A DNA stretch of 40,312 nucleotides from an uncultured Candidatus Pelagibacter sp. Its GTDB lineage: Bacteria > Pseudomonadota > Alphaproteobacteria > Pelagibacterales > Pelagibacteraceae. The position numbers and the translations under genes are program-made. Positions 1-40,312 of this stretch are shown here, one piece after another. Below the pieces are notes generated by a model. It searched no databases and was not told the origin of the DNA. It worked only from the letters and a program-made list of their open reading frames with translations. Within the stretch, counting starts at the first letter, position 1, and each line of letters starts with the position of its first letter. The stretch is taken from assembly GCA_913030805.1 (NCBI GenBank), contig CAJWDL010000008.1, positions 1-40,312 of the forward strand. The letters are read 5' to 3'.

Positions 1-76
1 GGATTTGAACCCACGATACCTTTAACAGTATACACGCTTTCCAAGCGTGCGCCTTAAACCACTCGGCCATCTCTCC
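1..76 (-). tRNA. tRNA-Ser (anticodon GGA), truncated by the window edge
   Basis: Read on the minus strand, this begins GGAGAGAUGGCCGAGUGG, the usual 5' end of a bacterial tRNA-Ser. An anticodon arm follows whose loop CUUGGAAAG gives anticodon GGA. A long variable arm comes next, as expected for a class II tRNA, and then the T-arm GGGUUCGAAUCC. The 3' acceptor strand lies outside the window, so the gene is partial here only because of the cut. Confidence 0.93.
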
Positions 77-550
77 GTTTATTTTTTCGTGAGAGTCAGG
101 ACCGATTAAGCGCGTAAGTAAACATTCCCATAATGATAGTATAGGATAAATTGAATTAATTGTGAATCCTTATTTTGTAGTTTGATCGACGGCAAGTGGA
201 GTCAGATTGGAGTCAATGATGGTCGCTCGCTCCCAGCTCCAAGTTCCAAAAAGGAGCGTCAGAAATTTTAATGAACTTTCAATCTTTCAAGTAACCCTCT
301 TCCCCTAGACGTAGAGATGTAACTTATATCCTAATCTTTACAGTTTGATTGAGACAGTTCTTTACGTTGTTTTGAAAAATATTATAAAAATTTATCCCGC
401 CTCTGGTTTCGGAATGTAATCAGAGTTGATCCAGATTTTAAGTGTTAACTTGCGTCTCTAGTTTCGCCAATCCCATAGACTATCTTTAAAAGGTATGTCT
501 CTACCTCTTAAAAAAGTTTTTTCATACGACTATGCTACTACAAATTTTCC
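77..550. other. 474-bp stretch with no recognised gene
   Basis: No open frame of useful length occurs between tRNA-Ser and hspQ. The stretch looks less AT-rich than the neighbouring coding DNA. It contains imperfect internal repeats: TGGAGTCA twice near 197-217, and related CTCT(G/A)GTTTCG segments near 401 and 458. It could be the decayed remains of something inserted next to the tRNA, or an undescribed non-coding RNA. I cannot choose between these from sequence alone. One copy of the 13-nt CTRCTACAAATTT motif lies at its right end. Confidence 0.4.
535..547. repeat. 13-nt CTRCTACAAATTT motif, copy 1
   Basis: CTACTACAAATTT, just beyond the stop codon of hspQ. Two more copies lie at 913-925 and 1328-1340, so the motif marks every boundary of the hspQ/eutQ-like pair. 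On the minus strand, the strand of the genes, it reads AAATTTGTAGTAG. No function is known to me. Confidence 0.5.
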
Positions 551-868
551 CTAATTAGCTTTAGATTTTAAATGATATTGTGAACCATCAAATTTAGTGA
601 AAAGAGAATTGATAAGCGGATGCTGTATTGATTTAGGATGTTCTTCTAAATCAAGATTTTGTTCAGCAACGTATGTTGTGTGTTCAGCTGTATGCACTAA
701 AACGTGATACCAGGGTTTATTTTTTGGAGGACGTGATTGAGCTACTTGTTCATACCACTCATCCGAGCTTTGAAAGAAGGGATCAATATCAAATATTACT
801 CCTGTATAATCAAATAACTTATGATGTACAATCTGGCCTATCCGAAATTTAGCTTTATAATCAGTCAT
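551..868 (-). CDS. hspQ: HspQ / hemimethylated-DNA-binding YccV-like protein
   Basis: The 105-residue product fits the HspQ (YccV-like) family along its whole length. It opens with AKFRIGQIVHHKLFDYTGVIFDIDP, where the charged FxIGQ start and GVIFDIDP are family hallmarks, then has PWYHVLVH, YVAEQNL and the C-terminal FTKFDGSQY block typical of alphaproteobacterial members. In enterobacteria HspQ is a small heat-inducible protein that modulates Lon-dependent proteolysis and was first noted for binding hemimethylated oriC DNA. Which role applies here is unknown. The ATG at 868 is the only reasonable start. It lies downstream of and on the same strand as the EutQ-like cupin, about 70 bp away, with a 13-nt repeat between and another after its stop. 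Confidence 0.88.
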   Translation of the reverse strand: MTDYKAKFRIGQIVHHKLFDYTGVIFDIDPFFQSSDEWYEQVAQSRPPKNKPWYHVLVHTAEHTTYVAEQNLDLEEHPKSIQHPLINSLFTKFDGSQYHLKSKAN

Positions 869-912
869 TCAAGTTTCTTTATATGATATCAAAAAATTTT
901 CATAAATAAACT

Positions 913-925
913 CTGCTACAAATTT
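913..925. repeat. 13-nt CTRCTACAAATTT motif, copy 2
   Basis: CTGCTACAAATTT, one mismatch from copies 1 and 3, in the gap between the EutQ-like gene and hspQ. It runs into a T-rich tract. It is too AT-rich to form a GC hairpin, so it is not an obvious terminator. Confidence 0.5.
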
Positions 926-937
926 TTTTCATAATTT

Positions 938-1288
938 TTAAGCTTCACCCTCACCGCGTTGACCACAAAAAAAGCCCAAACCAAAATCAGGCGTAGAAAA
1001 AGTAATTGAAGTATCTTTTGGAAAATAAAAAAGATCTCCAGGCTTGGCAGTAACTTTTTGTCCCGTTTCATCTTCAATAATAAAGCTACCGTCCACAATA
1101 AATTTCATCTCATGGTAAGTATAAGTATACTTAAGTGACTGCCCAGCTTTTAGTCGGAACAAACCACTTGTAATTGGTTTTTCTGAATCGTCCGAAATAG
1201 CAAAATCTTTGAGAAAAGCTGGTACATTATCAATATTCATTGATGGTAGTTCTTGTGTCTTAATTTGTTTGTAATGTTTAAAAGCCAT
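938..1288 (-). CDS. EutQ-like cupin protein
   Basis: The 116-residue product is a single-domain cupin resembling the cupin part of ethanolamine-utilisation protein EutQ. Visible family features are PITSGLFRLKAGQSLKYTYTYHE, MKFIVDGSFIIEDETGQ, KPGDLFYFPKDTSITFSTPD and a final aromatic strand (LGFFCGQ). EutQ proteins lack the full His metal triad of classical cupins; here a Y-T-Y-H-E run is the only polar cluster in that position. No other ethanolamine genes are in the window, so an ethanolamine role should not be assumed. Proteins of this type also occur alone in marine alphaproteobacteria. The ATG at 1288 begins MAFKHYKQIKTQ. It is followed downstream by hspQ. Confidence 0.75.
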   Translation of the reverse strand: MAFKHYKQIKTQELPSMNIDNVPAFLKDFAISDDSEKPITSGLFRLKAGQSLKYTYTYHEMKFIVDGSFIIEDETGQKVTAKPGDLFYFPKDTSITFSTPDFGLGFFCGQRGEGEA

Positions 1289-1327
1289 TTTTAGTCCTTT
1301 CTATAAAACTTTTATTATAGATTAATT

Positions 1328-1340
1328 CTACTACAAATTT
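1328..1340. repeat. 13-nt CTRCTACAAATTT motif, copy 3
   Basis: CTACTACAAATTT, identical to copy 1, located 40 bp upstream of the EutQ-like start codon. The rest of the 187-bp gap up to the peroxiredoxin gene holds no recognisable feature. Confidence 0.5.
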
Positions 1341-1475
1341 CTTGGTCGCACTATGGACTCGGTGAGCAACTACTTTTTAACTTTTGTTTGTATTAAAATG
1401 CTGATAGATTGTCGCTAGAAGAAGTATGGTCCAAGGCACAGGGCAACGGAATCCCCTTATAAAATATAAACAAAA

Positions 1476-1940
1476 ATGAAGTTAAAAACTAATACAAAGG
1501 CCCCTAATTTTAAATTACCGTGTACTGACAAATCTATTTTTCAATTAAGCAAAATTAAGCAAAAAAATATAATTTTATACTTTTATCCAAAAGACGATAC
1601 TCCGGGCTGTACAATTGAGTCAAAAAACTTCAGCAAATTGAATAATTTAATTTCTAAGAATAATTCAATTGTATTTGGAATTTCAAAAGATAGCATTAAA
1701 AGTCATCTAAAATTTAAAAAAAAATATAAGTTAAAATTTAATTTATTGGCTGATGAAAAATTGTTAGTAATTAAAAAATATGGCGTTTGGGGACAAAAAT
1801 CGTTCTTGGGAAAAAAGTACATGGGAATTGTTAGAACTACCTTTTTGATAAATTTAAAAGGAAAAATTCATAAAATATGGTCAAATGTTAGAGTAAAAGA
1901 CCATGCAAAAGAAGTATTGGAAGAACTTAAAAATATTTAA
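1476..1940 (+). CDS. bcp: Peroxiredoxin of the Bcp/PrxQ family
   Basis: This 154-residue thiol peroxidase would reduce hydroperoxides in the cytoplasm with electrons from a thiol reductant. It shows the Bcp signature YFYPKDDTPGCTIES with the peroxidatic Cys at residue 45, then GISKDSIKSHLKFKKKYKLKFNLLADE, GVWGQKSFLGKKYMGIVRTTFLI and the C-terminal helix, all in family order and at the usual length. The resolving Cys that many PrxQ proteins carry five residues after Cys45 is Lys50 here. The only other Cys is residue 16, so it probably works as a 1-Cys enzyme or uses an external partner. The start is the ATG at 1476. It stands alone, with no co-directional neighbour close by. Confidence 0.92.
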   Translation: MKLKTNTKAPNFKLPCTDKSIFQLSKIKQKNIILYFYPKDDTPGCTIESKNFSKLNNLISKNNSIVFGISKDSIKSHLKFKKKYKLKFNLLADEKLLVIKKYGVWGQKSFLGKKYMGIVRTTFLINLKGKIHKIWSNVRVKDHAKEVLEELKNI

Positions 1941-2183
1941 AACAACAAACCCAGAACCAAGTTTCCTAAAAACTTTTTCATTAGCAGCCAATTCATATTT
2001 GATATCATTAGAAAAATTAAAACGTTTAACAGTAACACAAAATATTTCTATATTATTATTCATTAAATCTAAATTTATTAATAGTTTATTGACCATGTAT
2101 AATATATATCTATTTTCATTGAATTAATTTCTATGAAATAGATAAATATATTCATATATATAAATTTTTTGGAAAACTAAAAT

Positions 2184-2885
2184 ATGAAAGTTGTGATTTT
2201 AGCCGGTGGATATGGAACAAGACTGGCAGAATATACCAGCACTATTCCAAAACCCATGGTAGAAATTGGAGGCGAACCAATTTTAACTCATATCATGAAA
2301 ATTTATAAATCATTCAGTATAAATGATTTTATTATTGCTGCTGGTTATAAAAAAGAGATAATTATTGATTATTACAAAAATTCAAAAGAATTTAAAAATT
2401 TGAAAATAATTGGTACTGGGAAAGACACTATGACCGGTGGTAGATTGCTAAGATTAAAACCCATGTTTACAAAAAATGAAAATTTTTTTATGACCTATGG
2501 TGACGGTTTGTGCGATGTGGATTTAAATCATTTAAAAAATTTTCATTTTAATCATAAAAAATTAGCTACTGTTACCGCGGTCCATCCTCCAATTAAATTT
2601 GGAGAGTTAGAAATTGAAAATGAAAAAGTAAAAAAATTCGAAGAAAAACCACAAACAAAAGCTGGCTGGATAAATGGGGGTTTTTTTATACTGAATTATA
2701 AGGTTTTTGATTATATTAAAGGCGATCGCACTTTATTCGAAAGGCAACCAATGGAACAACTTGCAAAAGAAGAAAACCTTATGGCGTTCAAACATGAAGG
2801 CTTTTGGAAATGTATGGACAGTTTAAGAGATAAGATCGACCTAGATAAATTGTGTAATAAAAATAAAGCGTTTTGGAAAAAATAA
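2184..2885 (+). CDS. rfbF: Glucose-1-phosphate cytidylyltransferase (RfbF-like), short form
   Basis: This nucleotidyltransferase would make CDP-glucose from CTP and glucose-1-phosphate, the first step of CDP-3,6-dideoxyhexose and related pathways. The N-terminus has the LAGGYGTRL nucleotide loop (residues 6-14) and IPKPMVEIGGEPIL. Later come GKDTMTGGRL, FFMTYGDGLCDVD, VTAVHPPIKFGELE, EKPQ, WINGGFF and the closing FWKCMDSLRDK, all typical of RfbF rather than RmlA. At 233 residues it is about 25 shorter than the usual 257, mainly because the loop before GTGKDTMTGG is reduced. The rfbG partner (CDP-glucose 4,6-dehydratase) is absent from the window. It converges with the neighbouring minus-strand SDR gene, 5 bp between stops. 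Confidence 0.87.
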   Translation: MKVVILAGGYGTRLAEYTSTIPKPMVEIGGEPILTHIMKIYKSFSINDFIIAAGYKKEIIIDYYKNSKEFKNLKIIGTGKDTMTGGRLLRLKPMFTKNENFFMTYGDGLCDVDLNHLKNFHFNHKKLATVTAVHPPIKFGELEIENEKVKKFEEKPQTKAGWINGGFFILNYKVFDYIKGDRTLFERQPMEQLAKEENLMAFKHEGFWKCMDSLRDKIDLDKLCNKNKAFWKK

Positions 2886-2890
2886 AAAAT

Positions 2891-3841
2891 TTATATTTTT
2901 TTTAAGAGATCAAATATTCCAACTTCTATTTTTTGATTATTTTTAAATCCAAGTTTTCTTAAGTTACTTGTATCAATTTTGAATTTTTTATTAACAATGG
3001 GGTGATTTTTAGATTTTAGATATTTAGTTCCATTAGAAAAATAAATTGGAATGTTAGTTTTTTTAAAATATTTGTTGTTTACAACAAGTTTTGCTAGTTC
3101 AATGATAGAATAGGTTCTTCCCGAAGCTAAGTTAATTATTTTTTTATGATTTCTTTTACTCCTAATTAATATAGCCACAAGCTTAACTACATCATCCAAA
3201 CTAATAAAATCTCTTAATGGTGTACCATCGGATTTTAAAACAATTTTTTTTTCTTTTTTAGCCATTTTACATAACTCATTTAATACTAACCACCAACAAT
3301 TACAGGTTTTAAGCTCTGGATATCCATAACTATTTGAAAGTCTTATACTTGTAGACAATAAACCCTGTGCAAAATATAGATGATTCAAAATTTTTTCACA
3401 CATATTATGTGTTAAAGCATAAATATTTTGGAGTTTTATTGGATAATTTTCTCTAACTAAATCTCCAGAATTAATTTTTCCATAAACCTGCATTGTTGAA
3501 AAATAAATAATTTTTTTAAATCTCTTTATTTTTTTCAAATTTTTACACAAACTAAGCAGAGGTTTTACATTTACGTCGATAGAATGGTTTATATTCTTTT
3601 CAGAATCATGATGATTTAAAGATATTGTATAAATAATAATCTCAGGTTTTGCTTTGATTATTTTTGATATAGTACTTTTATTTCTAATGTTGCCAATAAT
3701 TAATTTGTTAATTCCATTAAGAAATATTTTATTTTTTATGTTTTTTTTTTTGGTGACTGCTATTAAATGGTTTTTTTTTTTTAAATAACTTACAATTTTA
3801 CTGCCAATGTAGCCACTGGCTCCCACAATACATATTCTCAT
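2891..3841 (-). CDS. NAD(P)-dependent sugar epimerase/dehydratase (extended SDR) with altered active site
   Basis: The 316-residue protein has a Rossmann start with GASGYIGS (residues 7-14), the central YFSTMQVYG strand with the catalytic Ser/Thr position, and a C-terminal LASGRTYSIIELAKLV substrate-domain block. In the active-site motif YALTHNMCEK, Tyr141 is present but the usual Lys four residues on is His145; the codon is clearly CAT. That Lys normally positions NAD and lowers the Tyr pKa, so the enzyme may be inactive, changed in chemistry, or a binding protein. Its ATG overlaps the stop of the RmlC-like gene (TAATG). It is therefore last in a three-gene minus-strand operon for nucleotide-sugar modification. 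Confidence 0.82.
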   Translation of the reverse strand: MRICIVGASGYIGSKIVSYLKKKNHLIAVTKKKNIKNKIFLNGINKLIIGNIRNKSTISKIIKAKPEIIIYTISLNHHDSEKNINHSIDVNVKPLLSLCKNLKKIKRFKKIIYFSTMQVYGKINSGDLVRENYPIKLQNIYALTHNMCEKILNHLYFAQGLLSTSIRLSNSYGYPELKTCNCWWLVLNELCKMAKKEKKIVLKSDGTPLRDFISLDDVVKLVAILIRSKRNHKKIINLASGRTYSIIELAKLVVNNKYFKKTNIPIYFSNGTKYLKSKNHPIVNKKFKIDTSNLRKLGFKNNQKIEVGIFDLLKKI

Positions 3842-4290
3842 TATTTAAATTTAATATTCCAATCGTATGGAACTTTATCACCAAAAGGGTCATAGCTTAT
3901 CATTTCTTCAGGGTCGTGGGGTAATGTAGAGCAATTTGCTAAAATACATTTTTCGGAACTAATACACTTGTATCCCATTATAATTCCTGTAGGAATAGTA
4001 ACTAAACAATAGTTTTCATCACCAATAAATAACTCTTGTAATTTATTATAAGTTGGAGATTCTTTTCTATTATCACATAAAACTAACTTTATCATTCCAT
4101 GTATAACAGCATAATTTTGAATTTGTTTTTTATGTTCGTGCCAGCCTTTTATAACTCCAGGATAAGCTGTAGAAAAATATATTTCACCAAATTGAATGAA
4201 GTGTTTTGCATCTGATCTTAGCATATGCAAAATTGATCCTCGCTCATCTGGAATTTTTCTTAAAGTTGTAATTATAACATCTTTAATCAT
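3841..4290 (-). CDS. dTDP-4-dehydrorhamnose 3,5-epimerase-like cupin (RmlC family)
   Basis: The 149-residue protein is a compact cupin related to RmlC sugar 3,5-epimerases. PDERGSILHMLR, YFSTAYPGVIKGWHEHKKQ, VIHGMIKLVLCD and TIPTGIIMGYK follow the order of RmlC motifs. The usual RGLHYQ is replaced by KGWHEHKKQ, as in divergent family members acting on other nucleotide sugars. A TTG eighteen bases further upstream (4308) would add six residues. The ATG at 4290 is preferred because it forms an ATGA overlap with the stop of the preceding SDR gene. Its stop overlaps the next start, so three genes are translationally linked. The substrate is unknown; a keto-deoxysugar linked to CDP or dTDP is likely from context. 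Confidence 0.78.
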   Translation of the reverse strand: MIKDVIITTLRKIPDERGSILHMLRSDAKHFIQFGEIYFSTAYPGVIKGWHEHKKQIQNYAVIHGMIKLVLCDNRKESPTYNKLQELFIGDENYCLVTIPTGIIMGYKCISSEKCILANCSTLPHDPEEMISYDPFGDKVPYDWNIKFK

Positions 4291-5351
4291 TTTATTAATT
4301 TTTTCCAAAATAATTGCTTATTTAAATATTTTTTTTCAATTAAATCATTCAAGGTATTTAATCTAATCAGCTCTTTTGATTTCCTAAAATTAAATAAATC
4401 TAGATTATTTTCTTTTAATTTCATTTGCAAAAGTAAAGTTGCTTTTTTAAAGCTTGCTGTAGGCTGATATTTTGGAGCTAATTTTTTAAAAAGCTCAAAA
4501 TTAACTGTATAAGATCTTTTATCTATAAAATTCTTTTTAACTACTGAAATACTTGTATTTTTAATAATCTTGCTTATGGCTTTAGCTAAATTAATAATTT
4601 TAAATGTCCACAAATCACTTCCAATATTAATTGGAAGAAAATTCAGATTTTGTTTTTCTTTTATAGACCACAACATAGCTTTTGACATATCATCCACATG
4701 AATTAAAGGTCTCCACGCTGATCCATCACTTAATATTTTAATAAATTTATTGGCTGAAGCTGAGGCAACAAAATCATTAAATACCAAATCTAATCTTAAT
4801 TTTGGACTATATCCAGCGGCAGTTGCAAATCTTAGGGATATAACTTGAAAATTTTTGTCTGAAATTTTTTCTAAACCCTCTTCAGACTTTACTTTGGAAA
4901 CTGCATAATTAGTTAGAGGGTGTATTGGATCATTTTCTTTTCTCGATGCGTTTCCAGATGATCCATAAATACTACAACTTGAAGCAAAAATAAATTTTTT
5001 TACACCAATAGCCTTAGCTTGCTTTGCTAATCTTATACATGAGTTTGTATTAATTTCACTTGTGGCCTTTTTAAATCTATTACCCATTGGATCATTTGAT
5101 ACTGCCGCTAAAAAAACGATAACTTTGGGTTTAATATTTAAATTTTTTAAGTTAAAATTTCTACAATCATAATTGTACATGATTTCGGGTAGATAAGGAT
5201 TATATTTATTTATCTCCAAGTTTTTGCTGTACCAGTTAGTATCAACTCCAAGTATTTGGTATTCGTTCAAATTTAATTTTTGTTTTAAATTCTTAATTAA
5301 TACGGATCCAATATATCCGGCAGAGCCAATTACTAGTATTTTTTTTTTCAT
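4287..5351 (-). CDS. NAD-dependent epimerase/dehydratase (extended SDR)
   Basis: The 354-residue extended SDR has the NAD-binding loop GSAGYIGS (residues 9-16), IFASSCSIYGSSG, and an intact catalytic pair in YAVSK (Tyr149, Lys153). It also has FATAAGYSPKLRLDLVFNDF and RPLIHVDDMSKAM, features of nucleotide-sugar 4,6-dehydratases and 4-epimerases. In contrast to the downstream SDR (2891-3841), nothing in its active site is altered, so this is probably the operon's active dehydrogenase-fold enzyme. It is first of the minus-strand trio and starts only 36 bp from the divergent GT61 gene (ATG at 5388), so both promoters must share or overlap that short gap. The exact sugar substrate cannot be read from sequence. 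Confidence 0.83.
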   Translation of the reverse strand: MKKKILVIGSAGYIGSVLIKNLKQKLNLNEYQILGVDTNWYSKNLEINKYNPYLPEIMYNYDCRNFNLKNLNIKPKVIVFLAAVSNDPMGNRFKKATSEINTNSCIRLAKQAKAIGVKKFIFASSCSIYGSSGNASRKENDPIHPLTNYAVSKVKSEEGLEKISDKNFQVISLRFATAAGYSPKLRLDLVFNDFVASASANKFIKILSDGSAWRPLIHVDDMSKAMLWSIKEKQNLNFLPINIGSDLWTFKIINLAKAISKIIKNTSISVVKKNFIDKRSYTVNFELFKKLAPKYQPTASFKKATLLLQMKLKENNLDLFNFRKSKELIRLNTLNDLIEKKYLNKQLFWKKLIK

Positions 5352-5387
5352 TATTTTATATTTAAATTTACTGTATTGTTGAAAACG

Positions 5388-6494
5388 ATGAAAGTTAAAA
5401 AAATTTTACAATTATATTTTAAAAGAATTTTTCAACTGATATTTAAATCAATCTATGGCAATATCAAGCTTGGAATTGATTTATCAAAAATAAAAAATGT
5501 AACCAAAAAAAAAATTGAAAATATTAAATCAGATATTGAAAATTCAAAAGATTATTACAGCTATAAAATAATCAATGGAAGAGTATATACTGATTATGTT
5601 GAGAATGTAGCAATAATTAGTAACAATATTCTGTTAGGTAAAATTTCATATCAGCAAATTTTAGGTGATTTAAAAGATGGTTCGAATAATGTTGTGTTAA
5701 CAAAAGGAACTCCTAGATTCAAAAAAAAAATTAAAGGTAAAATTTTATCAATTTTACAGGGTGCAAGTGGAAATAATTATGGACATTGGTTGCTTGATAT
5801 GTTGCCAAAAATAAAATTATGCTCCGAACATTACTCCTTGAATGATATTAATTATTTTTATACCCCAAATTTAACAGGCTTTCAGAAAGACACTTTATCT
5901 GTCTTGGGCATTAATGAAAACCGAATTGTTAACAGTGAAAAATTTAGACATATACAAGCGGACGAACTTTTAGTTGTAGATCATCCAAATTATTATGAGG
6001 GATATATTTTAAAACAAAATAAATTTCAACCAGCTTGGGTGATAAAATGGTTAAGAGATACATATTTAACACATGAAAAAAAATTTAATGTAAATAAAAA
6101 AATATTTATAGATCGTACCGACTCAACTTCCAAACACTGTCAAATCCAAAATGAAAGTGAAGTTTCTAATTTTTTAAAAAACGAAGGTTTTTCCAAATAT
6201 CAATTAACAAAATTATCTTTTTTTGAAAAGGTATATCTGTTTAGGAATGCAGAGGTTATTGTTGGGGCGCATGGGGCTGCTTTTGCAAATTTGACATTTT
6301 GTAAACCAAAAACAAAAGTTATAGAAATAAGACCTTGTATACACCCAAATACTGTATATGAAAGAATATCTTATATAAATGATTTAAACTATCAATTGAT
6401 ACAAACAAAAGAGACAGACGAGAACCAAAAAAAATTGGGAGACATCTATTTGCCTATAAAGGAACTTGAACAATGTATAATTAATTTTGGTTAA
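5388..6494 (+). CDS. Glycosyltransferase family 61 protein
   Basis: The 368-residue protein matches the GT61 (DUF563) family. It has the core signature NNYGHWLLDMLPKIK near residues 129-143, then KIFIDRTDS, and the late motif EVIVGAHGAAFANLTFCKP followed by VIEIRP, which end most GT61 proteins. GT61 enzymes transfer sugars such as xylose or GlcNAc to glycans; in bacteria they occur in capsule and lipopolysaccharide clusters. The frame is open from a TTG at 5376, but the ATG at 5388 is a better start. It is divergent from the SDR operon. No signal peptide or clear membrane span is present, although the N-terminus is basic and amphipathic and may touch the inner membrane. Confidence 0.88.
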   Translation: MKVKKILQLYFKRIFQLIFKSIYGNIKLGIDLSKIKNVTKKKIENIKSDIENSKDYYSYKIINGRVYTDYVENVAIISNNILLGKISYQQILGDLKDGSNNVVLTKGTPRFKKKIKGKILSILQGASGNNYGHWLLDMLPKIKLCSEHYSLNDINYFYTPNLTGFQKDTLSVLGINENRIVNSEKFRHIQADELLVVDHPNYYEGYILKQNKFQPAWVIKWLRDTYLTHEKKFNVNKKIFIDRTDSTSKHCQIQNESEVSNFLKNEGFSKYQLTKLSFFEKVYLFRNAEVIVGAHGAAFANLTFCKPKTKVIEIRPCIHPNTVYERISYINDLNYQLIQTKETDENQKKLGDIYLPIKELEQCIINFG

Positions 6495-6677
6495 CCTAAA
6501 GTTCGTTGATTACTTAATATATTTCTTAGATTATTTAATAAAAATAAGTAAAATAATTCGTTAGAAGATTTAAAAGTTTATAAAAAGATAATAAGATATC
6601 ATGGTTGTTTGTGTGAATATGGTTTAAAATGACCTTTTTTTTCTCTTCTCCGTTTTAAAAAAAATAATTAGTTTCAA

Positions 6678-6739
6678 TATAAAAAATCTTAAGTTATATA
6701 TTGAGCAAGATTCGTTTAATAAACTAAAAGGAGTGATTT
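6678..6739 (+). promoter_or_regulatory. Promoter and leader of microprotein gene 1
   Basis: TATATT at 6697-6702 is a plausible -10 box, starting 43 nt before the ATG at 6740. CTTAAGTT precedes it at 6688-6695. AGGAG at 6729-6733 is a strong ribosome-binding site 6 nt from the ATG. The whole 71-bp stretch 6678-6748 matches 7200-7270 at 67 positions without a gap. No convincing -35 hexamer was found. Confidence 0.65.
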
Positions 6740-6796
6740 ATGGAATGGCTTATACTTGTAGGCATAGTAGGAATAGCATATTATTTAAACCAGTAA
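6740..6796 (+). CDS. Membrane microprotein 1 (18 residues)
   Basis: A complete 18-codon gene encoding MEWLILVGIVGIAYYLNQ and ending in TAA. Residues 3-16 form one hydrophobic helix, long enough to insert in a membrane. Aromatic residues sit at both ends (Trp3; Tyr14-Tyr15) as expected at lipid interfaces, and the tail is polar. Three things support translation: an AGGAG site at ideal spacing, stronger than those of most neighbouring genes; a leader nearly identical to that of copy 3; and two further genes with the same M(E)W start, hydrophobic core, aromatic-Tyr pair and terminal Gln. I do not recognise the family. It could be a small subunit of a membrane complex, a regulator, or an Ibs-like toxin. 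No strong hairpin follows this copy. Confidence 0.72.
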   Translation: MEWLILVGIVGIAYYLNQ

Positions 6797-6932
6797 GAAT
6801 TTTCAAAATAAATTAATTTTGATTATGGAGCGATTTTGGGTGCGTGCGTATTGAGAATATGTATAGGAAATGATTATTTTGCGAACTCAAATGCCACTTA
6901 ATTATGCGCAAGTAATTAATTGACTTTAATGT

Positions 6933-6994
6933 TAAAATTCTTAAGTTGAGATATAATTTAACTAAGCTATATCAATAATTGAAAGGAGAAGTTT
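6933..6994 (+). promoter_or_regulatory. Promoter and leader of microprotein gene 2
   Basis: A consensus TATAAT lies at 6952-6957, again starting 43 nt before the ATG. CTTAAGTT at 6940-6947 is shared with copy 1, but three extra bases (GAG) separate it from the hexamer. AGGAG at 6984-6988 is 6 nt from the ATG. Apart from these elements the leader has diverged from copies 1 and 3. TTGACT at 6920-6925 is 26 nt from the hexamer, too far to be its -35. Confidence 0.6.
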
Positions 6995-7051
6995 ATGTGG
7001 ATACCTATATTAGCAGGAGCAGCTTTGGTTTGGTATTTTTCAACTCAGTAG
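6995..7051 (+). CDS. Membrane microprotein 2 (18 residues)
   Basis: An 18-codon gene encoding MWIPILAGAALVWYFSTQ, stop TAG. It is the most diverged of the three copies: it lacks the Glu after Met and has a Pro at residue 4. It keeps the N-terminal Trp, an Ala/Gly/Leu/Val core, the aromatic pair Trp13-Tyr14 and the terminal Gln. Start context (AGGAG, 6-nt spacer) and distance to the TATAAT box equal those of the other copies, so a chance ORF is unlikely. An 11-bp perfect inverted repeat begins 46 nt after the stop. Function is unknown; the predicted location is the inner membrane as a single-pass helix. Confidence 0.7.
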   Translation: MWIPILAGAALVWYFSTQ

Positions 7052-7096
7052 TCATTAGATTTCCTGATATAAATCGTATTTAAGATATCATAGGAA

Positions 7097-7130
7097 TTCT
7101 CAGTGCAGGCTCTTGAGTGTGCACTGAGAA
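7097..7130 (+). terminator. Hairpin downstream of microprotein gene 2
   Basis: TTCTCAGTGCA (7097-7107) and TGCACTGAGAA (7120-7130) form a perfect 11-bp stem with a 12-nt loop. T-rich sequence (TATTTTT) follows only after a short GGTG. It may be a terminator, an mRNA-stabilising 3' hairpin or a binding site. It is 46 nt beyond the stop, almost the same distance as the hairpin after copy 3. Confidence 0.6.
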
Positions 7131-7199
7131 GGTGTATTTTTGGCTAGAGAATCACATTTTACTCACTTCTCTCTGTTATAAAAAATTAATTGGTTTTAT

Positions 7200-7261
7200 T
7201 ATAAAAAATCTTGAGTTATATATTGAATAAGATTCGTTTAATAAATTAAAAGGAGTGATTT
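7200..7261 (+). promoter_or_regulatory. Promoter and leader of microprotein gene 3
   Basis: This aligns without gaps to 6678-6739, shifted by exactly 522 bp, with four substitutions over the 71-bp match that runs into the first codons. TATATT at 7219-7224 is the likely -10, 43 nt before the ATG. AGGAG is at 7251-7255, 6 nt from the ATG. CTTGAGTT stands where copies 1 and 2 have CTTAAGTT. Confidence 0.65.
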
Positions 7262-7315
7262 ATGGAATGGGTAGTTCTAGCCGCAGTAGTGTGGTACGTG
7301 TGGTCTCAGCAATAG
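7262..7315 (+). CDS. Membrane microprotein 3 (17 residues)
   Basis: A 17-codon gene encoding MEWVVLAAVVWYVWSQQ, stop TAG. It shares MEW with copy 1, and the aromatic cluster and final Gln with both others. It has three Trp and one Tyr in 17 residues, which is very aromatic for a helix of about 12 hydrophobic residues. After the shared MEW codons the DNA differs strongly from copy 1, while the 62 bases before the ATG are nearly identical, so leader and promoter are better conserved than the peptide. A GC-rich terminator follows 47 nt after the stop, implying a short single-gene mRNA. gyrB, 251 bp further on, has its own promoter region. Function is unknown. Confidence 0.72.
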   Translation: MEWVVLAAVVWYVWSQQ

Positions 7316-7329
7316 TCAAAGAGATCACC

Positions 7330-7349
7330 AAAATAATTTAAATTATTTT
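7330..7349. repeat. 20-bp perfect AT palindrome after microprotein gene 3
   Basis: The two 10-bp arms, AAAATAATTT (7330-7339) and AAATTATTTT (7340-7349), are exact reverse complements with no spacer, and a T-run continues to 7351. It lies between the microgene stop and the GC-rich terminator. It could be a weak terminator, a cruciform site or a binding site for a dimeric regulator. Confidence 0.45.
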
Positions 7350-7362
7350 TTTGAACAAGTTT

Positions 7363-7402
7363 AGAGGGAGTGTTGGCAAAAGCCCACTCCCTCTTTATTT
7401 TG
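7363..7402 (+). terminator. Rho-independent terminator of microprotein gene 3
   Basis: AGAGGGAGTG (7363-7372) pairs with CACTCCCTCT (7385-7394). The inner GGC/GCC also pairs across an AAAA loop with a TT bulge. TTTATTTT follows at once. It is the clearest intrinsic terminator in the window and separates the microgene region from gyrB. Confidence 0.85.
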
Positions 7403-7539
7403 TGTCTAAAAATGAGTTTTTTTCAATAAATTGAAAAACAAGAAATAAATTTATAAAAAATTTAAATTGGCTAGGATTATCAGCCTTATTTTAAGTGTAA
7501 AAAATTAGATCATTTTATTTAAACTCAAAAAAATGGTAA

Positions 7540-9636
<2,097 letters not shown>

Positions 9637-9640
9637 TTTA

Positions 9641-10930
9641 ATGAATTTAGGCAAGTTGTTTGAATCTTCGAAAGATTTTCAACTTAATAAAATTACTTTT
9701 GTAAACCTGAGGTGGGTGGCGTTATTGGGTCAATTTGCTGCAACCAATGTTGTAAAATTTGTTTTTCAATTTGATTTTTATTTTTTAGTTTGCAGTTTTA
9801 TAGTGGGCATCGGTGTTTTAACTAATTTATTTCTTCAATTTCAAATAAAACAAAATCAACTAAACAATAACCTTTCTACAATTTATTTAACTTATGACAT
9901 TGTTCAATTAGGAACATTAATCTATCTTACGGGAGGAGTAACTAATCCGTTCATATTTTTACTGATTATCCCTTCGGTATTTTCTTCAATCTATTTAAAA
10001 TTATCCAGCACCATTAATTTAGTTGTCATAACTATATTTATCATAATTGTTTTGACCTTTTTTCATTTTGATTTACCAAGTCCGATGCATTTATATTTTC
10101 ACGTTCCTGATTATTATTTGTATGCTATTCCATTTGCAATAATTATGGGCTTAATATTTCTGGTTTATTTTGGTTCAAAATTTGGAGAAGAATCTAGAAA
10201 AAGAAAAGAAGCCTTAGACAATATTCAAAATGTAATGGCAAAAGAACATGAGTTGTCGTCTTTGGGTGCGCAGGCAGCGGCAGCAGCCCATTCTTTAGGA
10301 ACCCCGTTATCTACCATATCCTTAGTTATAAAAGAATTAAAAGAAGAACTAAAAGGCAACAACAAATTAGAAAAAGAGATTGATCTACTAATTAGCCAAA
10401 GTGACAGATGTAATCAGATATTAAAAAAATTATCTATGAATCCGCAATTAAAAGATGAATTTATTGGTTTTAAAGCTTCTTTTCAAGATTACTTAAGTGA
10501 AATTATCCGAGCATTTCAAGAAATAAGCAAAAAAAAATTTTTTTTTAATACTACAGAAAATAAGAATTCAATTAAATTTAAAAGATCTATTGAAATAAAT
10601 TATGGTTTAAGAAACTTTATCGGTAATGCGAATAAATTTTCTAAACAAAAAGTAGAAGTAAAGCTAATAAGTGATGAAAAAAATACCGAAATACAAATTA
10701 GTGATGATGGACCTGGTTTTCCAAATGATATAATTGATAAACTTGGTGAACCTTATGTTGTATCTGCTTCTCAAGAAAATAAGTCAAGAACAGGTTTGGG
10801 ATTAGGAACATTTATTGGCAAAACATTATTAGAAAAAAATTATGGAAAAATAAATTTTAAAAATACTTCAAAAATGAATGGAGCAGCTGTTTATATAAGT
10901 TGGCTTAATACCGATTTAAAAAGAATTTAA
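9641..10930 (+). CDS. regB: RegB/PrrB-type redox sensor histidine kinase
   Basis: The 429-residue inner-membrane histidine kinase has an N-terminal domain of about six hydrophobic segments. These include [19 protein letters not shown], the ubiquinone-site region of RegB. Next come the phosphoacceptor box [22 protein letters not shown] with His217, the QSDRCNQIL segment whose Cys257 matches the redox-active Cys of Rhodobacter RegB, an N-box ([10 protein letters not shown]) and G-boxes ([16 protein letters not shown]). RegB kinases sense aerobic respiratory state and phosphorylate RegA. The usual H-box Glu after His is Ser here. No regA is in the window. It follows gyrB closely and converges with cobT, with a 4-bp overlap of the 3' ends. 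Confidence 0.93.
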
Positions 10931-12732
10931 TTTAAAGATTTTAAGGTTTTTTTGTTGAATAGATTACCCAGTTGGTCAATCATTACATCGCCTAGTTCTT
11001 GAACATCGGCAATTTTGATTGCTTTGCTGTAATATCTGGATACATCGTGACCAATTCCTATGGCTAAAATTTCTATATCAGATTTGTCTTCAATAAATTT
11101 GACTGTTTGTTTCAAATTTTTTTCTAAACAATCTCCTGGATTTGTGGATAAAGTCGAATCATCAACTGGAGCTCCGTCTGAAATAACCATAATAATTTTT
11201 CTTTCTTCTTTCCTTTTCTTAATTCTGTTGAGGGCCCATTTAATTGCTTCTCCATCGATATTTTCTTTCAGAATACCTTCTTTTAGCATGAGACCAATAT
11301 TTTTTTTTGATTGTCTCCAGGGTGAATCTGCAGATTTATAAATTATATGTCTCAAATCATTGAGTCTACCTGGACTAGTAGGTTTGTTATTCAAATTCCA
11401 TTTTTCTCTACTTTGCCCACCCTTCCAATTTTTTGTAGTAAATCCTAAAATTTCGACCTTAACTGAACAACGTTCCAATGTTCTTGACAAGATGTCGGCA
11501 CAAATAGCAGCAATTGTGATTGGTCTACCGCGCATTGAACCAGAATTGTCAATAAGCAAAGTAACTAGCGTATCTTTAAATTCTGTATTTTTTTCTTTCT
11601 TAAATGAAAGTGGATTAAACGGATCAATTATGACTCTTGTTAATCTGGAACTATCCAATAGTCCTTCCTCAAGATCAAATTGCCAGGATTTATTTTGCTT
11701 TGCCAACAATTTTCTTTGTAATTTGTTGGCCAATTTTGCTATTACGTTCTGAAAACCTATTAATTGTTGATCAAGGTTTTTTCTTAATCTGATTATTTCT
11801 TCATTTGTCTCCAGTTTTTCAGCCTTGGTGATTTCATCAAATTCTTCAGTGTAGATTTTATAAAGATTTCTACTATTCTGATAGTTTCGTCTTTCTATTA
11901 TTTCTGGATTATTATTAGATTCTGAATCTGGATCAACTAAGCTTTCATCCATTTTAACATCATTAAGATCAAATTCTGTTTCAAGACTATTTTGATCCAT
12001 TTCTAGTTTGTTTTTTTCTCTTTCGTCACTATTTTGCTCATTTTTGTTATCATTTTGATTTTCATTATTATTCGTTTCATTCTCATTTTCTTGATCATTT
12101 TCTTCAGAATTTTCTCCAATATCCATACTTTCAATTATTTTGGAAAAGTTAGAATTAAAAATTTTTTGGTCATGGATGTTTTGTTTGAAAAAATCTATTT
12201 TATTATTTAATTTTTTGTCAAACATTTTTTCCCAAAAACCTAAAATATCTTTAGATAATTTTGTAAGCTCAACGTTATGAAAATGTTTCAATAGATATAA
12301 TTCAAAAGCTTCTTTAGCGCTTACATCTTCTTTGGTATTTAGTTGATCTTTTCTTTTGTATTTTTGTCTAATTTCGTAATTTTTTAAAAGATTTTGTTTA
12401 ATACCCTTAAGGTTATCGGAACCTATTTTTTCATATCTAATTTTCTCTGTTAAATGATATAGAGATTTTGCAACAGAAGTTTTTGGTGAATTTTTCTGAT
12501 AAGTTTTCCTATTAGAATATCTCAATTTTAAAGCTTCAGAATCAGTTTCAGCCCTAATTTTGGTATAGTCCTCAAGACTTTTTAGGTTATCCAAGTCAAA
12601 AAACTGCAAATTCTTAGAACTTAAATTTTTATTTTCAAAATTAACTTCAACTTTATCTTTTTCCGAAATTACTTTTATGGTGGAGGTTAAGGCAATTTTA
12701 AATTTTTCCTTTAGAGCCTCTTCTTTGTTCAT
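10927..12732 (-). CDS. cobT: Cobaltochelatase-type subunit CobT
   Basis: The 601-residue protein fits CobT. It has an alpha-helical N-terminal domain, a very acidic Asn/Glu/Asp-rich linker (about residues 200-280), and a C-terminal von Willebrand A domain with the metal site [10 protein letters not shown] (Asp395, Ser397, Ser399) and [11 protein letters not shown]. Family landmarks [16 protein letters not shown] and [15 protein letters not shown] are also present. In aerobic cobalamin synthesis CobT and CobS act with CobN to insert cobalt into hydrogenobyrinic acid diamide. No cobN or other cob gene is in this window. CobS/CobT pairs persist in some alphaproteobacteria that lack the pathway, so another AAA+/VWA chaperone role is possible. 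It directly follows cobS with no gap. Confidence 0.94.
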
Positions 12733-13707
12733 TTATATTTTTATATTTACCGTAGACTCTGGAAGATCTTCACCAAAACATCTTTGATAGTATTCGGCAA
12801 TGATAGTTTTTTCTAAGTCGTCACATTTATTTAAAAATGTTACTCTAAAAGCATATCCTGTATCTTTAAAGATTTCTGAATTTTCAGCCCAATGAATTAT
12901 AGTTCTTGGACTCATAACACTAGAAATATCTCCTGCCATGAAACCTTTTCTTGTTAGACCTGCTACCTTAATCATATTAGAAACCTTTTCTTTGCCTTTG
13001 ACGTTATTTAAATTCTTGTTTTTTGCCAAAACAATATCTAATTCCTTATCTAAATCCAAATAATTCAAAGTTGTTACGATATTCCATCTGTCCATTTGTC
13101 CTTGATTAATTTGTTGAGTGCCAGGATATAAGCCGCTTGTATCACCAAGTCCTACCGTATTAGTGGTTGCAAAGAGTCTAAAAAATTTATTTTGTTTAAG
13201 CACTTTGTTTTTATCTAATAAAGTAAAACTTCCATCAGATTCTAAAACCCTTTGAATTACAAACATTACATCTGGTCTTCCTGCATCGTACTCATCAAAA
13301 ACCAAAGCAACAGGATTTTGTATTGACCAAGGAAGCATGCCTTCTTTAAATTCTGTAATTTGCTTGTTATCTTTTATTTTAATTGCGTCTTTTCCAATTA
13401 AATCGATTCTACTAATATGACTATCTAAATTTACTCTTATACATGGCCAATTCAATCTTGCGGCCACTTGCTCAATATGAGTAGATTTTCCTGTACCGTG
13501 GTATCCTTGTATTAAGACTCTTTTATTAAAAGCAAAGCCGGATATGATAGCAAGTGTAGTATCTCTATCAAATTTATAATCTTTATCAATTTCAGGAACA
13601 TATTCGTTTTTTTCTGAAAAACCATCAACCAGCATATCCGTATCTATGCTAAAAGATTGATTAACTGAAATTTTAATATCAGGCTTAATATCTAAATTCG
13701 GCGTCAT
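12733..13707 (-). CDS. cobS: Cobaltochelatase-type AAA+ subunit CobS
   Basis: The 324-residue MoxR/CobS-type AAA+ ATPase has Walker A GYHGTGKSTH (residues 68-77), Walker B ALVFDEYDAG (134-143), sensor region LFATTNTVGLGDTSGLYPGTQ and a C-terminal lid with SVMSPRTIIHWAEN. These are near-diagnostic for CobS. It forms rings with CobT to drive metal insertion through CobN in the known pathway. The gene lies between the J-domain gene (ends touching at 13707/13708) and cobT (12732/12733), so three minus-strand genes run without spacer and are surely one operon. The same order occurs in other alphaproteobacteria. Confidence 0.95.
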   Translation of the reverse strand: MTPNLDIKPDIKISVNQSFSIDTDMLVDGFSEKNEYVPEIDKDYKFDRDTTLAIISGFAFNKRVLIQGYHGTGKSTHIEQVAARLNWPCIRVNLDSHISRIDLIGKDAIKIKDNKQITEFKEGMLPWSIQNPVALVFDEYDAGRPDVMFVIQRVLESDGSFTLLDKNKVLKQNKFFRLFATTNTVGLGDTSGLYPGTQQINQGQMDRWNIVTTLNYLDLDKELDIVLAKNKNLNNVKGKEKVSNMIKVAGLTRKGFMAGDISSVMSPRTIIHWAENSEIFKDTGYAFRVTFLNKCDDLEKTIIAEYYQRCFGEDLPESTVNIKI

Positions 13708-14226
13708 CTACTTTCCTTTATAAGCTAACTTGAGTTGAGTATAAGCTAGAGTAACTATTTTAAGCTTTTCCTCAAATTTTTTATCTCCCGCATTCATATC
13801 AGGGTGATATTTTTTGACAAGTTTTTTAAACTGATTTTGGATTGTGTCCCATTTTGTGCCAACTTCTAACCCAATAATTTTAAATGCCTCTCTATCTTTA
13901 TTTGAGAAATTAATTTTTGTTTTAATTTTCTTTCCATACTCGCCATTTAAAATATTTCCTCCTCCATTAAGAGTATTTTTCCACAATATATTAAAAAAAT
14001 TGTCCGGCGAATTAAAACTCTGCGTCGGTTTATGCCATGTCATGTCAGATTTCAAAAAACTATATATTTCATGATCTGACATGCCTTTAAAATAGTCCCA
14101 TCTTTGGTTAAATTCTTTTATATGATCTAAACATAGCCATCTAAATTTTTTGCTATTATCTTTTTCAATTGGGGCTTTATGTTTAGCAATTTTTTTACAA
14201 TTTTTATAATCGCAAATATTTTCCAT
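13708..14226 (-). CDS. J-domain (DnaJ-like) protein of the cobS neighbourhood
   Basis: The 172-residue protein has its J-domain at the C-terminus rather than the N-terminus. LEVGTKWDTIQNQFKKLVKKYHPDMNAGDKKFEEKLKIVTLAYTQLK contains the HPD tripeptide needed to stimulate DnaK ATPase. The N-terminal part opens with a Cys pair (ICDYKNCKK) and has CLDHIKEFNQRWDYFKGMSDHEIYSF, typical of the alphaproteobacterial J-proteins that sit before cobS. It may recruit Hsp70 to the CobS/CobT machine; that is inference from gene order. The start (ATG at 14226) is only 21 bp from the divergent bolA start. Confidence 0.88.
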   Translation of the reverse strand: MENICDYKNCKKIAKHKAPIEKDNSKKFRWLCLDHIKEFNQRWDYFKGMSDHEIYSFLKSDMTWHKPTQSFNSPDNFFNILWKNTLNGGGNILNGEYGKKIKTKINFSNKDREAFKIIGLEVGTKWDTIQNQFKKLVKKYHPDMNAGDKKFEEKLKIVTLAYTQLKLAYKGK

Positions 14227-14247
14227 ATTATATATATTGTAACATCA

Positions 14248-14508
14248 ATGAAGATAAATAGCTTAATAAAAATTTTAAAAGATAAATTAACAAAAGAAAT
14301 TAATATTAAGAATATTGAAATAGAAGATAAATCTTTTTTGCATAAAAAACATAAGAACTTCAGTAAAGATAAATTTCATATAAAATTAATAATTGAATCA
14401 TCGGAATTAAAAAAAATTAGTTCTATTAAAGCAAATAGAAAAGTACATAGTATCCTAAGAGACGAAATAGGTAGAAGTATTCATTCTTTACAAATAATTA
14501 TAATTTAA
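14248..14508 (+). CDS. bolA: BolA family protein
   Basis: The 86-residue BolA-fold protein has KINSLIKILKDKLTK, the central HKKHKNFSKDKFHIKLIIES with the conserved His and FxV/I strand, and the helix IKANRKVHSILRDEIGRSIHSLQI, where the R-V/I-H/Y pattern is typical. BolA proteins pair with monothiol glutaredoxins to hold or move [2Fe-2S] clusters, and some affect transcription. The frame is open upstream to 14179. That extension is hydrophobic, overlaps the divergent gene's start, and is not part of the family, so the ATG at 14248 is chosen. bolA next to a J-domain gene and cobS is a common alphaproteobacterial arrangement. Confidence 0.88.
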   Translation: MKINSLIKILKDKLTKEINIKNIEIEDKSFLHKKHKNFSKDKFHIKLIIESSELKKISSIKANRKVHSILRDEIGRSIHSLQIIII

Positions 14509-14511
14509 TTT

Positions 14512-15618
14512 TCAAAATAATTTAGTATTTAAATAATTTTTTAAAATAGAATCCCTTAAACCTCTAGATTTTAATGTTTTTCCAATTTTACTAATCAATA
14601 TTAATTTTATTTTTGAATCAGTTTTTTTTTTATCAGATTTCATAAATTGAATTATATTTTTCAAATCTTTTTTTGTAAAATAATCACTGATTTTATTCGG
14701 CAGATTTAATACAGAGTAATGTTCTTTAATTAAGTTAAAATCTTTACTTTTCAATATTTTATTTCTAAAAGCAAATTCAGCAGCGCATAACATACCTAGG
14801 AGTACCGATTCACCATGATTTATTTTATTAGAAAAATTAGCTGTGGCTTCAAAAGCATGACCAAATGTATGACCAAAATTTAATATCATTCTCAAGTCTT
14901 TTTCCGTTTCATCTTTTTTGACTATCCTAGCTTTGATTTTACAACTTTTATGAATTGCCTTTTGAATAACTATTTTGTTATTTAAATTAATTATTTTTTC
15001 TCCATTCTTTTGCAGCCAAAAGAAAAATTTTTTATCCAAAATCAAAGCATGTTTTAAAATTTCTGCGTATCCGCAAACCATCTCTTTTTTTGGTAATGAA
15101 TTTAATACAGTCGTATCAGATATAACCATTTCTGGTTGATAAAAGGTGCCAATTAAATTTTTTCCATATCCCGAATTTACTCCAGTCTTACCCCCGATAG
15201 ATGAATCTACCTGGGATAATAGAGTTGTTGGGACATTAATAAATTTTATACCCCTTTTGACTAAGTTTGCGGTTAAAGCTACTATATCGCCCAATACCCC
15301 ACCTCCCAGAGCAATCAAGCAATCATTTCGATTAAATTTTTTTTTTAACAATTTATTAATTAATTTACTGACAGTTCCAAAGTTTTTTATTTTTTCATTA
15401 GCATTTAATTTAATGTATAAACTATTAAAATTTTTTATTGAATTCTTAACTTGTACTAAGATTTTTTTTGGAACCCTGCTATCTATGATTAATGCAATTT
15501 TTTTGCAATTTGGAATTTGTGTATTTATCAGATTTCCAGTTTTGCTCAAGATATTTTCTCCAATAATTATTGGATAATTTTTATTTTTGGTCTTAACAAT
15601 AATTCTAGATTCCTTCAT
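14512..15618 (-). CDS. aroB: 3-Dehydroquinate synthase
   Basis: This 368-residue enzyme of the shikimate pathway cyclises DAHP to 3-dehydroquinate using NAD and a divalent metal. Visible motifs include IALGGGVLGDIVALTANLVKRGIKFINVPTTLLSQVDSSIGGKTGVN (NAD and substrate site), the metal-ligand region KHALI, DLRMILNFGHTFGHAFEA with ligand histidines, and NHGESVLLGM. Length and motif order are standard for AroB. Its ATG at 15618 overlaps the end of aroK by 14 bp, so the two genes form the usual alphaproteobacterial aroK-aroB operon. Confidence 0.96.
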   Translation of the reverse strand: MKESRIIVKTKNKNYPIIIGENILSKTGNLINTQIPNCKKIALIIDSRVPKKILVQVKNSIKNFNSLYIKLNANEKIKNFGTVSKLINKLLKKKFNRNDCLIALGGGVLGDIVALTANLVKRGIKFINVPTTLLSQVDSSIGGKTGVNSGYGKNLIGTFYQPEMVISDTTVLNSLPKKEMVCGYAEILKHALILDKKFFFWLQKNGEKIINLNNKIVIQKAIHKSCKIKARIVKKDETEKDLRMILNFGHTFGHAFEATANFSNKINHGESVLLGMLCAAEFAFRNKILKSKDFNLIKEHYSVLNLPNKISDYFTKKDLKNIIQFMKSDKKKTDSKIKLILISKIGKTLKSRGLRDSILKNYLNTKLF

Positions 15619-16117
15619 ACAATTTAATAATTTTATTACTTATTTGATTTATATTAAGATTATCACAATTAATTTCATGATCAGCTAAAGAGTAAATTTT
15701 TTTCCTTTCCAAAAATATTTTGCCCAGGTTGTTTTGGTTATCATTATTAGCCAAAGGTCTTATTTTGCTATTTTTTAATCTCTTGTAAATTGTTTTTAAA
15801 TTAACATTCAGCCACATAGAAATACATTCTGATAAAACTTTTTTTCTGATTTTATCGTTTACGAATCCTCCTCCGCCCAGGGATATTATGGATCCCTTTT
15901 TGTTTAAATACTTCATCGTGATAAATTCCTCTTCCCTTCTAAAATAAATTTCTCCTTTTGTTTTAAACATTTCAGTAATTTTCATTTCATTCTTTTTTTC
16001 AACAAGTTTATCAATATCAAAAAAATTAATTTTTAATCTTTTTGCCACATATTTTCCAATTCTGGTTTTGCCAACACCCATCATTCCCAATAAAACAAGG
16101 TTTTTTTTAATCTCCAT
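15605..16117 (-). CDS. aroK: Shikimate kinase
   Basis: The 170-residue P-loop kinase would phosphorylate shikimate at the 3-hydroxyl. It has Walker A GMMGVGKT (residues 11-18), FFDIDKLVE with the Asp pair for shikimate/Mg binding, FRREEEF, the GGG motif in ISLGGGGFVND, and the lid segment RPLANND. The length matches the family. It is first in a two-gene unit with aroB (14-bp overlap). The gap to the divergent 61-residue membrane gene is 73 bp. Confidence 0.95.
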   Translation of the reverse strand: MEIKKNLVLLGMMGVGKTRIGKYVAKRLKINFFDIDKLVEKKNEMKITEMFKTKGEIYFRREEEFITMKYLNKKGSIISLGGGGFVNDKIRKKVLSECISMWLNVNLKTIYKRLKNSKIRPLANNDNQNNLGKIFLERKKIYSLADHEINCDNLNINQISNKIIKLYEGI

Positions 16118-16190
16118 ATTCTTAGAATTTAAGTTTGATTTATCACAATTATGTCCTAATTATTCTGTCAAATACAAATAAAAATAATAT

Positions 16191-16376
16191 ATGCAATTTT
16201 ATCGAAAAACAAGAAAAGGGTTTGGTGAAACGATACGAAAGCCGTTAGCCAAAATTTTTATCTACATAATAATATTAATGGCAATTATTTTTTTAATTAG
16301 TAGCTTAGATCTTCCAGCGCCTAATAAAATTATCAAACAAAAAATTCCTGATGAAAAATTCAAAGTTATTAAATAA
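16191..16376 (+). CDS. Small single-pass membrane protein, uncharacterised
   Basis: The 61-residue product has a basic N-terminus (FYRKTRKGFGETIRKPLAK), one strong hydrophobic helix at about residues 22-43 (IFIYIIILMAIIFLISSLDL) and a short polar tail ending in Lys. This suggests an inner-membrane protein with the N-terminus in the cytoplasm. Its last 26 bp overlap the start of the next gene in another frame, which points to coupled translation and a shared job with that secreted protein. I do not recognise a family. Confidence 0.6.
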   Translation: MQFYRKTRKGFGETIRKPLAKIFIYIIILMAIIFLISSLDLPAPNKIIKQKIPDEKFKVIK

Positions 16377-18102
16377 TTTAATTTTTCAATTATTGCTAAC
16401 AATAGTGTTTTCAATACAATTAATGGCAGCCGAATCGATTAATATTTGGAAAGGTAGTTCTGAAATAAAGATAGAATCGGCAGAGTCAAACCAAATAAAT
16501 CCAGATGGTGAAAAAAAATCATTATTTGAGGAAAGACAAATAGTTAAAACTAATATTTTTCAGGTGAAAAATGAAGATCTAGATTTTAATAAAGTGTATG
16601 GTCTTTTTGATCCTGAAGAAAATGACTTATCCTTAGAAATTTGGATTGAATCGGACGGCAAGATATTGTTGGAACAATTAAAAAAAATTGAAACAACTAA
16701 TCTTTCTAAAGATTCAGAAAAATTATTATTTAAAATTTTATTCACAAATTCATATCTGCCAGTTAAAAATATAAATTCATCTGATTTTTTAGACTACAAA
16801 CTAGAATGGCTAATCAAAAAAAACAAAGTTAATATTATGGAAGAATTTTTGTCTAAAAACCCCGGTATAGAAAATAATGCGAATTTGTTAAAATATTTAA
16901 TTGATAAAGATTTATCGGAAGCAGACATTAATAAAGCATGTGAAAAAATTAAATTTTTTAATAAAAGAACAAATGATGATTATTTACAAAAATTTAAAAT
17001 CTATTGCCTTATTAATGGAAACAATCTTGCGGAAGCTCAATTGCAATATGATTTACTAAATGAAAAAGGATCTATAGATAACTTTTATAACAAAAAAATT
17101 AACTATTTATTAGGTTATTCTGAAGAAACAGATGACGAAGTTTCAGACAAGAATTTATTAAACTTTTATTTGTCTCATATTGCTAATAGTGATTTTCAAT
17201 ATGACCCTTCGATGAAAACAAGTAAATATATTTGGAAATATTTATCTTCTTCTAATTTACTTGAAGATCCTAATTCTATTGATTTAGAAGATGAAACTAA
17301 GTTTAACTTGTACGAATGGGCTACGGCTAACAATTCATACAATAAAAAAGAACTATTTAGTATTTATGGAAAATTATTATTCAGTTTTGATCAATTCTTA
17401 AATGCGGAGGAAATATACGAAACTCTTCCACTCTATAAAGCTAGAGCTTTAATTTATCAAACAGCATCACTTTCTGATAATTTAGAAAAAAAACTTAATT
17501 TGCTAGTTTTACTAAATGATTTGTTTAAAAAAGACGATATTGAAAATGCTTTCTCTGAAGAATTATCTTCAATCTTGTCAAATATAGAAGAAGAAGATGT
17601 TCCATCGAAATATCTTGGTTTTTATCAAATTAAGGCTAATTTACCAACAGAAGAAGACTTTAAAAAGATAAGATTTAATAACAAAATTTTACATAAATCA
17701 AAACTACTTAATTATTTCATAGAAGATAATTATACCGTTGAAAAATTGGAGAGTGATTTAATCAGTGTTTATAAAAAAATCAAAAAAGATAAAAAATATT
17801 ACTTTTCAGCCAAAGATGTAATTTTGTTAGACTCGTTAAAAGCCGATGGAATAAAATTGCCTAAAAAATTGGAAAAACAATATTCAGATAATAAATTAAC
17901 CATACCTAAAGAGCTGATTGATTTGTCAGATCAGGGTCAAATAGGACTAGTTTTGCTAAAAATTATTGAAATTATAGGAGAAGATCAATTAGAAGATCTA
18001 GATCCCAAAACTTTATATTTTATTACCGCAACATTAAATAAATTAGATTTAAAGAAAATAAGAAATAATATTATAATCAAAATTTTACCTTACAGAGTTT
18101 GA
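16351..18102 (+). CDS. Exported helical-repeat protein, uncharacterised
   Basis: The 583-residue protein begins with a typical Sec signal peptide (basic KNSKLLNN, hydrophobic IFQLLLTIVFSIQL, then MAA), so it is probably periplasmic or outer-membrane attached. There is no lipobox Cys. The rest is rich in Leu/Glu/Lys/Asn helices of TPR-like rhythm (for example WLIKKNKVNIMEEFLSKNP, NGNNLAEAQLQYDLLNEKG, LNAEEIYETLPLYKARALIY), and no catalytic motif is visible. Proteins of this size and layout stand beside aro genes in alphaproteobacteria as conserved unknowns; that recollection is not checked here. Overlap with the preceding membrane gene suggests they work together at the cell envelope. Confidence 0.6.
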   Translation: MKNSKLLNNLIFQLLLTIVFSIQLMAAESINIWKGSSEIKIESAESNQINPDGEKKSLFEERQIVKTNIFQVKNEDLDFNKVYGLFDPEENDLSLEIWIESDGKILLEQLKKIETTNLSKDSEKLLFKILFTNSYLPVKNINSSDFLDYKLEWLIKKNKVNIMEEFLSKNPGIENNANLLKYLIDKDLSEADINKACEKIKFFNKRTNDDYLQKFKIYCLINGNNLAEAQLQYDLLNEKGSIDNFYNKKINYLLGYSEETDDEVSDKNLLNFYLSHIANSDFQYDPSMKTSKYIWKYLSSSNLLEDPNSIDLEDETKFNLYEWATANNSYNKKELFSIYGKLLFSFDQFLNAEEIYETLPLYKARALIYQTASLSDNLEKKLNLLVLLNDLFKKDDIENAFSEELSSILSNIEEEDVPSKYLGFYQIKANLPTEEDFKKIRFNNKILHKSKLLNYFIEDNYTVEKLESDLISVYKKIKKDKKYYFSAKDVILLDSLKADGIKLPKKLEKQYSDNKLTIPKELIDLSDQGQIGLVLLKIIEIIGEDQLEDLDPKTLYFITATLNKLDLKKIRNNIIIKILPYRV

Positions 18103-18152
18103 TTAGTATCTAGAATAATAAAAAATTATATGTATATTAACATGTAATTTTT

Positions 18153-18728
18153 ATGACTATCCGGAAAATATTAACTGAACCAAATAAAATATTAAGGGAA
18201 AAATCACTTAGAGTTGAAAATGTGAATAAGGATATCCAGCAGCTTATGGGAGATATGTTGGAAACTTTGTATGATGCTCCTGGCATTGGTCTTGCAGCCA
18301 TTCAAGTTGGAGTAGCTAAAAGGGTAATTGTAATGGATATAAACAGATCTAGAAATGATATAGGCAGAGATAAAGAAGATATAAATAAAAAAGAAGATAG
18401 GGAATCAAAAAAACCTATGTATTTTGTAAATCCGGAAATTATCTGGAAATCAGAAGATAAATTTTCCTATGAAGAAGGTTGTTTATCTTTGCCAAACCAA
18501 TTTGCAGAAATTGATCGTCCTAAACAATGCCATGTCAAATATCTTGATTATAATGGCCATCCCCAAGAACTAAGGGCAGATGGACTTTTAGCGACCTGCA
18601 TACAACACGAAATTGATCATTTGGAAGGAATATTGTTTATAGATTATTTATCTAAATTAAAGAAAGAAATGATTATTAAAAAATTATCTAAACAAACAAA
18701 AGATAACATAGAAAGAATCGTAGTCTAA
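18153..18728 (+). CDS. def: Peptide deformylase
   Basis: This 191-residue metalloenzyme would remove the formyl group from nascent proteins. All three family motifs are present: GIGLAA (residues 44-49), EGCLS with metal ligand Cys110, and HEIDH with ligand His152/His156 and catalytic Glu153. Between the first two lies a charged insert (about residues 66-88, rich in Asp, Glu, Arg and Lys) longer than in E. coli Def. It begins a def-fmt-truA unit: fmt starts 11 bp later. A 50-bp gap to the previous gene may hold a promoter, but no clear boxes were seen. Confidence 0.96.
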   Translation: MTIRKILTEPNKILREKSLRVENVNKDIQQLMGDMLETLYDAPGIGLAAIQVGVAKRVIVMDINRSRNDIGRDKEDINKKEDRESKKPMYFVNPEIIWKSEDKFSYEEGCLSLPNQFAEIDRPKQCHVKYLDYNGHPQELRADGLLATCIQHEIDHLEGILFIDYLSKLKKEMIIKKLSKQTKDNIERIVV

Positions 18729-18739
18729 TTTAATAATTA

Positions 18740-19663
18740 ATGTTCAAAAAAATTGTATTTATGGGCACACCTAATTTCTCTGTGCCAATACTGAAATCTT
18801 TATATCAAAACGGATATTCAATATGTGCTGTATATACTCAGCCACCAAAAAAATCTATGCGTGGTCAAAAAACAAATAAGTCACCAATTCAAAAGTTAGC
18901 TGAAAATCTCAGTTTAAATGTTAGAAATCCAAATTTCTTAAATCAAAATGAAGAAGAACTAAAATATTTTAAATCCCTTAGTGCCGATATTGTAATTGTC
19001 GTGGCTTATGGCCAATTGATTCCAAAAGAATTTTTAGGTCTTTCCAAGAATGGATTTATAAACATTCATGCATCGCTTTTACCAAAATGGAGAGGTGCCG
19101 CACCCATACAAAGAGCCATTATGAATTTAGATGAAGTAACAGGCATAAGCGTTATGAGAATTAACGAAAAGTTAGATGCTGGACCAATCATGTTAAAAAA
19201 AGAAATTAAATTAGACAATGAGATGAACGCAGAAGATGTATCCAATCAACTTTCTAAAATTGGATCTGAAATTATCTCAGATTGCTTGGATTTAATTGAA
19301 ATTGGCAAAGCTAAATTTGTTAAACAGGACCATGGTAAAGCAACCCATGCACAAAAAATAGATAAAGAGGAAGCCAAGATAAAATGGGATGAAAATGCAA
19401 TAAAAATTATTGCTAAAATCAATGGTTTATATCTAAATCCTGGAGCGTGGTTTTTGTTTCAAGGAGAAAGATATAAAATATTAAAAGCCACTTTGTCAGA
19501 TTTAGGAGGTCAATCAGGGACAGTTTTAGATGATAATTTAACTGTAGCATGTGGGACCAAATCAATAAAAATTCAAGAGATTCAAAGACAAGGAAAGAGC
19601 AAGCAAAAAGCAACAGAATTTTTATTGGGTTCAAAAATAAAAAAAAGTTTGACATTGACCTAA
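18740..19663 (+). CDS. fmt: Methionyl-tRNA formyltransferase
   Basis: The 307-residue enzyme would transfer a formyl group from 10-formyl-tetrahydrofolate to initiator Met-tRNA. The N-terminal domain begins FMGTPNFSVPILK and carries the catalytic block NIHASLLPKWRGAAPIQ, with His110 and the SLLP loop, preceded by the VVAYGQLIP segment. The C-terminal OB-like domain includes NGLYLNPGAWF. Length is normal. It is paired with def, the enzyme that reverses its modification after translation starts, and its stop is directly followed by the truA ATG. Confidence 0.95.
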   Translation: MFKKIVFMGTPNFSVPILKSLYQNGYSICAVYTQPPKKSMRGQKTNKSPIQKLAENLSLNVRNPNFLNQNEEELKYFKSLSADIVIVVAYGQLIPKEFLGLSKNGFINIHASLLPKWRGAAPIQRAIMNLDEVTGISVMRINEKLDAGPIMLKKEIKLDNEMNAEDVSNQLSKIGSEIISDCLDLIEIGKAKFVKQDHGKATHAQKIDKEEAKIKWDENAIKIIAKINGLYLNPGAWFLFQGERYKILKATLSDLGGQSGTVLDDNLTVACGTKSIKIQEIQRQGKSKQKATEFLLGSKIKKSLTLT

Positions 19664-20401
19664 ATGCCTAGATATCAAATCAAGGTTGAATATGATGGTA
19701 CAAACTTTGTTGGATGGCAGTATCAAAAAAATGGCCTTTCAATTCAAGAAATACTGCAAAACGCAATATTTCAATTTTCTAGAGAAAAAGTAACTGTAAC
19801 AGGAGCGGGTAGGACCGATGCCGGTGTCCATGCCATTGGTCAAGTAGCTCACTTTGACCTAAAAAAGAAAATAAAAAAAAGAAATTTTTTACTAGGTGTC
19901 AACCAATATATTGGAAAAAATCCTGTAACTATTATAAATATCAAAAAAACGCACAATAAATTTCATTCAAGATTTGATGCAAAAAAAAGAACCTATCAAT
20001 ACGTAATCATTAACAGACAATCTCCTTTGGCTTTGCAAAAAAATAAAGCATGGCATATTAGGAAAAAATTAGATCTAAATGCTATGAAAAAAGGAGCAAA
20101 ATTATTATTGGGAACTCATGATTTTTCTACATTTCGCGCTTCTTCCTGCGGTGCAAAATCACCAATTAAAACTTTAAGCAAAGTTTCAATCAAAAAAAAT
20201 AAAGAAAAAATAATTCTTAAATTCACTTCAAAATCATTTTTGCAACAACAGGTTAGATCAATGGTTGGTTGCATCAAGTATTTGGGTGAAGATAAATGGA
20301 CTTTAAATTTTTTTAAAAAAGCAATGTTTTCGAAAAAAAGATCGCAATGTGCTCCACCCGCCCCTCCAAGTGGACTTTATTTAATTAACATTTCCTATTG
20401 A
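19664..20401 (+). CDS. truA: tRNA pseudouridine(38-40) synthase
   Basis: The 245-residue TruA would convert uridines 38-40 in the anticodon stem-loop to pseudouridine. It has the N-terminal YDGTNFVGWQYQ, the catalytic GRTDAGVHAIGQVAHF with nucleophile Asp52, RFDAKKRTYQY, HDFSTFRASSC and QQVRSMVGC. The gene starts on the base after the fmt stop and ends 7 bp inside the convergent deacetylase gene, with no room for a terminator. Confidence 0.95.
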   Translation: MPRYQIKVEYDGTNFVGWQYQKNGLSIQEILQNAIFQFSREKVTVTGAGRTDAGVHAIGQVAHFDLKKKIKKRNFLLGVNQYIGKNPVTIINIKKTHNKFHSRFDAKKRTYQYVIINRQSPLALQKNKAWHIRKKLDLNAMKKGAKLLLGTHDFSTFRASSCGAKSPIKTLSKVSIKKNKEKIILKFTSKSFLQQQVRSMVGCIKYLGEDKWTLNFFKKAMFSKKRSQCAPPAPPSGLYLINISY

Positions 20402-21324
20402 TATTCCATTAAAGATTTTACATGGTAATTAACGCTTTCTTTTAAAGCGTTTAGATCATATCCGCCTTCTAGGATAGAGACTACTTTTCCATTACAGAGA
20501 TTTTTTGCAAGATCTAATATTCTCTTTGTAAGTGTGTAATAATCTTTTGATTCTAAATTGATCTGAGCCAAAGGATCATCCTTGTGGGCATCAAATCCAG
20601 CAGATAATAAAATAAATTCAGGTTTAAATTCTTTAAGCTTTTTAAAGATACTATCATAAGCATTTAAAAATTCATTGGATTGTGTGCCAGCACCTAGGGG
20701 TACATTGAGTATATTCTCTTTATTGCCTTTTTCGTTTACAGCCCCAGTACCTGGATAGTAGGGATATTGATGTGATGAAATATAGAGAACTTTTGCATTA
20801 TTGTAAAAGATATCCTGTGTTCCGTTCCCATGATGCACATCAAAATCAATAATGGCTACTTTTTTTAAATTGTATTTTTCCAGTAAGTAATAGGCTCCAA
20901 CGGCAATATTATTATAAACACAAAATCCCATGGCCTTTTGTTTTTCGGCATGATGCCCAGGAGGCCTGACGGCACAAAAAGCATTATTGAAATCTTTTTT
21001 CATTACCCCATCAATAGCCGTTAAAATTGATCCAACCGCATCCCGTGTTGCTTCCTTGCTGCCGGATGAGACAATGGTGTCTCCATCCAAGAAATTTAGA
21101 CCCTGTTTTGGAAAAGAGTCTTTTACACTATCCAAGTAGTTTTTATCGTGTGCCAATGCCAAGTATTTACGATCAAATTTTAAAGGTTTTTTCCAAATTA
21201 AATTTTTAGATTTAACCTTTTTTAAATGATCAATAATAGCGGTTACACGGTCTGCTCTTTCAGGATGTCCTTGGCCTGTATCATGATCTAGATAAGTATC
21301 TGTGGTTATAATTCCTGTTTTCAT
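20395..21324 (-). CDS. Histone deacetylase-superfamily amidohydrolase
   Basis: The 309-residue protein has the zinc-dependent deacetylase fold. RPPGHHAE (His124-His125) gives the catalytic dyad. IDFDVHHGNGTQDIFY gives the zinc ligands Asp162 and His164, completed by SAGFDAH (Asp245). SILEGGYDLNAL near the C-terminus holds the transition-state Tyr. Bacterial relatives act on acetylpolyamines, acetoin-pathway proteins or other acetyl-lysines; the substrate here cannot be deduced. It ends the long rpmH-to-deacetylase minus-strand run, 1 bp after the asparaginase gene. Confidence 0.9.
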   Translation of the reverse strand: MKTGIITTDTYLDHDTGQGHPERADRVTAIIDHLKKVKSKNLIWKKPLKFDRKYLALAHDKNYLDSVKDSFPKQGLNFLDGDTIVSSGSKEATRDAVGSILTAIDGVMKKDFNNAFCAVRPPGHHAEKQKAMGFCVYNNIAVGAYYLLEKYNLKKVAIIDFDVHHGNGTQDIFYNNAKVLYISSHQYPYYPGTGAVNEKGNKENILNVPLGAGTQSNEFLNAYDSIFKKLKEFKPEFILLSAGFDAHKDDPLAQINLESKDYYTLTKRILDLAKNLCNGKVVSILEGGYDLNALKESVNYHVKSLMEYQ

Positions 21325-21325
21325 T

Positions 21326-22294
21326 TTAACATATCCATTTAATAGATCCTATGACCTGATTTGCGGAGTTTTTAATGGGTCTTTTTTTAATTTTTTCATT
21401 ATTGATTATTTTAAGCTCTGATAGCAATCCCGCAATAGCCACTTCAGCTGCTCTTCTGGTGCCGTCAACAATTTTAACCGCTAATGCTGATTTTTTTTTA
21501 GGTATTATCGCTACAAAAACTCCTTCAGCTCCATTCTTAATAAACGCTTTTCCTTTTGAGAGCTTGGTTAAAATAGAATTTATGCTTTTACTACCCCCAG
21601 TAATTTCGGGAAATTTTACACAAGAATCGAAAATTCTCTTAGCCATTGTTGAATGTTCACCTAATTTTTTATAATCAGCTAATTGAGCAGCTGCTAATGC
21701 AAATTTTTTTAAGGGAATTAATGGATTGGGCAAAGTACATCCATCAACTCCTATATTTTTTATTTTATATTTTGATAGATCTTCTATCAATTTAATCAAT
21801 TCCTTTTGAATTGGATGATCTTTATTTTGGTAATTTTTAATTGGTAAATTTCTATATTTGCTTACGGCTAAATGACCGCAGTGTTTTCCAGAGCAATTGT
21901 GAAAAATTTTTCTTTTAACTTTATATTTTGTATGAGTCTTAAATTGATCTTTTGTATTCCACGGCCAACTAGGTCCGCAAGAAAGATGTTTTTCTTTCAG
22001 GTTAATTTTTTTTAGCCAATTGTTAATCATTTTTTGATGAATATTTTCTGCGTGATGCGAGGCTGTGCTTAAAGCTATAAAATCATCCGATAAATTTAAA
22101 TCTTCTGCAACCCCATCCTTATAAAGATTAAGTGATTGAATGGGCTTTAATGCTGATCTTGGATAAATTAATGTATTTGAATTACCCCATTCCCTTAATA
22201 CTTCTCCGTTTGAATTAATTAGTACTGCGACACCATAATGTGTACTTTCCGTGAAATTACTTCTAGTAACTTCAACCATTTTAACGCTATTCAT
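21326..22294 (-). CDS. L-asparaginase II family (Rhizobium-type, class 3) protein
   Basis: The 322-residue protein belongs to the Asparaginase_II family typified by Rhizobium etli ReAV, unrelated to E. coli AnsA/AnsB. The serine/lysine active site is visible as RSALKP (Ser47, Lys50) and STASHH (Ser79). The zinc-site residues appear as FHNCSGKHCGH (Cys134, Lys137) and DGCTLPNP (Cys186). All are spaced almost as in ReAV. It would hydrolyse asparagine or a related amide. A second in-frame ATG lies at codon 6. It lies between dapE (27 bp away) and the deacetylase (1 bp). Confidence 0.85.
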   Translation of the reverse strand: MNSVKMVEVTRSNFTESTHYGVAVLINSNGEVLREWGNSNTLIYPRSALKPIQSLNLYKDGVAEDLNLSDDFIALSTASHHAENIHQKMINNWLKKINLKEKHLSCGPSWPWNTKDQFKTHTKYKVKRKIFHNCSGKHCGHLAVSKYRNLPIKNYQNKDHPIQKELIKLIEDLSKYKIKNIGVDGCTLPNPLIPLKKFALAAAQLADYKKLGEHSTMAKRIFDSCVKFPEITGGSKSINSILTKLSKGKAFIKNGAEGVFVAIIPKKKSALAVKIVDGTRRAAEVAIAGLLSELKIINNEKIKKRPIKNSANQVIGSIKWIC

Positions 22295-22321
22295 AAGAAT
22301 AAATTATTTTATTAAGCTTAT

Positions 22322-23464
22322 TTAGCAACTAAAATAATTCTGTAAAATATTTAGGTATATTTTTTTAAGTTTTTTCATATCGGAAACTAAGACCATTTCA
22401 TCAACCTTATGTGCAGTTTTTCCGACCAATCCAAATTCTACACATGGAGATATTTTTCTGATAAATCTTGCATCTGATGTTCCGCCAGTTGTTGATAATT
22501 TTGGTTTTACTTTAGTTATTTTTTTAATGATTTTCTGAATCATATAAGTTGTTTTATTGGGTGTAGTCAAAAATGCCTCTCCCGATACCATGTAAGAAAT
22601 TTTAAAAGAACACCTATTTCTTCTACAAGTATTGCTAAAAACTTTATTCAGTTTCTTTTTCAAAGAATTTGACGAATGTTTATTGTTAAATCTTATATTG
22701 AAAGTTGCTGTAGCTTTTGCTGGAATTACGTTATCAGCTGTATTTTCAATATTAATTTTAACCACCTCAAGATTTGAAGGTTGAAAGTTTTTTGTCCCAT
22801 TATCAAGCTTCATATTATTAATCTGATTTAGTATTTTTGTTATAATAGAGGCAGGGTTATTTGCTTGATACGGGTAGGCAACATGACCTTGAGTTCCATA
22901 AACTGTTAGATACCCGGTAATACTTCCTCTTCTGCCAATCTTCATAATCTGGCCAAGTTTTGTTAAATTTGTTGGCTCGCCTACCAAACAAAAATTTATT
23001 TTTTCTTTTCTTTTTTTTAATTTCTCAATAACTTTTTTTGTTCCATTAATTGCAATAGTTTCTTCATCTCCAGTAATTAACAGACTAATTGAACCCTTAA
23101 ACTTTGGTCTTACTTTTTTAAACTGACTTAAAGCAGCTATAAAACAAGCTATTGATCCTTTCATATCGCTTGCGCCGCGTCCTATTAATTTATTGTTTTT
23201 TACTACGCCTGAGAAAGGGTTTGTCGACCAAGATTTTAAGTCCCCCACAGGTACAACATCGGTATGTCCAGCAAAACAAAAATTAGGAGAAGATTTTCCA
23301 AGTCTTGCATATAAGTTTTTAATATTTTTGAAATTCATCATTTGACATTTAAAACCAAGTGAACGTAATTTTTTTGCTAAAAGATTTATTGCACCAGCAT
23401 CTATTGGGGTGACACTTGGACAACGAATCAATTCCTTTGCTAATTTTATTTCACTTATGAGCAT
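22322..23464 (-). CDS. dapE: Succinyl-diaminopimelate desuccinylase
   Basis: The 380-residue M20-family zinc hydrolase of lysine/DAP synthesis cleaves N-succinyl-L,L-diaminopimelate. Metal and catalytic residues are visible in CFAGHTDVVPVG (His67), GRGASDMKG (Asp100), LLITGDEE (Glu134-Glu135) and the late TTGGTSDARFI. The internal dimerisation domain lies at about residues 180-290 (GYLTVYGTQGHVAYP). It is co-directional with dapD 7 bp upstream, giving adjacent pathway enzymes. Length and motif set agree with DapE rather than ArgE. Confidence 0.95.
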   Translation of the reverse strand: MLISEIKLAKELIRCPSVTPIDAGAINLLAKKLRSLGFKCQMMNFKNIKNLYARLGKSSPNFCFAGHTDVVPVGDLKSWSTNPFSGVVKNNKLIGRGASDMKGSIACFIAALSQFKKVRPKFKGSISLLITGDEETIAINGTKKVIEKLKKRKEKINFCLVGEPTNLTKLGQIMKIGRRGSITGYLTVYGTQGHVAYPYQANNPASIITKILNQINNMKLDNGTKNFQPSNLEVVKINIENTADNVIPAKATATFNIRFNNKHSSNSLKKKLNKVFSNTCRRNRCSFKISYMVSGEAFLTTPNKTTYMIQKIIKKITKVKPKLSTTGGTSDARFIRKISPCVEFGLVGKTAHKVDEMVLVSDMKKLKKIYLNILQNYFSC

Positions 23465-23471
23465 GAACTTA

Positions 23472-24299
23472 TTAATCTCTTAATAAATCGTTAATTGAAG
23501 TTTTGCTTCTTGTTTTTTCGTCCACTTTTTTTACAATAACTACGCAATATAAAGAAGGACCATCAGGATTGGTTTTGCTTGGTATCGTGCCGGGAACTAC
23601 AACTGAATAAGCGGGAATTTTTCCATAAACGATTTCACCCGTTGTTCTATCAACAATTTTTGTTGAAGCTCCAACATAAACACCCATAGATAAAACAGAA
23701 CCCTTTTCAACAATCACACCTTCTGCTATTTCGGCTCTTGCTCCAACAAAACAATTATCTTCAATAATTACAGGGTTCGCTTGAAGAGGTTCAAGCACTC
23801 CACCTATTCCTGCTCCCCCAGATATATGACAGTTCTTTCCAACCTGCGCACATGATCCAACAGATGCCCATGTATCGATCATCGTGCCTTCATCAACGTA
23901 GGCACCTAAGTTTACAAAAGAAGGCATTAGCACAACATTTTTTGCTATAAACGAACCTTTTCGTATCATGCCGTTTGGAACATTTCTAAATCCAGCTTTT
24001 ACAAATTTTTCTTTATTCCACCCGGCAGTTTTTCCTTTTACTTTATCAAACCAAGTTGCATAAGGACCACTAAGCATTTCCATTTCATTAGTTCTGAAAC
24101 TCAAAAGTATAGCTTTCTTTATCCATTGATTTACTTTCCATTGTTCATTTTTCTTTTCTGCAACCCTGATCTTTCCGTTATCTAAAAGTTCTATCGTTTC
24201 AGAAATTGCATTAACAATTTCTTTGTCTGATTGTGGGTTTATCTGTTCTTTATTTTCCCAAGCATCGTTAATTATTTTTTCAAAAGATTCAAAATTCAT
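23472..24299 (-). CDS. dapD: Tetrahydrodipicolinate N-succinyltransferase
   Basis: DapD would transfer succinyl from succinyl-CoA to tetrahydrodipicolinate, the step before transamination and dapE in lysine/DAP synthesis. The left-handed beta-helix of hexapeptide repeats is seen at about residues 115-220 ([64 protein letters not shown]). WFDKVKG and NGMIRKGSF precede it. The frame opens at a TTG two codons earlier (24305), but the ATG at 24299 ([10 protein letters not shown], 275 residues) is more likely. It overlaps the end of the HAD phosphatase gene by 11 bp. Confidence 0.95.
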
Positions 24300-24969
24300 T
24301 GGCAACTTTTAATAAATTAATTTGTTTTAGGAATTCAGGTAAGTTATTTGTTTTATAATTAATAAAATCACTATCTGAAAATTTCCTAGCCCACGGCTCA
24401 TCGTTTTCGATCCAAATTGTTTTCATACCCATTTCATATGCTGGTTTTAAATTTCTTGCAATATCCTCAATGAATACACATAATTTTGGGTCAATTTTAT
24501 GTTTTTTTACTAACTTTTTATAGGAAACAATGTCAGGTTTAGGCACAAATTCAGAATCAACAATATCAAAAATATCATCAAAATGTTGGTCAATTCCAAT
24601 TTTCCTAATTACGTTCATGGCATGTTTTTTAGAACTGTTGGTAAATATAATTTTTTTTCCATCAAGCTTCATTAATTCTTCATTAAGCAATGAGTCTTTT
24701 TTGAGAAAATCAATATCAACGTCATGAACAAATTCTAAAAATTCATCTGCATCAATTTTATGATTATTAATCATTCCGTTCAAAGTGGTGTTGTATTCAT
24801 AAAAATAATTTTTTTGAATTTCTTTTGCTTCGACTATGTTCACATTAAGTTTTTCAGATATGTATTTTGACATCTTTTTGTCAACTTGTTCAAAAACTCT
24901 AGTTTTTCCAGAATACAAAGTATTATCGAGGTCAAATATCCAACATTTGATTGCTTGTAATTTTTTCAT
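24289..24969 (-). CDS. HAD-family pyrimidine 5'-nucleotidase-like phosphatase
   Basis: The 226-residue HAD hydrolase has motif [13 protein letters not shown] with nucleophile and acid Asp pair, motif II IIFTNSS, and motif [15 protein letters not shown]...[24 protein letters not shown]. The overall pattern resembles the Sdt1/PhoN-like pyrimidine 5'-nucleotidases found beside argB or dapD in alphaproteobacteria. The exact substrate is not decided by sequence. It is coupled to argB by an ATGA overlap (argB stop at 24966) and to dapD by an 11-bp overlap. Confidence 0.85.
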
Positions 24970-25838
24970 TTTCTTATAAGGGTTCCCGCACCCTGATCTG
25001 AAAATATTTCAAAAAGAATGGAATGTGGTTTTCTACCATCAATTATTACAACACCTCTAACTCCATTATTTACAGCATCAATACATGTTTTCACTTTTGG
25101 TATCATCCCACCGTGAATTGTTTGCTGATTAATTAGTTTTTCTGCTTCCGTTGGTTTAATTTCAGAAATTAATTTTTCATTTTCATCTAAAACTCCATCA
25201 ACATCTGTTGCTAACAATAATCTTCTTGATTTAAGGCTTCTTGCTAAAGCACCTGCGGCTGTATCAGCATTGATGTTATATGCTTGCCCTTCTTGATCTA
25301 ATCCCATTGGTGTTATTATTGGAATAAACTCCGTTAGAAGTATATCATTTAGCAAATCAGTATTTACTTTTATTGGCTTTCCAACGTACCCCAATTCTTT
25401 ATTTTCCTGTTCAACATGAATTATATTGTTTTCTTTAACTGTTATAGATTTTGCTTTACAAGATTTTTTTTCCAAGGCTTTAATAATTTTTTTATTAAAC
25501 TCAATCATTACCTCTTCAACAATTGTTATTATTTTCTCATCAGTTACCCTTAGCCCCATGATAAACTTACTTTCAATATTTAATTCATCTAATTTTTTCT
25601 TTATACCAAGACCACCTCCATGTACTAGAATGGGGGTTAATCCCAGTTTTCTCAAAATGGCTATATCTCCAATCATGCCATCTAATAGAACTGAATCTAG
25701 AAGAACTTTTCCTCCACATTTTATAACTATTTTTTCATTCTGATATTTTTTTAAATACTTAGAAACTTCCTTTGTTGAGGGGCCGTTGTCAGGCCATAGT
25801 TGTTCTATTTGATTTTCTAAATTTTCAGTTGATAACAT
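24966..25838 (-). CDS. argB: Acetylglutamate kinase
   Basis: The 290-residue amino-acid kinase would phosphorylate N-acetylglutamate, the second step of arginine synthesis. KIVIKCGGKVLLD holds the phosphate-binding Lys. LVHGGGLGIKKKL is the glycine loop, GLRVTD the acetylglutamate site, NINADTAAGALARSL the ATP/substrate region, and LLLATDVDGVLD the catalytic Asp segment. The N-terminal extension (LSTENLENQIEQLWPDNG) is of the type linked to arginine-inhibited hexameric enzymes; regulation here is inference. It lies 3 bp after yidC. In many alphaproteobacteria engB sits between the two, and it is absent here. Confidence 0.95.
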   Translation of the reverse strand: MLSTENLENQIEQLWPDNGPSTKEVSKYLKKYQNEKIVIKCGGKVLLDSVLLDGMIGDIAILRKLGLTPILVHGGGLGIKKKLDELNIESKFIMGLRVTDEKIITIVEEVMIEFNKKIIKALEKKSCKAKSITVKENNIIHVEQENKELGYVGKPIKVNTDLLNDILLTEFIPIITPMGLDQEGQAYNINADTAAGALARSLKSRRLLLATDVDGVLDENEKLISEIKPTEAEKLINQQTIHGGMIPKVKTCIDAVNNGVRGVVIIDGRKPHSILFEIFSDQGAGTLIRK

Positions 25839-25841
25839 TAA

Positions 25842-27524
25842 TTAAACAGTTTTAACTTTAGTTCTTCTTATTATTACCCATTGTTGAGCCATGGTTAGAA
25901 TATTATTTATGGTCCAATAAACAACTAGACCAGAAGGAAATGGAGCTAAAACAATCGTTAAAAACAATGGAAAGAACATAAAAATTTTTGCTTGTATTGG
26001 ATCGGGAGGTGTTGGATTTAATTTTTGTTGAACGTACATTGTAATGCCCATCATAATCGGCCAAGCTCCAATCATTAAGAAAGTTGGAGGATCCCAAGGA
26101 ATTAATCCAAATAAATTAAATACCGAAGTGGGGTCTCTTGCAGAAAGATCTTGTATCCATCCAAAAAAAGGTTGCTGTCTCATCTCGATTGTTACAAACA
26201 ACATTTTGTAAATTGCAAAGAAAAACGGAATCTGTATCATAACTGGAAGACAACCTGATATGGGATTGACCTTTTCTCTCTTATACAAAGCCATCATTTC
26301 TTGTTGAAGCTTCGTTTTATCGTCTTTGTGCAGTTCCTTTAATCTTACCATTTCTGGCTGCAAAACCTTCATTTTTGCCATTGATTTAAATGAATAATTC
26401 GCCAAAGGGAAAAATATCAGTCTTATGCAAGCGGTTATTAAAATAATTGCGATTCCAAAATTTCCAGTCAGTTTGAAGAAATAATCTGCAATAAAAAACA
26501 AAGGTTTAGTAAAAAAATAAAACCATCCCCAATCTATTGTTAAATCAAATTTTTCTATATTTTGATTTTTTGCGTACGAATCAATAACTGTTACTTCTTT
26601 GGCTGCAGTAAAAACTCTTACTTCGCTTGAAATTGTTTGATTTGGTGAACTTTGAATCGGTTCAGTTTGTATAAAGTTAGCTCTATAATTTTTATCGTAA
26701 ATAAATTCTGACTTAAAATTCTTGTTTTTTTCCGGAACAATAGCAGTAATCCAATACTTATCAGTTATACCTAACCAGCCCGAAGAAGAATTTGCTGTAA
26801 ATTTTTTTTCTTCTATATCTTTATAATCTTCTTCTTTAAGTTCTTCATCGAACACACCAATGAAGCCCTCATGAAGTATATAGTATCCTAATACTTTGGG
26901 TTTCTTATTTCTTACAATTTGTGCATATGGATAAAAATCATAATTATTATTTCCATTATTTTTAATTTGTTGATTAATCTTGAATAAAAAATTTTCATCT
27001 AATTCAATAGTTTTTAGAAATGTAATTTGTTTACTATTTGTCCATTTAAGAGTAATAGGATTATTTGGAGTTAGTTTGGAATTGCCAACTACGGACCACT
27101 CTGTTTTACTGTTTGGTAAATCCACATCTTTGTAAGTAGAAGCCCAGCCAGTTTCAATATAGTAGCCTTCATCCGAAACATTCGGACTCAATAAAATTAC
27201 TTTTTTTTCTGAATTCAAATTTTGGTTATAATTTTTAAAAATTATATCATCTATAATTCCCCCTGTTAAAGAAATGGATCCAGATACGCTTTCATTTTCA
27301 ACAGGAATTCTTTTTGTTGTTTTTAAAGATTCTACTCTGGATACGGCTTTTATCTTTTTTGTAGTTTCTAAAGAAGGGGAAGATATATCGTTTTCTTTCT
27401 GGGTTTTTTCTATTTTATTTTCTTCCTTATCAATGGTTGGAGGCGGTGGAGCAAAAAATATTGACCACATTATTAATACTAATGCAGATAAAGAAATTGC
27501 TAAAATAAGATTTTTACCTTCCAT
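25842..27524 (-). CDS. yidC: Membrane protein insertase YidC
   Basis: The 560-residue insertase has the Gram-negative layout: an N-terminal membrane helix (ILAISLSALVLIMWSIFFAPP), a large periplasmic beta-sandwich domain up to about residue 330, and a C-terminal five-helix core. The core includes NFGIAIILITACIRLIFFPLANYSFKSMAKMKVLQPEM with the hydrophilic-groove Arg, NPISGCLPVMIQIPFFFAIYKML, and the final helices SGLVVYWTINNILTMAQQW. It inserts and folds inner-membrane proteins alone or with Sec. It sits in the conserved rpmH-rnpA-yidD-yidC order, 1 bp after yidD. Confidence 0.96.
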   Translation of the reverse strand: MEGKNLILAISLSALVLIMWSIFFAPPPPTIDKEENKIEKTQKENDISSPSLETTKKIKAVSRVESLKTTKRIPVENESVSGSISLTGGIIDDIIFKNYNQNLNSEKKVILLSPNVSDEGYYIETGWASTYKDVDLPNSKTEWSVVGNSKLTPNNPITLKWTNSKQITFLKTIELDENFLFKINQQIKNNGNNNYDFYPYAQIVRNKKPKVLGYYILHEGFIGVFDEELKEEDYKDIEEKKFTANSSSGWLGITDKYWITAIVPEKNKNFKSEFIYDKNYRANFIQTEPIQSSPNQTISSEVRVFTAAKEVTVIDSYAKNQNIEKFDLTIDWGWFYFFTKPLFFIADYFFKLTGNFGIAIILITACIRLIFFPLANYSFKSMAKMKVLQPEMVRLKELHKDDKTKLQQEMMALYKREKVNPISGCLPVMIQIPFFFAIYKMLFVTIEMRQQPFFGWIQDLSARDPTSVFNLFGLIPWDPPTFLMIGAWPIMMGITMYVQQKLNPTPPDPIQAKIFMFFPLFLTIVLAPFPSGLVVYWTINNILTMAQQWVIIRRTKVKTV

Positions 27525-27525
27525 A

Positions 27526-27783
27526 TTATTTTTTTTCTCTCTTTGTGTTTAAATTTGGCGCAGGGTCAAATCCATCACTTCCACCTAAAAATTTAATTGG
27601 ATGGCATCTTAAAATTCTCCTTATTCCAAGAACACATCCTTCAAACGTACCGTTCAATTTTATGCAATCTATAAAATAATCAGAACATGTTGGCAAATAT
27701 CTGCAGTTCGATCCAATATATGGTGATATAAAATATTTATAAAATTTTATTATTGAAATAAAAAATAAATTAATGAACTTCAT
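27526..27783 (-). CDS. yidD: Membrane protein insertion efficiency factor YidD
   Basis: The 85-residue YidD has the typical YKYFISPYIGSNCRYLPTCSDYFIDCI and GIRRILRCHPIKFLGGSDGFDPAP, with the conserved Cys set. It is membrane-associated through an amphipathic N-terminus and helps YidC-dependent insertion. It overlaps rnpA upstream by 14 bp and precedes yidC by 1 bp, so the four genes are almost certainly one transcript. Confidence 0.93.
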   Translation of the reverse strand: MKFINLFFISIIKFYKYFISPYIGSNCRYLPTCSDYFIDCIKLNGTFEGCVLGIRRILRCHPIKFLGGSDGFDPAPNLNTKREKK

Positions 27784-28141
27784 TTTGATTGCTTATTTGA
27801 TTGATTTTAGAAAAAGTTTTATCCAATGCATCAGAAATAATTGAATATTTCTCAGTAAAAGTTTTTGATTTTCCAAATATTATATAAGAATAATTAATAT
27901 CTATGAATTTTTTATCTTTCAATCTTTTTTGAATAGCTGATCGTAATCTTCTTTTAATTTTATTTCTAATTACAGAACTACCTATCTTTTTTTTCATTAC
28001 AAAGCTAATATTCAGTTTGTTGTTATTTTCTCTTGATAAATTTTTGCCAAAATAAATCGAAAAATAATCAGTAATAATCTTTTTTTGAGTCAACAATTTT
28101 TTGAATTGAAAATCTGACTCTAGGTTTTTCAATTTAATCAT
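27770..28141 (-). CDS. rnpA: Ribonuclease P protein component
   Basis: The 123-residue basic protein binds RNase P RNA and assists 5' maturation of pre-tRNAs. The RNR signature is visible as IRNKIKRRLRSAI (Arg59 to Arg67), preceded by NISFVMKKKIGSSV and followed by the strand SYIIFGKS. The N-terminus NLESDFQFKKLLTQKK fits the family. It starts 5 bp after rpmH on the same strand. Confidence 0.92.
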   Translation of the reverse strand: MIKLKNLESDFQFKKLLTQKKIITDYFSIYFGKNLSRENNNKLNISFVMKKKIGSSVIRNKIKRRLRSAIQKRLKDKKFIDINYSYIIFGKSKTFTEKYSIISDALDKTFSKINQISNQNEVH

Positions 28142-28146
28142 TGAAC

Positions 28147-28281
28147 TTATGTGGATAATCTTTTTCTATCCTTTGATCTTCTTCTAGAAAGCGTTTTTCT
28201 TCCACCTTTTTTTCTCATTCTACTTCTAAAACCATGTCTTCTTTTTCTAACAATACGACTTGGCTGATATGTTCTCTTCAT
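28147..28281 (-). CDS. rpmH: Ribosomal protein bL34
   Basis: A 44-residue, very basic protein starting [19 protein letters not shown] and continuing through [16 protein letters not shown] to the end. This is the universal bL34 sequence of the large ribosomal subunit. It is first in the rpmH-rnpA-yidD-yidC run. The last codons with the stop (TTA TCC ACA TAA) happen to contain TTATCCACA, a perfect DnaA-box match at 28150-28158, but the codons alone explain it. Confidence 0.97.
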
Positions 28282-28359
28282 AAAATTTGTATAGTTCTTT
28301 GTGAAATTTTTGATATTTATAAGTAATAAGGCTTAATATGTACAGTCTTAAATTAAATT

Positions 28360-29085
28360 ATGAAATTAAAGTCTTCAAATTCCAAAATCTATTTGGGGGG
28401 GATATATTTAGCTGTTCTTTGTATAGCTATTTATTTTTTATTCTCAACTTTTGATATAAAGAATTTGACTAGCTATGAGTTTATAAAAGAAAACCGGGAA
28501 ATAATTATAAAGTATAAGGACAATAATATTTTCTTTCTCACGATTATTTTTTTTATTATTACTATTTTGTTAAATTTATTGTTATGTCCTATGCTATTAC
28601 CTACTTTGATAATTGGTTTTATTTTTGGTAAATGGTTAGGAACATTAATACTAATATTCGGGAATACAGTCGGTGGACTTTTATTGTGCCAGCTAGCAAA
28701 AACTTTTTTTAGTGATTTAATTGAAAAAAAATTTAAAACAAAATTTTCTAAATTTATAAATTTTTTTAATAAAAATGAGACAATATATTTTATGTGCTTT
28801 AGATTTATGGGAGGAGGAGGCACTCCTTTTCCTATACAGAATGTTTTGCCAGCTCTCTTTAATATGTCAGCTAAAAATTATATTATTGCTACATTTTTAG
28901 GAATAATTCCAACTACATTTGTAACAGTAGCGCTTGGTAGTGGTATAGAAAAAATTATTGACAAAAATGCCGAACTTAGTTTTTTGCCAGTCGTTCAATC
29001 TCCAGAAATTTATTTCCCAATAATTGGTTTTTTTATTCTTTTGTTAATAGGATTTGTAATTAAGAAAAATTACTTTAAAGAATAA
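28360..29085 (+). CDS. TVP38/TMEM64 (VTT-domain) membrane protein
   Basis: The 241-residue integral membrane protein has five or six hydrophobic segments and the VTT/SNARE-associated domain core. This shows as LLLCPMLLPTLIIGFIFGKWLGTLILIFGNTVGGLL, FMCFRFMGGGGTPFPIQNVLPALFNMSAKNYIIATFLGIIPTTF and a last helix before the basic end. The R-F-x-P-x-P/N pattern of DedA/TVP38 proteins is recognisable though altered (MGGGGTPFPIQN). Relatives are implicated in membrane lipid handling and homeostasis. It is divergent from rpmH with a 78-bp gap holding both promoters. It marks the edge between the core block and the variable polysaccharide region. Confidence 0.82.
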   Translation: MKLKSSNSKIYLGGIYLAVLCIAIYFLFSTFDIKNLTSYEFIKENREIIIKYKDNNIFFLTIIFFIITILLNLLLCPMLLPTLIIGFIFGKWLGTLILIFGNTVGGLLLCQLAKTFFSDLIEKKFKTKFSKFINFFNKNETIYFMCFRFMGGGGTPFPIQNVLPALFNMSAKNYIIATFLGIIPTTFVTVALGSGIEKIIDKNAELSFLPVVQSPEIYFPIIGFFILLLIGFVIKKNYFKE

Positions 29086-29122
29086 ATAGTCTTCACAAAT
29101 TCTAACAATTTAAATTGATTAT

Positions 29123-30352
29123 TTAATTATTATTAATTTTCTGGTACAAAATTTTTACCGTTTTGTAGGGTACTCTATATCCTGGGAAAGAAGATACGTC
29201 TCCCCTTAAAGAAGTTTGCGGAGTCCATCCAAAGGCATACAGAATAAAACATACAACAAGTAAGTATTTTTTATTTTGAACAAAAGATATTTTTTTTGTT
29301 ATTTTTTCTAAATTAATTTTTATCAAATTATTTTGAAGCAAATAAAAGTAAAAAAGTGCTGTAAATGTATAACTAATGTTAACTATTCTTCCCCAATCAC
29401 CCATCATTGCGAATAAAACTAAAATTGGAGTTAATAATATTAAAATTGGATGTAATAAATTTTTAAAGTGTTTAAAAAATAAAATTTTTATTTTTAATTT
29501 TGAGTTATAACCCAATAAAAAAATTGGTCCAAAACCGATTAATATAATAAGAGGATATCTTATTAGACTTTCAAACAAGACTGCTTGATAAGTTCCTAAA
29601 AATTGTGAAATAATTGAAGATCTGGACAGCAACATACCGCATGACATATAACAATCTTCGGTAAAATTTTCCTTCAAAGAATTAGCCATAATCGAATGAT
29701 TTTCAGGAGTAATGGGGTTAGTTGCAATTATCATCACCACTATTAATGCAGGAATAAAACTTATTGTTATTTTGCTCAAAAGTGTTGTGATTTGATTGTT
29801 TCTAAGTCTAATTACCAAAACTGATGCTATGAATGGAAAAAAAAACACCACCGGTTCCCAAATTAAACAAATAATGGGTAAAACGAAAAAAACGTAATAA
29901 AGAGGAAGATTGCTTGAATAATTAAAATTTGAAATATTTAAAAATAATAGAAAACCGATAAATACAAATGTTTCTTTTCTTGCCAAAACCTCAATTTCAG
30001 CAACGGGATATAATAGAAAAATAGGCGTAAAAATTGACAATATAATAATTAAATTTGTGGGTATATTTCTGAAAAATCTATAAATCAGAATCAGAAAAAT
30101 TGCATATATAAACGATTGAAACAAAAATATTACAAATCTAAGACTTAAACCAAAATGTATTGCAATTTGAAAGCATATTTCTCCAATCAAACCTCTTTTT
30201 GTAAAACCACCCTGATAGTTTATTATCCACTCCGAAATAGTTGAATCATTTCCAACGGAATGCTTTATATATAACCAGAAAATTCCAAAAAGGAATAATA
30301 GGGACAAATATATAATGAAATAATTATTAAATTTTTTTATTTTTGTAGGCAA
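29123..30352 (-). CDS. Polytopic membrane protein of the polysaccharide region
   Basis: The 409-residue protein has about ten hydrophobic segments. Polar landmarks are SEWIINYQGGFTKRGLIGEI in the first periplasmic or cytoplasmic loop, AEIEVLARKETFVF in the middle, MMGDWGRIVNISYTF and FGWTPQTSLRGDVSSFPGYRVPYKTV near the end. The Arg-Gly-Leu-Ile-Gly-Glu segment and the late Gly-Asp-Trp-Gly-Arg pattern recall uncharacterised membrane proteins of surface-glycan clusters, perhaps GT-C-like transferases or polymerase-type proteins. I cannot name the family. It follows the DegT aminotransferase gene by 15 bp on the same strand. Confidence 0.6.
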   Translation of the reverse strand: MPTKIKKFNNYFIIYLSLLFLFGIFWLYIKHSVGNDSTISEWIINYQGGFTKRGLIGEICFQIAIHFGLSLRFVIFLFQSFIYAIFLILIYRFFRNIPTNLIIILSIFTPIFLLYPVAEIEVLARKETFVFIGFLLFLNISNFNYSSNLPLYYVFFVLPIICLIWEPVVFFFPFIASVLVIRLRNNQITTLLSKITISFIPALIVVMIIATNPITPENHSIMANSLKENFTEDCYMSCGMLLSRSSIISQFLGTYQAVLFESLIRYPLIILIGFGPIFLLGYNSKLKIKILFFKHFKNLLHPILILLTPILVLFAMMGDWGRIVNISYTFTALFYFYLLQNNLIKINLEKITKKISFVQNKKYLLVVCFILYAFGWTPQTSLRGDVSSFPGYRVPYKTVKILYQKINNN

Positions 30353-30367
30353 TTTTAATTTATATTT

Positions 30368-31507
30368 TTATTTAAGAATTTTATTAACAGTTAATGAAAT
30401 ATAGTCAATATCTTTTTTTTTTAGTTTAAAATATGATGGCAGGTACAGCCCATACCTAGCTAAATAAGATGAGTTTGGAAATTTTTTTTTCTTAAATATT
30501 TTCATTTTTTTAAAAATATGTTGTTCGTGCATTGGCCAAAAAAAGGGTCTTGTTTTAATTCCGTATCGCGCAATTATTTTAGAAAACTTAGATGCTGTCA
30601 TTATATTTTTTCTGATTACAATTCCTACTACCCAATAAATATTTTTTGAAAATTCATTTGAGGGAGGTAGTATTTGTATATTGGAATTTTGATGTAATTT
30701 TTTATAATAATAGCTGCCGATTTCCATTTTTTTATTAACCATATGTTTGATATTTTTAAGTTGGCTTAATCCCAGGGCAGCCTGTATGTTTGTCATTCTA
30801 TAGTTCCACCCTAAACCAACGTGGTTAAATCTATTTAATTTACCAAAACATAAGTTTCTTAAAGATTTGCATTTTTCATATATTTTACGACTATTCATTG
30901 ATAACATTCCACCTTCTCCACTAGTTACCTGCTTGTTGGCATAAAAACTAAAAGTACTTATATCCCCAAAACTTCCGCAAATCTTATTTTTATATTTTAA
31001 TCCCAAAACTTCAGCAGCATCTTCTATAACAAGTAAATTATATTTTTTACAAATTTTTAAAATTTTTTGCATTTCATTTGGAAATGAATAAATATGTGTA
31101 ATAATTATCGCCTTGGTTTTTTTTGAAATATTTTTTTCAACATCTTCAATCTTAATGTTCCAATCTTTTAGATTACAATCAATTAAAACTGGTTTTGCTT
31201 GTTGCCTTATTACCGCTAATGCATTAGAAATTATTGTAAAATTAGGTATCAAAACCTCATCATTTTTTTTTATATCAAGTGCCTTAATTGCAATTTCTAA
31301 AGCAGCAGTTCCACTAGAAACTGCTACAGAATATTTTTTGTCTATAAAACGGGAAAATTCTTTTTCAAATTTTTTTACATCTGGGCCATCGGATGATATC
31401 CAGCCACTTTTTAATATCCGATTAACACTGTTAATGTCTTTTCTGGAAATATAAGGTGAGCTGACTGGGTAAAAAGGCTTTTTATTTGAATTTAATCTTT
31501 TTCTCAT
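30368..31507 (-). CDS. DegT/DnrJ/EryC1/StrS-type sugar aminotransferase
   Basis: The 379-residue PLP enzyme would aminate a keto-sugar nucleotide. Family motifs are YISRKDINSVNRILKSGWISSDGPDVKKFE, SSGTAALEIAIKAL, VLIPNFTIISNALAV, LLVIEDAAEVLG (PLP-ring Asp) and TFSFYANKQVTSGEGGM with the Schiff-base Lys192. GLGWNYRMTNIQAALGLSQL follows. The frame extends one codon upstream to a TTG, but the ATG at 31507 is used here. It overlaps the upstream cupin gene by 26 bp, suggesting that cupin and aminotransferase serve the same amino-sugar pathway. Confidence 0.9.
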   Translation of the reverse strand: MRKRLNSNKKPFYPVSSPYISRKDINSVNRILKSGWISSDGPDVKKFEKEFSRFIDKKYSVAVSSGTAALEIAIKALDIKKNDEVLIPNFTIISNALAVIRQQAKPVLIDCNLKDWNIKIEDVEKNISKKTKAIIITHIYSFPNEMQKILKICKKYNLLVIEDAAEVLGLKYKNKICGSFGDISTFSFYANKQVTSGEGGMLSMNSRKIYEKCKSLRNLCFGKLNRFNHVGLGWNYRMTNIQAALGLSQLKNIKHMVNKKMEIGSYYYKKLHQNSNIQILPPSNEFSKNIYWVVGIVIRKNIMTASKFSKIIARYGIKTRPFFWPMHEQHIFKKMKIFKKKKFPNSSYLARYGLYLPSYFKLKKKDIDYISLTVNKILK

Positions 31508-31913
31508 CAACTGTTTTAAATTTCACTTTATCACCTGTTAGGCTATAGGGACCTTGTTTTACCTCAATCATTTCAACATTTTTTAAAACCTTAAAGCCAT
31601 GTCCGCCATAAATTAACATGAGTATATCCCCTTCATTAATTATTTTACTAAGCAAATACTTGTTATCATTATTATAAAAATCCACTCTCAAAGTACCTTT
31701 TAATAATAAAATCACTTCAGTGCTTCCAAGAATTCTTGTTAGACGTTTATTATGTTTATGTGGTTTTATGAAATGATTTTTTTTATGCTTCATGAATCCA
31801 ATTTGTTGGGTGATATCTTTTGAAGTAAAGAAATTTATTCCGCTTTTTTTTCTGAATTGTCTTCTGATAATTAAGGCAAAAAGTCTTTTTTTGCGTAATA
31901 CTTTTTCAATCAT
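31482..31913 (-). CDS. Cupin-domain protein linked to sugar modification
   Basis: The 143-residue protein has a very basic N-terminus (KVLRKKRLFALIIRRQFRKK). A cupin barrel follows, with KKNHFIKPHKHNKRLTRILGSTEVILLLKGTLRVDFYNND, then INEGDILMLIYGGHGFKVLKNVEMIEVKQGPY. The HxH-x(n)-E and late G-x-H-G-F pattern suggests a metal site. Such small cupins commonly sit beside DegT aminotransferases in glycan clusters, where some isomerise or carry sugar nucleotides; the activity here is not known. The gene overlaps the start of the aminotransferase. Upstream on the same strand lies a degraded GT2 fragment. Confidence 0.7.
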   Translation of the reverse strand: MIEKVLRKKRLFALIIRRQFRKKSGINFFTSKDITQQIGFMKHKKNHFIKPHKHNKRLTRILGSTEVILLLKGTLRVDFYNNDNKYLLSKIINEGDILMLIYGGHGFKVLKNVEMIEVKQGPYSLTGDKVKFKTVDEKKIKFK

Positions 31914-31953
31914 AAAAAAATCATACCATGGATTTCAAATTAAACTTCATAAG

Positions 31954-32274
31954 TTAGTTTCTTCTATTACGTGCATGAAAAATTACACTAAGATAGTGAA
32001 AACGCAAATGAATAAAATGAAAGAGTTTAGGGGCTGCCTCATTTCGTGTTACCAAATCTGCCTGGTGTACAAAAGGTATCTCGCAAATTTTTGCATCCCT
32101 TTTAGGTATCTTACAAATAAATTTGGCAAAAAATTCGCCATAGTTAAAACAATTTGGAATTGCTGTTAAAAGTACTTTTCTTTCCATGACAAACATTCCA
32201 CTAGTATAATCTTTTATTTTTTTACTTAAAGGAATATTTTTATCCTTGAAATAAAAGATTAGATTATTTTTTTT
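31954..32274 (-). pseudogene. C-terminal remnant of a GT2 (Dpm1-like) glycosyltransferase
   Basis: An open frame of 106 codons, limited upstream by a TAA at 32275-32277, reads NLIFYFKDKNIPLSKKIKDYTSGMFVMERKVLL, then FNYGEFFAKFICKI and KICEIPFV. It ends in a Leu/His/Arg-rich tail. This lines up with the C-terminal part of the intact GT2 gene at 33793-34572 (DYTSGFVCVKRKIF, NYGDYFVNFIVHC, IIELPFIEKARHSG). The N-terminal GT-A domain with its Asp-rich site is missing, and the frame runs straight into the end of the membrane-protein gene at 32264. It is best read as what remains after a deletion. An ATG at 32196 could start an 80-residue piece, but that would lack any catalytic site. Confidence 0.75.
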
Positions 32275-33712
32275 TTAGCTGATTTGTTAATAAAACAAAT
32301 CCATTTCCAAAAAAAAATGATAAATAAATTAAGATTGGAACAAAAAGTCTGGGCATGCCAGTCCATCCAAATAAAATTATATAATAAAGTATTGATAATG
32401 TGAGTAATGATAATAACTGATAATTTTTTTGTTTTAAAAAATAGATTAAACCAACAAAACAAACAAAATAAATCAATAGTGTGTAAATGATTCTATAAGG
32501 TATCCAGTTTTTATGTGTTTTACTTTTGATAAATGCTGGCTTTTTATTTTGACCCCTGTGTTCATTATAATAATAGTTATGAGTGGGGTCTAAAACAACA
32601 AAATGAATCGCTCTTTTAATTGCTTGTTTTGTAGCAATCAACGGATTTTCAAATATAATTTTGTATTGTCTTTTATTAACATATTCATAAAATTTTATTT
32701 TGTCTTTTTCATTTTCGAAAAATTTTATAAAATACAAAATACTAAAAGCTTTATCTAAATCAAACCCACCTTCTAATTTAATGTTATTATCTTTTAACCA
32801 TTTGTAAGCTTTTTGAGCTTCTTTTTTTTGTATCTTAGTCTCAGAAATTTTCTCTTTTTGTGCAAGTAAAGGGATAGAAAAAAGAATATATATATCTTGT
32901 TTTCCCACAGGTGGAAAAAAATAAAAAACATCTGATTTTTTATAATTATAAATTCCTATTAATAAAACTATTAGTGTATATCCTACGACACTAGCAATTA
33001 TTGGTTTTACAGATTTTGATCTATAGGAAAAAACAAAATAAATTATTATTGGTATTATATAAAAAATACCCACAGATCTTTGTAAAAATAATATACCCAC
33101 AAGGATTCCAACAAATAAGTTATCAGAAATCTTATAGGAATTGTTAAGCAACAAACCTAATATTAAAATTTGTAATGTAAAATAAAATGACTCAGTCCAA
33201 AAAGACGCATGATATTGAAATATTGTATGTTCAAAGGCAAGAAAAAATACTATGTAAAAACAATTTTCAATCGGAAAAATCTTACTGATCTTTAATACTA
33301 AATAAACCAAGGCCAGATAATAAACTAAGGATTGAATAATCAAAAATGGAAGCTTTCCGCCTAACTTTATTTTTATGCTTGGTTCCCATTCATCGATTAT
33401 TTTGTGTCCTGATAACAAGGAATATATTGCAACAAGTCTTTGAGGCAAAGGTTTTGTATATACAGCTTCACCAGATAAAAAAAAATTTTTTCCATTTTTC
33501 ACATCCTCTACAATTTTTGCAGCTTCATGCCAAGTTCTCATGATATCGTCTTGAAACATCACATGTGTGTGGCCATCGTCCCTATATTTATCATATTTCA
33601 TTATGTAATAGTTGCTGAGAACTATTGAAGAGATTAAACCTAAAAAAATAAGAACAAAAATTTTTTTTAATGTATAATAAGAATTACTTTTATAAGTAAA
33701 ATAATTGTTCAT
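32264..33712 (-). CDS. Large polytopic membrane protein, GT-C-like
   Basis: The 482-residue protein has roughly ten hydrophobic helices. After helix 1 comes a long polar loop, KYDKYRDDGHTHVMFQDDIMRTWHEAAKIVEDVKNGKNFF, whose Asp pair after the first membrane span is the layout of GT-C glycosyltransferases that use polyprenyl-phosphate sugars. Later polar blocks are FWTESFYF, FPPVGKQDIYILFSIPLLAQ and FVVLDPTHNYYYNEHRGQNKK. The last part ends in Lys residues. Its neighbour is a Dpm1-like GT2 gene, which would make the polyprenyl-phosphate sugar such an enzyme needs. The assignment to GT-C is inference from topology and context. Confidence 0.6.
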   Translation of the reverse strand: MNNYFTYKSNSYYTLKKIFVLIFLGLISSIVLSNYYIMKYDKYRDDGHTHVMFQDDIMRTWHEAAKIVEDVKNGKNFFLSGEAVYTKPLPQRLVAIYSLLSGHKIIDEWEPSIKIKLGGKLPFLIIQSLVYYLALVYLVLKISKIFPIENCFYIVFFLAFEHTIFQYHASFWTESFYFTLQILILGLLLNNSYKISDNLFVGILVGILFLQRSVGIFYIIPIIIYFVFSYRSKSVKPIIASVVGYTLIVLLIGIYNYKKSDVFYFFPPVGKQDIYILFSIPLLAQKEKISETKIQKKEAQKAYKWLKDNNIKLEGGFDLDKAFSILYFIKFFENEKDKIKFYEYVNKRQYKIIFENPLIATKQAIKRAIHFVVLDPTHNYYYNEHRGQNKKPAFIKSKTHKNWIPYRIIYTLLIYFVCFVGLIYFLKQKNYQLLSLLTLSILYYIILFGWTGMPRLFVPILIYLSFFFGNGFVLLTNQLKKK

Positions 33713-33792
33713 TCCTTAAAATTATTAGTTAATCTATTATACCAATAATTATTAATGCCATAGGATTAATATTTGATAGAGATTATAGATTA

Positions 33793-34572
33793 TTAACTTA
33801 ATATTTTTCTAAAAAAGTTCTTTATCAAGCTAAGAAAATAGTGAAGTGACAAGATGAAGTAATTAAAAGTTCCCCCTATTGATATTTCTAATTTACCTCC
33901 TACATCTTTACCAAACATGCTAGTTTTTGATGAACCGGAGTGTCTTGCTTTTTCTATGAACGGAAGTTCAATAATTGAATAGTTATTTTGTCTGCAATGA
34001 ACTATAAAATTAACAAAGTAATCTCCATAATTTCCTTTTAGTTTGTAATTTTCAAATATTTTCCTTTTAACACATACAAAACCACTGGTGTAATCAGTTA
34101 TATCTCTATAAAGAAAAAAATTACACAACCTATTAAAAAAAAAACTTTGATTTTCATTAAGTTCCTTTTTTGATTTATCATCTTTAAAATATCTGACACT
34201 ATTTTTAAGAAATCTGGAAAAAATTACTATGTCGTATTTTTTTTGATAATCATGAAATAATTTAATGCAATCTGGTGGATGTTGAAGATCGGTATCCATC
34301 CATATGATATTTTCATGTTTTGATTTTTGTATACCTAAATAGATAGAATTGGCTAAATTTTTCTTTAGATTATGTCTTACAAATAGTTTTATATTGTCGT
34401 AATCTTTTGCTACATCTTTTACTAAATCAATAGTTCCATCGGTTGAATTATCATCAACAACCATTATTTCATATTCTTGCTGAATTTCAGAAAAAATTAA
34501 TCTAATTTTTTTTATTAATTGAATTATGTTACCTTTTTCATTTAGCGTAGGAAGAATGACTGAATAACTCAT
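33793..34572 (-). CDS. GT2 polyprenol-phosphate sugar transferase (Dpm1-like)
   Basis: The 259-residue GT-A glycosyltransferase has SVILPTLNEKGNI, EIMVVDDNSTDGT (nucleotide-binding Asp pair), IIWMDTDLQHPP with the metal-binding Asp93/Asp95, DYTSGFVCVKRKIF, NYGDYFVNFIVHC and IIELPFIEKARHSGSSKTS. This pattern is that of dolichol/polyprenol-phosphate mannose or glucose synthases lacking the extra C-terminal GtrA-type membrane domain. It would load a sugar on a lipid carrier at the inner membrane for a GT-C enzyme, probably the neighbouring membrane protein 80 bp downstream on the same strand. A truncated relative lies at 31954-32274. Confidence 0.85.
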   Translation of the reverse strand: MSYSVILPTLNEKGNIIQLIKKIRLIFSEIQQEYEIMVVDDNSTDGTIDLVKDVAKDYDNIKLFVRHNLKKNLANSIYLGIQKSKHENIIWMDTDLQHPPDCIKLFHDYQKKYDIVIFSRFLKNSVRYFKDDKSKKELNENQSFFFNRLCNFFLYRDITDYTSGFVCVKRKIFENYKLKGNYGDYFVNFIVHCRQNNYSIIELPFIEKARHSGSSKTSMFGKDVGGKLEISIGGTFNYFILSLHYFLSLIKNFFRKILS

Positions 34573-34649
34573 TGATTGAGTATGTTAATAAAATTTATTT
34601 ACTTTAGTTTATTTTTTTCATAAATAACACATCAAATCTAAAAACAAAA

Positions 34650-35315
34650 ATGTTTATAATATCTAAATATATTAAGAATTATGGTTTCAAAAATTTTATA
34701 AAAATTTTTTTACTAGAATTAATTTATATTGTCAAATTTTTCGATTTAAAAAATTTAGATATAAAACAATTCAATACAACCGGACAGTTTAATACGAAAC
34801 AATTTTATTTTAAGGGAAAAAAAACTTATAATGTCGGATATTTTCCGGTTACATATTATGCTCTAAAATTTATTTTGAACAATTTTGAAATAATTAATAA
34901 TGAAAATAGTATTATATTAGATTTTGGATGTGCAGATTGTAGATTAGCAAAATTTCTTTTTAAATCCTATTATTATGGTTTTGATATTAATAGAAAATAC
35001 TTGGTTTATAACAAATTAAAAAATGCTAAAATTTACAATGTTGACTTAAGGAATATAAAAAAAAGAAAAATTATTTTTAATAAATTAAAAATTTCTAAAA
35101 ATAAGAATGTCGTTTTATTTTTCAATGATCCTTTTGAAATTGATCTTGTTAACAAAATTATTTCTTATTTTAAAAAAAAGTATAAAAAAGTTTATTTAAT
35201 TCTAATAAATACTCCAAATATCAATCTATTTGAGAGAAAAAAATTTTTTGTAAGAAAAAAAAAAGTTTTCTTAAATAAAAAAAGAAATATATTTATCCTT
35301 GAAACAAAAGTTTAA
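34650..35315 (+). CDS. Class I SAM-dependent methyltransferase-like protein
   Basis: The 221-residue protein contains a motif I SAM-binding loop, SIILDFGCADCRLAKFLFKSYYYGFDI (Gly93; acidic residue of motif II at Asp112). VVLFFNDPFEIDLVNKII follows as motif IV. The N-terminal 80 residues hold KTYNVGYFPVTYYALKFIL, and the C-terminus is extremely Lys-rich. Base composition is even more AT-rich than the neighbours. It is the first of three plus-strand genes in an otherwise minus-strand region. The substrate is unknown; methylation of a glycan or lipid-linked sugar would suit the location. Confidence 0.72.
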   Translation: MFIISKYIKNYGFKNFIKIFLLELIYIVKFFDLKNLDIKQFNTTGQFNTKQFYFKGKKTYNVGYFPVTYYALKFILNNFEIINNENSIILDFGCADCRLAKFLFKSYYYGFDINRKYLVYNKLKNAKIYNVDLRNIKKRKIIFNKLKISKNKNVVLFFNDPFEIDLVNKIISYFKKKYKKVYLILINTPNINLFERKKFFVRKKKVFLNKKRNIFILETKV

Positions 35316-35393
35316 ATGAGATCCTTCACCAAAAGGGGAAAATTAACTAGTCATTTTAAAATCTTAACTTTAATATGAATCTTTTCAGTTTTT

Positions 35394-36389
35394 ATGAATA
35401 AAAATAAGAAAATTATTTTAACAATATTGGGATATCTGATTAGTTTGTCTCTGCTTATTATAATATTCAAAGATACCAACTTTGAAAGAGTTTTTGGATA
35501 TCTTAAAAAAATAGATCCATTTCTAGTACTGCTAGCTTTGCTATTGAATGTAATATTTGTATGGATACGTGGTGCTTACCAAAAAAATAATCTACATATC
35601 ACAACGCCAAATATACGCTTAGGTACATCTATAGTATCCATTGGAGTATCTTTATTTTATAATGCAGTTCTTCCAACCAGATTAGGTGACGTTATAAGGG
35701 CGGTTTTTATTTCGTTGAGAGATAATATAAAAAAAAAAAGATTACTACCATATATTCTAGTGGAGAAGATTATTGATTTTTTATTTGTAATATTTTTTTT
35801 TTTTCTTATTGTAATAATTGAATCAGAAGGTGAGATTTTATCTTATCTTTTTGTTACTTTAGCAGTGATAATAATCTCCATAATAACTTTTATTTTATAT
35901 GTTAAGTTTAATAAAAAAGTTATTAATTTTGTACTATCAATAGTACCAGCGAAATTTAATAAATTATTTTCTGAGATTAATCATGAGGCAATAAACGGTA
36001 TGTCATGTTTTAAAACCAAGAACCAAATTACCAAAAGTTTAGTGCTACTTATTAGTGGTTGGATTATCATGCTATGCATATTTTATATATTATCATATCC
36101 ATTTATTGATCAACTGAATCTTCCAAATTATTCTTCTATTTATTTTTTATTTTTTTCCGCTGTTGCATTATCTTTGCCAAGCGCACCTTCAGGCATTGGA
36201 ACCGTACATTATGGACTTTATCTTGCTGTGCAAATCCTAATGGGTGGAGATGTGTCAAATGATCAAAGCGATTTGGTTGCAGCATTAATAATTAGTCTAC
36301 ATTTTTTACTAGTCGTACTCGATGTCATTGTTGGAGGGGTAATTCTATTGATATATAGACAAAAAGGTGTAAAATTTGTTGACAAATGA
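35394..36389 (+). CDS. Flippase-like membrane protein (lysylphosphatidylglycerol-synthase TM family)
   Basis: The 331-residue protein has about eight membrane helices and matches the LPG_synthase_TM/UPF0104 family. Visible signs are the early VWIRGAYQKNNLH, FYNAVLPTRLGDVIRAVFI (the conserved P-x-R-x-G-D/E-x-x-R block), and LSLPSAPSGIGTVHYGLYLAVQ (P-S-x-P-G/S-x-x-G block), with a last basic segment. There is no C-terminal aminoacyl transfer domain, so it belongs to the short, transporter-like members often found next to glycolipid enzymes. It is followed 37 bp later by the radical-SAM gene. Confidence 0.82.
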   Translation: MNKNKKIILTILGYLISLSLLIIIFKDTNFERVFGYLKKIDPFLVLLALLLNVIFVWIRGAYQKNNLHITTPNIRLGTSIVSIGVSLFYNAVLPTRLGDVIRAVFISLRDNIKKKRLLPYILVEKIIDFLFVIFFFFLIVIIESEGEILSYLFVTLAVIIISIITFILYVKFNKKVINFVLSIVPAKFNKLFSEINHEAINGMSCFKTKNQITKSLVLLISGWIIMLCIFYILSYPFIDQLNLPNYSSIYFLFFSAVALSLPSAPSGIGTVHYGLYLAVQILMGGDVSNDQSDLVAALIISLHFLLVVLDVIVGGVILLIYRQKGVKFVDK

Positions 36390-36426
36390 TTTTATGATAG
36401 CGTGAAACGATTTTATAGTATTTTTT

Positions 36427-37968
36427 ATGAAAGTATTGTTCCTTAATCCTCCTGACTTTAACAAAGTATCCGAGAATATTGTTGACGAAAAATCACAGGA
36501 ATATCTTGAAAGTGATGATTTTGGTGCCTTTCCACCCTTAGGTATTATGTACGTAATGGCATATCTCGAAAAACATGCTCCACACCACAAATTGTATTTT
36601 AAAGATTGTGTGGCTGAAAGATATGGCCATAAAAATCTCTGCGATTATGTAACTGAAATGAAACCGGATATTGTGGCTATGACAAGTTTTACTGTATCCA
36701 TGATTGACGTGGTTATTGCGGCGCAAAATATTAGAAAAATTATACCAAATGCACATATTTGTTTGGGGGGTCATCACCCAATTGCTTTTCCTTTTGAGGC
36801 AGCTAGCTTACCAGAATTTGATAGCATTATTGTTGGAGAGGGCGAAATTGTGTTTACTGAATTAGTGAAAAGAATTGAAAATAAAAAACCCTTTACAGAT
36901 ATTCTAGGTGTGTACACAAATGAGTCTATTCAAAAATATCGAAACACTACTTTGAAAGATCGGAGATTTCTTAATAAAGTTAAGGTTCCGCCAGCATATA
37001 TTGACGATATAGATTCTTTGCCAATGCCAAATCGAGAATATATTAAGCACATAAACTATCAAAGTGTTGTTGGAGTATCATCTAAACTAGCTACACTCAT
37101 CTCTAGTAGAGGATGTCCTTATAAATGTACGTTTTGTGATGTGCCAATTAAAACACATAGACGTAGAGATCCCAAGTTGGTTGTTGATGAAATGGAGACA
37201 TGTGTAGCACAAGGTTATGAGGAAATACATTTTTACGATGATCTTTTTAATATTACTCCTCAAAGAGTAATAGATATCTGTGATGAAATAGATAAAAGAG
37301 GTTTAAAGGTTGTTTGGGATTATAGAGGCAGAGTAAATGGAATTGATGAGGAATCGATAAAAAGATTTAAAAAGGCAGGTGGTAGATTGATATCTTTTGG
37401 CATTGAAACATCCACACAAGAGGGTCTTCAAATGATGCGCAAAGGTACGAAAGTAAAACAAAATATTGATGCATTAAAGTTGTGTAAAAAATATGGAATT
37501 GTAAGTCTCGCTGATTTTATTATTGGTCTTCCTCACGAAAAATCGTATGACGATGTATTGAAAAGTATAAAGATACTAACTCACGACTATCGTCCAGATT
37601 ATGCTCAATTTTCAATACTTTCTCTGTATCCAAATACCGAAGTATATGATCAAGCAGTGGCAAAGGGCTTGATAAAAGATGGTCAATGGAATGAATGGGC
37701 TAGAGATCCTTTGAATGCTAAGTTAAAAGTCGGACATTGGAATGAATATGTTTCAATGGAAGAACTTGTAAAATTGCAGAAAAAAGCTTACCGTATTTTC
37801 TATTTCAGCCCACCTATAATATGGGGACAAATAAAACAGATAAAGTCATTTCATGAATTCAAAACTAAGATAATGGGTGCTCTAAATGTTTTGGGTATTA
37901 ATTTTAAGAAGCTTAGTATATTTAAGTCTAAGCTATCCAAACTAGATAATCAGGCTTCAATTAGTTAG
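36427..37968 (+). CDS. Cobalamin-binding-domain radical SAM enzyme
   Basis: The 513-residue protein has an N-terminal B12-binding-like Rossmann domain (residues 1-150: VLFLNPPD, PLGIMYVMAYLEKH, DIVAMTSFTVS, HICLGGHHPIAFP). A radical-SAM barrel follows with the cluster motif SSRGCPYKCTFCDVP (Cys230, Cys234, Cys237), GRLISFGIETSTQEGLQMMRKGT and DFIIGLPHEKSYDDV. The domain pair is typical of class B methylases and BchE-like enzymes; the reaction is unknown. Its DNA looks less AT-rich than the two genes before it, which hints at separate acquisition. Use of cobalamin would require uptake, since no B12 biosynthesis genes beyond cobS/cobT are in the window. Confidence 0.87.
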   Translation: MKVLFLNPPDFNKVSENIVDEKSQEYLESDDFGAFPPLGIMYVMAYLEKHAPHHKLYFKDCVAERYGHKNLCDYVTEMKPDIVAMTSFTVSMIDVVIAAQNIRKIIPNAHICLGGHHPIAFPFEAASLPEFDSIIVGEGEIVFTELVKRIENKKPFTDILGVYTNESIQKYRNTTLKDRRFLNKVKVPPAYIDDIDSLPMPNREYIKHINYQSVVGVSSKLATLISSRGCPYKCTFCDVPIKTHRRRDPKLVVDEMETCVAQGYEEIHFYDDLFNITPQRVIDICDEIDKRGLKVVWDYRGRVNGIDEESIKRFKKAGGRLISFGIETSTQEGLQMMRKGTKVKQNIDALKLCKKYGIVSLADFIIGLPHEKSYDDVLKSIKILTHDYRPDYAQFSILSLYPNTEVYDQAVAKGLIKDGQWNEWARDPLNAKLKVGHWNEYVSMEELVKLQKKAYRIFYFSPPIIWGQIKQIKSFHEFKTKIMGALNVLGINFKKLSIFKSKLSKLDNQASIS

Positions 37969-38050
37969 AATAACAGCAAAATCAAAAAAAATTTAAAAGG
38001 AATGGTGCCCACATTTCGGATCAAAAGGATTTATTTATAGTTGTTCATAA

Positions 38051-39111
38051 TCAAGACTGTTGCCCACTTCGCACTGTAAAACTACATTTTCTAAAATCTT
38101 TTGATTTTTTAATAAAATCTAAAAAAAATAAAATTTCCATAAACCAATTCTTTTTTTCCTTATTTAAATTGCTTGAAAAGAAATTTATTATTTCATTTTT
38201 TTGTGTAAGCCACTGCGAGTAACCATTTTTAGCAAATTGAATACGATAATTTACGTTATCAAATATATCGTTATAATCGATTAATTTTTCACTTTTTTTA
38301 TTAATGAGAAATCCAATTTTCTTATCCGTAATATATTCATTCATGGTAGAATCATCATAGGAGACAATATATTTACCCATTGAAATCGCTTCCAAAAAAC
38401 CCATTCCTATACCTTCTTGCTTTCTGGGTGAAATGAACACGTCACAATTTTTTACATATTCAATGTATTGGGTTTGAGGAAGAAAAGTCTTCTTTACAAG
38501 CTCTATTTTATATTTGTTTAAAATTGTTTTATCAAATTCTTCAGGATTTTTTCCTGAATCAGGACTGTCAAAATAAATTATTTTGTTAATTGTATCTAAA
38601 TCAAACAAACCTAGCCAATCATTTAACCTTAAAGTGCTTCTAAACCAAAAAAAAATATTTAAAGTTTTTTGAGGAGTTTTAAATTCCATTTCTTTTGGCC
38701 TAATAAAATACTTTAGTCCTATATTCTGACAACCTATTTTATCCGCATGTAATTTAATTTTATTGGAAAAACATAATAATTTAATGTTTATATATTTGAT
38801 TTTTTTCCAATATTTCCACTCAAAAGATAAGGTATCATACATTGGTGCCCACATTAAATTTTTACCTCTTAGTTTTAATAGATCATATGAAGGTATTTTA
38901 GTTTTAATAGATCATATGAAGGTATTAATGTCTGGAAAAAAAATATATTTTCATAATTCTTTAAGTATTTAATTAATTTTTTTTCTTCATTCAATGACCA
39001 CCAATAATTATCTATGGTAAAATATTCAGAGAATATTTCCCTTAAGAAATCAGCGCACCTAGTTTTCTTGTGATAATCATGGTCAACGAAAGCTAATTTT
39101 TTTTTAACCAT
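38051..39111 (-). pseudogene. GT-B glycosyltransferase split by a 29-bp tandem duplication
   Basis: Two frames make one gene. The 5' part (39111 down to about 38875, 78 codons) reads MVKKKLAFVDHDYHKKTRCA and ends ENIFFFQTLIPSYDLLKL before going out of frame. The 3' part resumes as RGKNLMWAPMYDTLSFEW and runs to 38051, with the GT-B donor-site block ISPRKQEGIGMGFLEAISMG. The break is an exact 29-bp tandem duplication at 38869-38926. Removing one copy gives 1032 bp, 344 codons including stop, in one frame. As given, the product is truncated at about 78 residues, or the C-terminal part starts at the ATG at 38854. It may be a real mutation, a reversible switch, or an assembly error. Confidence 0.85.
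38869..38926. repeat. Perfect 29-bp tandem direct repeat
   Basis: Positions 38869-38897 and 38898-38926 are identical. The unit begins TTAGTTTTAATAGATCATAT and ends GAAGGTATT. Since 29 is not a multiple of three, the second copy shifts the frame of the glycosyltransferase on the minus strand. No transposase-type ends or target signature surround it; replication slippage is the simplest origin. Confidence 0.95.
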
Positions 39112-39128
39112 ATTTAAAATTATAAATT

Positions 39129-40161
39129 TTATGCCAACACCCGTGATATTAGCTTTTTGTTGTTATAAACCCATGACATGAGTTTTTTTATACCTATTTC
39201 AGGGCTAATTGAAGGCTCCCACCCAAATTGTTTTTTTAACTTTGAATTATTACTAATATACACTTTTTGGTCACCTAGTCTCCATTTAGAAAAATTAACT
39301 TTAATTTTTTTTCCCATTATTTTTTCTAAAATTTTTATTAATTCAAGTATACTTAATGAAAAATTACAACCACCTCCGACATTATAAACTCTGTCAACAT
39401 CAATTTTTTTATTATTTGCTAAAATTTCAAACAAACGATTCAAATCATCAATATATAATAAATCTCTTACTTGCTTGCCATCTCCGAATATAGTAATTTT
39501 TTTTTTCTAATATCGAAGCTATAACAAACCAAGCTAACCAACCTTGATCTTCAATTCCAAATTGATTTGGACCATAGATACAACTTTGTCTCAATACGTA
39601 ACCGTTAATTCCGTACATTCTTGAATAGTCTCTCACATATTGGTCGGCTGCACCCTTTGAACATCCATAAGGAGAGTGAAAATCTGTTTTATTTTCTTCA
39701 TCAATACCTTTAATATTATTTTTGTATATATAGCGATTTTTGTCAATTTTAACTTTATTAGAACCTAAATTACCATAGACTTTATTTGTTGAAGTATAAA
39801 TTACGGTAGATTTCAATTTATTAACACGAATTGACTCAAGAACATTTAAATTTCCAAGAGCATTAATTTCAAAATCTTCTCGAGGATTTAAAAAAGAAGT
39901 TGTAACTGCAACCTGACCTGCGCAATGAATAATAACATTTGGATTAATATTTGATAGTGTTTTTGATAATTCTTTAAATTTTCTTATATCACCTCTAATG
40001 AATCGTACATTGGTTTCTTTTTTTAACCATTTAATGTTAAAAATTGTTCCCTTTCTAGATAAATTATCAAAGATATACACTTGCCATTTTTTTTTAAAAA
40101 AATAATGTGCCGCATTACTTCCTATAAAACCTGCCCCTCCAGTAATAAATATTTTTTTCAT
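39129..40161 (-). pseudogene. CDP-paratose 2-epimerase-like SDR, frameshifted at a homopolymer
   Basis: The N-terminal 237-codon frame has the NAD loop ITGGAGFIGSN, VYIFDNLSRKGTIFNIKWLK (typical of CDP-paratose 2-epimerases), VIYTSTNKVYG and the catalytic SPYGCSKGAADQYVRDYSRMYG, then drifts to nonsense after ASILEKK. If one A of the A10 tract (39497-39506, T on the plus strand) is removed, it continues KKITIFGDGKQVRDLLYIDDLNRLFEILANNKK into the second frame. That frame ends with the VYNVGGGCNFSLSILELIKILE block. The corrected gene is 1032 bp, about 343 residues, the family's normal size. Causes could be mutation, slippage-based switching, or a sequencing error. Confidence 0.85.
39497..39506. 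repeat. 10-base T/A homopolymer at the frameshift
   Basis: Ten T on the plus strand (A10 in the coding strand). Nine would restore the frame of the CDP-paratose 2-epimerase-like gene. Tracts of this length are prone to slippage by polymerases in vivo and to sequencing errors. Confidence 0.8.
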
Positions 40162-40267
40162 TTTCAGTATTTAAAAATTATTTCATTTATAGAACTTTTA
40201 ATCCGTTGCAACATGTTCTCCAATTAAACTAATTCTCGTTTAATAATCAAGGAAATTCAATTTGATT

Positions 40268-40312
40268 TGGTGCCCACAGTGTGAGTCGAACACACGGCCT
40301 CTTCCTTACCAT
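40268..40312 (-). tRNA. tRNA, probably Thr (anticodon GGU), truncated by the window edge
   Basis: On the minus strand the 3' half reads from the anticodon loop AUGGUAA (anticodon GGU) through the stem GGAAG and variable loop AGGCC. The T-arm GUGUG-UUCGACU-CACAC and acceptor UGUGGGC follow, then discriminator A and an encoded CCA. Spacing fits a class I tRNA exactly. Only the 3' part is visible, so the identity rests on the anticodon position. The polysaccharide region ends 107 bp from it. Confidence 0.8.

Follow-up and report, generated by a model that had tools for sequence, protein, structure and literature searches.

The window analysed (the whole stretch of DNA, 40,312 nucleotides) carries on its minus strand a glycosyltransferase gene that is interrupted by the 29-bp unit TTAGTTTTAATAGATCATATGAAGGTATT, present as two perfect copies placed end to end (38869-38926). 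As assembled, this gene has 1061 bp, and subtraction of one copy leaves 1032 bp. Both the exact extra copy and the 1032-bp length had been proposed in a sequence-only reading of this DNA, and both were reproduced here by direct comparison. The frame that begins at the start codon ends early, and downstream of the duplication the gene is open in another frame as far as position 38051. The features of the locus are listed in Table 1.

Table 1. Coordinates of the interrupted gene and of the features that surround it in the window.
Feature	Position	Strand	Basis
GT4-type glycosyltransferase gene, interrupted by the duplication (ATG at 39111, final stop at 38051)	38051-39111	-	PF00534 on the C-terminal part; homologs h1-h3 in two frames
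Truncated product, 78 aa plus stop (38875-38877)	38875-39111	-	Translation, frame 0 from ATG 39111
C-terminal ORF, 267 aa, internal ATG with AGAGGT upstream	38051-38854	-	ORF list, Pfam, translation
29-bp unit, copy 1	38869-38897	.	Direct sequence comparison
29-bp unit, copy 2, identical, adjoins copy 1	38898-38926	.	Direct sequence comparison
NAD-dependent sugar epimerase/dehydratase gene, split in two frames near a T10 tract	39129-40161	-	Both pieces match PF16363
Hypervariable glycan island, VTT-domain gene to tRNA-Thr	29086-40267	.	Comparison with relatives and gene content
tRNA-Thr(GGT), 3' part, contig ends within	40268-40312	-	Its own sequence, and the closely similar intact gene called tRNA-Thr in relatives

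The match at a period of 29 is exactly 29 bases long and the flanking base differs on both sides, so that microhomology at the borders of the duplication is zero. Only two copies of one unit are found at this site, and an array of several short tandem units is absent from it. A chance origin of the repeat was rejected, because about 2e-11 full tandem copies with a period of at least 29 would be expected in the window. When 440 kb of the genome were scanned, the 29-bp duplication was the only full, exact tandem copy whose period was 12 bp or longer; this count sets aside one 18-bp row, itself a multiple of a 9-bp array. In the 800 kb of a closed relative (G012) that were scanned, three exact full tandem copies were found, two of them short and the third of 45 bp in low-complexity sequence.

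Domain content, homologs and ancestral frame

The Pfam profile search located the donor-binding domain PF00534 (Glycos_transf_1) on the C-terminal part of the gene, with a score of 49.2 bits against a curated cut-off of 26.4, and gave no Pfam match for the N-terminal part. The GT4 donor-site half is present in the 267-aa ORF, from which the beginning of the N-terminal domain is missing. The two glycosyltransferase domains do not share a single continuous frame; their frames differ, and the junction lies at the duplication. On these features the gene is filed as a broken member of the GT4-type family (Pfam Glycos_transf_1), and the Pfam match agrees with the glycosyltransferase function suggested in the sequence-only reading.

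Three homologs were taken from a translated search, h1 (Methylocystis), h2 (Methylovirgula) and h3 (Pseudosulfitobacter), all of them glycosyltransferases. Each of them matches the N-terminal and the C-terminal parts in different frames, and the two frames meet at the duplication. For h1, residues 9-60 of the N-terminal part aligned with 4-55 and the alignment of the C-terminal part began at 14 with 65; the step between these alignment points is 10 residues, compared to 11 in the single-copy reading, an agreement within one residue. Since three independent homologs align collinearly with the single-copy reading, a single copy is the ancestral state, and the duplication disables the gene as assembled. 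The earlier suggestion that the extra copy breaks the gene is thus borne out by this collinearity, together with the end of frame 0 after 78 aa.

A search for close carriers of the glycosyltransferase gene covered 197 relatives, some 400 genomes of the phylum, a genome collection and viral contigs, and none was found. The gene was not found in phages either, and plasmids contained distant homologs only. DNA-level matches to the gene were short and AT-rich and were disregarded. Alleles with one and two copies could not be compared, because no second strain with the gene was found in the collections searched.

The glycan island and the neighbouring epimerase gene

The glycosyltransferase gene adjoins on its upstream side the epimerase/dehydratase gene, located on the same strand, and this broken pair sits at the tRNA-Thr end of the island, whose opposite border is the VTT-domain gene (28360-29085). 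The two pieces of the epimerase/dehydratase gene match PF16363 in order (1-188 and 253-331 of 332), and the frame changes close to the T10 tract (39497-39506). Because this gene is independently frameshifted, loss of the 29-bp duplication alone would not restore the gene pair.

Besides the broken pair, the island includes genes for a GT2 glycosyltransferase, a DegT-type aminotransferase, a B12-binding radical SAM protein and a flippase-like membrane protein. The distance from the VTT-domain gene to tRNA-Thr is 11.2 kb here, compared to 4.6 kb in G001, 4.9 kb in G003, 1.4 kb in G004 and 3.1 kb in G011. Gene content differs in all four of these relatives, the glycosyltransferase/epimerase pair is missing from the locus in every one of them, and an unclassified gene (29123-30352) is the only gene of this island with a clear counterpart in relatives, namely in G001 and G004. 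The locus therefore appears to be a hypervariable glycan island, in which turnover and decay would be expected.

The sequence TGGTGCCCACA, which corresponds to the 3' end of tRNA-Thr (acceptor stem plus CCA), was found at 38003-38013, 38843-38853 and 40268-40278, in the same orientation and within 2.3 kb. It occurs nowhere else in the genome, and in relatives the number of copies never exceeds two and is usually one or zero. The copy at 38843 codes for the glycosyltransferase residues MWAP, and the copy at 38003 is located 3' of the gene. Past integration at the tRNA end could have left these three copies behind; none of the genes examined was recognised as an integrase. Elsewhere in the window, about 1 kb (6495-7566) contains no ORF of at least 80 aa, between an ORF at 5376-6494 and a gyrase-like ORF at 7567-9636.

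The genome is AT-rich (28% GC), with about 1 Mb assembled and 80% completeness, and presumably belongs to a SAR11-like alphaproteobacterium. The duplication and the T10-tract frameshift are about 0.6 kb apart or less, and both lie 0.8-1.4 kb from the contig end, which falls inside tRNA-Thr. Elsewhere, 217 kb of coding sequence with a match in the closed relative G012 were screened, including 138 A/T tracts of at least 9, and no frameshift was detected; one apparently split gene on contig C3 was rejected as a frameshift, as this genome seems to have two separate genes where G012 has a fusion of them. The clean 217-kb screen indicates that the two lesions cluster locally and do not reflect the general error rate. 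Genome-wide sequencing or assembly noise is unsupported, since no other such duplication was found in the 440 kb scanned and no frameshift in the matched coding DNA. Such a cluster would fit a dispensable gene pair in decay, or else locally poor assembly near the contig end, and not a generally bad assembly.

Origin of the duplication

The explanation favored here, to which an even chance is given, is that a recent 29-bp tandem duplication is a loss-of-function mutation in a decaying accessory GT4 glycosyltransferase. The glycosyltransferase and the sugar epimerase/dehydratase would form a two-gene piece at the tRNA-Thr end of the island, with both genes in decay, and a duplication that arose recently would have knocked out the former. 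Any decay of the glycosyltransferase gene should be very recent, because the two 29-bp copies have not diverged and no additional stop interrupts the C-terminal ORF. The duplication is probably present in the cells, where it would act as a plain loss-of-function mutation, and the glycan made by the island is presumably located on the surface.

An assembly artefact is nearly as plausible, and it is kept as a tentative second explanation. Two pieces overlapping by 29 bp would have been joined without merging, close to the end of a contig and in a region that varies between strains, and the T-tract frameshift would be an error of the same poor stretch. An unmerged overlap would leave zero extra matching bases at the border, as observed, although a border without microhomology often arises by chance as well. 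The contig breaks off within tRNA-Thr, at the boundary of island and core, a place where the assembly would branch if several strains co-existed, and the proximity of the two lesions, with none elsewhere in the sampled genome, points in the same direction. However, the 440 kb free of any other such duplication argue against a systematic assembly fault, and the 138 A/T tracts elsewhere were read without a frameshift.

In the sequence-only reading, a precisely reversible slipped-strand event was suggested as a possible on/off switch for a surface glycan, which might be of use against phage. Such a phase-variation switch, in which gain or loss of one 29-bp copy would turn the glycosyltransferase off or on and diversify a surface glycan in the population, is improbable. 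The perfect tandem repeat lies within a glycosyltransferase gene whose intact frame would be restored by a single copy, and there is a precedent in the spontaneous reversible duplications of pneumococcal capsule genes (passages in PMC4243769 and PMC4022640). Nevertheless, there are two copies only, with neither an array nor the microhomology that would indicate slippage, the two-copy reading runs into a stop, no alternative allele was seen in the genome and viral collections searched, and the neighbouring epimerase, independently broken, would also need restoring. Of the precise reversibility that had been suggested, what stands is that loss of one copy could revert the repeat, as it could in principle with every perfect tandem repeat; nothing points to regulated or selected switching. 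A fixed mutation and an artefact, which had been mentioned as alternatives to the switch, are together likelier than the switch itself. It is highly doubtful that two linked lesions of the slippage type (the 29-bp copy and the 10-base homopolymer), at the end of a tRNA-anchored island, switch the gene pair between on and off states within the population. The least probable explanation is a split gene yielding the 78-aa N-terminal peptide and, by re-initiation at ATG 38854, the 267-aa protein: the stop is followed by AGAGGT and then by the ATG (38852-38854), about 20 bases past the stop, but both this ATG and AGAGGT sit in ordinary coding sequence and the 267-aa protein would be missing the beginning of the N-terminal domain, which is present in all three homologs.

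Comparison with known systems

Streamlined aquatic bacteria such as SAR11 contain hypervariable glycan regions, and the locus described here is similar in having a variable glycan block between conserved flanks, rnpA/yidC/VTT on one side and tRNA-Thr/dcd/murA on the other. In simple-sequence contingency loci, such as those of Haemophilus lipopolysaccharide and of the gonococcal protein II genes, slipped-strand phase variation takes place in arrays of many short units. As in those loci, repeat number sets the reading frame of a gene for a surface structure; unlike them, this gene contains two copies of one 29-bp unit. A limited literature search on Pelagibacter and phase variation gave only passing mentions of both terms.

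Were the duplication real and polymorphic, it would point to phase variation of surface glycans in a streamlined lineage. On present evidence the case illustrates either gene decay or an assembly problem at the border of a hypervariable glycan island, and it shows that 'switches' proposed from a single assembly need reads.

The closest comparison is with the pneumococcal genes cap3A, cap8E (wchA) and tts, in which spontaneous sequence duplications cause reversible capsule loss, according to passages in PMC4243769 and PMC4022640 that cite Waite et al. 2001, 2003. An exact tandem duplication that breaks a glycan gene, as in cap3A, is also found here: in both cases it lies inside a gene for glycan synthesis and abolishes the product, and losing one copy could restore it. 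In the pneumococcal genes, which serve the main capsule, phase variation and reversion have been reported, whereas here there is one assembled sequence and no revertant, the gene belongs to a different family, and a second broken gene lies alongside. If the duplication were real and reversible, its mechanism would resemble that of the pneumococcal capsule duplications.

Follow-up and report, generated by a model that had tools for sequence, protein, structure and literature searches.

Two adjacent sugar genes close to a contig end in an AT-rich Pelagibacter genome are each interrupted by one small lesion. The locus raises the question of whether this two-gene unit has been lost, is switched on and off, is rescued during transcription, or is intact in the cell and broken only in the assembly. 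The window analysed here is the whole of contig C8 (40,312 bases, 28% G+C) from a 1.0-Mb genome in 33 contigs that is about 80% complete. The initial annotation had placed an A10 tract in a CDP-paratose 2-epimerase-like gene and had stated that A9 in place of A10 would join two frames. The tract listing and an alignment to an intact homologue (L004) confirmed the coordinates of the tract and the frame arithmetic. The features of the unit are as follows:

39497..39506, minus strand: A10 tract (T10 on the plus strand) at the frame change of the epimerase-like gene, from the tract listing and the alignment to relatives
39448..40161, minus strand: epimerase-like gene, upstream part, a 237-aa frame with GGAGFIG, STNKVYG and YGCSK and a stop 15 codons past the tract
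39129..39506, minus strand: epimerase-like gene, downstream part in another frame, the C-terminal ~120 residues, from the alignment to relatives
38869..38926, minus strand: exact tandem duplication (2 x 29 bp) that breaks the glycosyltransferase frame, from the repeat search and alignment
38875..39111, minus strand: GT4-type glycosyltransferase, upstream part, a 78-aa frame with no Pfam family itself, from the alignment
38051..38896, minus strand: glycosyltransferase, downstream part, Glycos_transf_1 (PF00534), from Pfam and the alignment

In the homology alignment, frame -2 (40161-39499) corresponds to residues 1-220 of L004, and frame -3 (39506-39135) to residues 218-340. The upstream part is 66% identical to L003 and L004, and the downstream part is 53-55% identical to their C-terminal residues (55% for L004). 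The gene is split at about residue 220; thus, the complete protein of about 340 residues is not encoded in one frame, and the product of the upstream frame is without the last ~120 residues. Because the halves lie in different frames and the unshifted frame stops shortly past the tract, the two frames would join with one A fewer or two more. By our own reasoning a -1 ribosomal frameshift was ruled out, as it reaches the wrong frame. We also infer from the domains that the parts would not serve as two separate half-proteins, and rejected that option.

The SDR fold is marked by a glycine-rich GxxGxxG motif and by YxxxK. In the upstream part, GGAGFIG is found at residue 8, STNKVYG at residue 124 and YGCSK at residue 165, so that the cofactor and catalytic motifs are present, and its matches to PF01370 and PF16363 are far over the cut-off. 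When the intact relative L004 (340 aa, not the window protein) was used for a structure search, the CDP-tyvelose 2-epimerases 9rl0 and 1orr were by far the nearest (312 and 281 bits; the next best reached 136), although the window gene itself, unlike this homologue, is split. The assignment to the CDP-tyvelose/paratose 2-epimerase family of extended SDR enzymes is therefore supported, and with it the family name first given to the gene. No NCBIfam equivalog over the cut-off was found for the window parts or for four relatives, among the best 25 matches for most of them. A glucose-1-phosphate cytidylyltransferase-like gene at 2184-2885 scored 282.7 bits, below the cut-off of 300.25, and a CDP-glucose 4,6-dehydratase over the cut-off was not found in the ~80% complete genome.

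The glycosyltransferase is the next gene downstream of the epimerase, and the two lesions are about 570 bp apart. When the glycosyltransferases of four relatives were aligned directly, all gave the same split. The initial annotation had described two adjacent slippage-type lesions; the neighbouring gene is indeed broken, but by a 29-bp tandem duplication and not by a homopolymer. The array has exactly 2.0 copies without additional junction homology. Only one other exact tandem duplication with a period of 14-199 was found in 385,721 bases of the own genome, the window included; it has a period of 18 with an inner 9-base unit and preserves the frame. The same search in 800,000 bases of another genome (G012) returned one duplication, of 45 bp.

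Relatives that carry the epimerase were examined at five loci, L003, L004, G215, G159 and G346, the last three of which were placed within the window's own family. The epimerase and the glycosyltransferase are intact and adjacent in four of them (L003, L004, G215 and G346); in G159, the epimerase is followed by what appears by eye to be a glycosyltransferase of a different kind. At the homologous site the tract is A9 in L003 and L004, A6 in G215, A7 in G159 and A10 in G346, and all five genes are in frame. It had been asked whether sister genomes keep at least nine A at this place, and three of the five do. In L003 (11474-12658) and L004 (11487-12659), about 3.5 kb from the intact pair, there is a gene that by eye resembles a fusion of cytidylyltransferase and phosphoenolpyruvate mutase, which hints at a glycan with phosphonate.

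The unit is rare in the order. Counting the own genome, the epimerase (E <= 1e-60) is present in four of 397 genomes and the glycosyltransferase (E <= 1e-25) in three, and among 148 nearer relatives the epimerase was found in the own genome only. This rarity fits a dispensable unit. Two Pelagibacteraceae records, AG-333-I10 and AG-461-A07, are the closest named homologues among the 80 best of 181 relatives; together with base composition and genome size, they point to SAR11/Pelagibacterales as the group of this genome. Phage and viral sequences gave no closer match than these loci, which reach 66%: the 278 matching phage records are all below 60% identity (best 46.7% among the matches listed), and six viral contigs lie at 56-61%.

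The length of the tract is ordinary in this genome, whereas a frame break at a tract of such size is rare. The window has 14 A/T tracts of at least ten bases, and 450,402 bases of the assembly have 155. Of these, 61 are spanned in one frame by homology, spanned meaning a one-frame match with 15 codons on either side of the tract, and another 93 could not be assessed in this way; for tracts of at least nine bases, 168 of 399 are spanned. A gene for a 331-aa membrane protein (PF03706) has an A11 (35729-35739) and a T12 (35793-35804) about 53 bases apart in its open frame, which is unbroken although both are longer than the tract of the epimerase. A split-gene scan with 1,657 ORFs from relatives against the same 450 kb, in which 228,901 of the 450,402 bases lay under homology matches above 60 bits, returned three places, the two in the window and one weak candidate, and the only tract of such size at a frame change was 39497-39506. 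The weak candidate (L099, near 3.7-4.3 kb) was set aside, as it rested on one query with 39 and 35 bits and 28-31% identity. The split of the epimerase was detected by 101 queries and that of the glycosyltransferase by one, from G215. Query ORFs were taken from the first ATG onwards; the glycosyltransferases of L003 and L004, which start with GTG, were thereby truncated at the N terminus, and a single query caught the lesion. In an earlier scan, 771 ORFs of G012 (203 queries matched) gave no split gene; since the pair itself was not found in G012, that scan is silent on it.

Independence of two lesions in one two-gene unit is unlikely, because, by a hand estimate, the unit makes up near 1% (about 2 kb) of the 229 kb covered by homology matches. 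Both lie less than 1.5 kb from the contig end (~0.8 kb and ~1.4 kb), where an assembly is least reliable. It is possible, though doubtful, that an assembly or amplification fault close to the end of contig C8 gave a wrong tract length and an unmerged 29-bp overlap, and that both genes are actually intact. An array of exactly 2.0 copies without junction homology would be expected from an untrimmed join, the contig end appears to cut a tRNA gene, and the broken pieces look constrained. Against such a fault stand the homopolymer counts given above together with the lack of any other convincing break; on these grounds we do not take a general miscalling of homopolymers to be the main cause. Nor is there a k-mer signature in the 386 kb examined, where a second exact 29-bp duplication was sought as a mark of k-mer-overlap faults and none was found.

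The contig appears to stop within the putative tRNA gene (40268-40312, minus strand), cutting off its 5' end. The Rfam tRNA match has 20.4 bits against a gathering score of 29, ARAGORN reported no tRNA in the window, and the anticodon as read by eye is GGT (threonine). An 11-mer also recurs around the unit:

38003-38013, 38843-38853 and 40268-40278: the copies of TGGTGCCCACA

These are the only three copies in the entire 1.0-Mb assembly, all in one orientation and within the 2.3-kb region of the two-gene unit. They lie just past the glycosyltransferase, within its conserved WAPM codons, and at the 3' end of the half tRNA gene, respectively. The outer two flank the unit and, judged by their positions, look like a tRNA-end insertion site. 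The inner copy may be codon choice, since the full 11-mer is absent from all four relatives checked. The 116 bases 3' of the unit occur once in the genome, and the adjoining radical-SAM gene was found in one of 61 genomes, the own genome (E <= 1e-80). Promoter-like matches were not in excess (18 versus 15.6 in shuffles), and no terminator-like site was found.

To ask how old the lesions are, we compared the identity of the broken pieces to two outgroup loci, L111 (G215) and L113 (G346), with that of the intact copies L003 and L004. Most comparisons are alike, with differences of up to 0.06 in both directions. The N part of the epimerase has an identity of 0.53 to L111, versus 0.54 and 0.55 for the intact copies, and the C part of the glycosyltransferase has 0.39, versus 0.41 and 0.40. 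Against L113 the latter gives an identity of 0.37 versus 0.40 and 0.42, and a pN of 0.41 versus 0.36 and 0.36, a hint of some additional change that was not repeated against L111. The broken pieces thus have little or no extra divergence and do not clearly bear the marks of long decay. Because synonymous differences are saturated at these distances, this comparison would overlook a loss of moderate age.

Taken together, the lesions most likely reflect gene loss of an ordinary kind at an early stage, or else a faulty assembly close to the contig end, a new switch being less likely. We give about an even chance to the recent inactivation of an accessory two-gene sugar unit in which both genes were knocked out. 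In this unit, a GT4-type glycosyltransferase would come after a CDP-tyvelose/paratose 2-epimerase-like SDR enzyme, and the unit probably makes and attaches one sugar of what may be a surface glycan. Replication slippage would have added one A to the poly(A) tract, with loss of the epimerase, and the 29-bp tandem duplication would have cost the glycosyltransferase. Once either gene was lost its partner would be useless, so that the second lesion would have met little selection and come at almost no cost. Each gene is collinear with intact relatives on either side of one lesion, and more than one gene of the same unit is broken here yet intact in relatives, as expected of early pseudogenes. The common loss of function offered in the initial annotation is supported as a reading, since two partner genes are broken and four of the five relatives have the intact pair. 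Both lesions are present in the assembly; we infer that they also exist in the cell, in which order they arose, that the unit has a glycan role and that it no longer functions. Elsewhere in the window, 31954-32259 appears to be the C-terminal remainder of a family-2 glycosyltransferase that lacks roughly the first 150 residues, and would be a third damaged glycan gene. It is 35% identical over 60 residues to the window gene at 33793-34572 and has no Pfam or NCBIfam match. This apparent remnant fits a turnover of glycan genes in the window.

Among known cases, frameshifts in poly(A) tracts of Blochmannia and Buchnera genes (PMC3017870, which cites Tamas et al. 2008) are among the nearest to this one. 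In transcriptional slippage, RNA polymerase would slip on the A10 so that a share of the mRNA encodes the full-length epimerase, as the initial annotation had suggested. The epimerase has the signature described for Blochmannia in the excerpt of PMC3017870, namely a single indel in a tract of at least nine bases, while the remainder of the gene is open with no clear acceleration, synonymous sites being saturated. The AT-rich genome is a further likeness, and eight genes of Blochmannia vafer have such frameshifts (PMC3017870, in excerpt). Nine is also the length at which selection against runs shows in a large share of 108 genomes (excerpt of PMC1088944). Unlike the Blochmannia and Buchnera genes, the window gene is an accessory sugar gene in a lineage that we take as free-living, and its partner is broken by another type of lesion. 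Rescue would require one A fewer or two more, whereas single-base additions dominate: according to the excerpt of PMC5574713, 80% of transcription insertions are of one base, and in Buchnera 16 of 57 deletions versus 151 of 157 insertions lie in homopolymers. In favour of rescue, deletions in Buchnera homopolymers also increase with run length (same excerpt of PMC5574713). In tssM1 of Citrobacter rodentium, which has an 11-A tract, the number of A in the mRNAs ranges from 10 to 15, and frameshifting is about 20% (PMC4256274, in excerpt). There, as here, the poly(A) lies shortly before a premature stop (28 nt in tssM1, 15 codons in the window), and in the constructs, as we interpret them, removing one A or adding two restores the frame (same excerpt of PMC4256274). 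The systems differ in that both protein lengths of tssM1 are made and needed, while the window gene has a broken neighbour (PMC4256274, likewise). The earlier suggestion is therefore weakened: some full-length epimerase could arise in this way, but a full-length glycosyltransferase could not, as its 29-bp lesion is beyond rescue by slippage, and the pair would not be restored. We consider such a rescue very improbable.

We consider phase variation improbable, in which the poly(A) tract, and perhaps also the 29-bp duplication, would reversibly turn a surface sugar on and off in the manner of the contingency loci of pathogens. The out-of-frame tract does lie inside a sugar gene, the sugar being presumably at the surface, and across species the tract varies from A6 to A10 in relatives, with A10 in the window. 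Tandem duplications can collapse again, which is a point for such a switch, whereas ten A are short for fast switching by replication. All five relatives are in frame, so that their differences in tract length are differences in sense codons. Tracts of at least ten bases are common in the own genome, with at least 61 in frame within genes having homologues, and a working unit would need both separate switches to be on. In Campylobacter, homopolymer contingency loci in surface-glycan genes are reportedly for the most part G/C tracts, and variable within a single strain. The window resembles these loci in having a homopolymer of out-of-frame length in a probable surface-sugar gene, and differs from them in that its tract is A/T and known from one assembly, whereas theirs vary within one strain. 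No title on homopolymers, phase variation or slippage in SAR11 was among the literature matches listed. It is highly improbable that a free-living SAR11-type bacterium switches a surface sugar through a pair of reversible lesions, with slippage at the poly(A) tract of the epimerase and collapse of the 29-bp duplication in its glycosyltransferase partner.

If switching were nevertheless true, the huge populations of the ocean would always contain cells with and without the sugar, for example to hedge against phages. If the lesions are real, a direct test of reversibility is possible, since each is of a type able to revert. If the lesions are an assembly fault, the locus would be a warning on inferring phase variation from contig ends. 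Returning to gene loss, we propose that the locus, if real, would be a clean snapshot of the first steps in the loss of an accessory sugar unit from a streamlined marine bacterium, in which the partner genes have each been struck once, ahead of further decay.
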